This document shows, piece after piece, positions 1 through 64,000 of a stretch of 64,000 nt of DNA. Under the pieces are notes generated by a model. That model ran no database searches. It saw only the letters and a program-made list of their open reading frames with translations, and had not been told where the DNA came from. This stretch comes from a virus. The translations under genes and the position numbers were made by a program. The DNA lies in IMG/VR virus record IMGVR_UViG_3300030107_000800, positions 1 to 64,000 of that record, one strand, 5' to 3'. The stretch's first letter is position 1. Each line of letters begins with the position of its first letter.

Positions 1-3000
1 GAATTGTACAAGAGTATCTCTTAATGCTTGGTCAGCAATAAGATGTCTGTTACGTGCGATTAGATATGCAGCATCAAGATAAGTATCAGCAGCATTATTT
101 GAGATAACATCTACGTATAATAATGCAAGAGTATCAATAGCAGCTCTTACATCATCACAAGCAGGAGTACCAGCAGTTGCAGTTCTTGTGGTTGGGTCAA
201 AATATCTTGCAACAGAAGAATGCTCTGGAACATACTGAAGATCAGTTGGTAATCTATTACCAGTTCTCCAGTTACACATAGCATATGTTGCTAGTTCCTT
301 CGCATAGAAGATACTACGAACTACCTGTGTTATTTCATAATCAATATATGTAATCTTACCATCAACAATAAGCTTCTTACCTGCCTCAATGATGTTATGA
401 TTTGTTCCAAATTCTAAGTCTCTTACAAGAGCATTCAAGAAATGTACAGTATCCTCACGACATTGCTCATCACCATCTGCTCCACTAGCATCTGGAGAAC
501 TATATGCAGGATACTTCTTCTGACCTGCTGCACAAGACATTAAAATATTTGCTAACTTAACAGTATCATCTTCTGCAATATTTGGAATAGAAGTTGCTAG
601 TGTAATAGTTGCATCACCAGTTACAGCATTATCGTATACAAAGTCACTGATGTTATATGAACTACCACCAAATTCTACAGTACCACCACTTACATAAGTA
701 TGTGGTTCTGGTGTTACACCAATATTAGCCTTAAATGTATTACCACCAATAGATATAGCATTTGTTGCTGCTCTTATGAATGTATGTACAGACTGTGGAA
801 GATTCTTAATACAATTTGTAGCAGCAGCAATAAATGTATGACTTGATTGTGGTAAGTATTGAACAGCCTCTGAAGTAGCACTTACAAATTCGTGTGCATA
901 TTGACCACCTATTACCAATGCTCCAGCAGTTGCAGATACAAATGTATGAGGATAATCACCACCCGTTACAATCGCTCCTGTGGTCGCTGAAACAAAATTA
1001 TGAGCATAGTTACCACCACTCACTACAGCATTGCTTGCAGTGCCACCAGCCCATGTATGAGTGTATTCACCACCAGTGATCAATGCATCAGTAGCAGCAC
1101 TAATGAATGTATGACCAGAAATATCAGATGAAGTACCAACATTCATCTTAATTGTAGTAGCAGTTACACCTGTAATTGTAATTGATGTATCATATGCAGG
1201 GTCAGGAGTACCAGCATTAGCACCTTCACCAGATGAACGTGGATATGTCTTCTGAGTGACGTTACCATCAAGTCCACAAGTAAATGTTAATGAATCAGCA
1301 GCAAGTTTAACACTTTCACCTGTAGATAGACTATGAGCACCAATTGTTAGTTCTAATTCTCCATTGACAGGATTATAAGAAGCATTGGTTGGTGTGTACT
1401 TGAGTAAAGGAGTTGTTCCTACATTAACAGTAATTGTTGTTGATGTAGTTCCTGTGATAGAAATAGATGTATCACTATATGGGTCTGTAGAACGAGGATA
1501 AGTATGGTTTGAACTATTTCCATCCATTCCACAAGTAAATGTCAAAGCATTATTTGGAATCTTAATGCTTGTACCTGTAGTTAAATTATGAGTACCAATT
1601 GTTAGTACTAAGAAACCTGTTGTTGGATTATATGTTGCGTCTGTAACATCCCATTGCTTCAGAGGTGATTTACCAACATTAACTTCAATTACTCCACTCT
1701 GATGCTTAAGGCCACCTGTGGTAGCAGAAACAAATGAGTGAGTTGAAGTATTACTAGAAACACCAACGTTAACAGAGAATTTGTTTGCTGTTACGTTTGT
1801 AATTTCTAACCATTCGTCAGCACCAGGATCAGTTAATCTTGGATATGTGTGCTGAGTATTATTATTATCTTTAGTACATGTGAATACAATAGATCCAGTA
1901 TCAATTTTAACTCTATTAGTATTCTGGAATCCGTGGTTGGTAATTGTTAATTCTAAATTACCAGTTTCAGGAGTATAAGTTGCATTCTCAATAGTGTGAC
2001 TTGTTGATCCAGCTGTGTAAATGGGAACAGCAGTTCCATATACAGGATCAGTAGAACGAGGATATGTATGCTGAGTAGCATCACCATCTTGAGCACAAGT
2101 AAATGTTAGAGAATCATCTGCGATTCTAATAGAATCACCTGCTCTTCTTACTCCATTTGCAACAGCACTAATGAAGTAGTGTGTTGTTACGTTAGTAGAA
2201 GGAGCAGAATCTAAAACTTGAACATCAAATGTATTTGCTGTTATGTTAGTAACATCTAACCATGAACCAGATGCAGGGTCAGTTGCTCTAGGATAAGTAT
2301 GTTGAGTTGAACGAGAATCCTCATCACATTCAAATACAAGTGAATCATCAGCAATCATTACACGATCACCAAGATGGAATCCATGATTAGCAACAGTAAG
2401 AGTCATTACACCCGTAGTTGGGTTGTAAGCAGCACCTGTTGCTGTGTAATCAGATCCACCAAGTAGATTGTGGTTACCAATAGTAAGACTTAATACACCT
2501 GTAACTGGGTTATATGTTGATGCAGTTGGTGTATAAGATGAAAGTGGAGTAGATCCAACATTAACTTGGATTGTTCCATCCTGTCTGCTTATTCCATTAG
2601 CATTTGCAGATACAAATGTGTGTGCGGAAGTATTGGAAGATGTACCAACATCAACAGTAAAACTATTAGTTGCTACATTAGAAATTACCAACCACTCATC
2701 ACCAGCAGGATCACTTACTCTTGGATATGAGTGTGTAGAGAAATCATTATCTAAATCGCAAGTAAATGCTAATGACTTCTGATCAATTTTAATTCTATCT
2801 CCATTACTAAATCCATGACCAGGTATAGTCAATGTCATTATACCTGTAGTTGGATTGTAGTATGTACCTCCAAATGTTACTGCATTTGTAGCAGTACCAC
2901 CAACCCATGTGTGAGTGTAATTACCACCACTAGTAATAGCATTAGTTGCAGTAAATCCAGGCTTCCATCTATGAGTTGAAGTATCTGGAGAAACACCAAC

Positions 3001-6000
3001 ATCCAATGTTATTGTTGTTGCTGTAACTGCTGTAATATTAACTGCTGTATCACGAGCAGGGTCAGATGAACGTGGATATGCATGATCAGTTGCATACTGG
3101 TCTTTCTGACATTGGAATGTTAATGAATCATCAGCAATCTTTACACTAGTACCAACAGCAAGACTGTGAGCACCAATGGTTAATGTCATAAGACCTGTTA
3201 TAGGGTCATAAGAACCGTCTGTAGCGGTGTGTTGTACGTTTGCGGTAGTTCCAACGTTAACAGTAATTGTCGTTGCTGCTGTCGCTGTGATAGCGATTTC
3301 CTGATCATACTGTGGATCTACACCAGGACGAGGATATGTCTTAGTTGCAGTTTGTCCATCCATTGAACATCTGAAGGACAATGAATTCTGCTTAATCCTA
3401 ACTGTATCAGATGTTGTTAAACTATGAGAACCAATAGTTAATACCATATCACCCGAAGATGGGCTATAGGTAGCATTGGTTACACTAAAGGATTGTTCTG
3501 GACCTGTTGCTGTATGTTGAGTTAATCCAACACCTACAACCTCAAGTGAAGTGTCAAATGCAGGATCAGTTGGCCTTGGATATGTATGGTTAGTAGCATT
3601 TGAATCCATTCCACAAGTGAATGTCAATGCATTATCTGCAATCTTAACAGAATCACCAACAGCTAAATTATGATCTCCAATGGTAAGAGTTAAAATACCA
3701 GATGTAGGAGTATATACAGCATTTGTAATATCTTTGTTTACAATAGATGTTGATCCAACATTGATTGTAATATCTCCAGTTTGTCTCTCTAATGCATTAG
3801 CTTGTGCTGATACAAATGTGTGAGTACTTGTATCTGAAGAAATACCAACATTAATTGTAAATGTGTCTGCTGTAGCACCAGAAATCTTAACCCATCTATC
3901 ACCAATTGGATCTAATGGACGAGGATAATCATGGTTAGTAGCATTGCCATCTAATGCACAAGTAAATCTAAGTGCTGCATCAGAAAGTTTAACATAATCT
4001 CCATTAGTAAATCCATGTCCAACTATGGTAAGAACCATCTCACCAGTAGCAGGAGTATAAGAAGCATTAGTTACTGTATGCTGAGTCTTAGTAATACTCT
4101 GAACTACAACTGAACTTCCAGCAGTGGGGTCTGTTCCTGGACGAGGATATGTATGAGTAGAAGCATAATCATCCTGTTCGCAACGGAATGATAGAGAATT
4201 ATTTGCAAGAATTATATCTGCTCCTTCTCTAATACCATGCTGCCCTATGGTCATTGTTAAATCACCAGTAGCAGGGTTATAAGTAGCGGCTGAAGGAGTA
4301 AATTTCTTATCCTCACCAGCTGTTCCTACATTAACAGTAATAGAATTTGCATCAGCAGCAGTAATTGCTATTGATTTTCCAGCAGCAAGATCACTGAAAC
4401 CAGCAGATGCACGAGGATAATTTTGTGTGCTCTGGTTTCCATCCATTGAACATGTAAATGACAATGATTCATCATCAATAGTAACACTGTCACCAACTGA
4501 TAATGTATGACTACCAAGTGTTAATATTAAATTACCAGTAGCAGGATCATAACTTGCGTTAGTAGGAGTGTACTGACTGTTTACACCAGCATTACCAACA
4601 TTAACAGTAAATGTATCTGTAGTTACAGATGTAATAGGAAGTGCTTTTCCAGAAGCAGGATCAGTTGACTTAGGATAGTAATGCTCTGTAGCATTAGAAT
4701 CCATAGAACATGTAAATGTTAATGAACTATCTGCTATTCTTACACCAGCACCTGCTGATAATCCATGACCAGCACTTGTAAGTACTAAATCACCTGTAGC
4801 AGGATCATAAGTAGCATCTGTTGGTGTTACATTTGAAGCAGCAGTACCAGCAATATTAAAGATTGAATAGTAATCTTTAGCAAATTGTGCTCCAACTTTA
4901 CCTAAAACTTCATCTGCAATGAAATCTCTGTTATTCTTAATATAATTTGCAGCATCTTGGAAACGTCTGCTAACAGATGTTGTTAATGGGAAACTATTAG
5001 GAGAGTTAAGTAATGATAGATATACAACTCTTGAAGCATTCTTAACTACAGCAAACTGACCTGGATCATAGTTTGGATCTGTAAGAGTAGGATCTTTCTT
5101 AGGAATAACAAATCGTCTGCAACGACCATCATTATCTTCTAATACTTTATAAATTCTTTGCTTACCATTCAAGAATGATAAGTCTGGAGAGTTGGTTGGT
5201 AGACCTGATATTTCTACCTCTTGACCTTCTTTAAACTCGTGAGTGTTAGTTCTACCAACAAGCTGGTTAGTATAGAGGATTATACCACCTACATCTTCAG
5301 CATTACCATACTGAGGACTCTGATAACCACCAGTTGCTATAGAAGGATCTCCCTGTAGAGAGAAGTCAATTCTAGAAATAGGTAGAGTAGAAATGAAATC
5401 TTCATCTACCTCAGTAACTTCACCCTCTGCCCTGATTGACTTAATCTTAGTTGTGTCAATAGTTTCAACGTTTGGTGTGGCAGCAAACATTTGAATAGTA
5501 GCAGCATTGTTACTATTCCAAGTTGGAGCATTAAGTGATTTTAATGGTTGGAATGTTACATCCCAGTAAGTAGGAGCATTATCTGTATTAATTCCAACTA
5601 CTTGATAGAAACCTTCAGTAAATTCTTGATCATTAGTATCATCAAGTTTTACATATGTACCAGCAGGAATTGCAGAAGAAGGATCAGCAGTAAATTTTAA
5701 TATATTAGAACCATTAGTTCCTTCAATGGTTGCAGCAATTTGAGAACCTGCACCAGCAGATGTAATATACTCAAATCGTTCACCCTCAACAAAGGAACCA
5801 CTTGATAGGTTAACATCAACTGTACCATTAATGTATGCATTAGCACCAGTAGTATCAGTAAAAGAAACATCAAATATATCTGCTCTAGCACCAGTGTTTA
5901 AACCAACAACTTCTAATCCAGCAGTAAGATTCTGAAGGCCAGTATTCTGCTGGAAACTAACGCGGAATTGATCTGGACCAAAGACCTGTGTACCAACTGC

Positions 6001-7293
6001 AAAATTAACACCAGCATCTCCATTGACATCAGAATCGACGATAATACGTTGCTTATCGTCAAAGACCATCGCGTAGTCCCAAGTAGCAACAGCGTCACCA
6101 TTAGAGTCAATCTGGTCTCTGAACGTTACACCAATAACGTAGTTCTTATCACCAAACTTGAATATATGTTTACCTGGATTTGCAGGACGTACAATAACCA
6201 AACGTAAGTTGTCACCAACGATTGATGCATCAGGTGGAATGGATATTGGGTTATCTTCTACATAATCTCCACCAGAAACAACAATAGTTTCTTTAACACC
6301 AGGAGTTTTCCATGCCTCTTGACATGCTTTCTTAATAGTTCTTACTGGGTTTACAGCAGATCGACCATCGTTAAGGTCAGAACCAATCTGTTGTGAAACG
6401 TAAATACGACCACCAACGTCATTCGTTGCTAGGTTGAGGACGTATTCTGTAGTAGCAATCTTGTCTGATCTGTCACCTAATAGAGGTGTAATAGATCTTG
6501 GGAATACACCAGAGTCTCCAGTAACATTATATCCAAATCTATCGCTATCAACTGCATGGAAACCAATGTGTTTGAACTGAACTTCTCCATTCAGTACAAT
6601 ACCATCCTTATGAGTTGGAGCTTCAGTACCAGTTTGACCTGAATTTATTGATTGATAAACGTTAGCACCAAAATATCTGTATGCATCTTTTTGGAGAATA
6701 ACGTTAGGAGCCCAAGGTATACCAGTATTATTCTGATATGTCTTTAAACTTGGTGCTCTAAAGTTAGCATCAGGAGTAACAAAGTTATCAATATCAAGGT
6801 TAAGGATTCTTGCAGTATCAGAAATGATAGAAGTTGATGTTCTAATAGCACCAGAAACATCAAGTTCATAATCAACTGTGTCAAGAACAGCAACGGCAGT
6901 TGCACCTTGTCCACCACCACCTTCAATTGTTACTAAAGGAGCAGTTGTATATCCTAAGCCTGGGTTGTTGACGGCAATTGTAACAACTTGACCATTGAAT
7001 ATAAATGCGGAAGCTTGTGCTTGAATACCACCAACACCAGGAGGAGGTTCTACTGTAACAGTAGGTTGTACAGTAAATCCACCACCACCATTAGTGATGT
7101 CAATGTTATTAACTCTCTGTCCAGTTCTATTAATACCAACACGAGGTAACCCTGTGGTATCGTCTAATTCGGTACGTATGATCTCTTTTTCTAAAGATCC
7201 AGTACCAACTCTTATGGTTGCTTCATTATCACCGATAAGAGCAGGTTTAGAACCTCTAATTTTCTCCTTATCGGAATTGATGTTAAAACTCAT
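1..7293 (-). CDS. Giant repeat-containing virion fibre protein, 3' end cut by window edge
   Basis: The reading frame starts at ATG 7291-7293 and stays open for 2431 codons to base 1, so the C-terminus lies outside the window. The N-terminal third has GxGY-type beta repeats and a short helical module (DAANYIKNNRDFIADE). Residues about 820-2040 hold about 13 copies of a ~90-residue unit with the signature FTC-x2-DGN then H-x-YPR. Residues about 2060-2180 hold 18-residue HxFVSAT repeats. The end visible here has another helical DAAYLIARNRHLIADQA module. Repeats of this kind occur in cyanophage structural proteins. I infer a long tail or side fibre in the virion. It is the last gene of a late fibre cluster, and GGAG lies 12 nt before the start. 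Exact T4 equivalent unknown. Confidence 0.85.
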   Translation of the reverse strand, partial: MSFNINSDKEKIRGSKPALIGDNEATIRVGTGSLEKEIIRTELDDTTGLPRVGINRTGQRVNNIDITNGGGGFTVQPTVTVEPPPGVGGIQAQASAFIFNGQVVTIAVNNPGLGYTTAPLVTIEGGGGQGATAVAVLDTVDYELDVSGAIRTSTSIISDTARILNLDIDNFVTPDANFRAPSLKTYQNNTGIPWAPNVILQKDAYRYFGANVYQSINSGQTGTEAPTHKDGIVLNGEVQFKHIGFHAVDSDRFGYNVTGDSGVFPRSITPLLGDRSDKIATTEYVLNLATNDVGGRIYVSQQIGSDLNDGRSAVNPVRTIKKACQEAWKTPGVKETIVVSGGDYVEDNPISIPPDASIVGDNLRLVIVRPANPGKHIFKFGDKNYVIGVTFRDQIDSNGDAVATWDYAMVFDDKQRIIVDSDVNGDAGVNFAVGTQVFGPDQFRVSFQQNTGLQNLTAGLEVVGLNTGARADIFDVSFTDTTGANAYINGTVDVNLSSGSFVEGERFEYITSAGAGSQIAATIEGTNGSNILKFTADPSSAIPAGTYVKLDDTNDQEFTEGFYQVVGINTDNAPTYWDVTFQPLKSLNAPTWNSNNAATIQMFAATPNVETIDTTKIKSIRAEGEVTEVDEDFISTLPISRIDFSLQGDPSIATGGYQSPQYGNAEDVGGIILYTNQLVGRTNTHEFKEGQEVEISGLPTNSPDLSFLNGKQRIYKVLEDNDGRCRRFVIPKKDPTLTDPNYDPGQFAVVKNASRVVYLSLLNSPNSFPLTTSVSRRFQDAANYIKNNRDFIADEVLGKVGAQFAKDYYSIFNIAGTAASNVTPTDATYDPATGDLVLTSAGHGLSAGAGVRIADSSLTFTCSMDSNATEHYYPKSTDPASGKALPITSVTTDTFTVNVGNAGVNSQYTPTNASYDPATGNLILTLGSHTLSVGDSVTIDDESLSFTCSMDGNQSTQNYPRASAGFSDLAAGKSIAITAADANSITVNVGTAGEDKKFTPSAATYNPATGDLTMTIGQHGIREGADIILANNSLSFRCEQDDYASTHTYPRPGTDPTAGSSVVVQSITKTQHTVTNASYTPATGEMVLTIVGHGFTNGDYVKLSDAALRFTCALDGNATNHDYPRPLDPIGDRWVKISGATADTFTINVGISSDTSTHTFVSAQANALERQTGDITINVGSTSIVNKDITNAVYTPTSGILTLTIGDHNLAVGDSVKIADNALTFTCGMDSNATNHTYPRPTDPAFDTSLEVVGVGLTQHTATGPEQSFSVTNATYSPSSGDMVLTIGSHSLTTSDTVRIKQNSLSFRCSMDGQTATKTYPRPGVDPQYDQEIAITATAATTITVNVGTTANVQHTATDGSYDPITGLMTLTIGAHSLAVGTSVKIADDSLTFQCQKDQYATDHAYPRSSDPARDTAVNITAVTATTITLDVGVSPDTSTHRWKPGFTATNAITSGGNYTHTWVGGTATNAVTFGGTYYNPTTGIMTLTIPGHGFSNGDRIKIDQKSLAFTCDLDNDFSTHSYPRVSDPAGDEWLVISNVATNSFTVDVGTSSNTSAHTFVSANANGISRQDGTIQVNVGSTPLSSYTPTASTYNPVTGVLSLTIGNHNLLGGSDYTATGAAYNPTTGVMTLTVANHGFHLGDRVMIADDSLVFECDEDSRSTQHTYPRATDPASGSWLDVTNITANTFDVQVLDSAPSTNVTTHYFISAVANGVRRAGDSIRIADDSLTFTCAQDGDATQHTYPRSTDPVYGTAVPIYTAGSTSHTIENATYTPETGNLELTITNHGFQNTNRVKIDTGSIVFTCTKDNNNTQHTYPRLTDPGADEWLEITNVTANKFSVNVGVSSNTSTHSFVSATTGGLKHQSGVIEVNVGKSPLKQWDVTDATYNPTTGFLVLTIGTHNLTTGTSIKIPNNALTFTCGMDGNSSNHTYPRSTDPYSDTSISITGTTSTTITVNVGTTPLLKYTPTNASYNPVNGELELTIGAHSLSTGESVKLAADSLTFTCGLDGNVTQKTYPRSSGEGANAGTPDPAYDTSITITGVTATTIKMNVGTSSDISGHTFISAATDALITGGEYTHTWAGGTASNAVVSGGNYAHNFVSATTGAIVTGGDYPHTFVSATAGALVIGGQYAHEFVSATSEAVQYLPQSSHTFIAAATNCIKNLPQSVHTFIRAATNAISIGGNTFKANIGVTPEPHTYVSGGTVEFGGSSYNISDFVYDNAVTGDATITLATSIPNIAEDDTVKLANILMSCAAGQKKYPAYSSPDASGADGDEQCREDTVHFLNALVRDLEFGTNHNIIEAGKKLIVDGKITYIDYEITQVVRSIFYAKELATYAMCNWRTGNRLPTDLQYVPEHSSVARYFDPTTRTATAGTPACDDVRAAIDTLALLYVDVISNNAADTYLDAAYLIARNRHLIADQALRDTLVQF
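770..1110 (-). repeat. Short tandem repeats encoding HxFVSAT...GGxY units
   Basis: Six consecutive units of about 18 residues (54 bp) with the pattern H-x-F-V/I-S/A-A-T-x-A-I/V-x3-GG-x-Y. The period is regular, which suggests a beta-solenoid or triple-stranded fibre shaft segment. Confidence 0.75.
1170..4840 (-). repeat. About 13 degenerate tandem ~270-bp units encoding a ~90-residue domain
   Basis: Inside the giant fibre gene, the encoded signature YPR(x)DP after FTC-x2-DGN recurs near 4672, 4412, 4141, 3922, 3582, 3330, 3073, 2724, 2290, 2059, 1849, 1496 and 1226. Each unit also has a PATG-x-L-x-L-T-I-x2-H-x-L strand pair and a TVNVG-like end. DNA copies have diverged but the protein pattern is kept, consistent with selection on a repeated beta domain. 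Some units carry spacers, so spacing varies from about 210 to 435 bp. Confidence 0.85.
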
Positions 7294-7330
7294 GGTGCCG
7301 TCTTACTCCAAGCCTTTAATATCCTCAGAT

Positions 7331-7338
7331 ATATTTAG
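7331..7338 (-). promoter_or_regulatory. Late-type promoter element CTAAATAT
   Basis: On the minus strand CTAAATAT lies about 38 nt upstream of the giant fibre start codon. It resembles the T4 late promoter TATAAATA (6 of 8). Similar CTAAATAC elements precede other late genes in this window. Confidence 0.5.
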
Positions 7339-7340
7339 CA

Positions 7341-7841
7341 TCAACTCCACGCAATACTGATAACTTCTGTCACTGCGGCCCATTTTAAAGTAGCAGTTGT
7401 ACCAGCTCTGGTTGTACTATAACTAAATCTATTAGTTGATCCTAAAGGTTGAATATCCCAAGTTTGACCAGTTGGAATATCATCCTTAATAACTGTTGTC
7501 ATTGTAGATAAAACATTTGTATTACCTAGATTATCACAAAACAATGCAGTCTCCATTTTAGCAGAATAAACTGTGCCTGTTGGATTAACACAGATTATAT
7601 GTCCAGTTATAAAATTACAAGTATTACTACTAATAACTATCTGTCCAGCAGTAGTATCTAAAGAAAGTACAGCAGTATTTAATCCACGTAAAATATACCT
7701 TGTAGAACTACTATCTGTATAATGTGAATTAGCAATATGCAAAGTATTGAAATCTTTTGCATTTCTTTTATCATCAAATATTGTAGTTTGTCCTATAGAA
7801 AAACCGCCATTTGAATCTAATTGTTCTTTTGTTACTGCCAT
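7341..7841 (-). CDS. Small virion-associated protein of fibre cluster, unknown function
   Basis: A 166-residue protein rich in Thr, Ser and Asn with alternating hydrophobic residues, as expected of an all-beta protein. It has no signal peptide or membrane segment. It starts only 2 nt after the stop of the 1837-residue fibre gene, so its translation is probably coupled to it. The position between two giant fibre genes suggests a small fibre tip or connector protein, but I do not recognise a family. Confidence 0.75.
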   Translation of the reverse strand: MAVTKEQLDSNGGFSIGQTTIFDDKRNAKDFNTLHIANSHYTDSSSTRYILRGLNTAVLSLDTTAGQIVISSNTCNFITGHIICVNPTGTVYSAKMETALFCDNLGNTNVLSTMTTVIKDDIPTGQTWDIQPLGSTNRFSYSTTRAGTTATLKWAAVTEVISIAWS

Positions 7842-7843
7842 TG

Positions 7844-10800
7844 TTATTTCTTAGTAATATTTGATACAACTGTTATCTTAATAGTATGAGTTGCTAATAC
7901 ATTAGCTCCTAAATCAATATTTAGTCTGACCTCACTATTTGTCGTCATCTCCCAAGTTGGTACAATCAACTGAGCACCTGTTCTCAAATTACCATATTCA
8001 TTGTATATGACATTGGTTGTGTCATCTATAACACCAAACTCATACATCTCTCTAGCACCATTAGATAAGTTTTCTGCTACCACAGTAACCTTAGCACCTT
8101 TCTCAGTTGCAGTAGGATAGATAATAGAATTACCAGAGTTAGATGAACCTTTAACTAGAGTAATTACATCAGATAAAATTCTTACATCAGATAATTCAAA
8201 TTCTTTAAGATCACTATCAAAGACCTTAACTCCATTATAGTTACCTGTGCCAAATCCTGTGTTTAGATATACATCACCTTGATCATCAAATCTTAAAATT
8301 GGATCTGTATATACACCAGATGATACACCTAGATCAAAGTATTGCTTAGAACTATGTAAGAATGTCTTAGTAGTAGATGTATTATCAAGAGTTGTAGCAG
8401 CATTATCAAATGTGAATAATGATGCAGTAATTTCAAATTCGTCACTTGTAGCAGAAACGATTGTATCAACTGTATAAAATTCAAATGCTGACTGAGTTAG
8501 TCTCAATGAGTTATTACCAGCGTTGTAGAAGTATAGAGTATCTTCATCACCACCAGCAGTTAATTCAGGAACAATATAAGTATCTTGGTCAACGTCTTTA
8601 ACACCACCCAATGATCCCCAGTTAAGGCCATCAAATCCTTCATATTGAAGTGTTCCTGTGTTATATCTAATAGAACCTCTCTCAGCAACACCTCTTTGTG
8701 CAGTATTACCAGATGGAACTACTAATGATGTAGCAGCATCAATCTTAACTTTTTTACCAGAGTTAGGTCTAATATTTAAGTCACTGATATCTGTAGAAAT
8801 TTCAGCACCAAATAATCTTAAATCTCCACCGATAACAAGTGGACATGTCTTATTAGGACCAACTCTAAGTTCTTGAATATCATCAAATTCTAATGGAGCA
8901 ACACCTAATCCCCAGAATGTTAGTACAGCAGTACCATTAGCAAGAGCACCAGATGTGTGTATTGGTTCATTACCAGTAGTAGCAGTAGTACCAGAAGTAG
9001 TTACTTCATATAAGTTGTTTAACCACTTAAGGTATTGTCCTGCTGTTACAGGTGCGTTAGCATTCCATTCTGTATATGCAGGTGCAAGTACGTTCACAGA
9101 ACGTATCTTCTTCATGTTTACAAACTCAAGGAAGTTAGGACTTACCTTAAGTGTATTAACATTATCGTTAAAGAACCAGATAGTGTTATCATTAGCACCA
9201 ACTGTCTCTTCTGCCAACATGTAGGTATTACCATCTAGGTCTCTTACACCACCTAGAGATGACCATGATGTTGTACTAGAATGATAACCTTCGTACTGGT
9301 TAGATGTAGTATTAAATCTAATACAACCATCCTTAGTAATAGCAGGGCCAGGTCTGGATGCTGTATCACCAGCAGGAATAACAAAACCACTTAAAGCAGT
9401 TACTTCTACAATCCTTCCAATGTCAGGATTAAGTATAAGGTCATTACCTCCTAATGAAGCAATAGTTGTATTAGGACCAGTAATCTTTAGATTATCACCA
9501 GCTCTAATATCTTCAGATTTTATATAACCACCTACTGCAACCTCTAAATTACCAGTATCAGCAGCAATTGTTAATTTAGGAGTAAATGTTCCAGCTACAT
9601 CCAAACCAACTTTAAAGTTCTGAGTTAATACTTCAATATCTTTATTGGTATCAGTTTGAATAGTAAGTTTCTTTCCAGTAACAGCACCAGCAGTTAAAGG
9701 AGCAGTTAATAATGGAGTCTCTATAGAAGTAGCAGCTTTTGCTACTGTAGTATCTAAATTAGTAACAGTACCATTTGATATGGTAGCATCTGTTGAAACA
9801 ACATCTTTAACTGTAAATGCTCCAGTTAAAACTTCACCTTTAATAATTTCTTCTACAACAACATCATTAACAAGTAGTTGGAATCCACTACCAAATGTCT
9901 TGGGGTTGTTAAGATCTATAGTGATAGTTGCTTCTTCTCCATCCTCACCACCTTCATTAGTATGGTCAACACTATCAGTAGCACAATAGTAGTAAAGTGT
10001 TGGAGTAGTTTCTGTTACCTTAATTGTTAATGATTCTGAACCTGCTGCTGTAACTCTCGTTACACCATCAGTATATTCAGCACCATAAGCATTAAATTCA
10101 ATTGCACCACCAACTGTAGGTAATTTGTCAACAGTAAATTGAGTTGAACTATCAACAGTTACAATTCTTGTATCAGCAGCAAATGCACCTAATCCTTGGT
10201 CAGCAAGATCTTTTTCAACAATAAATCCTACTTTAAGTCCAGTTGTTGAACCAACTGTAATTTGAGTTGCTGTTGATGTTAATGTTGCAGTTATTCCTTC
10301 TACTCTATCCCATCTTCCATCTGGAAATGAACTTAAGGAGAATACATGGCCACCAAGTGTAGCACTGTTTAAATCGAATGAATATGAGTTACCAGCATAG
10401 AATGTTAATGATGGATTAAAAACAGTATCTATTAAGAAACGATAATCATCAACTGAAGTTTGTACTTCATATGCTGTGGTTGGAGCATTCTCATTAACAA
10501 TAAATCCACCAGCACTAAAACCAAAATAATCACAAATTATATAAGAAATATTACCACCATTGGTTTTTATCTTCTGTATATCAACAGCATTACCAGCAGT
10601 AGTTACCTGATCAACATTAGCAGTAATATTATCAGCAGGTGCTGAACCACCAACCAAATTACCAGCTATAGTTATAGTATCAGTATCAGTATAGAATATA
10701 CCAAGTCCACTTTGATTAACACTGAGTGAGATTACTGCACCAGTATTATCACGAGTAACATCAAAAGTAGCACCAGTACCATTTCCCCCACTAGTTGATG

Positions 10801-13357
10801 CAACCCCAGTATATGTCTGATCAGCTTGTCCAGCAATTGTACTAGATGCTGTTGCTGTTACAGATTGGATTCCACCACCAGGATCTCGTACTTTATCTCC
10901 AACTTGGAATGTTGCAGCAGCAATATTGTTTAATACAGGAGTAACTTGTTCTACCTGTGTGTTAGTTACTACCTTAGTTTCTGGTTGTACTAGATCAGAT
11001 GCATTGACAGTAAGAATATCATTCTTAGAATAACCATTACCACCATCTGCAACAGTTGCTTCAGTTACAACACCAAGTTCAGTAATAGTAAACTCAAAAT
11101 TTTGTCCATTACCATAAGAAGGAACAAAGTTTGCAACAATAGGACCAGCAGCATCAGGTGCAACAGATATTTCTACAGTAGTAGCATCAATAATACCAGT
11201 AACAGTAGTACCAGCAGCAAGAGAACCAGTACCACTTACTTTATTAACTTCCATTCCGTCTCCAATGAGACTAGAATTAGGAACAGTTAAGTAAGTTGTA
11301 TTCTGGTTAGTAATACTAATATCAGCATCACCTGGAGTTGGTGCTCCAACTGATAATGTTATTTGAGTAGCATTATCAACAGATGCAACAGTAGTACCAG
11401 CAGCTAACTGACCACTATTGTTAATGTTGGCAATAATATCAACAGTGTCACCAACTAAAATACCTGTTGTATCACTAAGTGTGATTTGTGGGTTAGAAGC
11501 AGCAACAGTCTGTACAGCAATAGTTAAATCTTCATTTGGAGTAGCACCACCAAGTAAATCACCAGTAATTAAAAGTTGGTCTGAAGGAAGATATCCTGTA
11601 CCAGCATTGTTAACAGTAATAGAATCATATGATGCGTTACCACCAGCATATATGACATTAACATCACAATTAAATCCAGTACCAGCACCACCAGTAGGAG
11701 TTATATTAGTAAATGTTGCGTTCGCACTACCAGCAGCAATACCAGTTAAGTTGTAAGTTTCAATTGCACCAGTAGAAACAAAAGTAGTACCTGGCCCAGT
11801 GAATTCTAATGTACCTCGTGCTTGAGTAGCAACATTAGTAGTACCACTTGGTAGAGTTAATGTATCATTAACAGCATATCCTGAACCATATGCAGAATAG
11901 TCATCAATAGCAAGAATAGCACCGAATTGACCACCAAGAGTATATTGGAATCCAGAACCTTCTACACCAGCACCTACATCTCCAGATGCCATTAAATCTG
12001 TTGCAGCAACTCCTAGTACATCACCAGAAGTATAAAGTCCATCACCAGAGTTAACAACAGAAACTGATGTGATAAGTCCACCAATATTTGTTATCTCAAC
12101 AGATAATCCATTACCAGTTGCATGATCAGTTAATGTAACTTGACCACCCATTCCTGCATGTTGGCCACAGTTTAAGTATAGAGGATTATTTGCAGGGTTA
12201 GCAGGAACTACAAATGTTATTTGTTTTGTTGTAGAACCTGTATAATTTGCTAACCAATCTGCCTCTGAAACATCTGTTCCATCAAGTGTGTATGTAACAC
12301 CATCAGAACTACCTATAATAGAAGCAGTATCATCTACAACAGTACCAAAGAATATTGGATGCGTATCCATACCAGCATCACTGGCATTGAATATATACGT
12401 TTTTCCTTTGAATAATGCGAAGTCTCCAGCTTGCTTTCCATCAAAGTAATATCTACCACTAGCAGCCTTAACTACAAATGTCTGTGTACCAGCAAGAGGA
12501 AGAGTTCCAGTAAGTACGTCACCTACTTGATAACCAGCACCTGCTGATACAACTTCACTACCTCCAGCAGCACCAAATTCTTGTACAACACTACCCTGAA
12601 CAGAAATATTAGCAAGGAAATTACTACCATTTCCTCCTGTTAAGGGAATACTCTTAAATATTCCATCTGGATACCCAGTACCACCAGTTGTAGTTGTAGT
12701 CCATGTCTCAACTGTGATGTCTGCTTGTAATCCACTACCAGTACCACCAGTAAGAACTACGTTAGTATAAGAACCACTTTGATAATTGCTACCACCATTA
12801 GTTAAAGCACCGCCAATCTCATCAATAGTAAAATCAATAGTAGCACCAGTACCACTACCACTTGTAGATACAGGAATATTTTGATATGAACCTGGAGTAT
12901 AAGCAGTACCATTATTGGTAATAGTTCCAATAAATCCAGCAACTGTCATTGCAAGAGAAGCACCGTCACCAGTACCACCCAGTGTTGCTACCTCTGGATA
13001 TGAACCAGCATCATAATTTGAACCAGCAGTTTGAATTGAAACAAGTAATGAATCGAGACTATTCTTTTCAACAACGAAATCCCTATAATACTTCGTTGCT
13101 GCTTCTGATAAATCTGATAATTTCTTACTATTACTAACAAATCCAAATACACCATTGGATTGTTTGTACATTCCCAAATCTGGATCGTTTGTAAAAGCCA
13201 AACTGGGATTGGAGATTGTACCATCTCCTAATTTTATATTACCTGCCTGTAGATCACTTCCTCCAGAAGTAACATTGAACAGTTGGTTGGCGATGTCGTT
13301 AACCTTTACCCTCTGCATTTCAAGGGTATCGGTTCTCGCTATATTAATTGCTGGCAT
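7844..13357 (-). CDS. Large virion fibre protein (1837 aa) with two cupredoxin-like domains
   Basis: The N-terminus (PSLAFTNDPDLGMYKQ) resembles cyanophage fibre N-termini. Residues 100-280 and 410-900 are GxGY-type beta repeats. Residues about 301-412 look like a cupredoxin: KGKTYIFNAS, then THP (H333), then YLNCGQHAGMGG with C397, H400 and M403, similar to a type-1 copper ligand set. A second divergent copy at about 971-1150 has GGHVFSL (H1004) and YYYCATDSVDH (C1125, H1132) with no Met. The C-terminal third has two copies of an IRxNT...QYEG...SLGGV-D unit. It overlaps the upstream 67-residue gene by 14 bp and has a late promoter element inside that gene. It is probably a tail fibre; copper binding is inference. 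Confidence 0.85.
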   Translation of the reverse strand: MPAINIARTDTLEMQRVKVNDIANQLFNVTSGGSDLQAGNIKLGDGTISNPSLAFTNDPDLGMYKQSNGVFGFVSNSKKLSDLSEAATKYYRDFVVEKNSLDSLLVSIQTAGSNYDAGSYPEVATLGGTGDGASLAMTVAGFIGTITNNGTAYTPGSYQNIPVSTSGSGTGATIDFTIDEIGGALTNGGSNYQSGSYTNVVLTGGTGSGLQADITVETWTTTTTGGTGYPDGIFKSIPLTGGNGSNFLANISVQGSVVQEFGAAGGSEVVSAGAGYQVGDVLTGTLPLAGTQTFVVKAASGRYYFDGKQAGDFALFKGKTYIFNASDAGMDTHPIFFGTVVDDTASIIGSSDGVTYTLDGTDVSEADWLANYTGSTTKQITFVVPANPANNPLYLNCGQHAGMGGQVTLTDHATGNGLSVEITNIGGLITSVSVVNSGDGLYTSGDVLGVAATDLMASGDVGAGVEGSGFQYTLGGQFGAILAIDDYSAYGSGYAVNDTLTLPSGTTNVATQARGTLEFTGPGTTFVSTGAIETYNLTGIAAGSANATFTNITPTGGAGTGFNCDVNVIYAGGNASYDSITVNNAGTGYLPSDQLLITGDLLGGATPNEDLTIAVQTVAASNPQITLSDTTGILVGDTVDIIANINNSGQLAAGTTVASVDNATQITLSVGAPTPGDADISITNQNTTYLTVPNSSLIGDGMEVNKVSGTGSLAAGTTVTGIIDATTVEISVAPDAAGPIVANFVPSYGNGQNFEFTITELGVVTEATVADGGNGYSKNDILTVNASDLVQPETKVVTNTQVEQVTPVLNNIAAATFQVGDKVRDPGGGIQSVTATASSTIAGQADQTYTGVASTSGGNGTGATFDVTRDNTGAVISLSVNQSGLGIFYTDTDTITIAGNLVGGSAPADNITANVDQVTTAGNAVDIQKIKTNGGNISYIICDYFGFSAGGFIVNENAPTTAYEVQTSVDDYRFLIDTVFNPSLTFYAGNSYSFDLNSATLGGHVFSLSSFPDGRWDRVEGITATLTSTATQITVGSTTGLKVGFIVEKDLADQGLGAFAADTRIVTVDSSTQFTVDKLPTVGGAIEFNAYGAEYTDGVTRVTAAGSESLTIKVTETTPTLYYYCATDSVDHTNEGGEDGEEATITIDLNNPKTFGSGFQLLVNDVVVEEIIKGEVLTGAFTVKDVVSTDATISNGTVTNLDTTVAKAATSIETPLLTAPLTAGAVTGKKLTIQTDTNKDIEVLTQNFKVGLDVAGTFTPKLTIAADTGNLEVAVGGYIKSEDIRAGDNLKITGPNTTIASLGGNDLILNPDIGRIVEVTALSGFVIPAGDTASRPGPAITKDGCIRFNTTSNQYEGYHSSTTSWSSLGGVRDLDGNTYMLAEETVGANDNTIWFFNDNVNTLKVSPNFLEFVNMKKIRSVNVLAPAYTEWNANAPVTAGQYLKWLNNLYEVTTSGTTATTGNEPIHTSGALANGTAVLTFWGLGVAPLEFDDIQELRVGPNKTCPLVIGGDLRLFGAEISTDISDLNIRPNSGKKVKIDAATSLVVPSGNTAQRGVAERGSIRYNTGTLQYEGFDGLNWGSLGGVKDVDQDTYIVPELTAGGDEDTLYFYNAGNNSLRLTQSAFEFYTVDTIVSATSDEFEITASLFTFDNAATTLDNTSTTKTFLHSSKQYFDLGVSSGVYTDPILRFDDQGDVYLNTGFGTGNYNGVKVFDSDLKEFELSDVRILSDVITLVKGSSNSGNSIIYPTATEKGAKVTVVAENLSNGAREMYEFGVIDDTTNVIYNEYGNLRTGAQLIVPTWEMTTNSEVRLNIDLGANVLATHTIKITVVSNITKK

Positions 13358-13547
13358 TTACTATTTCTCGCAACAGGGACTTAATCTCGAAGAGTTCATT
13401 CTTCAACATATTTATGTCCTCCAATGCGGAAGATAGCTGTTTTGACTTTCTTCTAGCTTCTATAGCAGAATCGTCACGATTGATGATGGCCCCTGTATTT
13501 ACGTCTCTTACGAGACCATCATGGCCATCAACCTTCAAATAGTCCAT
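13344..13547 (-). CDS. Short conserved cyanophage late protein with C-terminal coiled coil
   Basis: A 67-residue protein beginning MDYLKVDGHDGLVRDVNTGAIIN, followed by a charged helix (residues 26-63) with heptad-like Leu/Ile spacing (LSSALEDINMLKNELFEIKSLL). This type of small protein, with an LVRD..T.AI.N motif, recurs beside structural genes of T4-like cyanophages. It ends 14 bp inside the next fibre gene and begins 8 bp after the 2697-residue gene, so it is in the late operon. It may be a structural or assembly cofactor. No biochemical role is visible. Confidence 0.8.
   Translation of the reverse strand: MDYLKVDGHDGLVRDVNTGAIINRDDSAIEARRKSKQLSSALEDINMLKNELFEIKSLLREIVNASN
13409..13416 (-). 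promoter_or_regulatory. Late-type promoter element CATAAATA
   Basis: Minus-strand CATAAATA matches the T4 late promoter at 7 of 8 positions. It lies inside the 67-residue gene about 52 nt before the 1837-residue fibre gene. Confidence 0.5.
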
Positions 13548-13555
13548 ACGCGGAA

Positions 13556-16500
13556 TTAGAAAGATGCTACTGCTCTAATGTCTTGAATCTTAGGAACATA
13601 TGATGGATCAACTGATTTCATTACTACTTTAACAGCAAATGATGAGAACTCAGGAAGATCAGAAGCACTAAACTTCAATTCTTGATATGCAGATTGTTTT
13701 TCAACAATACCTGATATATTATTCTCACTAGTTGCTACTTCAAGACTATCTGGTTCACCAGAATTATTGAAATATACCCAATCAATATCCTCAAAATTCT
13801 CCTGACTAGAGGCTTTCTTATATCTGTATAGAACAGCAACATTAGAAATATCTTTAACGTTAGCTGTTAAACGAACATCAACAGCAGTTGCTGGACTACC
13901 AATAGAAACTTCTTTAGTTACATACTTAGCAACAGAAGAACTATTCTTAGATGTATTCTCTGATACAAAATCATCACCATTTGTATAAGTTATTGTACCA
14001 ACCTCTAAGAATGATGCTTCATCATCTGGTTGATTTGGATATTTTACAAAATCACCAACGCGGAAAATGTCAGCAATTTGAGACGCTACATCAGCATTTC
14101 TGTTGTAAAGAGCATTATCCTGTATTCTTCCTGTGAAATCATCATTGATTGGTTGTGTATCTACTCTAAGAGTTAATTCTTGAGTCTTATTATTCCAGAG
14201 AGTTGCACTACCTGTAATAAGATTATCATATGTCTGAGTAATAGTAGATGGATTACGAGCAATTATTGTTGCAGCATCTGCTATCTCAGCTAATACTTGA
14301 GATGGACTACTATCAATAGTAACATTTGTTAATGAAGATTGATTAGCAAGTTCTACACCTTCACCTTTCTGGAAGAATTGACTTGTTTTAACTCGTACAT
14401 AAACTGTAGTACCATCAACTTTAGCAATAGTACCTGTGGCCTTTGTTGCTTTTCCTTGAATAGTTTGATCAGCAGTTATTGCAGTACCACCATTTCCAGC
14501 AAGTTGGAAAGAATAGACTGGATAGAACTCAATAATTTGATCTCTTCTTCCAAATCTATCTTCTTGACCACTAGCATTTTCTACTCTATTAGAAGATGTT
14601 ATGACAGAAGAAGTAGAAAGATCTACAATTGGACTCAAATGAGACACAGTAGACGAGAGCCACATTTTATAAACCAATGAATTAGATACATTGTTCATAG
14701 TTTCATTGATCTTAGAAGCAATAAACTTCTGATTTGTAAAATAATGAGACTCATTTAAGAATGTCTTCTCATAATCTGTTTGAGAATAAGAAGTATAATT
14801 GGTTGTTGTAGAGTCTACTGGTATTACATTAGTAGTCTTAACCCAACTTTCTAATTTAGTTCCAGTAAATGTTAGATAACTTACTTGTGGATATAAAGTT
14901 TCAAACTTTCTATTGTAACTAGCATAAGTTACATCTCCACCACCAATAGTATTACCTGCTGCTTTAGAAGTAGAAGTAATATTATAAGTGTCAATACCAG
15001 AGTTTGTTACTTGGAAGAGAGTATTATTTAAAATATCTGCTGTTATACCACCAGTTTCTTTTGCATCTCTATAGAAGACGTAAGAATCACCACCAGTTTC
15101 AAATCCATTATCTCTATGATGTACTCTTAATACACTGTTATTATTCTTGAATAATTTTGCAGTAGCAGCTGTACTTGCACCAGCATTTGTTTCAAATGGA
15201 TTACTATCAAGTAATTCATATCCAAGACTCTTATTCTTAAGAAGTAACTCAGCAGGTCTTGTTATATCAAATTCTGCACGATAAACTTTAAACTTAAGAT
15301 CCTCAAATATATCTTCTGTCCAGTTATCTACGTTTTGTGATCGGTATACCGAACCTAATGAAGGTTGAGTCGTGATAGTTGTACTTGTTGATATGTCGGT
15401 TTCCCCTAAACGAGATGCCCACATTTCATAATCTACAGAATCAGTCTCTGCTGTTAATGCATACTCAGTATCATTCTGTAAATATACAGGATAATCAAAT
15501 GCAAAGTGTGTAGGTGTTGTAGATTCAGTAACTCCTACTTCATCTATTGCTACACCCATACTAACTGCTGGAGAATCAATATCAATAAATGTTTCAATCT
15601 CACATCCACCTGCACCATTACCAACACCTTTAACTACAACAGATGGTGGTTCTGTATATCCATAACCATTAAGAGATATTTCTGTATTATAAACTTTACC
15701 ACCAGAAACTTCTATACGTGCAGTAGCAACTGATCCACCTGGAAGTTGAGGACTTTCAATAGTAAGAATAGCACTATCATAATTAAGTCCTGGGTTAGTA
15801 ACTCTAATATCTGATAACTTACCACTATCCTTAGCAATAGTTAATTTTATTTCTGTTCCTTCAGTAGCATTTGCTAATGTAACAGATGGAATAGATAGAT
15901 CTTCATTCTGTTGGAATGAACGTCCATTATGATTACTTAAAACAAGTGTATAAACTTGTTCATTAGTTAGAGAAAACTTACCAGAAGCAGATGCAACTAG
16001 ATCAACACCATTCTTATCAATTACTTTAAGAATAGGGCCACTAGCAGCAGAAGATGTACCAGTTACTTTCTCATCTTTATATACTGATGCATTACCATTA
16101 GTATAACATTTAAGGAATGTATTTGGTGTTAAAGTTTTCTCTGTACCAGGAATAACATTCTTACCAGGTTTATCACTATCTACATTAGTTAAGTATACTT
16201 TAACAGGGATATTACTACTCTTCTTATTAAAGAATAAATCAACTCCAGTTGCAAATACACCACCTTCATAATTCTCAACTTTAAATGTCTGAGCAAGAGG
16301 ATTAGGTCTAATTGGATTGTCTGTATTACTATCAACTAATTGAACACCTTCATTTGCTTTGAAGTATGCAGGTTTAGTTGAAACAATACTAGATGGATTT
16401 TCTGGAAGAATACCTGTAGCATAATATGTAACCTCTGCATAACTATCTACTGTTGCTTTATCTTCATCAGTAGAACTAGAAGTAAATCTTATTGTCTTAG

Positions 16501-19500
16501 CACCAGTAGTGATTCTTATCTCTTCTGCTGTTGTGTCATAATCAACAGTATCAACATCTCCAGGCCAAGTAGCATTTTCTCTTGGTGGATTACCAGCAGG
16601 AAGTAAAATTATTCCACTAGCATTACCATATTCATCAGTAATAACTTCACCATTAAATGCTGATAATGAGTTACCAGCAATACCAGTAAATCTAAGGTCA
16701 GGGTTAACCCAACGATTAACATTTCTACCTTCTAAGAAAACATTAATCTTAGTATTTGGTTTTAGTCTTCTTACAGCAAACTTAATAGGAGTACTCTTAG
16801 CAAAGAATTGTAATGCAGTAGATACAAGATTTCCTCTTACACTCTTAGTTTGTAGTCCTTTTCCAACATCATTATTTTGAGGACTGATATTAGAAGAACT
16901 TGAAACAGATGCTAAATTAATTGATGATTGAGCCTCTTGTGTATTAACTGTTCCTAATGAATTAATAGAACTAAATGATGGAGCAGAACCAACCCAGTTT
17001 ACAACAAATGAATTATGTAAACTAGAGAAACTTTCTTTAATACTTTCCTTAGCAAGGAATATTGTGTATAAGTTAGTATTTGTATCAACAACTAATGGTT
17101 CTACACTTTGATCATACCAAGTATTAACACTAGGTGATATTTCACTATCACCAACATATTGAATAACAACAAATGGATTTGGATTTAATTTCTTAGATGC
17201 AAAATCATTTCCTAAAAGATCTAAATGTGAATATGGTAAAGTAATAATATCACCAGACTTCTTATATCCAGAAACAGATCTTTGATCTTCTCTTGTATTA
17301 ACTTCTACTAGAGATACAGAATCTTCTTTCGACTGTGGCCTTAGAACAGACTGTTGAGTATTAATAGAACAATTATAATCTAATGATGATAGATTACCAA
17401 CTTGATGTGCCTCAAAGTTATCAACAAAGAATCCACTCTTAAAGCGATCCATACCAATCTCATCCTTGACCTGCATGTTCAATGCCTGTTGCTCAAGAAT
17501 GCTTAATGTTGTGTAATATTCTAAACGATCAATACGTTTCTCCAACTTACCAATATCACGCATTGTATAACGCTTATTGTCAACAGGAGTAATTCTTACA
17601 TCCTTACTTGTTGTAGTATAAGCAGGAATATAAACATAGAATAATGATACAGCATCATCTACAGGATCTGGTTTTGATGGGTTAAGAGAAGAATTACCTT
17701 CCTTAATGAGAAACTCACCCTTCTTATTGAGAAAGACTCCATCAATACGATCTAAGTATTGAACCTGACTGAATGAGAATGTATATTCTAAATTAGTATC
17801 TGGAGCAGGAGTAGAAGCAACTACAGAACCAGCACCAGCAAATTGACCAGCTGTAACTTCTAATGAAGATACATCTTGGAATCCAGCAATAATTGCATCA
17901 TTATCTACCTTTGGTCTAAAGTCAATAACATTCTTAAGTTGTAATATTCCATGAACAGATGAGTTGAAAGAAGGAATTTCATCTTCTGTAACACCTGCTT
18001 CATGTAAGTAACTATCAATAGTACAGAAATCACCTTGTGATTGCTCGAAGTAATCAAAAGCAACTACTAATTGTCCTGTAGGTTGCTCGAATCCTGGCTT
18101 GAGAACAATTCTTGAAACGTCGTAAATCGTATCTCTTTGACCATTATCGAAGGTGAACCTGTTAGTAACGTCAGTACCACTAATAAGATTACCAGCACTA
18201 TCAACTTCAGGCGGTTGTGATGTTGATCCTTCATATACATATCTAAGTTTGTATGCATCAGAATAAGATAATATTTCTACAACTTCAGTATCATAACTAG
18301 TTCCTCTAAGTGGAACTACACGATCACCTGAAGAATCAATAACAATCCTCTTATTCTTAATTGCTGTCTTAAGTCTTGGCTTAGCATTAATAACTTCAAG
18401 TGTAGCAGTTAATTTTAATGTTGGGAATGTTCCATTAGATGCAATACTACCAAAGTAATTAGATGGTAATTGAAGACTAATACTACCAGAAGTAAGGCCA
18501 CTAGCAGTATCAGTAGCAGAAGTTACTTCGACAGAATCAGCAGGAACATAGATTATATCACCATTTGAAATATCAGTTGAATCACCTTTGTTTAATACAG
18601 TAATAATAAAGTTACTTTCAGAGAAAGTAGCAAATCTTTGTGTTCCAAATGGTAATTGTGCAGCGAATGTTACAGTACCACCAGATGTAGAAGCAGTAGT
18701 AACAAAATCTCTACGGAAGTAATACTTAATTTTACTATCTTCAGTACCAGCAGATATCTTCTCTACTTGCTTACTTCCAGTTGGGAATAATAATGTTCCA
18801 GAGTTTGAATTATTAACTTTAGGACGTAACCTAACAATACTTGTATTAGTTACATCACCAGGTAATGCAATATCAAGATATATACGAGTCTTAGCAGATC
18901 CTTCTTGTTTAGTAGCATATTGAACTACTGCACGTACAAGATTGTTTGCAGAATCTGAGAACTGTACTAAATCTCCTTGTTGTAATAAAGGAGCAGCATC
19001 AGCACTAAAACTAGTAGACTCTACAAAATTGTATCCTTTGCTACCAAAGAATGTAAAATCTGTTACACTCTTAATTTCTGAAAAATCTTGACTATCTACA
19101 ACAATATCAGCACTGAATGTATTTGCATTTCCAGATCCATATGAACATCCAACAGACTTAACATTCTGTGGTGTATATGTTGTTACTGCATTCCTATTTA
19201 AAACAGGAAGTATATTAGCAGCAGTACTTGGATTACCAGCACCACTTGGGTTCTTGGCAACTATAACTGGTGGTTGAGCATATTCAACATTAACAGCATT
19301 TCTATTAACTACTTCTACTTTAAGAACATTACCAGCAGGATTCTTAGTTACAAGAATCTTAGATGGATCATATTCAACACCATTAACAACAACAGTAACA
19401 CCATCTGCATATCCAACACCTCTATTGTTAACAATGAAATGAGATATTGTATTATCTTTAGCAATCTTAATTGTTACTCCACCTTCATCTCTAATCGTCT

Positions 19501-21649
19501 CACCAGACTGGAATCTACCAGAGAGCGTCTTAATGAACAAAATCCTACCAGTAGTATAAACACCAGAAGGAGCACCTTCTACGACACCATAAGCACCACT
19601 GTTGATGCCATAGACATACTTACCTTCATCAAATCCTGTTACTGGGACAGATTCTAATAAAATCTTAGTAAAGAATTGGGGATCAAAGTACGATAGTCCA
19701 AATGTACTATTATAAGAAGCAGTACCTTCAGAAAGACGGCCTTTAGATAAAACAATATCAGAATCAGAATTAAATCCTAATCCTCTCTTATGTAAGAAGA
19801 AGTTACTTGGTTTTACCTTACCTATAACAGGAGTAACTGTTTCACCATAATCTACAATATGTCCTAACTCATTATTATCATTTTCAGCATCACTTGCAGA
19901 TAAGAATAACTTTCTACGATTATTTCCATCTCCAGCATCATATTCTGTTAATAATAATTCTAATTCATCTTTAGAACCTTTAACTGTTAGTTCTAAGAAG
20001 AATACAGAATCAGAAGAATTAACAAGTGGCTTATTAACTTTAGCATATGCTAATGATGTAATAGAACTAGTAGCAGTTGGACTTCCACCACCACTTCTTG
20101 ATTTAACAATATAAAGAGTACCAAGACTACTTTCAAATGTTCCATCTGTAATGGAAGTTATAGTTGTAGTAGCATTAGTTATAGCAATACTAATAGTTTT
20201 TACAGCATCATTAGAACTGAAAATAGTACCTCTCTTATTAAGAGTTTGTCTATGATCAGTTGCTAATTCAGTTCCATTTAATCCTATAGAACCATCATTA
20301 AAAGTAGAATATAAAAATACGTCAGGATATGCAGTAAGTTGAGATCCTTCTTTATTAAGTGGTACACTACCAAATACATTAGATACATTAAATGTAGGTA
20401 GACCTTTAGTTTTTAAAGTTACATTATCACTAGAGAGACTTTCTCTTGCTTTTTGAATATCTAAGTACTTAGTCTCTTTATTGACAATTTCATATCCCTT
20501 AATATATGCTTTACCTGGACCAATACTTGCAACCATCTTCTTAGATGCATCAGTTGCTGATTGGCCATTAAAAAGTCCAAATTCATCAACAGCATATATT
20601 CCTTGATTGCCATCCTTCTGAGCATATTCTCTAATATCAATAGAAAAATCTCTTACAACATAATCACCACTCTCGTCATATGTTCTACGAGCAAGTGTTT
20701 GTTCTAAGAGATTATAATTTGTTGGTGATATCTTCTTCTGTACAACTCCTCTTGAAACAGTGAGAAGTTGAATAAAATTCTTATCTGTAATTGCATTAAG
20801 AGCAAACTCCTTAAGAGTAAGAGATATCTTTAATCTATGTCCACCTGGAGCAGTATAGTTAGATGATCCTATTGCATTATCATATAGAGATGCATCCTTC
20901 TCAGGAGTTATAATATCTTCTACAATATTAAATCCAACCTTTGCAGATGGTTTATTGTAATACTCATCAATAACAAGCAATCCAGCGTCGTTACGGACAA
21001 AGTAACCATTAATGAAGTATATACCTTCTTCTACCTTAACAGCAGATCCATATCCCATTGCAGGACTCTCTAAAGAAGCAACTTCACCTGTATCAGGATT
21101 AGTTACTTGAATACTCGTAGGAAGTACACTACCGTCTGTACCTACCACGAGTAAAGGAGTATTTACACCATCAACAACTTCCAGAGTTTCACCTTGTCTG
21201 AAAGTTGGTTCAGTATTTGAGTTACCACTGTTTAAGTAATTAACATAAACTGTATCAGCAGTTGCTTCAGTTGCTAGTTTAGTTGTTAATACAGTACCAA
21301 TAACACCAGAAGTTAGACCTTTCAACTGCTGACCAACTAGCTGAGAAATGTCGTACTTTTTATAAACTATATTACCTGCACCATCGTTAACTGCTACCTC
21401 TGAAACAGATGATAGTTTAACGTAATCTAATTTCGTATTTAATCCTACTTCACCAGGTATGACAAGTTCACCCTGTTTAAAGGCATACTTACCAAAACTT
21501 TCTACTTGGTTTTGTAGAATAGATTGTAATTGAGTTAATTCCCTTCCTTGGATTGAATATCCAGGTCGAAAGAGAATTTTATAAAAATTCTTACTACTGT
21601 CAAAGTCCTCGTAATAAGGAGCTACATTTAAGTTGGTCTTCTGTGGCAT
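13556..21649 (-). CDS. Giant DUF4815-type baseplate/tail fibre protein (2697 aa)
   Basis: The N-terminus (PYYEDFDSSKNFYKILFRPGYSIQGRELTQLQSILQNQVE) matches the family called DUF4815, found in phage tail/baseplate proteins. The middle has GxGY beta repeats, for example GYADGVTVVVNG and GYTEPPSVVVKG. A helical YTMRDIGKLEKRIDRLEYYTTLSILEQQALNM segment near residue 1375 probably trimerises. The protein is far longer than typical DUF4815 proteins. It follows the gp8-like gene, the region where T4 carries genes 9-12, and is preceded by a CTAAATAC late element. I infer a baseplate-attached fibre or fibre network protein. An equivalence to gp9 or gp10 cannot be shown from sequence alone. Confidence 0.85.
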   Translation of the reverse strand: MPQKTNLNVAPYYEDFDSSKNFYKILFRPGYSIQGRELTQLQSILQNQVESFGKYAFKQGELVIPGEVGLNTKLDYVKLSSVSEVAVNDGAGNIVYKKYDISQLVGQQLKGLTSGVIGTVLTTKLATEATADTVYVNYLNSGNSNTEPTFRQGETLEVVDGVNTPLLVVGTDGSVLPTSIQVTNPDTGEVASLESPAMGYGSAVKVEEGIYFINGYFVRNDAGLLVIDEYYNKPSAKVGFNIVEDIITPEKDASLYDNAIGSSNYTAPGGHRLKISLTLKEFALNAITDKNFIQLLTVSRGVVQKKISPTNYNLLEQTLARRTYDESGDYVVRDFSIDIREYAQKDGNQGIYAVDEFGLFNGQSATDASKKMVASIGPGKAYIKGYEIVNKETKYLDIQKARESLSSDNVTLKTKGLPTFNVSNVFGSVPLNKEGSQLTAYPDVFLYSTFNDGSIGLNGTELATDHRQTLNKRGTIFSSNDAVKTISIAITNATTTITSITDGTFESSLGTLYIVKSRSGGGSPTATSSITSLAYAKVNKPLVNSSDSVFFLELTVKGSKDELELLLTEYDAGDGNNRRKLFLSASDAENDNNELGHIVDYGETVTPVIGKVKPSNFFLHKRGLGFNSDSDIVLSKGRLSEGTASYNSTFGLSYFDPQFFTKILLESVPVTGFDEGKYVYGINSGAYGVVEGAPSGVYTTGRILFIKTLSGRFQSGETIRDEGGVTIKIAKDNTISHFIVNNRGVGYADGVTVVVNGVEYDPSKILVTKNPAGNVLKVEVVNRNAVNVEYAQPPVIVAKNPSGAGNPSTAANILPVLNRNAVTTYTPQNVKSVGCSYGSGNANTFSADIVVDSQDFSEIKSVTDFTFFGSKGYNFVESTSFSADAAPLLQQGDLVQFSDSANNLVRAVVQYATKQEGSAKTRIYLDIALPGDVTNTSIVRLRPKVNNSNSGTLLFPTGSKQVEKISAGTEDSKIKYYFRRDFVTTASTSGGTVTFAAQLPFGTQRFATFSESNFIITVLNKGDSTDISNGDIIYVPADSVEVTSATDTASGLTSGSISLQLPSNYFGSIASNGTFPTLKLTATLEVINAKPRLKTAIKNKRIVIDSSGDRVVPLRGTSYDTEVVEILSYSDAYKLRYVYEGSTSQPPEVDSAGNLISGTDVTNRFTFDNGQRDTIYDVSRIVLKPGFEQPTGQLVVAFDYFEQSQGDFCTIDSYLHEAGVTEDEIPSFNSSVHGILQLKNVIDFRPKVDNDAIIAGFQDVSSLEVTAGQFAGAGSVVASTPAPDTNLEYTFSFSQVQYLDRIDGVFLNKKGEFLIKEGNSSLNPSKPDPVDDAVSLFYVYIPAYTTTSKDVRITPVDNKRYTMRDIGKLEKRIDRLEYYTTLSILEQQALNMQVKDEIGMDRFKSGFFVDNFEAHQVGNLSSLDYNCSINTQQSVLRPQSKEDSVSLVEVNTREDQRSVSGYKKSGDIITLPYSHLDLLGNDFASKKLNPNPFVVIQYVGDSEISPSVNTWYDQSVEPLVVDTNTNLYTIFLAKESIKESFSSLHNSFVVNWVGSAPSFSSINSLGTVNTQEAQSSINLASVSSSSNISPQNNDVGKGLQTKSVRGNLVSTALQFFAKSTPIKFAVRRLKPNTKINVFLEGRNVNRWVNPDLRFTGIAGNSLSAFNGEVITDEYGNASGIILLPAGNPPRENATWPGDVDTVDYDTTAEEIRITTGAKTIRFTSSSTDEDKATVDSYAEVTYYATGILPENPSSIVSTKPAYFKANEGVQLVDSNTDNPIRPNPLAQTFKVENYEGGVFATGVDLFFNKKSSNIPVKVYLTNVDSDKPGKNVIPGTEKTLTPNTFLKCYTNGNASVYKDEKVTGTSSAASGPILKVIDKNGVDLVASASGKFSLTNEQVYTLVLSNHNGRSFQQNEDLSIPSVTLANATEGTEIKLTIAKDSGKLSDIRVTNPGLNYDSAILTIESPQLPGGSVATARIEVSGGKVYNTEISLNGYGYTEPPSVVVKGVGNGAGGCEIETFIDIDSPAVSMGVAIDEVGVTESTTPTHFAFDYPVYLQNDTEYALTAETDSVDYEMWASRLGETDISTSTTITTQPSLGSVYRSQNVDNWTEDIFEDLKFKVYRAEFDITRPAELLLKNKSLGYELLDSNPFETNAGASTAATAKLFKNNNSVLRVHHRDNGFETGGDSYVFYRDAKETGGITADILNNTLFQVTNSGIDTYNITSTSKAAGNTIGGGDVTYASYNRKFETLYPQVSYLTFTGTKLESWVKTTNVIPVDSTTTNYTSYSQTDYEKTFLNESHYFTNQKFIASKINETMNNVSNSLVYKMWLSSTVSHLSPIVDLSTSSVITSSNRVENASGQEDRFGRRDQIIEFYPVYSFQLAGNGGTAITADQTIQGKATKATGTIAKVDGTTVYVRVKTSQFFQKGEGVELANQSSLTNVTIDSSPSQVLAEIADAATIIARNPSTITQTYDNLITGSATLWNNKTQELTLRVDTQPINDDFTGRIQDNALYNRNADVASQIADIFRVGDFVKYPNQPDDEASFLEVGTITYTNGDDFVSENTSKNSSSVAKYVTKEVSIGSPATAVDVRLTANVKDISNVAVLYRYKKASSQENFEDIDWVYFNNSGEPDSLEVATSENNISGIVEKQSAYQELKFSASDLPEFSSFAVKVVMKSVDPSYVPKIQDIRAVASF

Positions 21650-21683
21650 GGTATTATCGCCAATACTAGCATTCTTATCTCTA

Positions 21684-21691
21684 GTATTTAG
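21684..21691 (-). promoter_or_regulatory. Late-type promoter element CTAAATAC
   Basis: Minus-strand CTAAATAC lies about 35 nt upstream of the 2697-residue gene start. The identical octamer precedes the fibre chaperone gene at 53961. It matches the T4 late consensus TATAAATA only at its core. Confidence 0.5.
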
Positions 21692-21706
21692 CGACTTTTA
21701 CCAAGA

Positions 21707-23521
21707 TCAGAACTCGATAACTAGTTTGATATCTTCAATCTGGTCAGGAGCACGAGTAATTAGTCTTCTGTTCTCAATGTAGATCACATTACCTGAGTTA
21801 TTCTCAATCTCAGGAGTTGCAAGACCTGAAGCGAATGTAGAACCTAATAGTGAGTTACTATAACTAGTATCTACATTACCTGATCCAGCAGATTGTGCTC
21901 CACTAACAGCATTAGAACCATTACTCTCAAATGCTCTTACAACACCAGTATCAGTGTGAGCATCATTTGTTTGGATGTACTTAAGAACACCAGCAGTTGT
22001 TGAACCACTATCAAGTGTCCAAGAAACTACAGTTCCTTGTGCAGTACCACCTGTTACAGTTTGAGAGATTGTTTCATCAGGAATAAAGTCAGCAGTTGCT
22101 CCAGTAATCTTAAGTGCTTTTAGGCCACTAAGAGTATCAGCAGTAGCAAATGTTGTTGTTCCAAACTCATATGGATCCTGAATTATACCAATACGACGGA
22201 AATCGTTATCTACTGGGAAGTCTCCAGAACCTTCAGCATATGTTAGACGAATATTTGTCATAACACGCTTACCATTAAGTTCTGTCTCGTGGTCAGAACC
22301 ATGTCCACCTTGAGGTGAAATGATTGCTTCAATAGCACCAGTTGCAGTTGCACCAGTTGCTACACCACTAGAAAGTCCAGCATCACTGAATAGGTTACCA
22401 TTACCTAAAAGAACGTTAGCATAGGTATAACCTGTTCCAGCAGTCTGTATTTCAGCAGATGTAATAGATCCAGATCCATCAGTTACGAACTTAACAACTC
22501 CGTTAGATCCGTCTCCTTTAAGACCTGTATAAAGTGTCTGAGAAGCAGGGAGGTTTGCTCCAGCATTCTCGATTAAAGCTACATGTACAGCACCAGCAAC
22601 AGCAGCACCAGTTACGGCAGTACGAGTTGCATCAGCAGGAAGTACGATAGGCATGAAGTCAGAAGAAAGGAACTTCAGAACATCATCTGTTGGAATCGTG
22701 TACATATACTTCCAAATATATCCAGCACCAGTACTCTCTGTATAAAGACCTGTACCAGATGCATAGTTACCACCAGTTGTGGTAGGCTCTTCAGTAGCAT
22801 TCTGTCCTGTTGCGTTTGAAGGATCTTCTCCATTATAGAGACACTTGAATACTTCATATGAAGAGTTCATTACATAGAACTTGGCATCAGCAATAGATGT
22901 TGCACCAGTTGCAGTTGCTTTACCTATTTGACCACCACTACCAGGAGTAGCAGAATAGTCAGGCTTCCACATATCAAACTTAGGGTTGGCAACCAAATCC
23001 CAGTTATAACGACGGATTACTGTACGAGCATATGCATCGTTAATTCTCTTAGCTGCGATAATCTCATCATAGAGATTAACTTTTTCAGTTTGGTTGTCCA
23101 GTGGTAGAGGTGGCACATCCTCTGTTGCATAACGATAAACGCCTGAAACTGCTGTAGCACCTGTGTCAGATCCACCTGATCCACCAGTTCTACCTTTAAG
23201 AGTAGATCCTAGAGTAGGAGCAGAGTTAACACCAGATGCACCAAAGATGTCGGTAAGAAGAAGTGCATTGTCATAAACAACACTAATCGTTCCACGGAAC
23301 GCTGTTGATCCATACGTACCAACGTATACTTCATCTCCCACATTAAATGCAGTAGAATTTTTAGAGTGTATCTCTACATATGCCTTCCATGCTTGCGGAC
23401 GACCTACAAAGAAGTACATTCTTGTTCTTTCCGCAGAGGTGGCGTTAGGGCCTTCACTCAGGGATTCTAGGAACTGTTTCGCGTTGAATATCCTAAATTT
23501 ATCAGAAATAATAGCAGCCAT
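21707..23521 (-). CDS. gp8: Baseplate wedge protein gp8-like, enlarged
   Basis: The N-terminus resembles T4 gp8: SDKFRIFNAKQFLESL, then FFVGRPQAW (T4 has TFGRSEPW), then a PPLPLDN segment and an IRRYNWD segment corresponding to IPRRDW. At 604 residues it is nearly twice T4 gp8 (about 334). The extra length is in two regions: a VGDEVYVGTYGS segment near residue 60 and GxGY repeats near 310-400 (GTGYTYANVLLGNG). It sits between the gp7-position gene and the DUF4815 gene and has a tandem late promoter. Function: wedge component of the contractile tail baseplate. The family call is strong; the inserted repeats are unusual. Confidence 0.85.
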   Translation of the reverse strand: MAAIISDKFRIFNAKQFLESLSEGPNATSAERTRMYFFVGRPQAWKAYVEIHSKNSTAFNVGDEVYVGTYGSTAFRGTISVVYDNALLLTDIFGASGVNSAPTLGSTLKGRTGGSGGSDTGATAVSGVYRYATEDVPPLPLDNQTEKVNLYDEIIAAKRINDAYARTVIRRYNWDLVANPKFDMWKPDYSATPGSGGQIGKATATGATSIADAKFYVMNSSYEVFKCLYNGEDPSNATGQNATEEPTTTGGNYASGTGLYTESTGAGYIWKYMYTIPTDDVLKFLSSDFMPIVLPADATRTAVTGAAVAGAVHVALIENAGANLPASQTLYTGLKGDGSNGVVKFVTDGSGSITSAEIQTAGTGYTYANVLLGNGNLFSDAGLSSGVATGATATGAIEAIISPQGGHGSDHETELNGKRVMTNIRLTYAEGSGDFPVDNDFRRIGIIQDPYEFGTTTFATADTLSGLKALKITGATADFIPDETISQTVTGGTAQGTVVSWTLDSGSTTAGVLKYIQTNDAHTDTGVVRAFESNGSNAVSGAQSAGSGNVDTSYSNSLLGSTFASGLATPEIENNSGNVIYIENRRLITRAPDQIEDIKLVIEF

Positions 23522-23551
23522 TTAATTTACCGACGTGTTTTGTGCCAAAGT

Positions 23552-23565
23552 TATTTATATTTATA
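23552..23565 (-). promoter_or_regulatory. Tandem overlapping late promoters TATAAATATAAATA
   Basis: The minus strand carries two overlapping perfect TATAAATA octamers (23558-23565 and 23552-23559), about 31 nt before the gp8 start. This is the best late-promoter match in the window. Confidence 0.75.
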
Positions 23566-23569
23566 CAGA

Positions 23570-26500
23570 TTATGTGGGTTCAAACGGGATAATATCCTCT
23601 CCTGCATTAATAGAGTCAGGCCCAGAGAAGAGAGTGCATCCCTCAAAGGTTGTTGCAGTCTTACTTGTGTATTGAATTACAGTACCACCAGATGTAAATA
23701 TGTATCCAGCAGCAGGGAAGTTGTCAGTCATTGCTACAACTATAGGACCACCAATAGTACCAGTAGATTGAGATATTGCAACAGGATTTTGAATAGATCC
23801 ATTTACAATTCTCCAGTACTGGCCAGCAAGTGTCCACGCGGACAATCCTCTCATCTCAAAGTCTTGGATACCCAATGATGGATAATGTATATCCAATTCT
23901 TGTAGTGTTGTACCAGATACATTAGTGAATCCAACATCCCATCCAGAGATATCAAAATGATTCAATGTATTACCAACATTAGTAACAATATAGTCACCAA
24001 TATAGTCTTGTGTTTTTCCAAATACTAAGTTAGTAACATCAACTATTCCACCACCTCTTTGTACAACATCATAATCATCTGTAATATCTACAGATCCTGT
24101 ATGAACAGTACTAGTTGCAATTCCTCTTGTAGGAACTGGATCATTGATGAATGCTTCTTCAACATATTGATCAATAGCACCAGAAGCAGGTGGTGTTAAT
24201 ACAACTTCTGTTTGTGTTGTACCAGGACTTGCAATTGATTGAGTAATAGTGATCTCTGATAGTACATTTGTACTAATTGATACATCAAGTATCAAATCAG
24301 TCGTAGTAGTCTCAGAAGTAGACTCAATCTTAGCAACTCCAGCAGGTGCAACAGATATACGTTCTGGAACTTGACGTAAGAATGTTCCAGCAGCCCAGAA
24401 CTTAGCAGTCGTATCTTCTTGGCCTCTTTGAACCATATAGAAACGATCAGTCAACTTACGATAGTAACGAACTACCTCATCACCAATTAATAGATATCCA
24501 CTATTAGAGAATTTCCATGTATCTGGAATGTATATTACTTCATCAGCAATATCAGTATCAACGTTAGTATAAGCACCAACCTGATAGTAATTAATATTAT
24601 CTAATGAAGTATTATCAATATCAACAGTGAAGGAAGAAGTTATTTGCTTACTTACTGTTTGAATAGAGTTGAGAGATACAATATCCTGAATTGCAACATT
24701 AGCAATAGATGGTTGAGCACCACTACCTGCTGCACCACCAGACTCAATAACTAGAGGATCAGGTTCAATGAAAACAATTTGACTATTATCTGGTTGTTCA
24801 GTTCCAGCTGGCATATCAAATCCAGATTGTCCTTCTGCAATATTATCGGTATCAATCTGAATCTCTGCTTCAATATCAGGAGTAACTGATTTAGGACTCT
24901 CAAATGCTGTACTTGTGAAAGTAGAAATATTCTGAACCTGAGTACCAAGGATAGTAATATGTGCAGAAGATGTCTGAGTTTGAGAAACATCAACTTTAGT
25001 AACACCAATCCTTTGTGTAATAACAATACCAATATCTCTTTCAGCTAAGATGTCATATCTTCTTGCAACCACTACCTGTGGTGCTTCTGTATAACCAGAT
25101 CCACCATCAAGAAGATCAACACTAATAACTTGTCCTTTACTTACTAGAGCAGTTGCTCTAGCACCACCACCATTACCATTCTTAGGAATGAAATGTAGTA
25201 TGGGTGGTGTTTCATACTGATATGCAGTTGGTTGAGTTAAAGGATCATAACTACGTTGATTCCATTCTAACTTAGTAACAGATCCATTCTCAATAGTGGC
25301 CACTACTGAGAGTCCTTCACCTCTTGTAGTACCATTATATCTCTCAACTTCGACTTGACCAAAGTGTGATGTAGAAACTGGTTCACCAGCTCTCTGTTCT
25401 TTACTGGTTGTACTTCCAGGAAGTTTCTTAATTGCTCTGAATCCTTCCTCACCTTCAATTCTAATCTTATCTAAGTTAGAAATACCTATAAATGGTTGTC
25501 TATAATTCTTACCTAATAAAGTACCAGACCATATAGAGTTCAAATCTGATAGAACTGCTCTACCATCAACATCTGCTTCATATACTACACCTGAACCAGA
25601 TGAAGCAAGAGTAACAGATGTATTAATGTTATACTTTCCACCTACAGCAAATACAACAGGTAATGTTTGATCAATTTCTGCTTTTGGTCCTGTTGCTGTA
25701 AACCTGACCATATCATTAAGTCTAAAGAAATTAGAAGCAATACCAATAATTTTCTTTATTCCACCTACCTCTTGGTAAGCATGTACTGGTAATCCAATTG
25801 AATCTCCCATCCAACGGAATCTAAGAAGATCATCTGCTCCAGCAGTAGTTTCTAATGTTACAACACCTTTAGCATAGTAACTATCAGGGTTGAAATCATA
25901 TATGTTTAATACTTGACCGACATTTCTACCATATAGGTATCTCATGTCAATTTTTGTTGCACTATTGATAGGAACATTAAAGTATATGTTAGGCCCAGCA
26001 ACAGTATAACTATATCCCTCTCTTTGTAATATTCCATCAACAAATACATAGAGGAATTCTTTCTGTTCAATTGTTTGAACAGTCATATCCTCAACATCTA
26101 AGATAAGGAAAGGACCAGACTTAACATTATCAACTAAGTTATAGTCAATAGTTAAACGTTTATAGTTAGCAACACCAATACCACTAACTTTCTCAATAGC
26201 AGTTACTTCACCTAAAGTTTTTGCTCCAAGATCCTGATCACATATAGGAGCAACATCAAATATTATTTGGTTTGGTATTACAGATCTATTGATATAATAA
26301 GCATCAGCACCAGGATAAGTTTCAGTATACTTAGGTCTCTGTAATACTGCGTTAATAGTAAGGAATAGATCTTCATCTACTTCAGTATCTACTGCTGTAC
26401 TATCATCCCAATATAATTCAAATATCTTATTCTCTCCATCAATAAAGTCTGGAAGAGATCTAGTAGTAGAAACTTCATTAATTAAAGTATTAACATTAGC

Positions 26501-29500
26501 ATATAAAGAATCAACAGCAGATATAACATTGTCACATTCTTGTGCTGTTAATTGAGAATCAGCAATGATATTATAGTTACTATATGTTAACTTAGTAGTC
26601 CAATTACCAGACTTATTAATATTATCTTTTACAACCTCTATGATACCTGGCCCTTTAACAATAATTTCCTTAAAGGACTCAATCATTGTATCTACAGAAG
26701 ATATTACTTCAACACATGCTGGATTATTGGTATCAAATGCAATACTACCATCTGTTACAGGTGCAATAGCAGTATAAGTTCCTGTTGGAAGATTATTCCT
26801 TACAGTAAGAGTAATTTTATCTTTTAATGTATCCCATGCTTCAATAGCAGCAAGTCTTTCATCAGAAGTTCTGTTAAGACTTGTTAACTCTTGTCCACCA
26901 GGATATGTGCTAACTGTCCAATAACGTCTTGCATAATCAACAATCTTTTCATTACCACCAAATTTTAAATGATAGGTAATAGCATCTATCAAAAGACCAA
27001 TATCTCTAGAACATTTTGCTTTATCACCTGTTTGAAGACTAGTGTAAGTAGCATAAATGTATTCACTGATCTCTTCTTGAAGATATGCTTTATTAGAAGT
27101 AATTAGATTTGATGCATCTACATATTGACCATTATTAACAGCACTGAGAGTAAATGTTGCTATCTCTCCTCCTGTTGTAGCAGGTGCTACTGCAAATGTT
27201 TGTCCTTGTGGAACTTGTAATGTTTGTCCTTGTGGAACCTGAACTGTATTAGTTCCAGCAGTACCTGACTGACTACCAGATAATTGACTAATTCCAGCAG
27301 CAACACCAGTACCAGAAGTTAATAATGCATTGTTAGATAATGTTATCTTAGTTGATGTATCAATTGATACAATCTTAGTATTTGCAGGGAATGCTCTACC
27401 AGCACTGATATACATTCCAACAGCAAGATTATTAGTATCTCCAACTGTTACTTCTGCTGATCCTATTGCATAATCTACACTAATTTGATAATCCCAATTT
27501 CTAATAGCAAGACCTACTAAATTAGTAGCATATCTAAAGATATCAAGAGATTCAGTTTTATTAGATGTAATGTAATCATAGTCACTGCCTTGATTAAAGA
27601 GATTTACATAATCATAAGTTTTAACATTTCCACCAAATCTCAAATCATGTTCATAACCATCTATAATATATCCAATGTCTCTTTGATAATCATCTAACTT
27701 TGTACTCCAATCAAGTGAAGCATACTTAGACTTACCATAACCTACTGCTTCTGCAACTATAAATTCTCTATTCCTTTCAACCTGATTAGCAGCATCTAAC
27801 CATCTACCACCACGTTCAAATATATTTCTTATCTTCTTAAGATATTTTGTATTATACTGATTATCTACAAAGTAGAAAGTTCTACCATAGAAAGTAACTC
27901 CATTATATGCAGATCCTGCTTTTGTACCAGGACCAAGTGGAGGTTGTGCAAATACTATATTATCACCAGATACTGTGTATGCTTTTTCTGGTTCTTGAAG
28001 AACACCATCTAATGTAACAATTAGACTCTTAGCATTAACTGGTGTAAATGGAGTACCATTTTGATCTAATACTTGGAATGACTTTGTGCCAATTAGTTGA
28101 CCGTCATTATTGTATGTTCCATCAAATGCTCCATTAAGAGTAAATGTAAATGCACGAGTATTATTAAAGTTAAATTCAGAATTAGAAGCAGAACCAGATC
28201 CCTTACGAATTCTCTGACTTTCTACCTTCTGAGTTGTTACTGTTACTATTCTCTTAGTACTTTCAACTGTTATCTTATTCTTTTCTGGATCCCAAAGTTG
28301 AACAATAGTGAAATGAGCATCTTTTGGTTGTGATACAGGCATTGGTACTGCTGCATCACTTTCAATATCAACTTGTCCAAATAACTTAAATCCAGCAGGG
28401 TGTGTAGTAGACTTAATTAAGTCTCTCCACTGTTCTATTGAAGTCTTAGACTTAACAACATATGAATAATCCTGATAGAAATTACTATCAATAAGTTTCT
28501 GATTAGAAACACCTAATTTACCTTTATCAGACTTATAGTATCCTAGATTATCATAAAAACTTGTTATAGATTTATCAAAAGTAGTTACGAATACTGAAGT
28601 AATAGTTCCAGTGGCCTTAGATGTTATTCCTTCTATAGAATTGTTCTGTCTAAAGATACCAGTTATATTCTCTACTTTAAGAAGATTAGATCTCCATTCT
28701 GAAACTACTGCTCTTGCAACTTCATTTCCACCAATCTTCTGAATTAATGTTTCTCCTTTCTTAAAGGTTCCATTAAAGTTCTTAAGAACAAAAATACTCT
28801 TAGATGTAAACTTAGATGCTACAGTTTTATCTAAATGGAATGCTCCACCATTCTTAGTAATAGAAACACTCTGAGGAACACCAATAGATGAACTATTAAC
28901 ATAAGCATCTAAATCAGATTCTACTATTTCAATCTCAGGAGCAAAAGTATATCCTACACCAGGATAATCTATAGTAATAGAGAATATAGAACCATCTCTA
29001 ACTACAACATTAAATGTAGCATCTACACCATCACCATTAGTAATTACTATTTTAGGATTGATGTAATTAGATCCTTTATCACTAACATTAACACCTGTAA
29101 TAGTATTAGTAGTTGTATCAAATAATACAGTTGCTTTTGCTTTAAATTCTGAATTAGGATCACATCCTTCTATAATAGGAATTTTTTTATAATTAAGTCC
29201 TAGATTTATAATTTTAAATGAATCAATCTCACCAATAGCAAATTGGCCAGTTGTAGTATATGTTATTGTTCCTGACCCGTCCCAGAGAGGAGGATCGCCA
29301 ACCAAATCATATACAAAGCGATTGCTAGTAACATAGTTTACCTTCCTGACTCCTTGTAATGGGTCATCTACAATTTTTAAATATTTTCCTTCTGAATTTA
29401 CAATACCATTCTTGTCAAAGTAATAGTAATTTGCAAAATCAGTTCCTATCTTCTTATCGTAATTATTTGTTGCTAACCTAGATCCAAATCCAAACTTAAC

Positions 29501-32500
29501 ATCTGTATATGCTCCAAAGTTACCAGGAAGAACTGGAGAAGCAATCTTCTCAACAGTAATTAGATTATAACTTTTACTTGGACTAATATCAAAGTAAGTC
29601 CCAACGAGACTAGAATGAGACGTATCAAATCTATACTTGTAATACTCTTGTATATCAATATTGATGTTTGGTACATATGTACTATCATCTTCTGAGAATT
29701 CAAATTTGTATTCTACTGGTTCTATAGAAGATATTGATACTGTTCTTCTAGGAAGACTAAAATCAAAGAAAGTTGAATTAATAGTTACATCTTGAGCATT
29801 TGATTTCTCAATAGCATAATCAAATATAATACCTACTTGTTGAGTAGTAGGATCATATGACTGAATATATCCAGTACCTGCACCAGTAAAGATTTGATAG
29901 TTACTAGGGAAATTATATTGTGGTTTATAAAGTATTACTTCTTGAGTATTGAAATGATCAGCATCAACTGTACCTTCTTGGCCTCTATCAACATTCAATG
30001 AATCAGTTGTTATAGAAACAACCTTTAATACTTCATCACCAACTTTTACTAAATCATTCTTGCAGAACCCAGTGACATCCTTGATTTTCAGAGATGTCTG
30101 TCCAGCAGCAAATCCTACATGATCAACATATATTGTTAATCTCTGACTACTTAATGATCCACCAGATCTTACAAGACTCTCATCTGCAACACTTAAATAA
30201 TCTCCTTTTCTATAATCAGATCCACTATCTTGAATTGTAACATTTGATACAATACCAGCATTAGAGACTGTAATACTAGCAGTAGCACCAGTACCACTAC
30301 CACCAGTTAAAGGAACATTATTATAAGTGTTAGCAGTATAATCTGCACCACCATTTAATATTTGAAATCTTCCAATTCCAGTATCATCAATAGTACTCTT
30401 ATTGGATGGTGCTTTAAGAACTATATTCTGATAAAGACGTTTTCTTACATACCATGTCTTAAGTTTTGTAGCATCATCTGGAATAATATCAACAGTTACT
30501 TCATCACCAATACCTAGGCCATGACTAGATGCTGTCTCTATAAGAGCAACACTTTGATTAACAATAAATGGTTCTAAATTATCACTTAAAGAAGTTAAAG
30601 TAATAATTCTAGATCCTGATGTATTAAAAAGATTAGAAGATTGTAAGAAATAGGTATCATCAACAATCCATGTTCCTGTAAGAACTTTAATCTTTAATGT
30701 ATTTTGCTGAGTAGTACCTTCTAAAATTTCAGCAGTAGCAATAGGTGCATTTACACCATCAGTTAGACTTAGAATAGCACCTTCTGTATAAGAACTGTCT
30801 TGATCAATTATTAAAGAGAAGGTCTTAATATCAGCAGAGAATGTTCCTGTATTATCAAACGTTCCATTAACATTCTTAAGAACTATAACATTATCGCTTG
30901 CAACATTTCCTACTATTTCACCATAAGCACTTGAAGATGGTTGTCTTAATGTATCATTAGCAAACAAATATGCAGTCTGAATTGTTGTTAATTTAACAAC
31001 CTTATTTTCCTTAGATTGTAGATAACTAACATCTTTACCTTTAACAGAGGATATTATAGATTCTGCTTCTGATCCTTCTGTTCCTCTATTATCGAAATAA
31101 ACTTTTGAATTGACTGAGAAGTTAGCAGATGATCTATCTACAGAGATAGAATCTACTGTTCCAGATTTAACTTCTGATATTGTAGCAATAACTCCTTCAC
31201 CATTTCTAGGCATACCAGCAGTATAAAGTCTCTTAGCATCTTTAGGAATATCATCCTGAGTGATATTAGAGTTGTAATTACTATCTACTGGTAATGAATA
31301 GAAGTTCTCACCTATGATATATGGATATTGCGGTATTTGATTGCTATCAATAGTAAGGAAATAAGCATAAGTTCCTTCTGGAAAGTCTGGGGTAATACAA
31401 AATCTTCCATTGTTTTGATCTAGAGTTCCACTTTTATGATTGTAAACAAAATCATTAGTGAATGATCCTAGAGGCCATTGTCCCTCATCAGGTCCAGCAG
31501 TACGTTGACCAACTATAGAATAACTAGAAGCCATCCTAATAATAGATGATGTTGCATCTAGTGGGTCTTCATATCCAAATGCACCATATATGGGGTTACC
31601 ATCATAAGCAAAACCTATGATAGGTGAATGTGTCTTAGTTGCTGGTTCAGTACCTGCACCATTTAAGTTGTCATTTAAGGCCACCCTAAGTGATTTGGGG
31701 TTACCTACATGAGCATATCCATAATCAAAAACATTATTGAAGTTTTGGAAAACATAACCATTATCAGTATCTAAGGAAAGTTTAGTAAACCTATTCTTAT
31801 TCCACTCTTTCAATAAAGGAATACCAGTAGCACCTTCACCAACAGGTATAATATCTACAACAACTGTATTTTGATTATAGAAATTACCCTCATCAATCTT
31901 TTCAAAATCTGTTATCTTACCATCTGTAAGAAGAGCTTTGTATTCAGCGAACCTTCCTCTACCAGCATTATCTCTAATTCTAACAGTTGGTGGAGAAGAA
32001 TAGTATTCACCAGCATTATCAATAACAAGACTGGTTACTTTAGCACCAGTAACGATAGCACGAACTTCTGCTCTTCTACCAGAGGTAATTAATATCTCTG
32101 GTGTGGTTGGGAATGTATCAGTTGTGTCTACAATAATACTTTCAACTACATTTCCAGAAAGGACTGCTCTTGCCTTATCTCTAACACCATCTACAAGAAC
32201 ATATGGTGGACTAGCATATCCCCTTCCTTGAGTGTTAACTTTAATTTCTTCTAGTTTACCGTAACGTATGCTTTCTTCATCCTTGAAACCGTAGGCCAGG
32301 ACACCGTTTAGAAGGACTCCAATATCACGTTTTGGAGTTGGGTAAACTTCTGTTGTTCTAGTTGCTTGTTTCCTAATAATACGAAGCAACTTCTGATCTT
32401 GTACTGGTTCACTTATAGTAGGACCATCTAATATCTTATATGATGGAAAACCAGAACTTGAGACATAATAATATTGCTCATCTTCAAATAATGCGGATAC

Positions 32501-33880
32501 ATCAGTAGATACTTGATCTAAAGAAGTTTCTACATTGGTATTTGTTGGTGCATCTACAGAATTACCTACCTGTCCTAATACCCACCTAGGCTGGTTTGTA
32601 CCAGTCTTAACAATTTTAGGATCAGTTGTCTCGAATCCTGGGTTAGAGACCTGTATCTGGTCTCCTACAGCAGAGTGTGGGTGTGAATCTTGTGGAGAAA
32701 GATTATAGACTACACCTAGAGTCAATAAAGATGCATTAGTACCTTCAATGATTACTGGTTTATAAACTGAAGTACCAGATGCATGTGTAGTAGGTACACT
32801 ACCTCTCTTTTCAATTATAAACTGTGTAGCGGTCTTATTATCAAATTTTATTTTCTCATCAGCAATAAGAATCTCACCAGTTGGTTCCCATCCAATAGTA
32901 GAGAAAACATCTATTCTCTTTCCTACACCATCTGTACTAGGAAGATTTCTCTCTAAACGAGTCTTAGTTGAGACTGCAAAGAATCCATTAACTGTCTCAG
33001 GAGCAAGTACAATATTCCATATTGATTCTCCATCAGCAGTATTATCTGGATAAACATTATCTACAGTAGCATCAGCATATCCATATTCATCAGTAACAGA
33101 CTGTACTATCTTCTTACCAATTAATAACTTAGGATCTCCTGATATAACTTTACATTTAAGAGCATAAACACTGATCCAATCAGCATTAGATACTTTATAT
33201 GTGTAATCTCTTGGTTTGTATACCTCTGGTTTTGTATCATTATTAACCAGAGTATTGAAAACAAATTCAATAGAACTATTAGTTCCTTTGGCCTTATAGA
33301 ATTTACTGATATTCTTAATCAGTGTTCTCTTATCAACTTCACCTTTAAGATACTTCTCAGGGAAAGAACCTAGATACTGACTCTCAAAATTTCTAACTAA
33401 GGCATATAGAAATAGATTACTTACATTATATACTGTCTCACCTGAATTATGAGGTGCAGCAGTGGTGCTAGAATAGGTTGAAGTATTGTATAGGTCACCA
33501 AGGGTAGTATTTCCACTAACGCCTCTTACACACTCTCTCAGCTCGGTATCAGTACGTGTACCATAGAATATAATTTCATCACCAATTCTTACGTAACCAT
33601 TTGCCTGTGGAAAACTCGACGCATCTTGTAGTACAATTGTATCAGCAGTAGCAGAAATATAAGCATCCAAGCTATCAAACTGTCTAAGAATATTTTGCTC
33701 ATAATAATCAATGTTGGAATAAGTTTGTAAATTGCTGGCAATATCTAAGGGGCCACCCTGAACTTCCTGACCTTCATAGTATTTCTGAACAAACTTGTGG
33801 AAAAGTGGGTATTCAGATACTATAAACTCAGGTAGTTGCGACTCAATAAGAGTGCTAATTCTTTTAGTCTTTACTGCCAT
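23570..33880 (-). CDS. Giant baseplate-associated protein in gp7 position (3436 aa)
   Basis: The first 250 residues (LIESQLPEFIVSEYPLFHKFVQKYYE; FPEKYLKGEVDKRTLIKNISKFY) are of a type found after gp6 in T4-like cyanophages. Residues 550-690 have beta repeats with SPPTVRI-type ends. Residues about 751-860 look like a YHYH domain: GFAYDGNPIYGAFGY, LDQNNGRFC, FPEGTYAYFLT, YPYIIG. Residues about 2020-2330 have helical modules (DAANQVERNREFIVAEA; DAITYHLKFGGNEK) shared with the leftmost giant fibre. Near 2145 there is a VPQGQT-LQ-VPQGQT tandem. Its start overlaps the gp6 stop (TAATG). The role of wedge initiator like T4 gp7 is inferred from position only; T4 gp7 is about 1030 residues. Confidence 0.8.
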   Translation of the reverse strand: MAVKTKRISTLIESQLPEFIVSEYPLFHKFVQKYYEGQEVQGGPLDIASNLQTYSNIDYYEQNILRQFDSLDAYISATADTIVLQDASSFPQANGYVRIGDEIIFYGTRTDTELRECVRGVSGNTTLGDLYNTSTYSSTTAAPHNSGETVYNVSNLFLYALVRNFESQYLGSFPEKYLKGEVDKRTLIKNISKFYKAKGTNSSIEFVFNTLVNNDTKPEVYKPRDYTYKVSNADWISVYALKCKVISGDPKLLIGKKIVQSVTDEYGYADATVDNVYPDNTADGESIWNIVLAPETVNGFFAVSTKTRLERNLPSTDGVGKRIDVFSTIGWEPTGEILIADEKIKFDNKTATQFIIEKRGSVPTTHASGTSVYKPVIIEGTNASLLTLGVVYNLSPQDSHPHSAVGDQIQVSNPGFETTDPKIVKTGTNQPRWVLGQVGNSVDAPTNTNVETSLDQVSTDVSALFEDEQYYYVSSSGFPSYKILDGPTISEPVQDQKLLRIIRKQATRTTEVYPTPKRDIGVLLNGVLAYGFKDEESIRYGKLEEIKVNTQGRGYASPPYVLVDGVRDKARAVLSGNVVESIIVDTTDTFPTTPEILITSGRRAEVRAIVTGAKVTSLVIDNAGEYYSSPPTVRIRDNAGRGRFAEYKALLTDGKITDFEKIDEGNFYNQNTVVVDIIPVGEGATGIPLLKEWNKNRFTKLSLDTDNGYVFQNFNNVFDYGYAHVGNPKSLRVALNDNLNGAGTEPATKTHSPIIGFAYDGNPIYGAFGYEDPLDATSSIIRMASSYSIVGQRTAGPDEGQWPLGSFTNDFVYNHKSGTLDQNNGRFCITPDFPEGTYAYFLTIDSNQIPQYPYIIGENFYSLPVDSNYNSNITQDDIPKDAKRLYTAGMPRNGEGVIATISEVKSGTVDSISVDRSSANFSVNSKVYFDNRGTEGSEAESIISSVKGKDVSYLQSKENKVVKLTTIQTAYLFANDTLRQPSSSAYGEIVGNVASDNVIVLKNVNGTFDNTGTFSADIKTFSLIIDQDSSYTEGAILSLTDGVNAPIATAEILEGTTQQNTLKIKVLTGTWIVDDTYFLQSSNLFNTSGSRIITLTSLSDNLEPFIVNQSVALIETASSHGLGIGDEVTVDIIPDDATKLKTWYVRKRLYQNIVLKAPSNKSTIDDTGIGRFQILNGGADYTANTYNNVPLTGGSGTGATASITVSNAGIVSNVTIQDSGSDYRKGDYLSVADESLVRSGGSLSSQRLTIYVDHVGFAAGQTSLKIKDVTGFCKNDLVKVGDEVLKVVSITTDSLNVDRGQEGTVDADHFNTQEVILYKPQYNFPSNYQIFTGAGTGYIQSYDPTTQQVGIIFDYAIEKSNAQDVTINSTFFDFSLPRRTVSISSIEPVEYKFEFSEDDSTYVPNINIDIQEYYKYRFDTSHSSLVGTYFDISPSKSYNLITVEKIASPVLPGNFGAYTDVKFGFGSRLATNNYDKKIGTDFANYYYFDKNGIVNSEGKYLKIVDDPLQGVRKVNYVTSNRFVYDLVGDPPLWDGSGTITYTTTGQFAIGEIDSFKIINLGLNYKKIPIIEGCDPNSEFKAKATVLFDTTTNTITGVNVSDKGSNYINPKIVITNGDGVDATFNVVVRDGSIFSITIDYPGVGYTFAPEIEIVESDLDAYVNSSSIGVPQSVSITKNGGAFHLDKTVASKFTSKSIFVLKNFNGTFKKGETLIQKIGGNEVARAVVSEWRSNLLKVENITGIFRQNNSIEGITSKATGTITSVFVTTFDKSITSFYDNLGYYKSDKGKLGVSNQKLIDSNFYQDYSYVVKSKTSIEQWRDLIKSTTHPAGFKLFGQVDIESDAAVPMPVSQPKDAHFTIVQLWDPEKNKITVESTKRIVTVTTQKVESQRIRKGSGSASNSEFNFNNTRAFTFTLNGAFDGTYNNDGQLIGTKSFQVLDQNGTPFTPVNAKSLIVTLDGVLQEPEKAYTVSGDNIVFAQPPLGPGTKAGSAYNGVTFYGRTFYFVDNQYNTKYLKKIRNIFERGGRWLDAANQVERNREFIVAEAVGYGKSKYASLDWSTKLDDYQRDIGYIIDGYEHDLRFGGNVKTYDYVNLFNQGSDYDYITSNKTESLDIFRYATNLVGLAIRNWDYQISVDYAIGSAEVTVGDTNNLAVGMYISAGRAFPANTKIVSIDTSTKITLSNNALLTSGTGVAAGISQLSGSQSGTAGTNTVQVPQGQTLQVPQGQTFAVAPATTGGEIATFTLSAVNNGQYVDASNLITSNKAYLQEEISEYIYATYTSLQTGDKAKCSRDIGLLIDAITYHLKFGGNEKIVDYARRYWTVSTYPGGQELTSLNRTSDERLAAIEAWDTLKDKITLTVRNNLPTGTYTAIAPVTDGSIAFDTNNPACVEVISSVDTMIESFKEIIVKGPGIIEVVKDNINKSGNWTTKLTYSNYNIIADSQLTAQECDNVISAVDSLYANVNTLINEVSTTRSLPDFIDGENKIFELYWDDSTAVDTEVDEDLFLTINAVLQRPKYTETYPGADAYYINRSVIPNQIIFDVAPICDQDLGAKTLGEVTAIEKVSGIGVANYKRLTIDYNLVDNVKSGPFLILDVEDMTVQTIEQKEFLYVFVDGILQREGYSYTVAGPNIYFNVPINSATKIDMRYLYGRNVGQVLNIYDFNPDSYYAKGVVTLETTAGADDLLRFRWMGDSIGLPVHAYQEVGGIKKIIGIASNFFRLNDMVRFTATGPKAEIDQTLPVVFAVGGKYNINTSVTLASSGSGVVYEADVDGRAVLSDLNSIWSGTLLGKNYRQPFIGISNLDKIRIEGEEGFRAIKKLPGSTTSKEQRAGEPVSTSHFGQVEVERYNGTTRGEGLSVVATIENGSVTKLEWNQRSYDPLTQPTAYQYETPPILHFIPKNGNGGGARATALVSKGQVISVDLLDGGSGYTEAPQVVVARRYDILAERDIGIVITQRIGVTKVDVSQTQTSSAHITILGTQVQNISTFTSTAFESPKSVTPDIEAEIQIDTDNIAEGQSGFDMPAGTEQPDNSQIVFIEPDPLVIESGGAAGSGAQPSIANVAIQDIVSLNSIQTVSKQITSSFTVDIDNTSLDNINYYQVGAYTNVDTDIADEVIYIPDTWKFSNSGYLLIGDEVVRYYRKLTDRFYMVQRGQEDTTAKFWAAGTFLRQVPERISVAPAGVAKIESTSETTTTDLILDVSISTNVLSEITITQSIASPGTTQTEVVLTPPASGAIDQYVEEAFINDPVPTRGIATSTVHTGSVDITDDYDVVQRGGGIVDVTNLVFGKTQDYIGDYIVTNVGNTLNHFDISGWDVGFTNVSGTTLQELDIHYPSLGIQDFEMRGLSAWTLAGQYWRIVNGSIQNPVAISQSTGTIGGPIVVAMTDNFPAAGYIFTSGGTVIQYTSKTATTFEGCTLFSGPDSINAGEDIIPFEPT

Positions 33881-35676
33881 TACTCTTTATACGCAACGAA
33901 GCTGGAATTTGCAATGTCAACATCAAGATACATCTCTCGAAGTGCCTTGACATCATTAGATAGTGGTTTCACTCTAAGTGAAATACGATTGTCGAAGAAA
34001 CTACCTTTAATAATAGTTAAGTCGTATAACTTTAGTTCACCTTTGACATAATCAATATCACCAACTTCCTTGTCCAGGACAACCTTCTCACCAGTTGAGG
34101 AATCTATTCTATATAGGACAATCTTCTCATCTCTGTCTTCTAAGTAGACATCAAAAGTAGGATATTCTGTTACTCTAAATCCTGTTGATGAGAGAACAGG
34201 ATTATCACAATCCTTATCAAATGCATTCTGATAACAAACTTCATAGAAGAAAGTAGAATTTAATTGAGGATAGAAGTCTCTCCTCATAGTAACTGATGTT
34301 AAATTAGAATTAATACTCGAATCTGCCTCATCAATTACAGCAGTAAACTTACTATATCTAAATTTACCCTTAAATTTCTCTGTACCACTAGTATTAGTAT
34401 ATTGTTTTACTGCACCAATGGCCACATCTCGTATTTCAGCAGGAGGAGAATCTGTTTTTGACCCACTATAATAGATCTCACTGGTCAATTCTACGAATAA
34501 AACAGCAGGATCAACGATAACTGGTTCAACAGAAGCAACAACATACTTCTTTAACTCCTCAACAATCTGATTTTTAGTCAAAGATGTCAAATATGAAGCA
34601 TCAGTTGGCTTTAAAACAACAAAAACTTTACCATAATCAGGTGGATCTTGGTCTTCTCCACCAAAAATTATGATATCGCTAGTAGCAGGATAGATATTTC
34701 TTACGATTGCACCATAGTCTTCAGCAGTTACAGCACGATCTTGAGTACCAAATGTCTTAGGTGCATTAAATTTGATCTTTTCTGTGGTTTCTTGCTCTTC
34801 TCCACCAGCAGCAGGAATAGAATTATTGATTGTTACGTTATATGAATTAGGAGTAAGACCACTTCCATTAACTAAAACACCATTAAACACAAAAGATTTG
34901 ACTCCATTGGACTCAGAACCAGATGTTGTGATGTAAGTTACACGAATTTGAGCATTATTTTCTAATTTTTTACCTAAAACACCATCTCCAAATATCAATT
35001 CATACCTATCATCAGCAATTTCTTCTAAAAAGAAGACTTTTGATGTGCTATCTACACCTAAAATATTGTCTGCCCTCAGATATGGCTCGTTAAATGACCC
35101 TCCAGTAGGATAAACTTGGACTGATATTGTATTTGTATCAATATCTGGGTTGTTTAAAATGAATTTTTGTGATTTTTGTGCTGTCTGAACAGTAAATGTC
35201 TGTGATACTTGTGTTCCTTCTCTTAAAGGAACGTTAGTGAAGACGGCCTGATTGTTTGCAACTGCTGCTTTTACACCTTTTTCCACAACATATTGATAAA
35301 CATTGTTATCATAGGTAGTAAAAAACCCAGTTCCACCTTTTAAGTTTAATTCTGTATCGGTAGTAGGATTGCTATAGTCAACTGTAAAGTCAATATATGC
35401 AGTAGGAGATGTTTTTGACTTAGGTGTATATCCTAACTGCTTTGCAATTGCTACTACATTGTCTCTTAGAGACGCGGAATCAATGAATAATTCATTGACT
35501 ACCATGTTTGTATTGAACGCAGTATAGTACGTATTATAAGCAAGTACGTCTATTAAGTTCGATATAGCAGAACCTTCAAAATCATAGTCAGTAAAATCTG
35601 ACTGCGACTTTAAATAGTCCTTCAGCGTAGTTTTGATCTGTTCAAAATCTAAATTAGCAACTTGAGTATAAGGCAT
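33880..35676 (-). CDS. gp6: Baseplate wedge protein gp6 (baseplate J-like)
   Basis: A 598-residue protein with the gp6/baseplate-J-like N-terminus: FEQIKTTLKDYLKSQSDFTDYDFEGSAISNLIDVLAYNTYYTAFNTNMVVNELFIDSA. Further on are the conserved TAEDYGAIVRNIYP and ELKKYVVASVEPVIVDP segments. gp6 forms the ring that joins the wedges around the tail-tube hub of contractile phages. Length is close to T4 gp6 (about 660). Its start directly follows the gp25 stop (TAAATG, no gap), and its stop overlaps the next start. The gp25-gp6 pair is the normal order in T4-like and other contractile systems. Confidence 0.95.
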   Translation of the reverse strand: MPYTQVANLDFEQIKTTLKDYLKSQSDFTDYDFEGSAISNLIDVLAYNTYYTAFNTNMVVNELFIDSASLRDNVVAIAKQLGYTPKSKTSPTAYIDFTVDYSNPTTDTELNLKGGTGFFTTYDNNVYQYVVEKGVKAAVANNQAVFTNVPLREGTQVSQTFTVQTAQKSQKFILNNPDIDTNTISVQVYPTGGSFNEPYLRADNILGVDSTSKVFFLEEIADDRYELIFGDGVLGKKLENNAQIRVTYITTSGSESNGVKSFVFNGVLVNGSGLTPNSYNVTINNSIPAAGGEEQETTEKIKFNAPKTFGTQDRAVTAEDYGAIVRNIYPATSDIIIFGGEDQDPPDYGKVFVVLKPTDASYLTSLTKNQIVEELKKYVVASVEPVIVDPAVLFVELTSEIYYSGSKTDSPPAEIRDVAIGAVKQYTNTSGTEKFKGKFRYSKFTAVIDEADSSINSNLTSVTMRRDFYPQLNSTFFYEVCYQNAFDKDCDNPVLSSTGFRVTEYPTFDVYLEDRDEKIVLYRIDSSTGEKVVLDKEVGDIDYVKGELKLYDLTIIKGSFFDNRISLRVKPLSNDVKALREMYLDVDIANSSFVAYKE

Positions 35677-36069
35677 TTATCGAGTACGTTCTAAGAAGAA
35701 ACCTGCCTGTTGTTGTCTATCTTCTCGTCCTATAATTCTATAGAAAATTTCTACCTCATATCCATTAGTATTGAAGTCTGGTTCGCATAGAACATCCTCT
35801 ACAATTACTCGTGGTTCCCATCTTTTAATGGTTTCCTTAACTTGAGACTTAATCATACCAGCAGTACCATAATCTAATGGTTCAAATAATGACTTCTGGA
35901 GATTAGATCCTAGTTGAGGTTGGAATAGACGCTCACCTTTATTAGTAAGAAGCAGGTTTTTGATTGATTGAGTAATCGCAGCCTTATCCTTCACCGTGAT
36001 TACATCATCGGTTACAGGATGCTTCTTAAATGTAACGCTTAAATCTTTAAACGTTTGGAACGTGGGCAT
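35677..36069 (-). CDS. gp25: Baseplate wedge protein gp25
   Basis: A 130-residue gp25/GPW-type wedge protein. It has the family segments ITQSIKNLLLTNKGERLFQPQLGSNLQKSLFEPLD and IKRWEPRVIVEDV, followed by a beta hairpin with YEVEIFYRI. The length equals T4 gp25 (132). It is part of the wedge core with gp6 and is needed for sheath nucleation. A GATAAATA late element overlaps the stop of the upstream SET gene about 25 nt before this start. No clear Shine-Dalgarno sequence is visible. Confidence 0.95.
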   Translation of the reverse strand: MPTFQTFKDLSVTFKKHPVTDDVITVKDKAAITQSIKNLLLTNKGERLFQPQLGSNLQKSLFEPLDYGTAGMIKSQVKETIKRWEPRVIVEDVLCEPDFNTNGYEVEIFYRIIGREDRQQQAGFFLERTR

Positions 36070-36090
36070 TTAGACACAGCAAAGCTATTT

Positions 36091-36384
36091 CTATTTATCC
36101 ACTGTAACTGAATAGAATGTATATTTCAAAAATAATTCCTCGCCCTTGTGGATGGGCTTAATTGTCTTTACGAAGTATTTGTCATCTTCTAACCACTTCA
36201 CACAGTTAGGATCTTCTGAGTGGTTTATGAACCCACCCAGAGGTGTTCTATAGATCACTTCGTCCACAATAAGATGAGACATACCCAATACCATACCAGC
36301 AGGTATATCTTCTCGTGCGAATATACCTTGTCCTGCTATTGGACTATTTTTAATATGGAGTCTACTGGGTAATGCTTGATACAT
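36091..36384 (-). CDS. Minimal SET-domain protein, putative protein-lysine methyltransferase
   Basis: A 97-residue protein with the SET landmarks in order: GQGIFAREDIPAG (residues 18-30), GGFINHSEDPN (50-60, the NHSxxPN cofactor-binding knot motif with N54 and H55), and GEELFLKYTFY (81-91), the usual C-terminal catalytic Tyr segment. It lacks pre-SET and post-SET cysteines and most of the I-SET insert, so it is close to the shortest known SET proteins, such as chlorella virus vSET (119 residues). SET enzymes transfer methyl from S-adenosylmethionine to lysine. The target here is unknown: host chromatin-like proteins, ribosomal proteins or virion proteins are all possible. It lies among late baseplate genes, just upstream of gp25. 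Confidence 0.8.
   Translation of the reverse strand: MYQALPSRLHIKNSPIAGQGIFAREDIPAGMVLGMSHLIVDEVIYRTPLGGFINHSEDPNCVKWLEDDKYFVKTIKPIHKGEELFLKYTFYSVTVDK
36092..36099 (-). promoter_or_regulatory. Late-type promoter element GATAAATA
   Basis: Minus-strand GATAAATA (7 of 8 to T4 late) overlaps the stop codon of the SET-domain gene and would drive gp25-gp6. Confidence 0.6.
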
Positions 36385-36414
36385 GATCGGCGTTTTCGGT
36401 GCTCGGAGCGTGCG

Positions 36415-36615
36415 TCAATCTAAAGGTGCGTGACACTTTGGACAGAAATCTTTCTTCTGTGCCATAAACTGTTGATAGATATCCTCACACATCTCATGAG
36501 CAGAGTGTCTAGGAACCATCACCTTGTAGATAAGACCCTCCCTAGCGGAAAGAGTCTCTAACATACTACCCACTTCTTTCCAGAGGGCCTCATTGTCCAA
36601 GTTCTCGTAACTCAA
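36415..36615 (-). CDS. Small protein with C-terminal CxxC, TTG start
   Basis: A 66-residue protein ending FCPKCHAPLD, which has one CPxC knuckle near the C-terminus and so may bind zinc as a dimer or with C43 and H-rich residues upstream (HSAHEMCED). The likely start is TTG overlapping the stop of the upstream gene as TTGA, with AGGACAGGG upstream. The alternative is the internal ATG at residue 17, which would lose a conserved-looking N-terminus. Function unknown; it is cotranscribed with the SET and PAAR genes. Confidence 0.7.
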   Translation of the reverse strand: MSYENLDNEALWKEVGSMLETLSAREGLIYKVMVPRHSAHEMCEDIYQQFMAQKKDFCPKCHAPLD

Positions 36616-36761
36616 TTTCCCTGTCCTCTATACTTCTTCCTCGCAGAGTTACGCGAGGTGGCACTCAACTTCGTGTATTGGCTACGCCCTTGTCGCGTTT
36701 TCTTCGGTTGGGCAGCAACATAACTGCTAGATCCCCACACTCCAGATTTTGCTTTTGCCAT
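36612..36761 (-). CDS. Short basic conserved cyanophage protein (MAKAKSGVWGSSS family)
   Basis: A 49-residue very basic protein: MAKAKSGVWGSSSYVAAQ, then PKKTRQGRSQYTKLSATSRN and a Arg/Lys-rich tail. I recognise the pattern as a small protein widespread in T4-like cyanophages. The charge suggests nucleic acid or DNA-package association. It is read into the next gene by a 4-bp TTGA overlap. The function is not known to me. Confidence 0.8.
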   Translation of the reverse strand: MAKAKSGVWGSSSYVAAQPKKTRQGRSQYTKLSATSRNSARKKYRGQGN

Positions 36762-36808
36762 AATTCAAAAATAATGTATGTATATTGTAAATGATTCGGT
36801 AAGACTTG

Positions 36809-37120
36809 TCAAGACCCGACAACCACATCTTCAGATCCATCTGAAATCTTATGATTACTTGCCATATCACCTACAGAAAGACACTTCTTTCCTTCCCACA
36901 ATACCTTACTAGAAGAGGCTGCCGAGAATTCTACAGTTGGACATGTAACACAACTAGGACCAGCATCTCTAGTATGACCAGTAAACACATCTCCTTCCAA
37001 TGACACCAGTTGATTATTCACTTTAATCTTACTAGACTTTACAGCACCTGCAAGATTTGACTCAAGATCACACCCATGAAGGTTGTCAACCTTATCGTTA
37101 ACTCGTGCTACTTCTGGCAT
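36809..37120 (-). CDS. PAAR-like spike tip protein
   Basis: A 103-residue protein starting MPEVARVNDKVDNLHGCD, followed by two PAAR-like repeats: KIKVNNQLVSLEGDVFTGH and KVLWEGKKCLSVGDMASNH. Cys and His are spaced as in the zinc-binding cone that caps contractile tail spikes (T4 gp5.4 and VgrG tips). Length is in the family range of about 95-110. It starts where the upstream coiled-coil gene stops. Repeat register is clear, but the N-terminal motif is divergent. Confidence 0.8.
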   Translation of the reverse strand: MPEVARVNDKVDNLHGCDLESNLAGAVKSSKIKVNNQLVSLEGDVFTGHTRDAGPSCVTCPTVEFSAASSSKVLWEGKKCLSVGDMASNHKISDGSEDVVVGS

Positions 37121-37347
37121 TAGACTGAACTCGCTGTTTTTACTAGATCTTTCTTAAGACCTTCTATGTTATTATGTAGGTAGTCCAATGTATCTGAGAG
37201 GGACTCGTATTCACTCTTCTGAGGACGACGGTATATCAACGATGGCTGCTCTAGCTGGGATATCCGTTGGTCCAGGCTTTGCAATCTCTCTGACAGCATC
37301 AGGAGTGCTTGCTCCAATTTTTTCTGATTCGCTTGTAACTCTTCCAT
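37120..37347 (-). CDS. Small coiled-coil protein
   Basis: A 75-residue protein. The start is the ATG at 37345-37347, preceded by GGAG with a 9-nt spacer; an upstream in-frame start at 37413 has no such signal. Residues 1-35 (MEELQANQKKLEQALLMLSERLQSLDQRISQLEQ) form a heptad coiled coil, and a second amphipathic helix lies near the C-terminus. It overlaps the 84-residue gene below by 137 bp in another frame. It is probably a late structural or chaperone protein next to PAAR. Confidence 0.7.
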   Translation of the reverse strand: MEELQANQKKLEQALLMLSERLQSLDQRISQLEQPSLIYRRPQKSEYESLSDTLDYLHNNIEGLKKDLVKTASSV

Positions 37348-37465
37348 TATTTTGATCTCCACGTAAAAATGCCTCTGCTGCTCGTGATTCAAACGAGTCG
37401 CAGAAGCTGTCAAAGTTATTGATTACATCATCAATGTTTTTAAACTGTTCCACTGTAACCCTCAT
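37211..37465 (-). CDS. Small protein overlapping the coiled-coil gene out of frame
   Basis: An 84-residue protein. The first 44 residues (VEQFKNIDDVINNFDSFCDSFESRAAEAF) look like ordinary soluble coding sequence. The last 45 residues, encoded across the neighbouring gene, are Pro/Ala/Ser-rich and look disordered. It overlaps the upstream gene by 26 bp and the downstream gene by 137 bp. Only a weak GGTGAT lies upstream. It may be real with a tail created by overprinting. Function unknown. Confidence 0.55.
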   Translation of the reverse strand: MRVTVEQFKNIDDVINNFDSFCDSFESRAAEAFLRGDQNNGRVTSESEKIGASTPDAVREIAKPGPTDIPARAAIVDIPSSSEE

Positions 37466-37865
37466 CTAGATTTATATCACCATCATTGCAATGTGCCTGA
37501 TGATGGTGCTCCTCTTGCCTATGCATATGTTCTAATACATGGTCGAGTTTACCTTCAATGTTATGAAGTACATCTATCATCTCACGATGTGGGTCATGTC
37601 CCTCTGGAGGATAAAGATCATTTCCATATCCTGCTGGTGGTGACACGGGCGTTCCTGGAATATTTCCAATTACTTCCTGAATAAGGCCAGGTTGTGAAGT
37701 TACCTCTGTACCAGGCACAGGGCTAGCAGCATCCCTTATGTCTGCATGGAGTCGCTCTGTCCTCTGAATCTCTTCGTTAGTCATATTATTTTCTATCTCC
37801 TCTTTAGTTTTAATTATATCAGGTATATCATCTGCTGTAAAGCTATGATCGACTTTTTCGGCCAT
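37440..37865 (-). CDS. Acidic protein with His-rich tail, unknown function
   Basis: A 141-residue acidic protein. The first 60 residues are charged (DDIPDIIKTKEEIENNMTNEEIQRTERL). The middle is Pro/Gly-rich (PGTPVSPPAGYGNDLYPPEGHDPH). A helix near 97-115 leads into the His-rich stretch EHMHRQEEHHHQAHC, a likely metal-binding patch. It is the first gene after a GATAAATA late promoter and leads the small late operon ending with SET and gp25. It may be a virion or assembly protein; no family recognised. Confidence 0.7.
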   Translation of the reverse strand: MAEKVDHSFTADDIPDIIKTKEEIENNMTNEEIQRTERLHADIRDAASPVPGTEVTSQPGLIQEVIGNIPGTPVSPPAGYGNDLYPPEGHDPHREMIDVLHNIEGKLDHVLEHMHRQEEHHHQAHCNDGDINLDEGYSGTV

Positions 37866-37923
37866 TTTTTTGCTGGAAAAATTTTTTGGAATTTCTTGTT
37901 TTAAAAAACCAATTTTGTAATTA

Positions 37924-37931
37924 TATTTATC
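37924..37931 (-). promoter_or_regulatory. Late-type promoter element GATAAATA
   Basis: Minus-strand GATAAATA followed by TAATT, about 60 nt upstream of the 141-residue gene. It would start the late operon that runs through PAAR and SET towards gp25. Confidence 0.6.
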
Positions 37932-38002
37932 TCTCGACTGGATACTTTTGTAGGTTAGGGGAGTCTTCGTTTTTTGAAATCGCTTGGCGACCCCTAAGTA
38001 AC

Positions 38003-38028
38003 AAAAAAGGGGGCAAATACTGCCCCCT
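38003..38028 (-). terminator. Rho-independent terminator, end of early block
   Basis: Minus strand: AGGGGGCA stem, GTATT loop, TGCCCCCT stem, then TTTTTTG. The perfect 8-bp stem follows the 50-residue gene by 13 nt and separates the early small-gene block from the late genes. Confidence 0.9.
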
Positions 38029-38041
38029 AACTGTTAATAAC

Positions 38042-38194
38042 TCATGCGGTGACTAATTCACATTTAAAACCACAACTTCGGTAGTAATATAACATATCCA
38101 TTGCAGATTGCAGTGATGGAAATGATATTAATCGAGGGTGATTTTGGTCACTATCTGTCCAATAGCGAATTAATTGCGGTCCGATTGTGTACAT
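38042..38194 (-). CDS. Small unknown protein (50 aa)
   Basis: The frame encodes MYTIGPQLIRYWTDSDQN and ends YYYRSCGFKCELVTA; it has two Cys and is otherwise unremarkable. It is the last gene before the terminator at 38003, which supports it. Its start overlaps the end of the membrane-protein gene by 25 bp. No good ribosome site is visible. No family recognised. Confidence 0.6.
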   Translation of the reverse strand: MYTIGPQLIRYWTDSDQNHPRLISFPSLQSAMDMLYYYRSCGFKCELVTA

Positions 38195-38319
38195 AATGAA
38201 GAATCAATTTGACATAATTTGTTGTTACGTTCCTCAACCATATTAGAGAAGGAATGTATTATATTAGCACCCACGATTGCGGACACTAATATAAAAGAAA
38301 TAGCGAGGGTCACTCTCAT
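38170..38319 (-). CDS. Small single-pass membrane protein
   Basis: A 49-residue protein: one N-terminal membrane helix (residues about 4-22, VTLAISFILVSAIVGANII) followed by a polar tail. The start is the ATG at 38317-38319 with AGGA 5 nt upstream; a longer frame from 38358 would overlap the preceding gene. Such tiny membrane proteins are frequent in phage early regions and often act on the host envelope, but no target can be named. Confidence 0.65.
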   Translation of the reverse strand: MRVTLAISFILVSAIVGANIIHSFSNMVEERNNKLCQIDSSLCTQSDRN

Positions 38320-38326
38320 AACTGTC

Positions 38327-38497
38327 CTAGTGGCGGTCTGAGATGTACCAAGTCCCACCCGTGGGAACCTCGCGAGGCATCCAGTTGTTTTCCTGGAGTG
38401 CGGTCAATGCTGCCATGACTGCCGCGTCCTTCTTAGCGGATTCGTTCATAAGAACTGCTCCCCCAAATTCGGGTGTTAGGTCGCGGTTGAAAGTCAT
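38327..38497 (-). CDS. Small unknown protein (56 aa)
   Basis: The start is placed at 38495-38497, which has AGGA 7 nt upstream; the next in-frame ATG at 38524 has none. The product has an amphipathic helix (KKDAAVMAALTALQENNWM) and ends PTGGTWYISDRH. It lies 7 bp before the membrane-protein gene, so the two are probably cotranslated. No family recognised. Confidence 0.6.
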   Translation of the reverse strand: MTFNRDLTPEFGGAVLMNESAKKDAAVMAALTALQENNWMPREVPTGGTWYISDRH

Positions 38498-38524
38498 GGG
38501 CAAATCCTGTGATTGATTTTTCAT

Positions 38525-38705
38525 ATATTCATTTTAGCGGATCGTGAGCGAAAAAAACGAAATGTTAAGAAAAGCAACTGTATAATGACCAGTGCGGTAA
38601 CTGGCACATTATTTGTTAACTCTTTGGGTGCTTCAAATTGCAAGTTCTTTGTAATAGGAAGTGGGGTGAAATTGTGATGCAATTGTTGTTAGATAGTGGG
38701 AAAAA
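38525..38705. other. Intergenic region with an inverted repeat, no gene
   Basis: No convincing reading frame is present. It contains CCAGTGCGGTAACTGG (an imperfect CCAGT/ACTGG dyad at 38590-38605) directly beside TATAATG read on the plus strand. This recalls the CAGTT/AACTG palindromes of the type II promoters further right, so the segment probably carries a regulatory site, direction uncertain. Confidence 0.4.
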
Positions 38706-38849
38706 TTAATCCACAATAATGTTAGTTACTAATTCAAATACCTCTGGTTTGATATCATTTTGCCTAGCAAGTGCATCTAGAAAAATGTTAGTAACTATAT
38801 CTAATTCGTCACCAGTTAGTGATTCATAGATGTCGAAAGTTTGTGCCAT
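38706..38849 (-). CDS. Small acidic protein (47 aa)
   Basis: The frame reads MAQTFDIYESLTGDELDIVT and ends FELVTNIIVD: short, acidic and helical. Proteins of this size and start recur in cyanomyovirus small-gene clusters. It begins 3 bp after the stop of the 101-residue gene, suggesting coupled translation. Function unknown. Confidence 0.65.
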   Translation of the reverse strand: MAQTFDIYESLTGDELDIVTNIFLDALARQNDIKPEVFELVTNIIVD

Positions 38850-38852
38850 TGT

Positions 38853-39158
38853 TTATATAAATGCGTCAGATGTTTCTACTTCACTAATAAGAACTGCGTC
38901 CTGCCTAAATGCAACTTTGTAGGCGATTGCGATCTTATTAAATACTTTTCTCATAGAATCTAACTCGCTATTCATAACATCTACATAGAGAATCTTCACT
39001 GGTTCGCTAACACCTTTCCACCAACCTTCACCATCAATTAGTGTGCCATATTCCATAACTGGCATAATATTTTGTCTGACAAATTCGTCCATCAAATAGT
39101 CATTAACTGTTCCTCCGTTAGGTATCATTCTACCCATAGAAAGTTCAAGACGTTTCAT
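38853..39158 (-). CDS. Unknown soluble protein (101 aa)
   Basis: Begins MKRLELSMGRMIPNGGTVNDYLMDEFV and contains YVDVMNSELDSMRKVFNKIAIAYKVAFRQDAVLIS. An upstream in-frame start at 39197 would add a hydrophobic stretch translated from the terminator region and is rejected. No membrane segment or known motif. It follows the terminator at 39198-39221, so it may depend on read-through or its own promoter. Confidence 0.7.
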   Translation of the reverse strand: MKRLELSMGRMIPNGGTVNDYLMDEFVRQNIMPVMEYGTLIDGEGWWKGVSEPVKILYVDVMNSELDSMRKVFNKIAIAYKVAFRQDAVLISEVETSDAFI

Positions 39159-39197
39159 AATAAAAAAGAGAGAGATTAGGGAAATAAAAATGTGCAT

Positions 39198-39221
39198 GAA
39201 AAGAGGGGGATTGCTCCCCCT
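39198..39221 (-). terminator. Rho-independent terminator
   Basis: Minus strand AGGGGGA stem, GCAA loop, TCCCCCT stem, then CTTTTC. It lies 6 nt after the stop of the 54-residue gene. The T tract is short, so termination may be partial. Confidence 0.75.
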
Positions 39222-39226
39222 AATTG

Positions 39227-39391
39227 TTACTTAAGAGGAAGGATTGGGCATGAGTTTGTGTAATTAACTACCTTGGAATCTACTCCGCAATAGTTTAACA
39301 AATACGCTTCAATCTCTTCCGCAAAATGTTTAGAATTAAACTCGGATTGTTCATCAAAAATGAAATCACAAGTGAAGCGATATGTGGTCAT
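39227..39391 (-). CDS. Small unknown protein (54 aa)
   Basis: Reads MTTYRFTCDFIFDEQSEFNS and ends NSCPILPLK, with three Cys. It is the last gene of the operon starting at the type II promoter near 39741 and is followed at once by a terminator. Its start is 2 bp past the stop of the preceding gene. Unknown function. Confidence 0.65.
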   Translation of the reverse strand: MTTYRFTCDFIFDEQSEFNSKHFAEEIEAYLLNYCGVDSKVVNYTNSCPILPLK

Positions 39392-39393
39392 AA

Positions 39394-39570
39394 TTAACAC
39401 ATTGCCTCAAATCTTTCCATAGTTGTTGACTCTAACTGGTCACGAGTTCCCTGACTAAATGATAACAATTCATCCATCATTGCGACAGTTAATTTGTTAC
39501 TTAGTCTGAAATCTTCATAAACTTCATCATAAAGATTTTCAAGGATTGATTCATTGTTGATGTTAGACAT
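39394..39570 (-). CDS. Small unknown protein (58 aa)
   Basis: MSNINNESILENLYDEVYEDF start, chosen because it overlaps the upstream stop by 8 bp as is usual in this block. The helical, acidic product resembles the other small ORFs with DEVYEDF/TVYEDF segments here (compare the 63-residue protein at 40098). Function unknown. Confidence 0.65.
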   Translation of the reverse strand: MSNINNESILENLYDEVYEDFRLSNKLTVAMMDELLSFSQGTRDQLESTTMERFEAMC

Positions 39571-39712
39571 TGGCAAAAAACTTGTTACAAAAGGACTCGT
39601 AATCATCAGGGTTGATGTTATCGGGAAGACCGCAATCGTTGAAGAAAGTTATCATATCGAGCAAAACTTGATCTTCTTCGGATGTTAGTCTGTAAGTAAA
39701 TTCGTTAGGCAT
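39563..39712 (-). CDS. Small unknown protein (49 aa), first gene of an operon
   Basis: Reads MPNEFTYRLTSEEDQVLLDM and ends YESFCNKFFANV. It is the first gene behind the type II promoter at 39741-39814, with a short leader of about 20 nt and no Shine-Dalgarno sequence. Unknown function. Confidence 0.65.
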   Translation of the reverse strand: MPNEFTYRLTSEEDQVLLDMITFFNDCGLPDNINPDDYESFCNKFFANV

Positions 39713-39740
39713 TAAATGTAAAGAATTTGTTTACTCTTTT

Positions 39741-39814
39741 ATTATACAGACAAATTGCAACAAATAGGGCAAATGTAACGGATTACAACAGAGGCGAGGA
39801 CAGTTTATAAACTG
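39741..39814 (-). promoter_or_regulatory. Type II phage promoter, copy 1
   Basis: Minus strand: palindrome CAGTTTATAAACTG (39801-39814), then 54 nt, then CTGTATAAT with the -10 hexamer at 39741-39746, followed by AAAAGAGTAAA. The intervening segment GTAATCCGTTACATTTGCCC is shared with copy 2. Three copies exist, each in front of a small operon. Confidence 0.75.
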
Positions 39815-39832
39815 GTCGGGGCCTTGGGCATT

Positions 39833-39961
39833 TTAGTCGTGTGCTGTGTAATCATATTCCATAGAAACAATTTCATTGCAGTGTGCCTCTAATGCCTCAT
39901 CCTCATTAGGATGTGCATCATAATACTTTAACTCTTCGCGGATGTATTCTTCAAACGTCAT
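39833..39961 (-). CDS. Small acidic protein (42 aa)
   Basis: Reads MTFEEYIREELKYYDAHPNE and continues DEALEAHCNEIVSMEYDY. It has a strong GGAGG with a 9-nt spacer before its ATG. That site lies inside the end of the upstream gene, which it overlaps by 11 bp. Function unknown. Confidence 0.7.
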   Translation of the reverse strand: MTFEEYIREELKYYDAHPNEDEALEAHCNEIVSMEYDYTAHD

Positions 39962-40067
39962 TGTTAGTTTCCTCCGCAATTAGTTGTTTATATTCATCAC
40001 TATCAATGGAATAATATCCATTTTCAGTGATAACGTATCCATGAATGATTAGATAGTTAGTTGACAT
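39951..40067 (-). CDS. Very small unknown protein (38 aa)
   Basis: Reads MSTNYLIIHGYVITENGYYS and ends KQLIAEETNNDV. GGAGG is only 3 nt before the ATG, an unusually short spacing. The 11-bp overlap with the next gene supports expression. Function unknown. Confidence 0.6.
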   Translation of the reverse strand: MSTNYLIIHGYVITENGYYSIDSDEYKQLIAEETNNDV

Positions 40068-40097
40068 TTTCCTCCATGAAATTGTTTTTAATTGTTG

Positions 40098-40289
40098 TTA
40101 TTTAGATGGATAATATGCAATGAAATCTTCTTGACTTGCATCCCATAATAGCACGAATTGTTTTAACCAATCCTGCTCAAATTGCGATAGTTTATAAACA
40201 TCTTGCTCGTCTGCACTTACATGAGGTAAATCATACTTAGAGCAAAAATCTTCATAGACTGTTGTTAAGAAGTCAATGGAATCAATCAT
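40098..40289 (-). CDS. Small conserved-type cyanophage protein (63 aa)
   Basis: Reads MIDSIDFLTTVYEDFCSKYDLPHVSADEQ, then QFEQDWLKQFVLLWDASQEDF. This helical pattern, with a SADEL/ADEQ and W-L-x2-F-V-x-LWD segment, is the kind seen in many cyanomyovirus small proteins. No enzyme motif. It is in the operon behind type II promoter copy 2. Confidence 0.7.
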   Translation of the reverse strand: MIDSIDFLTTVYEDFCSKYDLPHVSADEQDVYKLSQFEQDWLKQFVLLWDASQEDFIAYYPSK

Positions 40290-40350
40290 GGTAAATTAAA
40301 AGAATAGTGTGTGCATTAAATGTTAATTAGTCGATCAAATTGTAAACTGT

Positions 40351-40530
40351 CTATGAGAATAATGGTCTCATATAGTCTTTGAATTCTTCACACATAGCAT
40401 GTGCTAAAATTCTTAATTGTTTATCATCACTGTTATTTCCATCTGCTATTAGTTCATCATAGCACGCTTGCCTGATACCTAAATCAGTAATATCGTACTC
40501 GTGAAGTTTAACGTGCTTGAAAAATGACAT
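40351..40530 (-). CDS. Small unknown protein (59 aa)
   Basis: Reads MSFFKHVKLHEYDITDLGIR and contains DDKQLRILAHAMCEEFKDYM. It is helical and soluble. It follows the terminator at 40567, so it needs read-through or its own promoter. Function unknown. Confidence 0.65.
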   Translation of the reverse strand: MSFFKHVKLHEYDITDLGIRQACYDELIADGNNSDDKQLRILAHAMCEEFKDYMRPLFS

Positions 40531-40566
40531 AGAAAAATGTTAATTAGTAGTAGAACAGTTGTTAAT

Positions 40567-40593
40567 AAAAAAGAGGGGAGATTGCATCCCCTC
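40567..40593 (-). terminator. Rho-independent terminator
   Basis: Minus strand GAGGGGA stem, TGCAATC loop, TCCCCTC stem, then TTTTTTATT. It follows the 106-residue gene by about 8 nt and has the same design as the terminators at 38003 and 39198. Confidence 0.9.
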
Positions 40594-40601
40594 GTTGTTA
40601 C

Positions 40602-40922
40602 TTAGTGGTTTAATTCGATTCCAGAGTAGAAAGGAATTGTCCCACCTGATTGTAAATTAACGAACCAATTCCAATTCTTTTGATATACACCAGATCCAAC
40701 ATGAAAATCATCTAAAATTGCATTTAGTCTTGATTTTGTAGTGTTAGACTGCCAACCTCCGTCAAATAGTTGCACGAAATGTTGTGAAACTTTGGCGATA
40801 AAGTTGCCGTGTAAGTAAACTAAAGCATCGTTGGAATCGTTGATGACGACTGCGGTGTTGCCACTTCTCCAGTCACGTCTGCCTCTAATGGCAGAATTCA
40901 TTTGAGATTCGATTTTACGCAT
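40602..40922 (-). CDS. Unknown soluble protein (106 aa) behind type II promoter
   Basis: Starts MRKIESQMNSAIRGRRDWRSGNTAVV and continues as a beta-rich domain with alternating strands (DALVYLHGNFIAKVSQHFVQLFDGGW; NWFVNLQSGG). It is the only gene between type II promoter copy 2 and a strong terminator, so it is probably an abundant monocistronic early product. The basic start and Trp/Phe-rich strands might bind nucleic acid or protein; no family recognised. Confidence 0.75.
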   Translation of the reverse strand: MRKIESQMNSAIRGRRDWRSGNTAVVINDSNDALVYLHGNFIAKVSQHFVQLFDGGWQSNTTKSRLNAILDDFHVGSGVYQKNWNWFVNLQSGGTIPFYSGIELNH

Positions 40923-40950
40923 GTAAAAAACTTGTTTTGTTTACTCTTCT

Positions 40951-41023
40951 ATTATACAGACGAATGAGACCAAATAGGGCAAATGTAACGGATTACAACA
41001 AAAATAAATCAGTTTGCCAACTG
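40951..41023 (-). promoter_or_regulatory. Type II phage promoter, copy 2
   Basis: Minus strand: CAGTTGGCAAACTG (41010-41023), 53 nt, then CTGTATAAT with the -10 hexamer at 40951-40956, followed by AGAAGAGTAAA. It is nearly identical to copy 1 over the -10 region and the GTAATCCGTTACATTTGCCC segment. Confidence 0.75.
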
Positions 41024-41029
41024 GCACAT

Positions 41030-41055
41030 AAAAAACGGACTCTTTAGAGTCCGTT
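41030..41055 (-). terminator. Terminator that contains the stop codon of its gene
   Basis: Minus strand AACGGACTC stem, TAAA loop, GAGTCCGTT stem, then TTTTATG. The last three codons (N-G-L) of the 60-residue gene form the left arm and the TAA stop is the loop, so coding and termination signals are fused. Confidence 0.9.
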
Positions 41056-41226
41056 CATATAATCGTGGATCGCTTCCATGTATTCGGCATACGTTGAATA
41101 ACGATCTTTGAAACTGTCGGGAACTTCTCGCTTGAGATGTTTTTGGCATGACTCGCGGATCTCGCTTGCAGTGTATCCCTTTTGAATGAGTGAAGGGAAA
41201 AACTCGTTTAAAGTTGAATTATTCAT
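41044..41226 (-). CDS. Small unknown protein (60 aa)
   Basis: Reads MNNSTLNEFFPSLIQKGYTASEIRESCQKHLKREVPDSF, a helical protein with a possible small helix-turn-helix-like stretch (GYTASEIRESCQKHL), though too short to assign. It is bounded by two intrinsic terminators. Function unknown. Confidence 0.7.
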   Translation of the reverse strand: MNNSTLNEFFPSLIQKGYTASEIRESCQKHLKREVPDSFKDRYSTYAEYMEAIHDYMNGL

Positions 41227-41251
41227 ATAGACAGTCTAAACGATCACGCAC

Positions 41252-41277
41252 AAAAAAACGGCGTATGTAACGCCGTT
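41252..41277 (-). terminator. Rho-independent terminator
   Basis: Minus strand AACGGCG stem, TTACATA loop, CGCCGTT stem, then TTTTTTG. It lies 20 nt downstream of the basic 114-residue gene. Confidence 0.9.
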
Positions 41278-41297
41278 GTAACAATTTAGGTCAGTTT

Positions 41298-41642
41298 CTA
41301 AACTGTCCATGCTTTAACTTGTTTTACCAGTTGAGCATGGTATGGTGTAATAAATGATACACCTTTAGAAAAATCTCTGAATAGTTCTTGAATTTCAAAC
41401 TGGTGGATTGCCCAACGAGTTTGTATATCCTTGAGATAACGATCTCCAGAAATTAGTCTAGCAGTTGAAGGACGCTTGAGCGTTGTAACTTTTGATACTG
41501 CCTTGCCACCTTTAAAAGTAGTGGTGGTCACTTTCGCAACTGTCACAGGTTTTGTCTGCTTTGCTGCTGGTTTTGCTTTGCGTGTTCTGGTCTTCCTTAC
41601 TGGTTTAGTTGAGGTTGACTTAACAGTTGAAGCGGTTGGCAT
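41298..41642 (-). CDS. Basic-tailed protein with RWxIHxxE domain (copy A)
   Basis: A 114-residue protein. The first 60 residues are Lys/Thr/Ala/Pro-rich and disordered (KPVRKTRTRKAKPAAKQTKP), resembling histone-H1-like or DNA-coating tails. Residues 65-114 form a compact helical unit RYLKDIQTRWAIHQFEIQEL. The same unit occurs in the 100-residue protein at 48565 (EYIEDAKVRWQIHLYEWDEF), where the low-complexity tail is C-terminal instead. It is expressed alone between type II promoter copy 3 and a strong terminator. I infer DNA or RNA binding by the tail and partner binding by the unit; function unproven. Confidence 0.75.
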   Translation of the reverse strand: MPTASTVKSTSTKPVRKTRTRKAKPAAKQTKPVTVAKVTTTTFKGGKAVSKVTTLKRPSTARLISGDRYLKDIQTRWAIHQFEIQELFRDFSKGVSFITPYHAQLVKQVKAWTV

Positions 41643-41668
41643 ACGTTAAAAAACGAATTTACTCTTCC

Positions 41669-41741
41669 ATTATACAGACGAATTGTTGACAAACTCGAAA
41701 ATCGTTACACTATGCAACAAAAAAGTCCAGTTTGTCAACTG
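41669..41741 (-). promoter_or_regulatory. Type II phage promoter, copy 3
   Basis: Minus strand: CAGTTGACAAACTG (41728-41741), 53 nt, CTGTATAAT with the -10 at 41669-41674, then GGAAGAGTAAA. The spacer differs from copies 1 and 2 but its length is kept. A GGCACAAGGCC sequence like the type I box lies just upstream, giving a mixed arrangement. Confidence 0.7.
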
Positions 41742-41762
41742 TCCGTGGCCTTGTGCCAATTT

Positions 41763-41924
41763 CTAACTGTCACCCCCATTTGTTTCTCTATAGTCTTTGA
41801 ATTTATTTACTTTCTTTTTACTTTGCCTCTTAACATTTTTGACTGTGTAACCAAAATCCTCGAAATCTTCATCAAATTGTTGATAATCAACATAAGAAGA
41901 TGACTTGATATTATGTGTAGTCAT
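41763..41924 (-). CDS. Small charged protein (53 aa)
   Basis: Reads MTTHNIKSSSYVDYQQFDED, then a Lys-rich stretch KNVKRQSKKKVNKFKDYRE. An acidic N-terminal half faces a basic C-terminal half. GAGG lies 13 nt upstream. It is in the operon downstream of type I promoter P1. Function unknown. Confidence 0.65.
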   Translation of the reverse strand: MTTHNIKSSSYVDYQQFDEDFEDFGYTVKNVKRQSKKKVNKFKDYRETNGGDS

Positions 41925-41968
41925 AGGGGTGAATTACCTCGTTAATTAACATTATTTATTTTAAATTG

Positions 41969-42217
41969 TCATGCTTCAACATCAGTTAGTACACCAGATT
42001 TCCTGCTATTTGATATAAATCTGCCCAAACTTGCCTCTTTATTGTTTAATTCAACGCCAGTTAATACTTCACACAAATTATTACTGAAATCTGCTATATT
42101 TTCGCAATTATATACATATTCCTTGGCAATATTACTGTTATATGTAACAAATACCTGATTTTCCTTGGTTTCTATTGAATTAATTGCCGATGAGTCGAAT
42201 CTTGAATAAAATGTCAT
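41969..42217 (-). CDS. KTSC-like domain protein
   Basis: An 82-residue protein. SSAINSIETKENQVFVTYNSNIAKEYVYNCENIADFSNNL followed by EASLGRFISNSRKSGVL fits the KTSC pattern (Y-S-S-x-I, a beta hairpin with V-x-Y, Y-x-Y, then a helix ending in F/I-N/S). KTSC domains are short and found beside lysyl-tRNA synthetases and in phages, with no settled activity. It lies downstream of type I promoter P1, past a bidirectional hairpin terminator. Confidence 0.6.
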   Translation of the reverse strand: MTFYSRFDSSAINSIETKENQVFVTYNSNIAKEYVYNCENIADFSNNLCEVLTGVELNNKEASLGRFISNSRKSGVLTDVEA

Positions 42218-42361
42218 TGTTTTTTAGTAATTTGTAGAATAAAGTGTTAAATAGGCACGCGAATAACGTTTTCCACAACCCTGTGAAAAACTTTATAACT
42301 TATAATTCTCAAAAGTCTTAAAAATTAATAAAAATGAGATTATAAGATTTTATAAAAAGTG

Positions 42362-42386
42362 AAAAACTCGCTTTTCTGAGTTTTTT
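42362..42386. terminator. Bidirectional hairpin terminator, possible attenuator
   Basis: AAAAACTC stem, GCTTTTCT loop, GAGTTTTT stem; T tracts on both strands. On the minus strand it comes only about 20-45 nt after the predicted start from promoter P1. It could therefore act as an attenuator upstream of the KTSC gene. A 20-codon frame with GAGG starts in the same short leader (ATG near 42403). Confidence 0.7.
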
Positions 42387-42411
42387 GGATTTCCTCGAAT
42401 GTCATAAACCA

Positions 42412-42454
42412 ATTATAACGGATTTCCGAGTGTTTTGGAGACACCTTGTGCCAC
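42412..42454 (-). promoter_or_regulatory. Type I phage promoter P1
   Basis: Minus strand GTGGCACAAGGT box (42443-42454), exactly 25 nt, then TATAAT (42412-42417). No TTGACA-like -35 lies 16-18 nt before the -10. One of six promoters with identical spacing. Confidence 0.8.
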
Positions 42455-42676
42455 TTTGTGAACTGGACTCGGAATGTTACAAAGTATTTCAGGGGGTTGA
42501 CATTTCGTTCGATAGGTGGTAGCCTTAGACACCTTCGTGAGCGTCACATAGTTCACACATACTATATTTAATTAACCATTTATAAAGTTTTCCACAACAA
42601 CCTCCTAAACCTGTGGAAAACCCAGTGATAGCAATGTGCGGATGGTTACTCAAGGATAGTATCCTGAGAACATTTC

Positions 42677-42868
42677 TCAATAGTCTGTATCAACCTCCTT
42701 GAAACACATTTCGATGATAGTTTGTCTATCTAATTTGTCACCATGTGATGCCATTAGTCTGTGGAAAACTACATCTAATTCTTTATACTGACCATAACTT
42801 ATGTCAGTCCATGCTCTAGGAAATAGTTCTTGTTGTGATGCCATTTCTTTTGTTGTTAATGTGAGCAT
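42677..42868 (-). CDS. Small unknown protein (63 aa)
   Basis: Reads MLTLTTKEMASQQELFPRAWTDISYGQYKELDVVFHRLM; soluble and helical. Its start overlaps the upstream stop by one base (TAATG). It is the last gene of the P2 operon. A TTTTCCACA site lies within it. No family recognised. Confidence 0.7.
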   Translation of the reverse strand: MLTLTTKEMASQQELFPRAWTDISYGQYKELDVVFHRLMASHGDKLDRQTIIEMCFKEVDTDY

Positions 42869-43044
42869 TAGTATGCTGCCCTTAGTAGTGAGTACATTTT
42901 GTCACGAACTTGATGAGTGTCCTCTTCTGCTCCCTCGTATGGTTGTGATTGAGCATAGCAGTCAAGTGCCTGATCTATCACATCCCATTGTGCTTGAGTG
43001 AAGAAATCATACATCAAGTTGAGTTCTTTGTGAGAATAGTTCAT
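42868..43044 (-). CDS. Small unknown protein (58 aa)
   Basis: Reads MNYSHKELNLMYDFFTQAQWDVIDQALDCY and ends RDKMYSLLRAAY. It is an all-helical protein with aromatic-rich faces. Both ends overlap neighbours as TAATG, so translation is coupled. Function unknown. Confidence 0.7.
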   Translation of the reverse strand: MNYSHKELNLMYDFFTQAQWDVIDQALDCYAQSQPYEGAEEDTHQVRDKMYSLLRAAY

Positions 43045-43304
43045 TAGTGCTTTAACTGACCATTATCATCATACCACTCATCAGTGACATTTTCCAACTC
43101 TACACCAGTATTGAAACATCCTGTAACATTATTATTGTTTAGGATGTGGATAAACTCATTGTATTCTTGTGTAGTGTATGCTCTCTTGTCACTAGGGTGG
43201 AAGTCTTGCCAGTCAGTTCCTTCTATTTTATATGATAGTGTGTTATCATTGTTATGATAGTATTCTATTTCAGTACCATCATGTGATACAAATACATTAC
43301 GCAT
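43044..43304 (-). CDS. Unknown protein (86 aa)
   Basis: The start is the ATG at 43302-43304, which has GGAGG 6 nt upstream; longer frames to 43328 lack this. The product has beta strands (RNVFVSHDGTEIEYY; TLSYKIEGTDWQDF) followed by a helix (TTQEYNEFIHILNN). It overlaps the preceding gene by 8 bp and the next by 1. Function unknown. Confidence 0.7.
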   Translation of the reverse strand: MRNVFVSHDGTEIEYYHNNDNTLSYKIEGTDWQDFHPSDKRAYTTQEYNEFIHILNNNNVTGCFNTGVELENVTDEWYDDNGQLKH

Positions 43305-43422
43305 TGTCATCCTCCAATGGTACTTCAAATGTTACCTCAAAGAAATCAGTGAAGTCCTCGTAACGTGTTATCTTAACAGGACATTCATTTAACCACTCTT
43401 GAAATTCTGTGTACTGTGACAT
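43297..43422 (-). CDS. Very small acidic protein (41 aa)
   Basis: Reads MSQYTEFQEWLNECPVKITR and ends FEVPLEDDNA. It overlaps the upstream gene as TAATG and the downstream gene by 8 bp; its last codons contain the ribosome site of the next gene. The ECPV/I phrase also occurs in the preceding 60-residue protein (DECPIEIE), hinting at distant relation. Function unknown. Confidence 0.65.
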   Translation of the reverse strand: MSQYTEFQEWLNECPVKITRYEDFTDFFEVTFEVPLEDDNA

Positions 43423-43604
43423 TAATACTTACCTCCAGTATTGTTTACATCAATGAATGTGTTACTATCTTGTGCTTCCCTTATCTTATCAAATACATTC
43501 TCTATTTCTATTGGACATTCATCTATCATATCCAAATCTAACATTGTTTCGTACAATTTATTCATTTGATATGCTTCATCAAATGTGAGATTAATTGATA
43601 ACAT
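43422..43604 (-). CDS. Small acidic protein (60 aa), first gene of P2 operon
   Basis: Reads MLSINLTFDEAYQMNKLYETMLDLDMIDECPIEIENVFDKI; helical and acidic. It lies about 78 nt downstream of the predicted start from type I promoter P2. Function unknown. Confidence 0.7.
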   Translation of the reverse strand: MLSINLTFDEAYQMNKLYETMLDLDMIDECPIEIENVFDKIREAQDSNTFIDVNNTGGKY

Positions 43605-43688
43605 TTGTTTACTGAATTAAGGAATGGGACTTACAGGACGTAATTTCTCAACTGGATCAAGACAACCATAGATCCCTGCCCTATTAAT

Positions 43689-43731
43689 ATAATACATCAT
43701 TTTGGGATGATTACTATTGGCCTTGTGACAC
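43689..43731 (-). promoter_or_regulatory. Type I phage promoter P2
   Basis: Minus strand GTGTCACAAGGC (43720-43731), 25 nt, TATTAT (43689-43694). It shares the 18-nt block CAAAATGATGTATTATAT with promoter P4. CAGTTAGATTA precedes the box, as in P3. Confidence 0.8.
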
Positions 43732-43758
43732 TAATCTAACTGTCTTCCTATGAGATGT

Positions 43759-43986
43759 TCATGCAATGTCCTCCTTTAGAATAAACCAATCTTGACGAAA
43801 TACTATCTCATTATCAACTTCTTCCCCTAACTTGTTAAATGATTTGTTTAAACAAGGAACACCAAGTTTCCCATCTGGGTATAAACTATCGAGCATAATC
43901 TTGAACCATTGGTTATTAGCATCATGCTCAAATTGTTCTAAATCAGGAAAGAAAGTTTGACTCCAATTAGTATCATTGTATTTCAT
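43759..43986 (-). CDS. Unknown protein (75 aa)
   Basis: Reads MKYNDTNWSQTFFPDLEQFEHDANNQWFKIMLDSLYPDGK and ends RQDWFILKEDIA. AGGAGG lies 9 nt before the start. It is aromatic-rich with one Cys. It is the last gene of the P3 operon. No family recognised. Confidence 0.7.
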   Translation of the reverse strand: MKYNDTNWSQTFFPDLEQFEHDANNQWFKIMLDSLYPDGKLGVPCLNKSFNKLGEEVDNEIVFRQDWFILKEDIA

Positions 43987-44202
43987 TCAATTAACCTCCT
44001 TTAAGTTAGAATTAATGTAATCAATTTGCTCTTGTGTTGTTAATGGTTTTTCAGCATCTTCATCATAAATGCGAATTGATAACTCTGCATCTTGTGATAA
44101 TGCAATGCCCTCATCATCAAGTGCTTCCCATATACGGTTAGCAATTTGTGAATGTTTGTCCTCTGGTATTACTTCCCATAGGTTAATGTAATCTTGGTTC
44201 AT
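43987..44202 (-). CDS. Small acidic protein (71 aa)
   Basis: Reads MNQDYINLWEVIPEDKHSQIANRIWEALDDEGI, then LSIRIYDEDAEKPLTTQEQIDYI; strongly acidic. It starts 4 bp inside the upstream gene and ends directly before the next start. Acidity and size resemble small phage inhibitor proteins, but nothing specific supports that. Confidence 0.7.
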   Translation of the reverse strand: MNQDYINLWEVIPEDKHSQIANRIWEALDDEGIALSQDAELSIRIYDEDAEKPLTTQEQIDYINSNLKEVN

Positions 44203-44408
44203 TTGTAACTTGTTAATGGGTGGATTAAATTAAGTGTGTAATCAATATTTCTTATGCACCATCCTGTAACATCACTTATCTTATCTACCAACTCATCTTC
44301 ATCTTCTACTTCCCATATACCTAGTGCGGTATCATGTAATGAAATCTCTTCATCAAATGTTAATTCATCATCAGTATCAAATTCAATGTCAGTAACTAGA
44401 ATTTTCAT
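44199..44408 (-). CDS. Small acidic protein (69 aa)
   Basis: The start at 44406-44408 (MKILVTDIEFDTDDELTFDEE) has GGGAGG 4 nt upstream; the longer frame to 44504 would run through the zinc-ribbon gene. The two beta strands and the DELVDKISDVTGWCI helix form a compact acidic fold. Many cyanophages carry comparable short VxDIxFDxDDE proteins. Function unknown. Confidence 0.7.
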   Translation of the reverse strand: MKILVTDIEFDTDDELTFDEEISLHDTALGIWEVEDEDELVDKISDVTGWCIRNIDYTLNLIHPLTSYK

Positions 44409-44566
44409 GCTACCTCCCAATCTGATTTGTTGACTGATTCTCTGCAACATTGGCATGTAATTGCCGACCAACAAAAATGATATACTCTGTTGTATTGTTG
44501 GCATTTAGGACATACAATTTCTTTACCATTGTATCCTGCCCTAGTGTAACGATTGACTTTACTCAT
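44405..44566 (-). CDS. Small zinc-ribbon protein
   Basis: A 53-residue protein with CPKC at 19-22 and a second knuckle at C38 and C41 (TCQCC), a four-Cys zinc ribbon, and a YHFCWSAITC core that I recognise from cyanophage small proteins. The chosen start overlaps the upstream stop; a longer frame adds an unlikely N-terminus. Zinc ribbons of this size usually mediate contact with nucleic acid or a polymerase. No partner can be named. Confidence 0.8.
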   Translation of the reverse strand: MSKVNRYTRAGYNGKEIVCPKCQQYNRVYHFCWSAITCQCCRESVNKSDWEVA

Positions 44567-44804
44567 AATACTGTGGTCTTTGCTTAGGATACTGTTGAGT
44601 AATATTATCAACTAACTCATCATACAACTCAGGATCATAATTATCAATTTCTTCTTTTATCTCATCACTGCTGCACTTTTCATAGTATTCAGTCAGTTGA
44701 TCTGTTACTACTGCAACTAGAGTTTTGAGATCCATGCCATCTACAATTATTTCAACAAATTGTGATGCCACTTCTCTGTCTTGATCTTTGGTTAGATTAG
44801 GCAT
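44559..44804 (-). CDS. Small acidic conserved-type protein (81 aa)
   Basis: Reads MPNLTKDQDREVASQFVEIIVDGMDLKTLVAVVTDQLTEYYEK, then an acidic tail ending QYPKQRPQYYE. AGGAGG lies 5 nt before the start. Helical; the pattern recurs among cyanomyovirus small proteins. It overlaps both neighbours. Function unknown. Confidence 0.75.
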   Translation of the reverse strand: MPNLTKDQDREVASQFVEIIVDGMDLKTLVAVVTDQLTEYYEKCSSDEIKEEIDNYDPELYDELVDNITQQYPKQRPQYYE

Positions 44805-44955
44805 AGTGTCCTCCTTGTGCCTGTTCGACTGCTACCACATACCCAGTTCTTTCAAAGTATTCATGTGCTATATTACTTGCTTCTTCCAGTGATTTTGTAA
44901 ATTTAACTGGACTGGTGAATACACAATAGAATTGTGGAAGATCGGGATTGAGCAT
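44797..44955 (-). CDS. Small unknown protein (52 aa), first gene of P3 operon
   Basis: Reads MLNPDLPQFYCVFTSPVKFT, then SLEEASNIAHEYFERTGYVVAVEQAQ: a beta-alpha-beta arrangement. It lies about 20 nt from the predicted P3 start. Its last codons contain the ribosome site of the next gene. Function unknown. Confidence 0.7.
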   Translation of the reverse strand: MLNPDLPQFYCVFTSPVKFTKSLEEASNIAHEYFERTGYVVAVEQAQGGHYA

Positions 44956-44980
44956 AAGTGCCTTGCTTGACTACCTTTAT

Positions 44981-45023
44981 ATAATAACAGACCATGAGAG
45001 ATTATCCCATGGCCTTGTGACAC
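44981..45023 (-). promoter_or_regulatory. Type I phage promoter P3
   Basis: Minus strand GTGTCACAAGGC (45012-45023), 25 nt, TATTAT (44981-44986). CCAGTTAGATTA precedes the box. Confidence 0.8.
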
Positions 45024-45038
45024 TAATCTAACTGGTTG

Positions 45039-45266
45039 TTACTTGCGTGTGTTTTCCACATCATACTCTATGATGATCTTCTTAGATGCTCTACCAACAC
45101 TATTAAGTGTCTCAATACGCTCTACACTTCCGTTTAGACACGCTGCTATCTGAAGTATTTCAGATATTAGTTCACCTCTATCCATATACATGAACTGATC
45201 CTCCTGTAGGCGACTACAAGAGATCTCAGTGTCATCCTCGTAACACTTCACATCATTATTGTTCAT
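45039..45266 (-). CDS. Unknown protein (75 aa)
   Basis: The start at 45264-45266 (MNNNDVKCYEDDTEISCSRL) has AAGGAG 10 nt upstream. The C-terminal half (ELISEILQIAACLNGSVERIETLNSVGRASKKIIIEYDV) is a helix plus strand. A longer frame to 45344 would overlap the preceding gene fully. It ends the operon before P3. Function unknown. Confidence 0.65.
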   Translation of the reverse strand: MNNNDVKCYEDDTEISCSRLQEDQFMYMDRGELISEILQIAACLNGSVERIETLNSVGRASKKIIIEYDVENTRK

Positions 45267-45432
45267 TTTGTTTGATCTCCTTCCAGTGGGCATACATTCT
45301 TCCGAATAACATTCCTTCATGCGATTTGATTGAATCACCCTCAAGAATCTCTCTCTGTCTCTTGTCTAACGTCACATTCATTGAGAGATATTCTTTCTCC
45401 CAGTTCTGTATTTGCTCAACACTGAGTTTCAT
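45256..45432 (-). CDS. Small unknown protein (58 aa)
   Basis: Reads MKLSVEQIQNWEKEYLSMNVTLDKRQREILEGD, helical, ending HWKEIKQNEQ. It overlaps the upstream gene by ATGA and the downstream gene by 11 bp. Function unknown. Confidence 0.7.
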   Translation of the reverse strand: MKLSVEQIQNWEKEYLSMNVTLDKRQREILEGDSIKSHEGMLFGRMYAHWKEIKQNEQ

Positions 45433-45605
45433 TGTGTAATAATGATCGTATGATTATTTGTTTGGACATTAAAATGTTTCTGAACATTCATGTTATTGTC
45501 TAGCATGTGTTTTGCTAGATCTTGTAACAGTCTTTCAGTGGCAACTGTCATAGGGATGATGTTACCATGATCGGATTTATCCATCGTCCATTTTGCTTTC
45601 TTCAT
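45429..45605 (-). CDS. Small basic protein (58 aa)
   Basis: Reads MKKAKWTMDKSDHGNIIPMTVATERLLQDLAKHMLDNNMNV. The end, HFNVQTNNHTIIITQ, is a likely strand. It lies in a run of six genes joined by 4- to 29-bp overlaps. Function unknown. Confidence 0.65.
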   Translation of the reverse strand: MKKAKWTMDKSDHGNIIPMTVATERLLQDLAKHMLDNNMNVQKHFNVQTNNHTIIITQ

Positions 45606-45708
45606 TGTTAAGTATCAATTTTAGTAAGTATATTGGTATGAGAGCGAGCGAACCGCCGAGCATTGTGAATACTACTATAGAATATAGATCAATTAGATTA
45701 TTTGCCAT
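45577..45708 (-). CDS. Tiny single-pass membrane protein (43 aa)
   Basis: One hydrophobic helix spans residues about 8-33 (YSIVVFTMLGGSLALIPIYLLK), with a short acidic tail. It overlaps the next gene by 29 bp. Probably inserted in the host inner or thylakoid membrane. Function unknown. Confidence 0.65.
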   Translation of the reverse strand: MANNLIDLYSIVVFTMLGGSLALIPIYLLKLILNNEESKMDDG

Positions 45709-45832
45709 TATTCCAAGGCATTGTATTACCAGTTTCATTATAAGGAAATAGTTTATGTTCCTTGCGGTAGTGTACTATTTCCATGATGTCATCACGTTTT
45801 GCAATACATTGACGAATTAGATATTCTATCAT
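45698..45832 (-). CDS. Very small unknown protein (44 aa)
   Basis: Reads MIEYLIRQCIAKRDDIMEIV, then HYRKEHKLFPYNETGNTMPW. The start overlaps the upstream stop as ATGA. Function unknown. Confidence 0.65.
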   Translation of the reverse strand: MIEYLIRQCIAKRDDIMEIVHYRKEHKLFPYNETGNTMPWNNGK

Positions 45833-45987
45833 AAAAGAATTGCACCTATGATGAATCCCTTAGCGAAACTTATACAAACTACTTGATAGTCTGTCCATCC
45901 AAATTTGTCTTGACACTTCTTGATAAGTTTCTTATCCCAAGTAACTATCTTGTCAAATATTTGTGATGCTTTATTACCTAATTTCAT
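45829..45987 (-). CDS. Small amphipathic membrane-associated protein (52 aa)
   Basis: Reads MKLGNKASQIFDKIVTWDKK, then GWTDYQVVCISFAKGFIIGAILL at the C-terminus, a likely tail anchor. The WTDYQ..C..F.KGFIIGA phrase is one I associate with cyanophage small proteins. It is joined to both neighbours by ATGA overlaps. Function unknown. Confidence 0.7.
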   Translation of the reverse strand: MKLGNKASQIFDKIVTWDKKLIKKCQDKFGWTDYQVVCISFAKGFIIGAILL

Positions 45988-46190
45988 TTCTTTTTAATAT
46001 AATGGTTAATTACTTCTATTTGGTCATGCCATCGAGCGATCTTGTCTATTTCCTGTTGCATTGCTTCAGTAATATCAGGATGCTCACCTATACCAACAGG
46101 ATTATTTAGATATACTTCAATATTGGCAAGGTGCATCTGGATTTCACCATTTGCATGTGCTAGTAGTGCCTTGATTAGTTGTTCTCTCAT
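45984..46190 (-). CDS. Conserved cyanomyovirus helical protein (68 aa)
   Basis: The start is the ATG at 46188-46190 (MREQLIKALLAHANGEIQMHLANIEVYLNNPVGIGEHPDI), not the longer frame from 46304, whose extra residues come from the AT-rich promoter region. The helical sequence with a GIGEHxD motif and KIARWHDQIEVINHY end is a common cyanomyovirus small protein of unknown role. It is first in a seven-gene overlapping operon. Confidence 0.8.
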   Translation of the reverse strand: MREQLIKALLAHANGEIQMHLANIEVYLNNPVGIGEHPDITEAMQQEIDKIARWHDQIEVINHYIKKK

Positions 46191-46255
46191 AGTTACAAAT
46201 GATACAATTAAAAATATATAGGTATAAATTTTTGTGTCTATTTCAACACTCTTTA

Positions 46256-46263
46256 TATAAATA
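46256..46263 (+). promoter_or_regulatory. Rightward late promoter TATAAATA
   Basis: A perfect TATAAATA on the plus strand, 110 nt upstream of the only rightward gene and 25 nt upstream of a small frame with a good ribosome site. A TATAAT-like sequence at 46354-46359 is a second possible start. Confidence 0.55.
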
Positions 46264-46287
46264 ATAGTAGAATTGAGGAAGAGCAAG

Positions 46288-46341
46288 ATGTACCCAAAAC
46301 ACATACATTATGCTGTCCACCGAATACAATTAATGGTTTAA
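46288..46341 (+). CDS. Possible 17-codon leader peptide
   Basis: MYPKHIHYAVHRIQLMV, preceded by GAGGAAGAGCAAG, a strong ribosome site with an 8-nt spacer. It lies between the rightward late promoter and the 50-residue gene, and may set the translation of that gene, which lacks its own site. Very short, so tentative. Confidence 0.35.
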   Translation: MYPKHIHYAVHRIQLMV

Positions 46342-46372
46342 TCTCATGCACAATATAATTTCTCAAAATAGA

Positions 46373-46525
46373 ATGGCAAACTGGAATCATCATAGTTACG
46401 ACACTTATGCCGTTAGTCATCAAATGGATGACGAAATGTTAGATGATTACTACGAGTGCCTTATTGAGTGTGAAGATAACCAGTCTAGTTGTAAGAGGAT
46501 ATGTAGAGAATTACTGATAACATAG
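46373..46525 (+). CDS. Only rightward gene: small twin-CX3C protein (50 aa)
   Basis: Reads MANWNHHSYDTYAVSHQMDD, then two CX3C motifs: C29-x3-C33 and C40-x3-C44 (YYECLIEC and CKRICREL). The CX3C pair separated by 6 residues suggests a disulfide- or metal-stapled helical hairpin. Similar ECxxEC...C proteins occur in cyanophages and marine picocyanobacteria. It has a late-type promoter upstream and a strong terminator 27 nt after its stop, making it an independent transcription unit opposite to every neighbour. No ribosome site is evident. Function unknown. Confidence 0.75.
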   Translation: MANWNHHSYDTYAVSHQMDDEMLDDYYECLIECEDNQSSCKRICRELLIT

Positions 46526-46551
46526 GCCAAGACAATTAAATAACTGTCACA

Positions 46552-46582
46552 AGACCTCTGAGAATCCTCTCAGGGGTCTTTT
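46552..46582 (+). terminator. Rho-independent terminator of the rightward gene
   Basis: AGACCTCTGAGA stem, ATCC loop, TCTCAGGGGTCT stem (12 bp with one G-U pair), then TTTTAA on the plus strand. On the minus strand there is no T tract, so it serves the rightward gene. Confidence 0.9.
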
Positions 46583-46588
46583 AATATG

Positions 46589-46840
46589 TTATCTGATAAT
46601 CATAGGGTGATCTTCCCATCCTCGTCCTGTATGGGGAACAGGGATGACTTTAGGAGTAGGTATTTCAATTAAGACTTTAATTCCACTCATTAAAGTATCA
46701 ATGGAATTACTCATCTTACGATAACCAGTACCGACATACAACTGACCTGCGAACACTGATACTGTTGCTGCACCCCAGAATAGATAATAAAATCTACTCT
46801 TTACTTGATGTCTTAGTTTTTCTTTGTTCTTTTTGGTCAT
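46589..46840 (-). CDS. Conserved small membrane protein (83 aa)
   Basis: A basic N-terminus (MTKKNKEKLRHQVKSRFYY), then one membrane helix LFWGAATVSVFAGQLYVGTGY (residues about 20-40), then a polar tail with PTPKVIPVPHTGRGWEDHP. The YLFWGAATVSV.GQLYVGTGYR phrase is a pattern I know from T4-like cyanophages. The charge arrangement predicts the N-terminus in the cytoplasm. Function unknown; probably acts on the host membrane. Confidence 0.8.
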   Translation of the reverse strand: MTKKNKEKLRHQVKSRFYYLFWGAATVSVFAGQLYVGTGYRKMSNSIDTLMSGIKVLIEIPTPKVIPVPHTGRGWEDHPMIIR

Positions 46841-47111
46841 AGTATTTCAATAAGTTAAATTCAGACTCTTGTAATTTGAGTCGTTCAAGGTGCTTTCTTG
46901 CATCAATTATATCCCTGAACCATGCACGATTGAAAGCATCTTTTTTTGTTGGTTCAAGGTAGATAGGGAACATTGTGTAAGGAAAATTCTCTTTGCTCCT
47001 GCAATACTTTGCTTCTATCTTATCATAATTGATTTTACGTTTACGTCCGCTTGTCCTCCGCTTAGTTAATTTCTTTGCATTTTCATCAAAGTTACGCTGA
47101 GTTCTTGCCAT
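46794..47111 (-). CDS. Basic protein (105 aa), possible nucleic-acid binding
   Basis: Highly basic N-terminal 30 residues (NFDENAKKLTKRRTSGRKRKINYDK), then a helical region with PYTMFPIYLEPTKKDAFNRAWFRDI. It ends in a Lys-rich tail encoded in an overlap of 47 bp with the membrane-protein gene. No zinc ligands. Function unknown. Confidence 0.7.
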   Translation of the reverse strand: MARTQRNFDENAKKLTKRRTSGRKRKINYDKIEAKYCRSKENFPYTMFPIYLEPTKKDAFNRAWFRDIIDARKHLERLKLQESEFNLLKYYDQKEQRKTKTSSKE

Positions 47112-47247
47112 TTAGTTCATCAATTAATGATCTTAGTTGATTAATTCTTTGAAGTAATATCTCTGACTTCTCATCATCTGACTCGTTAAATGCAGTCATA
47201 TAATCGAGAATCAATGATCTTAGTTCCTCACTCTTTGCATGATTCAT
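47092..47247 (-). CDS. Small helical protein (51 aa)
   Basis: Reads MNHAKSEELRSLILDYMTAF, then SEILLQRINQLRSLIDELNG. Two LRSLI helices suggest a coiled-coil hairpin. It overlaps both neighbours by 20 bp. Function unknown. Confidence 0.65.
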   Translation of the reverse strand: MNHAKSEELRSLILDYMTAFNESDDEKSEILLQRINQLRSLIDELNGKNSA

Positions 47248-47473
47248 AGAGTTCTTGGAGTTCATCCTCATTATAGAATAGAGTTGACTCAGTATTTAAT
47301 AGATCTGGGTTCAACCACTCGAACCATTCATCCGCAAAATATAATGCGGAATCTACGCAATCCGTTGCCATTAGTGACTGGAATCGTTCAACAACCCAGT
47401 CACGAAGCACTTCGCGTTGTGCGGAAACTATACTCAATTCCTGCTCATTTACAGTTAGATCTTCATTGTTCAT
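47228..47473 (-). CDS. Acidic protein (81 aa)
   Basis: Start at 47471-47473 (MNNEDLTVNEQELSIVSAQREVLRDWVVERFQSLMATDCVDSALYFADEWFEWLNP), in preference to the frame from 47539, which lies over the upstream gene. It is helical, acidic and rich in Trp. It overlaps the upstream gene by 11 bp. Function unknown. Confidence 0.7.
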   Translation of the reverse strand: MNNEDLTVNEQELSIVSAQREVLRDWVVERFQSLMATDCVDSALYFADEWFEWLNPDLLNTESTLFYNEDELQELYESCKE

Positions 47474-47633
47474 TGGAAAATTCCACTTTAAGTTTAGCAT
47501 CAGCGAGTGCTGCCACCATTGTCCATGCGGTCTCTCCACTCACCATATTTGTATCACAATAATACTCAATAGTATCCTCAAGTAATTCCTTGATTTCTAC
47601 GAGTTGTGATGCTCTTTCATTAGAAATATTCAT
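47463..47633 (-). CDS. Conserved small cyanophage protein (56 aa)
   Basis: Reads MNISNERASQLVEIKELLED, then VSGETAWTMVAALADAKLKVEF. The GETAWTMV.ALADAKL phrase is one I recognise from cyanomyovirus small proteins. It starts with ATGA overlap and is helical. Function unknown. Confidence 0.75.
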   Translation of the reverse strand: MNISNERASQLVEIKELLEDTIEYYCDTNMVSGETAWTMVAALADAKLKVEFSNEQ

Positions 47634-47920
47634 CGTCTTACCAGTGTAAGGTCATTGGTCAAGTGATTGTATGAATAAAATGCCAATTCACTTGGTAATA
47701 CTTCTTCTATTGCTTTACAGAACTCAAGTGTAAAGAAAGACTGGTATCTCCAGAATTTCTTCTCTTCATCTGAGTGTGGTAATGCACTGGTCTTAACTTT
47801 AATAGTATATTGCTTAGAATCCTCTAACTTAATTTCAGATAGAAGTTCCTTAACATGAGCAACAATCATAGGTGCTGCTTTCTGTGCCTTCAATTTAGTA
47901 AGTGATGGAAGATTTTTCAT
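47630..47920 (-). CDS. Unknown protein (96 aa)
   Basis: The start at 47918-47920 (MKNLPSLTKLKAQKAAPMIVAHVKELLSEIKLEDSK) lies about 14 nt after the predicted start of a sigma70-like promoter, so the leader is very short. The product is a helix, then strands QYTIKVKTSAL and FWRYQSFFTLEFCKAI. Function unknown. Confidence 0.7.
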   Translation of the reverse strand: MKNLPSLTKLKAQKAAPMIVAHVKELLSEIKLEDSKQYTIKVKTSALPHSDEEKKFWRYQSFFTLEFCKAIEEVLPSELAFYSYNHLTNDLTLVRR

Positions 47921-47940
47921 TAAAAAGATGCAATGGGAAT

Positions 47941-47969
47941 AGTATAGCATGAAAAATGGATGCAGTCAA
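47941..47969 (-). promoter_or_regulatory. Sigma70-like promoter nested in a terminator
   Basis: Minus strand TTGACT (47964-47969), 17 nt, TATACT (47941-47946) with a TG one base upstream (extended -10). The -35 sits in the loop and right arm of the terminator at 47952-47980. Confidence 0.65.
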
Positions 47970-47980
47970 GACTACATCCA
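47952..47980 (-). terminator. Rho-independent terminator
   Basis: Minus strand TGGATGTAGT stem, CTTG loop, ACTGCATCCA stem (one G-U pair), then TTTTTC. It lies about 10 nt after the 152-residue gene and ends the P5 transcript. Confidence 0.85.
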
Positions 47981-47989
47981 CTATTGAAT

Positions 47990-48448
47990 TTATCTCATAT
48001 ATAAATATCCTCCTGACCAGTCACAACTCAGTAAGCAATTCTCTCTTGACTTATCATCAAGTAAGTTGTATCTTACATGTTGTGCTGGTTTTGCCCAACC
48101 TGCTGGTTTGTAAACATCACCAGTGATCTTATCAACAAAAGCATGAACACTACCATCACGATACTCATTACGATTTTGGAATGTATCGTAATCTTGTTGG
48201 ATGATCTTGAAATACTTTCTGCCTGATTGAACTCTGAATCTCATCAAGTTAGCAGTACCATTATCTAATGCTGCTAATTGACCCTTGGCATAATCAGATA
48301 AATCTGTTCTGCCATTTGAGAATCTCTCAACATTGCCCTCAATCATTCTTCTATGGTATCCTTCATACTGTGCTGCTAGTGCATCACATAAGTCATCAAC
48401 ATACTGTCTGACTTGTTCTGTTTTGGAAACGAATAATGTTTTGGACAT
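47990..48448 (-). CDS. Conserved cyanophage protein (152 aa)
   Basis: ATG at 48446-48448 (MSKTLFVSKTEQVRQYVDDLCDALAAQYEGYHRRM). The C-terminal domain GRKYFKIIQQDYDTFQNRN, SVHAFVDKITGDVYKPAGWAKPAQHVRYNLLDD ending WSGGYLYMR is a pattern common in cyanomyoviruses; the strand-loop layout and conserved KPAGW, HVRYNL and W-GGYLY suggest a small globular enzyme or binding domain. It is monocistronic between promoter P5 with its structured leader and a strong terminator, so it is probably made early and abundantly. Function unknown. Confidence 0.85.
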   Translation of the reverse strand: MSKTLFVSKTEQVRQYVDDLCDALAAQYEGYHRRMIEGNVERFSNGRTDLSDYAKGQLAALDNGTANLMRFRVQSGRKYFKIIQQDYDTFQNRNEYRDGSVHAFVDKITGDVYKPAGWAKPAQHVRYNLLDDKSRENCLLSCDWSGGYLYMR

Positions 48449-48479
48449 AAACCTCAATGTATTTTAAGTGAGAGAAACA

Positions 48480-48556
48480 AAATCCCAGATGTCTGACCTA
48501 TGCTAACTTGTTTACCAAGTCTAATTAAGATCTCAGGGATGGGATTTCGTTTCCCA
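48480..48556 (-). other. Structured, possibly switching 5' leader of the P5 transcript
   Basis: On the minus strand, AAATCCCA (48540-48547) can pair with the downstream TGGGATTT (48480-48487) or with the upstream TGGGA at 48552-48556 in a 5' hairpin. These pairings exclude each other. Inside is a hairpin ACTTG-GTAAA-CAAGT (48506-48520). A T-rich stretch follows the long-range stem. This is the usual geometry of an attenuator or riboswitch, ahead of the 152-residue gene. Confidence 0.5.
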
Positions 48557-48563
48557 TATTCTT

Positions 48564-48606
48564 ATTATACATCAGTTGAGGATGTTGTCTCTGTGGCCTG
48601 TGCCAC
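48564..48606 (-). promoter_or_regulatory. Type I phage promoter P5
   Basis: Minus strand GTGGCACAGGCC (48595-48606), 25 nt, TATAAT (48564-48569). CCAGTTGAGAAA precedes the box. It lies inside the 3' end of the 100-residue gene. Confidence 0.75.
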
Positions 48607-48867
48607 TTTCTCAACTGGTTTTGATTTGCTGCTTTCCTGTGCCTTTGCCTTTATACTATCAATGGTCTTTAATGACCATGAATATACGTTCTTAGCAGTA
48701 GGTACAATAACATCAGTGGTAAATTCATCCCACTCATATAGATGTATCTGCCAACGTACCTTGGCATCTTCAATGTATTCACCTAGACTGATATGTGTTT
48801 CATCAGGTCTATCTGTTGGTGGTTTGTAGAGACTGCCTTTAACTTTTGGTCGTGGTGATTCAGTCAT
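48565..48867 (-). CDS. Protein with RWxIHxxE domain and disordered C-terminal tail (copy B)
   Basis: A 100-residue protein. Residues 27-70 (ISLGEYIEDAKVRWQIHLYEWDEFTTDVIVP) share Y-x2-D-x3-RW-x-IH-x2-E with the basic-tailed protein at 41298. The tail is Lys/Ser/Thr/Glu-rich and disordered. Promoter P5 is contained in its last codons, so its 3' end has a double function. Function unknown. Confidence 0.7.
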   Translation of the reverse strand: MTESPRPKVKGSLYKPPTDRPDETHISLGEYIEDAKVRWQIHLYEWDEFTTDVIVPTAKNVYSWSLKTIDSIKAKAQESSKSKPVEKVAQATETTSSTDV

Positions 48868-48885
48868 AGCATTGTATAATATGTA

Positions 48886-49263
48886 CTATTTGGTATTTAT
48901 TCTAACTGGTACATCTATCGTCCAAGAGGGTGATGATAACTTAACCATCTTAAATTGTTTCTTTGCTGCTTCTCTTGCCTTTGCTGCTTTCTCCAGTTGA
49001 TTTAATTCCTTTTCACGACCTGCTTCAGGTTGTATCTCACCATAATGAGTATCCCATATCTCAGGATGTTCGTGATTATCAAAGAACTCTAAGATAGAGG
49101 TATCTACCATGTGATACAATGTATCCCATGTTAATGTTCTTCTTAATTTCTCAGCAATATAATCATTCTGATTAACAGACATTTCTTGCTTAAGAAATTC
49201 ACCTCTATCCCATACGAGTCCATTGAGATCAATGGTAATAGTTACGTTAGAATGAATACTCAT
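48886..49263 (-). CDS. Unknown protein (125 aa)
   Basis: An N-terminal strand (HSNVTITIDLNGLVWDRGEFLKQ), a helical middle, a charged Ala/Lys/Glu helix (EKELNQLEKAAKAREAAKKQFKM), and the end SSPSWTIDVPVRINTK. The start overlaps the upstream stop. No known motif. Confidence 0.7.
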   Translation of the reverse strand: MSIHSNVTITIDLNGLVWDRGEFLKQEMSVNQNDYIAEKLRRTLTWDTLYHMVDTSILEFFDNHEHPEIWDTHYGEIQPEAGREKELNQLEKAAKAREAAKKQFKMVKLSSPSWTIDVPVRINTK

Positions 49264-49469
49264 TAGTCGTTAAATCCATTGTGAATACCTTCAATTAAAT
49301 CTGCCTGAGCCCCTAGTTTGGTAACAACAGTACGAGCATTGACACCAAATGCGTCAGCACTTTTCCCAACTGCATTTCCTTTTGATGCCATAATAAGGTC
49401 AATTAGAAAATCACATTCTTTGGCATCTAATCTGTTTTTCATGTCTCTAATAAAACTATTTGTTGTCAT
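49263..49469 (-). CDS. Small helical protein, possible DNA binding (68 aa)
   Basis: The start at 49467-49469 (second of two ATGs, GGAGG 6 nt upstream) gives MTTNSFIRDMKNRLDAKECDFLIDLIMASKGNAVGKSADAFGVNARTVVTKLG. The stretch GNAVGKSADAFGVNARTVVTKLG is compatible with a helix-turn-helix, but the match is by eye. It overlaps the upstream gene by 14 bp. Confidence 0.65.
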   Translation of the reverse strand: MTTNSFIRDMKNRLDAKECDFLIDLIMASKGNAVGKSADAFGVNARTVVTKLGAQADLIEGIHNGFND

Positions 49470-49650
49470 CATCAACCTCCGTAATTTCTGATAGTTTTCT
49501 AAGGATACTTTGACCATCCTTGTCTTCGTCAGGAGTAAACTCTGACCATTGTTGTTCTAAACAATATGCAATGAGATTGAACTCATTTTCATTTAATTTT
49601 ATATGCGAAGCATATAAATTAGGTTCATCAGGAGTAATAATTAATGCCAT
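49456..49650 (-). CDS. Small acidic protein (64 aa)
   Basis: Reads MALIITPDEPNLYASHIKLNENEFNLIAYCLEQQWSEFTPDED; helical and acidic. AGGAGG with an 8-nt spacer lies in the last codons of the upstream gene. Function unknown. Confidence 0.7.
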   Translation of the reverse strand: MALIITPDEPNLYASHIKLNENEFNLIAYCLEQQWSEFTPDEDKDGQSILRKLSEITEVDDDNK

Positions 49651-49651
49651 T

Positions 49652-49882
49652 TTAAATTCCTCCTTTAATTGTTAATGAACCTCCATGATTCCATGCGTTA
49701 TATAAACATGATTGATGGATAGAAAGAAGATTTTCAAGATTAACACCTTCTAAATCTGTCCACTCTGAAACATAATCAGAACAGTCAAAATCTCCTGTTC
49801 CATCTATATGTTGTGGACATGATCTAAATTCATTATCATTATCTACCCAAAAGATTCGTCCAAAAGATTCACTGTGGAACAT
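49652..49882 (-). CDS. Unknown protein (76 aa) behind structured RNA
   Basis: Reads MFHSESFGRIFWVDNDNEFRSCPQHIDGTGDFDCSDYVSEWTD, then LEGVNLENLLSIHQSCLYNAW; three Cys. GAGG lies 7 nt before its ATG. It is the first gene after the structured RNA of promoter P4, so that RNA may be its leader. Function unknown. Confidence 0.7.
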   Translation of the reverse strand: MFHSESFGRIFWVDNDNEFRSCPQHIDGTGDFDCSDYVSEWTDLEGVNLENLLSIHQSCLYNAWNHGGSLTIKGGI

Positions 49883-49902
49883 TAGTTGACCTCAAATAAA
49901 AG

Positions 49903-50045
49903 AAATGTTGAGAGAGTGGGGCATCGACATAGGTTTCACCTATATGCCCAAATTTACCTACTGGGAATCGCTTACACCTGAATACAAGGTCAGGTACTAA
50001 CTCAGTCAATGTTCGGGCAGTAGAACCACATATCCCTCAACATTT
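49903..50045 (-). ncRNA. Putative structured RNA (sRNA or riboswitch-like leader) at the P4 start
   Basis: Minus strand, 143 nt. The closing helix is 13 bp (AAATGTTGAGGGA with TCTCTCAACATTT, one G-U) plus GTGG/CCAC after a 3-nt bulge. Inside: hairpin ACCTGA/TCAGGT; hairpin GGGCAT and ATAGGT with ACCTAT and ATGCCC, with a GTCG bulge; a GTTC/GAAC hairpin; and CTACTG in that loop complementary to a later CAGTAG (pseudoknot or alternative pairing). Promoter P4 ends 3 nt upstream, so the RNA would begin at the closing helix. It has no protein-coding frame. A T-rich TTTCTTTTATTT follows, then the 76-residue gene. Class unknown. Confidence 0.65.
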
Positions 50046-50047
50046 AT

Positions 50048-50090
50048 ATAATACATCATTTTGAACCCAATGCTCGTGGCCTTGTGACAC
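50048..50090 (-). promoter_or_regulatory. Type I phage promoter P4
   Basis: Minus strand GTGTCACAAGGC (50079-50090), 25 nt, TATTAT (50048-50053). Shares CAAAATGATGTATTATAT with P2. Transcription should start near 50041-50045, the edge of the structured RNA. Confidence 0.8.
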
Positions 50091-50093
50091 TTA

Positions 50094-50384
50094 TTATTCT
50101 GTCCCTAATCTTTCCTCTTTGGTTCTCTTCTTGATAAACTTTAGATTCTTCCAATCCTCCTCGTAACAAAGTAGCAAGGTATGTATCATCTTATGGTGAT
50201 CGTTTTTTGCATACCTACATTTAGGTTTGGGTTTAACACCAGTTTCAATAGTAATATAACGAGGATGTGGTCTCCCTTTAAGATCATGTGAAATTCCTTC
50301 ACACTTAAAATAGACCCATCCCTCATCATAACCATATTCACCCTGATCCCAGACTACATAGTCGTCAACTTCAGGTTCATACAT
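50094..50384 (-). CDS. Conserved cyanophage protein (96 aa)
   Basis: Start at 50382-50384 (MYEPEVDDYVVWDQGEYGYDEGWVYFKCEGI), one base after the preceding stop. RYITIETGVKPKPKCRYAKNDHHKMIHTLLLCYEEDWKNLKFIKKR is a pattern I recognise from many T4-like cyanophages: strands with a GWVYFKCE hairpin, ITIETGVKPKP and HKMIHTLLLCY. The Cys/His-rich core could bind metal. Last gene of the ho1-pyrE operon. Function unknown. Confidence 0.8.
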   Translation of the reverse strand: MYEPEVDDYVVWDQGEYGYDEGWVYFKCEGISHDLKGRPHPRYITIETGVKPKPKCRYAKNDHHKMIHTLLLCYEEDWKNLKFIKKRTKEERLGTE

Positions 50385-50385
50385 G

Positions 50386-50613
50386 TTAATCGTCTGATTT
50401 TTTAATACCAGTGATTTCATCGTAGAACTCGAATGGTTCACGATTCTTGTTGCTTGTTTTAGGAATATTGAATAGATCTCTGAACTCTTTCATTTGATCT
50501 ATCTGGTCTTGTAGTTTGTCTATCTGCCTTTGTAGAATTTCAAAATTTCTTTCATTATTATTCTGCATCATCAAGAAGTTCTTGATTGCTGCTTTAAACT
50601 CATCTTCTTTCAC
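50386..50613 (-). CDS. Coiled-coil protein (75 aa), GTG start
   Basis: GTG at 50611-50613 with GGAGG 8 nt upstream. Residues 5-45 (AAIKNFLMMQNNNERNFEILQRQIDKLQDQIDQMKEF) are a clear coiled coil. It lies 12 nt after pyrE. Probably an oligomerising helper of unknown target. Confidence 0.7.
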   Translation of the reverse strand: MKEDEFKAAIKNFLMMQNNNERNFEILQRQIDKLQDQIDQMKEFRDLFNIPKTSNKNREPFEFYDEITGIKKSDD

Positions 50614-50625
50614 GTTAAGAACCTC

Positions 50626-51168
50626 CTAATATAATTCGTGTAATTTGTATAAACTGATGAGATCTACGTTAGCGGACACACAATTATTATGTGCTTCCTG
50701 ACTCTCTTGTCTATCTACAATAGTAATTATACGATCAACTTGATATTCAAGTTCCCTGAGTCTTACCACTGCTTGTATTGATGAACTAGCAGTTGTCACT
50801 ACATCTTCAAGGACTGCAATTTTACTACCTTTGGGTGGAAGTTTACCTTCTACCCATTTATTAGTGCCATAACCTTTAGGTTTCTTCCTAACGATTAAGG
50901 CATCTACATTGTTATGATTCTTGCTAAGATATGATGCCATTGATACACCAGTTACTAAAGGATCAGCACCTAATGTTAATCCTGCAACTGCAATCGTATC
51001 AGGTTCTATACATTCTAGCATCAAACATGATGCCATAGATATACCTTCAGCACTTAATGTAACTGGTTTACAGTTTACATAATGTTCGCTATGTTTACCA
51101 GAAGATAATACATAGTTACCTCTTTTATAGGCATATTGTTTTAACAATTCAAGGAAATCTTTCTGCAT
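50626..51168 (-). CDS. pyrE: Orotate phosphoribosyltransferase
   Basis: A 180-residue PRTase-fold protein. PyrE landmarks: FxxGNYVLSSGKHSEHYVNCKPVTL (17-38), AGLTLGADPLVTGV (62-75), RKKPKGYG catalytic loop (94-101), and the PRPP loop IAVLEDVVTTASSS (117-130). The enzyme converts orotate plus PRPP to OMP in pyrimidine synthesis. Slightly shorter than bacterial PyrE (about 210), like other phage forms. It lies in the operon with ho1 and should raise UMP supply for phage nucleotide demand. The LEDVVTT acidic pair and the lysine-rich loop are present, so it is predicted active. Confidence 0.92.
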   Translation of the reverse strand: MQKDFLELLKQYAYKRGNYVLSSGKHSEHYVNCKPVTLSAEGISMASCLMLECIEPDTIAVAGLTLGADPLVTGVSMASYLSKNHNNVDALIVRKKPKGYGTNKWVEGKLPPKGSKIAVLEDVVTTASSSIQAVVRLRELEYQVDRIITIVDRQESQEAHNNCVSANVDLISLYKLHELY

Positions 51169-51186
51169 ATTAATAATAACAATTAA

Positions 51187-51312
51187 TTAATATCTTTCAG
51201 GTATTTCATTATACCTATCAGTTCTATTTTCCTTTGATTCTTTACATTTAGTGTCCGAATCTTCAGTTGATTCTTTATACTTAGGGTCAGGATCTTTCGG
51301 TCTAAGTTTCAT
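51187..51312 (-). CDS. Tiny charged linker gene between ho1 and pyrE (41 aa)
   Basis: MKLRPKDPDPKYKESTEDSD then KCKESKENRTDRYNEIPERY: almost entirely charged and probably disordered. Its start overlaps the ho1 stop by ATGA, so it is translated with heme oxygenase. One Cys. Function unknown; it may be a coupling peptide. Confidence 0.6.
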   Translation of the reverse strand: MKLRPKDPDPKYKESTEDSDTKCKESKENRTDRYNEIPERY

Positions 51313-52007
51313 TTTTCCAATCCTAATTTAGATTTGACAAAATTACATAACAATTTGACAAAAGATTTAGAAGCACTACCTTCTAACTCTTCAAACATAT
51401 ACATATTCAACTTGAATGCATAATTGGCCTCGCGTATGATGAGGTCTACATCATCTTGTCCTACGTCAAGTCCGTCTAAAAGCTGACGGTACACTTTTTT
51501 GTAATTTTTAGAATCTGAGATTTCTGAAAAATCGTAAAAACTCAATCCTTTGCCTTTTTCAGGTTTAAGAGAATTTTCAGCAATGCCTCTAAGTATTTGA
51601 CCTCCAGAGAGGTCACCCAAGTATCGGGTGTAATGATGACCAACCAATAGGTTGGGATCATCTTTTGCAATTTCACGAATCCTGTTAACATACTTCACAC
51701 ATGCCTCTGATTGTTTAATCTCGGTCTCCCAAGATGGGCCATAATAATATGACAGATCCTCCTTGAGTGACTCTTTACGAGGTAACTCTGGTAGATTGAT
51801 CTTACCAACTACAGGATGATCTTTAAGTGCTTCTACCTCTTCCTCCATTGCAGAGTAAACAAAGTAGAAGTTAGCAATTAATTTACGATACTCTTGTGGA
51901 TCTAAGACACCACGAAGAAATGAAGCAACGAACTTGGTGTTCTCTGCTGCTGAGTGAGACTCTTTAGTCCCTTGTTTAATTTGTGCTGCAAAATCTGCGA
52001 CTGCCAT
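51309..52007 (-). CDS. ho1: Heme oxygenase
   Basis: A 232-residue HO-1-type enzyme. Proximal heme ligand H18 in KQGTKESHSAAE; distal helix YTRYLGDLSGGQILRGIAE with the GDLSGG motif (131-136). Full length for cyanobacterial and cyanophage HO1. It cleaves heme to biliverdin, CO and iron using ferredoxin. In cyanophages biliverdin feeds bilin pigment synthesis through phage or host reductases; no bilin reductase gene (pebS or pcyA) is present in this window. It is the second gene after type I promoter P6 and is followed by pyrE. Confidence 0.96.
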   Translation of the reverse strand: MAVADFAAQIKQGTKESHSAAENTKFVASFLRGVLDPQEYRKLIANFYFVYSAMEEEVEALKDHPVVGKINLPELPRKESLKEDLSYYYGPSWETEIKQSEACVKYVNRIREIAKDDPNLLVGHHYTRYLGDLSGGQILRGIAENSLKPEKGKGLSFYDFSEISDSKNYKKVYRQLLDGLDVGQDDVDLIIREANYAFKLNMYMFEELEGSASKSFVKLLCNFVKSKLGLEK

Positions 52008-52009
52008 AA

Positions 52010-52207
52010 TTAATCATCAATATATTTTCTTGGGTTAGACATCCCACGAACATACTCAACTACCTGTTCTCTTAACATCATTAGATCGTCATAACACTCT
52101 TGGTTATGAGCACATCCTCTGAGTCTAGTGTCAGGTTTATATAATGACTCTAATAACAGAGTCCTAGCACGATCCCATGATTCATGTGATTTAGAAGGAG
52201 TGGTCAT
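52010..52207 (-). CDS. Small unknown protein (65 aa) preceding ho1
   Basis: Reads MTTPSKSHESWDRARTLLLESLYKPDTRLRGCAHNQECYDDLMMLREQVVEYVRG. It is helical with two Cys and several Arg, ends 2 nt before ho1, and is the first gene of the P6 operon (start about 17 nt from the predicted transcript start). It may be a partner of HO or of another early protein. Confidence 0.7.
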   Translation of the reverse strand: MTTPSKSHESWDRARTLLLESLYKPDTRLRGCAHNQECYDDLMMLREQVVEYVRGMSNPRKYIDD

Positions 52208-52229
52208 GTGCTTTTAATAGTGTAAGTAT

Positions 52230-52272
52230 ATTATAGGTGTTCTTGCAATTCAATGGGGTTGCCTTGTGACAC
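52230..52272 (-). promoter_or_regulatory. Type I phage promoter P6, upstream of ho1-pyrE
   Basis: Minus strand GTGTCACAAGGC (52261-52272), 25 nt, TATAAT (52230-52235). It lies within the last codons of the 83-residue gene, with the -10 overlapping that gene's stop codon. Confidence 0.8.
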
Positions 52273-52482
52273 TTCTTTTTGTGTCCAACCAAATCCATTT
52301 TTCTCTTCTCTTCGTGCGTTAATAAGTTTATCCTCACAATCACGAAGTTCTTTCTTCATCTGATGGATTTCTTCCTCAGTATATAGAAATGGACTTCGTT
52401 CACTTGCTTGAAGACATTTCTTAAGTATTACTGTTTGACTCTTATATCCTACAATAGGATCATATGGTTGGTTATTCATCAT
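52231..52482 (-). CDS. Helical protein (83 aa) whose end encodes promoter P6
   Basis: Reads MNNQPYDPIVGYKSQTVILKKCLQASERSPFLYTEEEIHQMKKELRDCEDKLINARREEKNGFGW. The middle is a charged coiled-coil-like helix. It has two adjacent ATG starts overlapping the upstream stop. Its 3' end doubles as promoter P6. Function unknown. Confidence 0.7.
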   Translation of the reverse strand: MMNNQPYDPIVGYKSQTVILKKCLQASERSPFLYTEEEIHQMKKELRDCEDKLINARREEKNGFGWTQKEVSQGNPIELQEHL

Positions 52483-52654
52483 CTACCATCTCAAATTCAT
52501 CTATATTTTGTGCAGGAAGCAAATGTCCTCCTATCTCATATATATGTTCTCCATTGACACAACCTTTGTACTCAAGGCCATTAAGAGAGCCATGCTCACG
52601 CACGGCTGCTTGGATCTTATAGTGCATCAGTTGTCCTTTATCAGGTACTTTCAT
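52472..52654 (-). CDS. Small unknown protein (60 aa)
   Basis: Reads MKVPDKGQLMHYKIQAAVREHGSLNGLEYKGCVNGEHIYEIGGHLLPAQNI, ending acidic. The two short strands YKGCVNGEHIYEIGG suggest a small beta domain. It follows a sigma70-like promoter with an operator-like palindrome. Function unknown. Confidence 0.7.
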   Translation of the reverse strand: MKVPDKGQLMHYKIQAAVREHGSLNGLEYKGCVNGEHIYEIGGHLLPAQNIDEFEMVDDE

Positions 52655-52672
52655 AACAAAATGCGATTTGAT

Positions 52673-52704
52673 ATAATGCTAAAGCATTATGCTAGATTTG
52701 TCAA
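52673..52704 (-). promoter_or_regulatory. Sigma70-like promoter with palindromic operator-like site
   Basis: Minus strand TTGACA (52699-52704), 17 nt, TAGCAT (52676-52681), a weak -10. The perfect palindrome ATAATGC-TAAA-GCATTAT (52673-52690) covers the -10 region and could be a repressor site or an RNA hairpin. The -35 overlaps the stop codon of the 115-residue gene. Confidence 0.5.
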
Positions 52705-53048
52705 GTAGGTTTGTTTTCCCATACAATATCACCCCATGTATCAACCACGAATGCTTTCATATAGTGGTCAGCATCAGGACAGTCTGCTAACTTAGGGAAC
52801 CATGATGCTCCCATTAATGTGGCCTGATCCTCATCTTGATACTCAACAGTATTAAAGATACCTTGCTTCATTATATCAACAATATATTCATCTACGAAAC
52901 CTTCGTAATATGCTGTAACAGTTGCTTTCTTATCTGCAGCCAGATTATTATAGGTACTCAGGTCAAAATATAATACTGACACTTGATGTCTCTGAGCCCA
53001 ATAAGCAATGAGATCAAAGTGTGATAGTTCTTTTCCATTGATAATCAT
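52701..53048 (-). CDS. Unknown protein (115 aa)
   Basis: Reads MIINGKELSHFDLIAYWAQRHQVSVLYFDLSTYNNLAADKKATVTAYYEGFVDEYIVDIM, ending FVVDTWGDIVWENKPT. An alternating helix/strand fold. It begins one base after the chaperone gene. It could be transcribed from the late CTAAATAC promoter upstream, unlike the small early genes below. Function unknown. Confidence 0.7.
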   Translation of the reverse strand: MIINGKELSHFDLIAYWAQRHQVSVLYFDLSTYNNLAADKKATVTAYYEGFVDEYIVDIMKQGIFNTVEYQDEDQATLMGASWFPKLADCPDADHYMKAFVVDTWGDIVWENKPT

Positions 53049-53049
53049 C

Positions 53050-53961
53050 TTAAGAACCTCCTAGTGCATCTAGCTCCGCTTGTGCTTCGATAATTATTTT
53101 ATCTAACCAATCTTTCTTCGCTGAATTTTCAGAGTTTGCAAACTCATATGCAGTAGGAGTTTCATCAGCAGCAAGTTGAGCAGCTCTTACATTCTCATAC
53201 TCTAGTAATAATTGTGGGAAGTATGCTGTTTCAGTCAATGATTTCTGTAGTAGATAATATGAGATCTTCTCTCTAAATGCCTTAAGATAATGCTTACCTA
53301 ATGGTAAGAACTGTTCAGGTGTAGTTAAGTAATCAATATCAGGGAAATCCTTAGACCATACTTCTGTATAGAAATCAGGTGAGATTGGAAACTTAGTATT
53401 CTCTACTTCAGTAGCAAATTCTGCTGTTCCTGTTAATTCTCTTAGTTTCTGTCTGTATAATGTATATTTTGCTTTAGTGTCTGCATCTAATGGTGAGTCT
53501 GTGACCATGACCCAATCAGTCTCACTTAACAAGAAATTTCTAGCAAGTCTTACGGAAAATGGAGTAACTATCCTTTGTTTAGCATATAATCTACCTAGTT
53601 CTTTCTGGTAGTCTTCATTCTCAAGAGAGTCTATTAAATAAAATGCTTCAATCAGTTTATCTTTTAGTTGAGTGGCTTCAGGTATGTCAGCCTGCTCCAT
53701 CTCATAGTCTTTCCATTCAAAGGCATCAGTCTTAAAATTCTTTAAGAACTTCCTACGCTTCGCATGATATGTTCCATTAGTATACCAATGAAATGATATG
53801 AGTTTATCTTTATCACTATCCCATAGAGGATATAAAAATGTAGACAAAGTATCCTTCCAGTAACTCTCTGGAATTACTTTGGGTGTTCCATTGTATGATA
53901 TCTCCTGTGCTATTGTATCTAATTCAATTTGTAGTACAGGTGGATCAGCATTGATAGCCAT
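53050..53961 (-). CDS. Probable tail-fibre assembly chaperone
   Basis: A 303-residue protein. Residues 138-190 (RLARNFLLSETDWVMVTDSPLDADTKAKYTLYRQKLRELTG then FPISP) match the core of phage tail assembly chaperones: R-x3-L-x2-TDW, Y-x2-YRQ-LR, then P. The N-terminal 130 residues are unlike short chaperones and may recognise the large fibres. It directly follows three collar fibres, the usual position of such chaperones. A late CTAAATAC element overlaps the stop of the upstream fibre gene. Confidence 0.7.
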   Translation of the reverse strand: MAINADPPVLQIELDTIAQEISYNGTPKVIPESYWKDTLSTFLYPLWDSDKDKLISFHWYTNGTYHAKRRKFLKNFKTDAFEWKDYEMEQADIPEATQLKDKLIEAFYLIDSLENEDYQKELGRLYAKQRIVTPFSVRLARNFLLSETDWVMVTDSPLDADTKAKYTLYRQKLRELTGTAEFATEVENTKFPISPDFYTEVWSKDFPDIDYLTTPEQFLPLGKHYLKAFREKISYYLLQKSLTETAYFPQLLLEYENVRAAQLAADETPTAYEFANSENSAKKDWLDKIIIEAQAELDALGGS

Positions 53962-53984
53962 CTTGTTAACTATAGTCTCCGTAT

Positions 53985-53992
53985 GTATTTAG
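53985..53992 (-). promoter_or_regulatory. Late-type promoter element CTAAATAC
   Basis: Minus-strand CTAAATAC, 24 nt before the chaperone start and overlapping the stop codon of the 1455-residue fibre gene. Identical to the element before the 2697-residue gene. Confidence 0.5.
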
Positions 53993-56900
53993 TATGCCTT
54001 GATCAAGTATTTGCATGTTCTATAAGGATGTAGTAATGGTACATGAATATCAGGATCAATGGTTGCCTGTGGTTCTATCTTAGTTGTTGACTTTAAAGTC
54101 AACTTTGCATCAGATGCACCAAGACCAGAACTGTATGTTATACCTGGCCCAGTTTCACCTTCAACAGTATAAGTTAGACTATCAACCAATGGTTTTGATA
54201 TAGCACCAGGACTCTGTTGGAATACAAGACCAGATACCTGAGAGTACCACCAAATAAATTCAATAATACCATAATGATCACTATCATCAGCATTATCATT
54301 AGCACCAGATGGTGTTGCTCTTGGTTGCTCAAGTCTGAATCTAGTATCAGTTGCTCTTGCTGCTTCAGGTACTGCCACTGAATATGTATACCAATTAGTT
54401 GTACCATTACCATCCCAAGTATTCTCAATAAGAGGAACATTACCAATGATAGGATCATTCCTTACTGATATTGGTGAGATAATAGTATCAATTAAATTCC
54501 AGTTGGTTGATCCTGAAAGTTGATAGTACACACGTAGTGATTCTTCAGGTGTGTTTCCACCATTAACTCCATTACCTCTACAAGCCTTAATTGAGAAGTA
54601 ATTGCAATTAGTGGTATCAACTGGCCTTAAATTAATCCAACGTGTTCCTCCATTACCACTCAGTCCACCAAATTTAACATACTGTGTGTATGACTGTGAT
54701 GATGCAGGTGTTAATGTTAAACCACTTACTTGTCCAGCAGCCTCATCAACAGTAGCTGTTGCTGTAGTACCACCAGATACTCCATTCATTATATAAACGT
54801 ATGGTTGAGATTGATAACCAGCACCATTACTATCAAGAGAAATAGCATTGACTGTTCCTGCACCAGATAATGTTACTGATCCTGCTGCATTAGTAGTTGC
54901 TCCACCTCCTGCAAATATAACGTCAGGTACTTGAGAAGCTGTTGGTAAAGCAAATGATCCTGCACTTCCAGTACCAGTACCATTACCAAAGATGTCAACA
55001 TCCCACACATTTGCATCTTGTGATGCAGATTCAATTATATCACCAGTAGTAGTTCCAGTTTGACCACCTTCATATCCAGTGATAGTTCCTAATCCTATCT
55101 TAGCATATCCATTACCAGCACTAGCACTAGATCCTGTGGTTTGTCCACCCATTGATACACCAGCACCACCAGTTCCAACTTCTACAGTAATATCAGCAGG
55201 ATCATTTAAGAAAGAAAAATCAATATTACCAACGAATGAACCTCCAGCAGCACCACCACCGCCACCAGCAGTCCAATAATCATTATTATATTCTACTTGT
55301 AATCTTACAGCTGCTTCTCCTCTTTGAATGAGGTCAGTAGATGCACGAGAATGAGTTTCAGCAAAACTAGCATTTTCCAAATAATCTGAACGATATGATG
55401 AAATACCTTGTCTACCACCAGCACCACCTTGGTGCTGACCATCACCACCAGGTCCACCACCGTCTCCAGCAGAACCACCACCATTTCCTGAACCACCAAA
55501 TGTGAGACCGTTGCGAGCGACACCGCCACCGCCTCCTCCACCGCCACCACCGACGCAGGTATAGTTACCACCAACACCACCTTGTCCAGCACCGAGAGCT
55601 TGAGTTGTTGCATCAACTCCTTGAGGTGGTCCAATACCAACAGTACCAGTACCTCCATCATCACCATCTGAACCAGCACCACCTCCACCACCAACACCAG
55701 CGATGATAAGTGATCCACGTTTTATCAATGTAGATGCTCCTCCACCTCCACCAGCATTGACTCCATGACCATTACCACCTTGTCCACCATTACCAGAGTT
55801 ATAATCATTACTTGCACCAGCAACGTTATTCTGAGCAACTTGCCAAGGACTTACACCAATTGCTTGTCCTGCTCTTCTTCCTATCTCTACACTCCATACC
55901 TGTGATTGAAATGTAGTTAATTCTCCACTAACTAAATCAACCTGTAAATATCCACCAGAAGATCCTTGATAGTTACCTCTATGTGATCTTCCTCCCTTAG
56001 CACCCCACATTGTAAATGTTGCACTAGTAGGATTAGCAATCAAATTAGTATCAGGGAATATTGTTGTTGGAGAAGTATTACTACCACCAGTACAATTTGC
56101 TCTTGATTCTGCTACTACATTATTAGTTCCTGCATCCTTAATTTCAAATGCAAGTCCACCAGGATTATCAGACCATGTATTTTGATTAATACTACCAGTA
56201 TTTCTGACTCTAAATGTTACTCTATTCAATCCTGCATCAACTGGTCCAATTGTAACATTTGTAGATGTAGTAGTACCTGCTGCTGGGCTGTTATTAGTCG
56301 TACCCAAGTCATTAATTGCACCTGTCCAATGCATAGTGGCTTCATTATCAGAAGCAAACTCTACATCATATGAGTTACCACCAGTAGCAGTTATTTCTAT
56401 TACACATTCTAGCCAATCACCATAATAAGGATCTGGATTACTTAATCCTGGAAATGTTTTATATATTGCATGATCCTTCATGAACTGAGACCATACACCT
56501 GCTGTTCCTGTTGATAACTGTGCTGTTCCTATTGCTACCCAATTTCTAGTATATAATCCAATAGTAAGATCTAATGTTTGATCATATGTACCAGTCTGTC
56601 CACCTACCAATACGTTAACACCATTAGATCCAGATGAATAAGGATCAACAGTAGCTAATGCTCCGTTACCTCCACCTTGAGGATCATTTGGATACTGTGA
56701 ATATAACCAACCTGGAGAAGTTGGAGCATTTGCTCCCGTTTGACCAGCAGCACCCGTAGCTCCACCAATAACATTAACTGATCCATTATTAACAGCTGAA
56801 CCACCTATTCCACCAGTTCCACCACCCATTCCAACATTTCCTTGGCCACCACCGCCACCACCTACTACTAAATCAACCTCTGCTCCATCACCAACCTTTA

Positions 56901-58356
56901 TCCTACTTCCAGTACCCTGATTACCTGCTGTTGTACCAGCAGCACCTGATCCACCACCAGCAAATACTTCATATATTAATTTGTCTGGAGCACCAGTTAT
57001 ATTTCCTAAATTTATACTATAATTTCCTGGTGTAGTATATGTCCATTCATTAGAATAATCATATATTGGAGTACCACCTGTATTAACAGTTCTTCCACCA
57101 ATAACAGATGATCCACTGAATTTTCTAAAGACTGGACTAGGTATAAAAGTTTGGAATACATATGTTCCTACACCACTAGTACCTGAAGCAAGATACTTTT
57201 GTTCTGATGCTGTTACAGTTGGGTCTTGAATTGTTCCAGGACCACCAGCACCACCAGCATAATCAAGTACATCATATGTACCAACAGTATTATCTGTATT
57301 TGGTTGTCTTAATAATCCATGACTATGTGTAAAGACCTGTCCAGTTGTAGGATACCATCTTGTTATTCTTCCTGTTCCTTCACGATAATCTTGTTGGTAT
57401 CTATCACCACTAGCCTCTTGAATCCATGAGTTAGTACCTGCTTGTGCATGATAAACTGTATGACTGTGTTGTTGAGCACCAGAGAGTTTAGTCTCTCTCA
57501 TACTTATCTCAACTGTCTGCTGTCCTATTATAGTACACTCTGTAGTTTCAACTACATTCTCATATCCAGAAGTAACTATCCTACCTAATGAAAAATAATT
57601 ATCTTGTAATGTCTTATCTAAGTACCATCCACCACCTGTAGTACCCACACCCATTGAAGAGTTTGCTATAGTTGGTGAGTTCTGACCCCATACAGGGCCA
57701 TTACCAACTACTTTCTTGGCAACCATATTAGGAACTTTAAATGTTCCCATTAATGTATCACCTAAAAAATCTAATACATTATTCTGAGTTATACCTTCTA
57801 ATGATCCATCATTAGGATTAATTCTTGCTTGAACTGTAGCTTGCGTTGATGCACCACCACCAGTAAGAACTACATTAGGTGCAGTAGTATATCCAGATCC
57901 TTGTTCAAATACTGTAAGAGATATTACTACACCATTTACAGCAGTTGCAGTAGCAGTAGCAGTAGTTCCTCCTGGAGTTGATGGAGCATCAATAGTTACA
58001 GTTGGATTACTTGTATATCCTACACCTCCTGTTAATATATCTAATCCATTACTAGCAGTTCCACCATAATCATTACCAATTATTTCAAATAATCCTGGAT
58101 AATCATTTATATTATATTCTGTGCCATCACAATATAAGTATCCCTCATGTGTATAAGCTGGATCATCACCAGCTTGATATGCATTACCAGTATTTTCACT
58201 TAATGCTGGAAATGCAGCTGCACCTGCTTTAATAAAACTATGATCATAAGAATTTGCACCAGCCTTAAGGTTAGGCACAATAGCACCTATAGGTGTTGTG
58301 TCTGTTAAGATATCTGTTAGATATCCTGTCCTTGCATTTCTATAAGTCTGGGTCAT
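53989..58356 (-). CDS. Large glycine-rich tail-collar fibre protein (1455 aa)
   Basis: The N-terminal collar domain is TPIGAIVPNL, then GYLYCDGTEYNINDYPGLFEIIGNDYGG (72-99), with TFKVPNM later. Residues 105-180 have GxGY repeats. Residues about 450-1100 contain long glycine-rich stretches resembling the polyglycine-helix tips of T-even adhesins (gp38-like), such as VVGGGGGGQGNVGMGGG. The C-terminus is CKYLIKAY, matching the other collar genes. Mutable glycine loops often set host range. It probably forms a receptor-binding fibre. It is followed by the chaperone gene. Confidence 0.85.
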   Translation of the reverse strand: MTQTYRNARTGYLTDILTDTTPIGAIVPNLKAGANSYDHSFIKAGAAAFPALSENTGNAYQAGDDPAYTHEGYLYCDGTEYNINDYPGLFEIIGNDYGGTASNGLDILTGGVGYTSNPTVTIDAPSTPGGTTATATATAVNGVVISLTVFEQGSGYTTAPNVVLTGGGASTQATVQARINPNDGSLEGITQNNVLDFLGDTLMGTFKVPNMVAKKVVGNGPVWGQNSPTIANSSMGVGTTGGGWYLDKTLQDNYFSLGRIVTSGYENVVETTECTIIGQQTVEISMRETKLSGAQQHSHTVYHAQAGTNSWIQEASGDRYQQDYREGTGRITRWYPTTGQVFTHSHGLLRQPNTDNTVGTYDVLDYAGGAGGPGTIQDPTVTASEQKYLASGTSGVGTYVFQTFIPSPVFRKFSGSSVIGGRTVNTGGTPIYDYSNEWTYTTPGNYSINLGNITGAPDKLIYEVFAGGGSGAAGTTAGNQGTGSRIKVGDGAEVDLVVGGGGGGQGNVGMGGGTGGIGGSAVNNGSVNVIGGATGAAGQTGANAPTSPGWLYSQYPNDPQGGGNGALATVDPYSSGSNGVNVLVGGQTGTYDQTLDLTIGLYTRNWVAIGTAQLSTGTAGVWSQFMKDHAIYKTFPGLSNPDPYYGDWLECVIEITATGGNSYDVEFASDNEATMHWTGAINDLGTTNNSPAAGTTTSTNVTIGPVDAGLNRVTFRVRNTGSINQNTWSDNPGGLAFEIKDAGTNNVVAESRANCTGGSNTSPTTIFPDTNLIANPTSATFTMWGAKGGRSHRGNYQGSSGGYLQVDLVSGELTTFQSQVWSVEIGRRAGQAIGVSPWQVAQNNVAGASNDYNSGNGGQGGNGHGVNAGGGGGASTLIKRGSLIIAGVGGGGGAGSDGDDGGTGTVGIGPPQGVDATTQALGAGQGGVGGNYTCVGGGGGGGGGGVARNGLTFGGSGNGGGSAGDGGGPGGDGQHQGGAGGRQGISSYRSDYLENASFAETHSRASTDLIQRGEAAVRLQVEYNNDYWTAGGGGGAAGGSFVGNIDFSFLNDPADITVEVGTGGAGVSMGGQTTGSSASAGNGYAKIGLGTITGYEGGQTGTTTGDIIESASQDANVWDVDIFGNGTGTGSAGSFALPTASQVPDVIFAGGGATTNAAGSVTLSGAGTVNAISLDSNGAGYQSQPYVYIMNGVSGGTTATATVDEAAGQVSGLTLTPASSQSYTQYVKFGGLSGNGGTRWINLRPVDTTNCNYFSIKACRGNGVNGGNTPEESLRVYYQLSGSTNWNLIDTIISPISVRNDPIIGNVPLIENTWDGNGTTNWYTYSVAVPEAARATDTRFRLEQPRATPSGANDNADDSDHYGIIEFIWWYSQVSGLVFQQSPGAISKPLVDSLTYTVEGETGPGITYSSGLGASDAKLTLKSTTKIEPQATIDPDIHVPLLHPYRTCKYLIKAY

Positions 58357-58358
58357 CT

Positions 58359-59759
58359 TTATATCTTAATTAAGTATTCCATTACAATAAAAGGAGCAGC
58401 AGCAGAATCAATTGATACTGAAGAATCAACTCCTATAGACATAGTTGTAGATAAATTCTCTGGTGGAATTGATATAGCAGCAGTCTTTACTTTATATGTA
58501 TGATCTCCTTTAACAATATCAACACGATGGTTATGTGATGTAGGATCAATTCCACCTTCTCTAGGTAAATCAAGAGTATCCGTCATCTCATTATCACAAT
58601 CTGGAGTACATTGATTACTATTAACATCTAAGTTAGATTGTAATGGTAATACATCATACAAACTATTTCCTGCCCAATCATCAGGAACTCCTTGAGCACC
58701 CTGAACATATGTTACTGGAACAGTCAATGATGAAGTTGCTAAGTTACCACAACCACCAGGCGTTCCAACAAGACAAACATATGTTAAAATTAACCAAATT
58801 CTACTAGCATTACAATATCTTGCTAGATTCTGTCCATCAGCAGAACCAGCGAGATCAAATCTATTCATACTATAACTGGAGTTACTAAGACAGTTATATG
58901 TGTATTGAGATCCAGCACCAAATATACAATGTCCGTAATAAACAGTCTGTTGTAATCCTAATGCTTGAATAGATGTAGGTCCACCATTATCACCTGGACT
59001 CCATTTATCTATTGCTTTACATGGTTCTTGAGCACTACCTGGTGGTTGTGCAGGATCATTATTATATCTTGTTGCATCCAACCAATCTTGAATAGGAACA
59101 GTAGATGCATTTCTTCTACCAGTTCTACCAGCACCTATAGGATTTTGTGAATTTGTTTCGTTGGTCTGTAAGTTTCTTGATCTATTCCATGTACCAAAGT
59201 GAGCATGAGGATGTACAGCATTTTCTTCTACACCTTCACTATCAGTTCTATGTGTTTCACCAGCATAATTCCATGATGGCTTACCACGAACTTCTATCTC
59301 TTGGCTGGGAACACTAATTGAACCAGAATATTGTATGGTAACATTTTCACCAATAGCAGATGCAATTTCTACACCAATACCACCTCTACTTATCTCAGTA
59401 CCTAGAGCATTGGTAGTTCTTATATTATCATATACACCAGCATTAGCACCAGAAGTAGGCTCTGGATACTTAGATCCAAAGTCAGGAACCATGAACTGAT
59501 CATCTGTTATAAAATCAAATGCAGTATTATCAAGATTTCTTCTAAGAAACTTAGTCTGTTCACCTGTTCCTAATATAGCAGCAAGTTGTGGATAATCCTC
59601 TGCATAATATATTGTACCATCACACCTTAAATATCCAGCTGGTAAATTTCTAACGTTGTTAGTCTCTTCAGGTGGTCCCTCATACTCAACTGGCCAAATA
59701 ATTATTTGACCTGTAAGATTACCATACTTTGATTTTTCTTTTCCGTATAGTACTGTCAT
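58359..59759 (-). CDS. Tail-collar fibre protein (466 aa)
   Basis: A collar-type start: GQIIIWPVEY, NLPAGYLRCDGTIYYAEDYPQLAAILG, QFMVPDFGSKYP. Residues 145-330 carry a domain with HPHAHFGTWNRSRNLQT. Cys-rich segments follow. The C-terminus MEYLIKI corresponds to the LIKAY ends of its two neighbours. It overlaps the upstream stop by one base (TAATG) and lies 2 nt before the 1455-residue gene. It is probably a paralogue and partner in the fibre complex. Confidence 0.85.
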   Translation of the reverse strand: MTVLYGKEKSKYGNLTGQIIIWPVEYEGPPEETNNVRNLPAGYLRCDGTIYYAEDYPQLAAILGTGEQTKFLRRNLDNTAFDFITDDQFMVPDFGSKYPEPTSGANAGVYDNIRTTNALGTEISRGGIGVEIASAIGENVTIQYSGSISVPSQEIEVRGKPSWNYAGETHRTDSEGVEENAVHPHAHFGTWNRSRNLQTNETNSQNPIGAGRTGRRNASTVPIQDWLDATRYNNDPAQPPGSAQEPCKAIDKWSPGDNGGPTSIQALGLQQTVYYGHCIFGAGSQYTYNCLSNSSYSMNRFDLAGSADGQNLARYCNASRIWLILTYVCLVGTPGGCGNLATSSLTVPVTYVQGAQGVPDDWAGNSLYDVLPLQSNLDVNSNQCTPDCDNEMTDTLDLPREGGIDPTSHNHRVDIVKGDHTYKVKTAAISIPPENLSTTMSIGVDSSVSIDSAAAPFIVMEYLIKI

Positions 59760-61414
59760 TAGTATGCCTTAATGAGAAATGTACAAGTTGCTGATGGTTG
59801 AGTTACGTCCGCAGAAATATTTAGAGCATTTTCAAGACTATCTGCCTGTAATGCTGATCCATCAGCATCACTAGCAGTGTGTGATGGTGGCCCTGACATA
59901 GATCCCATTCCTTGAGAAATTTCAAAACTACCATGATTATGCGATTTAAAGGCTTGGTTTAATGGATCTTTGTTAGTAGCACTTAAGTTCATACTTGTTG
60001 GCCAAGTACCATTCTTGAATACTAAATTTCTTGTTCCACTAGCAAGAGTCTGTTGATTTAATGTAATTTCATAGACACCACCACCAATATCTTCAATGGT
60101 TTGTACCCATGTTCCTTCCCTTAAGTATGTATATTTCTGATCATTATCAGCATCAACAATATACATTAACGGAGTAATCATATCATATTGATACCACCAA
60201 TCTACATTTTGTGTCCCAGTAGGATCACCATATACTCTTCTTATATCTGTACCTGCTGGTAACTGGAATTTGTTAGTACTAGCAGTAATAGTAACACTAT
60301 TAACTGTGAATACTGGTGAGGTTTCTGGATCGTCCACCAATCCATCAGCTCTTACAGGTGCTCCTGTATCATATCCAAAGAAGTTAGGTCTATTCCTAGT
60401 CTCCATTGGTCTTGGGAACATACCTGTATGACATGGTGTTGCATGTGAATCTTCTGGAGTTATATCAACCATATCAGCAGTATCATACCTACCAAATACA
60501 GTCTGTGTATAAGTCTCTGTTGCTTGACCTGATCCTCTATTTGTTCCTCTCCAGTTGGATGCACCAGCTGGGACATTATTCCAATAGTTCTTTCCTGTGC
60601 TATCCTGAACATATTCCCTAAATGAATCCATCATAGGTAATGTATGTTCTTTGTTAGCATCACCATAAAATGTTAAATTTGTAGCACCATTGCTCCATGT
60701 TGTAGGTTGTGCTTCTTCAAGAGCACAAGTATTTGGACCTCTACTTACGTTACAATGAATAGTAGCACTACCAGTCATGGTAATACCTAAGTCAGTTCTA
60801 AAATTCATAACACCAACATCAGTTGGGTTTACAGATGGAATAGTATCAGAGTGACCGTGTGCTGGTGTATGGTTAATACCCAACTTACGATTCAATGTAT
60901 GAACAGTTTCTAAGAAATCTGGTGCTTGTAGAGTAATATCACTAAATTTAAAATATAAATTACCTGCTATGTTAAGACTAAAATCTATATCAGATGTGGC
61001 CTCATATGTGGTAGAGATAATAGTAGTCTCACCATAATCACTAACTAAACTACCAACAACAGTTGCAGCATCATCCTGACCCATTTGATATGCTGGTTGA
61101 TCAAGATGAAATCTCTCTAAGTCCATCAATACACTTGCTGATAACTGAGGTAATCTAAATGTTGCTGCTGTAGCAATATAAGGGAACTGATAATGATTAC
61201 CACCACCATCAGTCATGTCACCTCCATAAGTATCACCAATAACAGATGCTAATAATGGATAATCAGATGCAGGTAGTGTAGATCCATCACAAACAATCCA
61301 ACCTTTAGGTATATTGGATGCGAGGAAACCAGTTCCTCCATCACCACCCCAAGGTAGGATAGTTCCTATCTTGGCGGTTCTCATACTTTTTAGTGAATCG
61401 TAATGTACTGTCAT
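59759..61414 (-). CDS. Tail-collar fibre protein (551 aa)
   Basis: The collar domain shows IGTILPWGGDGGTG, IPKGWIVCDGSTLPASDYPLLASVIGDTYGGD and TFRLPQL. Central His-containing loops (NHTPAHGHSDTIPS) resemble the metal-chelating HxH sites of collar and short-fibre tips. The C-terminus TCTFLIKAY is shared with the 1455-residue protein. It is the first of three collar paralogues, 3 nt after the preceding fibre gene. Confidence 0.88.
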   Translation of the reverse strand: MTVHYDSLKSMRTAKIGTILPWGGDGGTGFLASNIPKGWIVCDGSTLPASDYPLLASVIGDTYGGDMTDGGGNHYQFPYIATAATFRLPQLSASVLMDLERFHLDQPAYQMGQDDAATVVGSLVSDYGETTIISTTYEATSDIDFSLNIAGNLYFKFSDITLQAPDFLETVHTLNRKLGINHTPAHGHSDTIPSVNPTDVGVMNFRTDLGITMTGSATIHCNVSRGPNTCALEEAQPTTWSNGATNLTFYGDANKEHTLPMMDSFREYVQDSTGKNYWNNVPAGASNWRGTNRGSGQATETYTQTVFGRYDTADMVDITPEDSHATPCHTGMFPRPMETRNRPNFFGYDTGAPVRADGLVDDPETSPVFTVNSVTITASTNKFQLPAGTDIRRVYGDPTGTQNVDWWYQYDMITPLMYIVDADNDQKYTYLREGTWVQTIEDIGGGVYEITLNQQTLASGTRNLVFKNGTWPTSMNLSATNKDPLNQAFKSHNHGSFEISQGMGSMSGPPSHTASDADGSALQADSLENALNISADVTQPSATCTFLIKAY

Positions 61415-61417
61415 TGA

Positions 61418-64000
61418 TTATAACTCCATTAGCCACCATCCGCGTAGTGCAGGTGGTATTGTTCTTGAATTTGCAGATCCCTCAATGTCAACCGTACCAG
61501 CAAATACTAGTCCGAATGATGCATTGCGTGTCTGAATAACCAATTCACCTGAATCCCATGCTGTTGCTAGAGACTGACCATTTCCTGCATCTAACTTAGA
61601 TCCAGTTGAATCACCCTGAATAGCAGTGGCAATACCACTAATCTTCTTCGCTCTAATGATTAGACTTGTGTTATATGTTAAGTTTCCACTTAATTCAACG
61701 AATCTAATCATATCACCTGTTTGTGGATTATCTGGTAGATATAGAACTATGTTACTTCCAGAAGATGAGTTAACAAGATAGTTATTATTAACCTGTAGTG
61801 GATTATCTATCTGCTGTCCTACACCAGTAGCAGTATCGAATGCGACATATGTATGTCTTCTACCACCATTTCCTGTCCAGTATTTCTCAATACCAAATGA
61901 ATCAATAGCGTTGTTCTGATAGATTCTAAAGTCCTTAGCACCTTCAGTACCACCAACTCCAGCAGATCCAAGGTTATCAATGTGGAACATTGTCTTGGAT
62001 GCAGTCTCAGTCTCGTAGACCTTACCTGCTTGATAGTACTCTTCACCTAAGAATACATTACCTTCTCTATTAGTAACTTTAAATGTTGTTACATCAGAGC
62101 AGAGACCAAATGCCTGACAGTTCTCATAGTTGATCTTAAGATCACCACCAAGTTGAGCTCCACCATGTAATGTTAGTCCAGAAGTTGATGTCTTCGCATC
62201 AGCAAGTGATCCGTCTCCAGAGTGGCCATCGTCATTAGCGATAGACATAACCAGAGTCTGACCATCAGAACCATACATTCTGAGGTTACCACTGTATATC
62301 TCAACGTCATCGTGAACAGTTAGTTTACCACCACCATATAGATCAACTAAAGGAGTACCAATAGTATTTGGATTTCTAATTTGCTTAGGAGTCTTAACAG
62401 CGAAGCTAATATCATTAGAACCATCAACACTATCAGGTATGAACCACTCAGTTCCAATTCTGACGTATGTTATATAATCAAGTTTAGGAGCAATTAGATC
62501 AGCATCACGTAATGTAATCTCAAGTCTGATATCACTTGTGTTAGGTGTTCTAGCCTTAAGTGCAGTTGCTCTATCACCCTGTGTTGCAGGTACATCATGT
62601 AATAATGTAGTAGTTCTATCATACTTGTCTAACTTAACAACATTAGCACCTATCGAGAATGCTTGTGCTGCTGTTCCTTCTAATCCTCTACCTCCAGATG
62701 GATACTGAGCATTAGTAGCTGTTGGAAGTATTAGTTCTCCACCACCACCTGTGTAAGGATCATCAGTAATCTGAATAACCTCGATTGCAGCACCAGCACC
62801 ACTTACATAGATTGCAACCAAGTCACCTTTCTGGAATGCAGTTAGGTTACCTTGAATCTCAATGTTAGATGTGGCAGTTACAATATTGTCCGCAGTAGTA
62901 GATGAAGGACCACCTGATATAGTAGACTGAGCATTATGTCTATAAACATATACTACATCATTATCTTTACTGTATCCAGCAGGAGATGAACCGAACTGTT
63001 CAGAAAGCATGAATACTGTTCCATGCTGATTACCAACATCTGTATTACCTGTGCAAGTATCAACCTTGAATATATCAACAGTCTGATTATTAGTAATCTT
63101 AAGTTTTCTGTTGGTATCTGCATCAATGTATGGTGTTGTGCATGTTCCTGTTAGGTTCAATGAACCACCAATATTTGCATCACCACCAGTTACTAATGTA
63201 CCATCAGTAGAATCAACAGAGAATACTGACTCTTCTTGTGCAGTATCACAACCATTCTTAATATAGAAACTCTTAGCTACCTGTGATAGGAGAGTTTCAA
63301 CCTTGAATAGTTCACCTTGATCATCAACACCATCAGCAGGGACAGTAGTATCTTCACGATCAATGATTACATAATCACCAAGATCTATATCTCCACCAAA
63401 CTGTGATAGATATACATCTTCTGATACTCCACCAGAATCAATTGCACTAGTAATCCATGTAGCATCATACTGAACATTACACTTATAGATTGGAGTTGTA
63501 TCAGGATGATCTGATCTTGTTGTTGTCCATGTACCAAATGGTAGTCTCTCAACTACAATATAGAATGGAGCAGTACTAATCCTTGGTAGTGAAACGATCT
63601 TAACAAATTCAGGATGTAATGTACCACCTGAATCATCTGTATCAATCAATAGAATATCATTCTCATTGAAATACTGATTACCACCAGCATCTTCTGGCTT
63701 ATTCTTAATAGGTAGATAGTATTGATTACCAGTTAGAGCAGGTAAAGTCTGAGGTTCAATTACTGGTACTCCACCAACATTAGGAATCTCTTGCTGGAAT
63801 GTTGCTCCACCCCATGCACCACTACCAGATGTATCAACTTGGTTGTAAGTATCAATCAGAGTATTGTTTGAAGTCACTCTTAGAACATCAACCAAATCAA
63901 CGTTGCTGTTGAATAGATTGTTACCAAGTACTCCACTAGCATGAGCAAATGCAGTTGATCCTGCCTGTGCTCTCTTAGCACTGAATGAGTAAGAAGCAAA
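61418..64000 (-). CDS. Tail fibre protein, N-terminus cut by window edge
   Basis: Open to base 64000, so at least 860 residues with the start outside the window; the first ATG-like positions inside are not real starts. It contains DVLRVTSNNTLIDTYNQVDTSG and many beta segments (GGNQYFNEND, ILPTATNAQYPSGGRGL). The last 120 residues end VDIEGSANSRTIPPALRGWWLMEL. This kind of fibre precedes the collar cluster in cyanophages. Function: fibre shaft or tail-fibre base; inference. Confidence 0.85.
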   Translation of the reverse strand, partial: FASYSFSAKRAQAGSTAFAHASGVLGNNLFNSNVDLVDVLRVTSNNTLIDTYNQVDTSGSGAWGGATFQQEIPNVGGVPVIEPQTLPALTGNQYYLPIKNKPEDAGGNQYFNENDILLIDTDDSGGTLHPEFVKIVSLPRISTAPFYIVVERLPFGTWTTTRSDHPDTTPIYKCNVQYDATWITSAIDSGGVSEDVYLSQFGGDIDLGDYVIIDREDTTVPADGVDDQGELFKVETLLSQVAKSFYIKNGCDTAQEESVFSVDSTDGTLVTGGDANIGGSLNLTGTCTTPYIDADTNRKLKITNNQTVDIFKVDTCTGNTDVGNQHGTVFMLSEQFGSSPAGYSKDNDVVYVYRHNAQSTISGGPSSTTADNIVTATSNIEIQGNLTAFQKGDLVAIYVSGAGAAIEVIQITDDPYTGGGGELILPTATNAQYPSGGRGLEGTAAQAFSIGANVVKLDKYDRTTTLLHDVPATQGDRATALKARTPNTSDIRLEITLRDADLIAPKLDYITYVRIGTEWFIPDSVDGSNDISFAVKTPKQIRNPNTIGTPLVDLYGGGKLTVHDDVEIYSGNLRMYGSDGQTLVMSIANDDGHSGDGSLADAKTSTSGLTLHGGAQLGGDLKINYENCQAFGLCSDVTTFKVTNREGNVFLGEEYYQAGKVYETETASKTMFHIDNLGSAGVGGTEGAKDFRIYQNNAIDSFGIEKYWTGNGGRRHTYVAFDTATGVGQQIDNPLQVNNNYLVNSSSGSNIVLYLPDNPQTGDMIRFVELSGNLTYNTSLIIRAKKISGIATAIQGDSTGSKLDAGNGQSLATAWDSGELVIQTRNASFGLVFAGTVDIEGSANSRTIPPALRGWWLMEL

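Follow-up and report, generated by a model that had tools for sequence, protein, structure and literature searches.

A conserved, structured RNA family, previously unlisted in Rfam, has one of its copies at positions 50045–49903 (minus strand) of a 64,000-nucleotide stretch of viral DNA, hereafter the window. The stretch belongs to a 78.5-kb IMG/VR virus record, and its structural genes share ~73% DNA identity with T4-like cyanophages. With a probability of about one half, we read this RNA as a 5′ leader of phage mRNA, an exchangeable cassette that would protect the end of the message and set its expression.

Results

We analysed the segment together with its relatives; its features are collected in Table 1. 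The RNA sits between genes for 115-residue and 76-residue products of no assigned function, on the strand that also carries every neighbouring gene. Folded as minus-strand RNA it reached -46.2 kcal/mol (z -3.5), a value equalled by 1 of 200 shuffles. The preliminary description, made from the letters alone, was thus right about the limits of the segment, its strong structure and the absence of a gene within it. Outside outer P1, G-U pairs exceeded A-C mismatches by 34 to 6, an excess that supports the minus strand as the RNA. An RNA from the plus strand was dropped, as its fold is less stable and the same asymmetry points to minus.

Table 1. Positions in the window of the leader RNA, its parts and the surrounding features.
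Feature	Position	Strand	Remark or evidence
Leader RNA, whole element	49903..50045	-	covariance-model match 117.9 bits, fold, covariation
P1 outer, 5′ strand	50033..50045	-	pairs with 49903-49915; covariation
P1 outer, 3′ strand	49903..49915	-	covariation
P1 inner, GUGG	50026..50029	-	pairs with CCAC at 49916-49919
P2, 5′ strand CUACUG	50018..50023	-	pairs with CAGUAG 49958-49963
P2, 3′ strand CAGUAG	49958..49963	-	covariation
P3, 5′ strand CCC	50015..50017	-	partner 3′ strand AGUAGGGG absent from window copy
P4 stem and hairpin with GGUGAAACC	49920..49948	-	covariation
Near-invariant strand UUCAGGUGUAAGCGAUUCC	49964..49982	-	holds GNRA mini-hairpin GU[GUAA]GC, 49970-49977
Invariant strand GGUAAAUUUGG	49948..49958	-	overlaps P2 end and P4 start
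ACUGAGUUAGUACCUG, 5′ half of E module	49991..50006	-	fused to core at common TCAGGTG
-10 box TATTAT	50048..50053	-	predicted start near 50041, inside P1; -35 poor
Upstream element GTGTCACAAG	50081..50090	-	before promoter, after stop of upstream gene
76-aa gene (phrog_13427, no assigned function)	49652..49882	-	start codon 20 nt past P1
Second leader, module A3 alone	43626..43681	-	21 nt before ATG 43604; recurrence
Third leader, long helix around modules D and N	48471..48555	-	z -4.9

Scanning the window with the Rfam covariance models, at the gathering cut-off and then with lax filters and E values up to 10, gave nothing beyond chance, and neither did Rfam scans of the module arrays. The element thus matches no Rfam family, in line with the preliminary description, which could match it to no known riboswitch; the model of the glutamine riboswitch (RF01739), whose core had been noted as absent, stayed below its cut-off. 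At least 195 distinct copies were counted among the sequences retrieved, in marine virus contigs and in cyanophages P-SSM2 and P-SSM5; BLASTN matches to the element fell in these two phages and in single-cell phage genomes. The P-SSM2 copy (56695-56821) is intergenic and has neighbours different from those in the window. A pattern scan of IMG/VR returned at least 120 rows among the matches listed, and two P2 alleles alone accounted for 116 and 47 IMG/VR contig stretches. The corresponding scan of GTDB genome contigs found zero copies, and an origin in the host was dropped on this ground. A covariance model trained on 46 diverse, insert-trimmed copies recovered the core in 100 of the 100 loci searched and had one match in the window.

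The fold predicted for the core consists of P1, a three-way junction, P2/P3 and P4, and appears compact, with ~40 invariant bases. Compensatory changes were found at 25 of 32 pairs among the 46 diverse copies. In the MAFFT alignment 91.7% of the cells were paired, compared with at most 55% when the alignment was slid, and there were 222 double-change cells versus 60 in shuffles. Such changes across homologues were the test that the preliminary description had proposed, and their abundance supports its suggestion of a new structured RNA behind a promoter-like box. The 13-bp closing helix and the GTGG/CCAC helix that it named are real, as both covary; the inner pair occurs in relatives as GUGG/CCAC, GCGG/CCGC, ACGG/CCGU and AAGG/CCUU, and across copies the outer helix runs to a median of 9.5 contiguous bp. 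P3 and P4 covary as well. P2 was 100% paired in the alignment, with five of its six pairs covarying and ten complementary alleles overall; its strands were complementary in 185/186, a figure biased by the way the 5′ strand was located, with no more than one mismatch permitted. CTACTG/CAGTAG had been put forward as a possible pseudoknot. The pairing holds, but the pseudoknot does not, since in the family alignment P2 is a nested helix; the crossing reading arose because in the window copy, where the 3′ strand of P3 is gone, GCCCGAA can pair with UUUGGGC. Similarly, of the internal hairpins noticed earlier, that of GGTGAAACC (P4) is conserved, whereas the CCTGA/TCAGG hairpin is peculiar to the window copy.

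The opening of P3 is GAA/AGUA in many copies, and we take it to resemble a bulged-G motif. A scan for tetraloop variants yielded seven further copies, each with GCAA replacing GUAA, and this swap fits the GNRA mini-hairpin. A helix GGG/UCC offered by RNAalifold as an alternative was dropped: it shows hardly any variation in its bases, and copies in which P3 covaries (GCUCC/GGAGG) break it.

P3 accommodates 105 different inserts of 17-266 nt. About half of them contain recurrent modules, which we labelled A1-A4, B, C, D, E, F, G and N, with names and boundaries that are provisional and set in the present analysis. The modules recur outside the core too. A3, for example, was found in P3, in E and in the arms of B, on either side of the core, and by itself behind a promoter of the window. 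E stands alone or sits within P3, B or D, and takes at least four different inserts. Nesting runs several levels deep, as in a core that contains C, which contains D, which contains N. Covariation was computed for two modules: it was seen at 9 of 12 pairs in E and at 7 of 15 in an H-type pseudoknot that trails the core and is 99% paired. The latter, CTAATCC..GGATTAG with GGTAGTTT..AAACTACC, was seen at ~2300-2370 of contig L075 and at some 20 other loci, often directly after the core. Phages P-RSM6 and P-TIM68 carry modules and are without the core; at ~53.5-53.9 kb of P-TIM68 (L178 180-500), in a core-less cyanophage genus, lies an intergenic array of A-type modules and N. The results of searching automatically for a shared GGC/GUAAGUCC frame were too noisy and were left unused. 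We lean slightly towards the view that the modules form a combinatorial, nested kit of cyanophage RNAs, which plug together through helix sockets and serve phage genes as swappable 5′ leaders.

One strand of P3 (AGUAGGGG) is missing from the window copy. Its insert, ACUGAGUUAGUACCUG, runs directly into the core at UCAGGUG, and TCAGGTG is common to module E and the core. The strand was probably lost by deletion, through recombination between two copies of TCAGGTG, which would explain both the half E module and the missing AGUAGGGG.

Upstream of the RNA, the TATTAT box puts the predicted transcription start inside the closing helix, in line with the earlier prediction of a start beside it. The 16-mer AAATGATGTATTATAT of this promoter is repeated at 43687-43702. 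Across the family, a TATAAT-like box was present within the 18 nt before P1 in 61% of copies versus 33% of shuffled sequences, a control of modest weight, given the AT-rich sequence and the relatedness of the copies. Of 100 copies, 38 had an ATG no more than 40 nt past P1, in 23 of them at 18-25 nt; the copies without such an ATG continue into more modules. A duplexfold analysis of P1 was too noisy and was left unused. The ORFs downstream, called by a crude rule, fell into 27 unrelated clusters, mostly without known function. The upstream gene was co-directional in 107/111 cases and the downstream gene in 84/96, with a background of 85%; terminator-like hairpins separate upstream genes from some of the leader promoters. 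P-SSM7, AG-345-O18 and AG-345-L05 each have an orthologue of the 76-residue gene with a promoter-like region but without the RNA, whereas contig L073 has a core RNA bearing another P2. One core RNA (contig L068, 4959-5078) lies inside an outer CCCATGG/CCATGGG frame followed by a terminator-like hairpin; this copy comes after a gene, not directly before one.

Two further cassettes were found on the minus strand of the window. In that at 43605-43758, a TGATGTATTATAT box, as at the main element, is followed by A3 alone and then by a 60-aa gene. Folding energy does not set A3 by itself apart from shuffles (z -0.4); the case for this module is its recurrence. The other (48458-48609) has TATAAT at 48569-48564, then a helix with D and N, both of which are also present in P-RSM6 and P-TIM68, and then a DUF7717-like gene. 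This gene shares 46% identity with the gene 3′ of the core in contig L042, indicating that one gene family can carry different leaders. At 45014-45023 and 52263-52272 (minus strand), GTGTCACAAG and a promoter-like box stand directly before genes, with no structured RNA.

Discussion

The closest known family is manA (RF01745; PMC2864571, PMC9964418), which, like the leader RNA, occurs in T4-like cyanophages and has been described from the potential 5′ UTR of a variety of genes (PMC2864571). In P-SSM2, manA is a start-proximal closed RNA with TTGACA/TATAAT-like boxes, ~20 nt before a start codon, a layout like that of the leader RNA. The window copy also lies in a potential 5′ UTR, with 20 nt from P1 to the ATG and the -10 box adjacent (predicted start). 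The two are nevertheless different families by covariance model: their invariant bases differ and neither model matches the other RNA. On the window (E up to 10, lax filters) and on the arrays the manA model stayed below the cut-off, while the control, P-SSM2 manA, scored 181.6 bits; P-SSM2 carries both, manA at 142837-143034 and the leader RNA at 56695-56821. wcaG (RF01761) is, like the leader RNA, a 5′ UTR candidate RNA of marine cyanophages (PMC2864571, PMC9964418). Its model was below the cut-off on the window, and none was found in eight related records, in a search that gave no positive-control match. The put RNA of HK022 is a phage RNA that acts from the transcript start (PMC9378689), and its tie to the leader RNA is positional alone. 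GOLLD, ROOL and OLE are large, ornate structured RNAs, some of them in phages (PMC12286853); the Rfam scan gave no match to them, and the leader RNA, in contrast, is made of small modules that are swapped and nested. We found no description of the leader RNA or of nested modules in the open PMC literature, nor of modular organization of this kind in structured RNA.

In the reading that we prefer, transcription would begin at the margin of P1, the closing helix, as the promoter predicts, and the RNA would be transcribed together with the gene behind it. Leaders would be interchangeable cassettes between promoter and gene that T4-like cyanophages exchange by recombination, and P3 would be the socket into which other RNA modules fit. 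The stable structure may lock the 5′ end of the mRNA, and the locked end could shield phage messages from the host 5′-end-dependent nucleases RNase E and RNase J; the leader might also set the expression of these messages. A 5′ end buried in a helix generally slows 5′-dependent decay. RNase E is reported to rise in infected Prochlorococcus (PMC2518516), and on these two grounds we favour a putative role in protecting the mRNA and setting its expression. Several observations sit less well with a leader: ~60% of the copies lead into further modules and not directly into a gene, the L068 copy has a terminator-like hairpin next to it and no adjacent gene, and the window copy has a broken P3 and a poor -35 box. 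In addition, the invariance of the core is stronger than a simple 5′ clamp needs, suggesting that it has a specific partner too, be it a protein, a ligand or the polymerase.

An optional, exchangeable leader fits the genomic context better than either a dedicated riboswitch or a free sRNA, two of the possibilities raised in the preliminary description. A riboswitch dedicated to the 76-residue gene finds no support, given the 27 unrelated ORF clusters that the RNA precedes and the orthologues that have the promoter and no RNA. A broader version, in which metabolite binding by the invariant core would govern the translation of many phage genes together, would account for the aptamer-like invariance, the GNRA hairpin, the three-way junction and the 5′ UTR position, and manA and wcaG, from the same phages, have themselves been put forward as candidate riboswitches (PMC2864571). 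We nonetheless consider it unlikely: the copies have no common expression platform, the ~20-nt spacer is not conserved, P3 accommodates as much as 240 nt of other RNA, and the genes downstream share no metabolic theme, being unrelated and mostly without known function. The possibility of an sRNA or decoy, released from its own promoter to act in trans on host RNA-binding proteins or mRNAs, draws on the promoter-like box, the stable closed fold, the terminator-like hairpin after the L068 copy and the idea that each module of the mosaic could bind a partner. It seems improbable, as there is no consistent terminator past P1 (T fraction ~0.40 over the next 12 nt) and the short, constant distance to the start codon favours a 5′ leader.

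About equally improbable is an RNA that, like HK022 put (PMC9378689), rides the RNA polymerase and suppresses termination. The conserved, start-proximal position ahead of co-directional gene runs would suit such a role, as would the terminator-like hairpins between upstream genes and some of the promoters; however, we saw no likeness to put in sequence or structure, only in position, and that position can be filled by different modules. That the modules recur at different sites, nest in one another and are not bound to one gene might also suggest selfish hairpin elements that spread through the intergenic regions of phages and bring them no benefit. This we regard as very improbable, because the orientation is that of the upstream gene in 107/111 cases, the position is fixed relative to promoter and start codon, and the invariant core is maintained as RNA.

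Few ocean viruses have been studied as much as those of Prochlorococcus and Synechococcus, yet the leader RNA of the sequenced P-SSM2 is not in Rfam. P-SSM2 is an isolate that allows functional tests of the RNA. The family offers a natural case of RNA evolution by the swapping of whole modules, useful for the study of RNA structure and phage gene expression and for RNA design.

Two minor observations concern the surroundings of the arrays and the window at large. An ORF of 37-42 residues (FAEFLLENADT) is often located 3′ of arrays, at L001 2692-2820 and 22 other loci, and could encode a conserved small protein. Positions 285-5220, unlike the remaining window, include several stretches, 180-870 nt long, in which no ORF reaches 40 aa.
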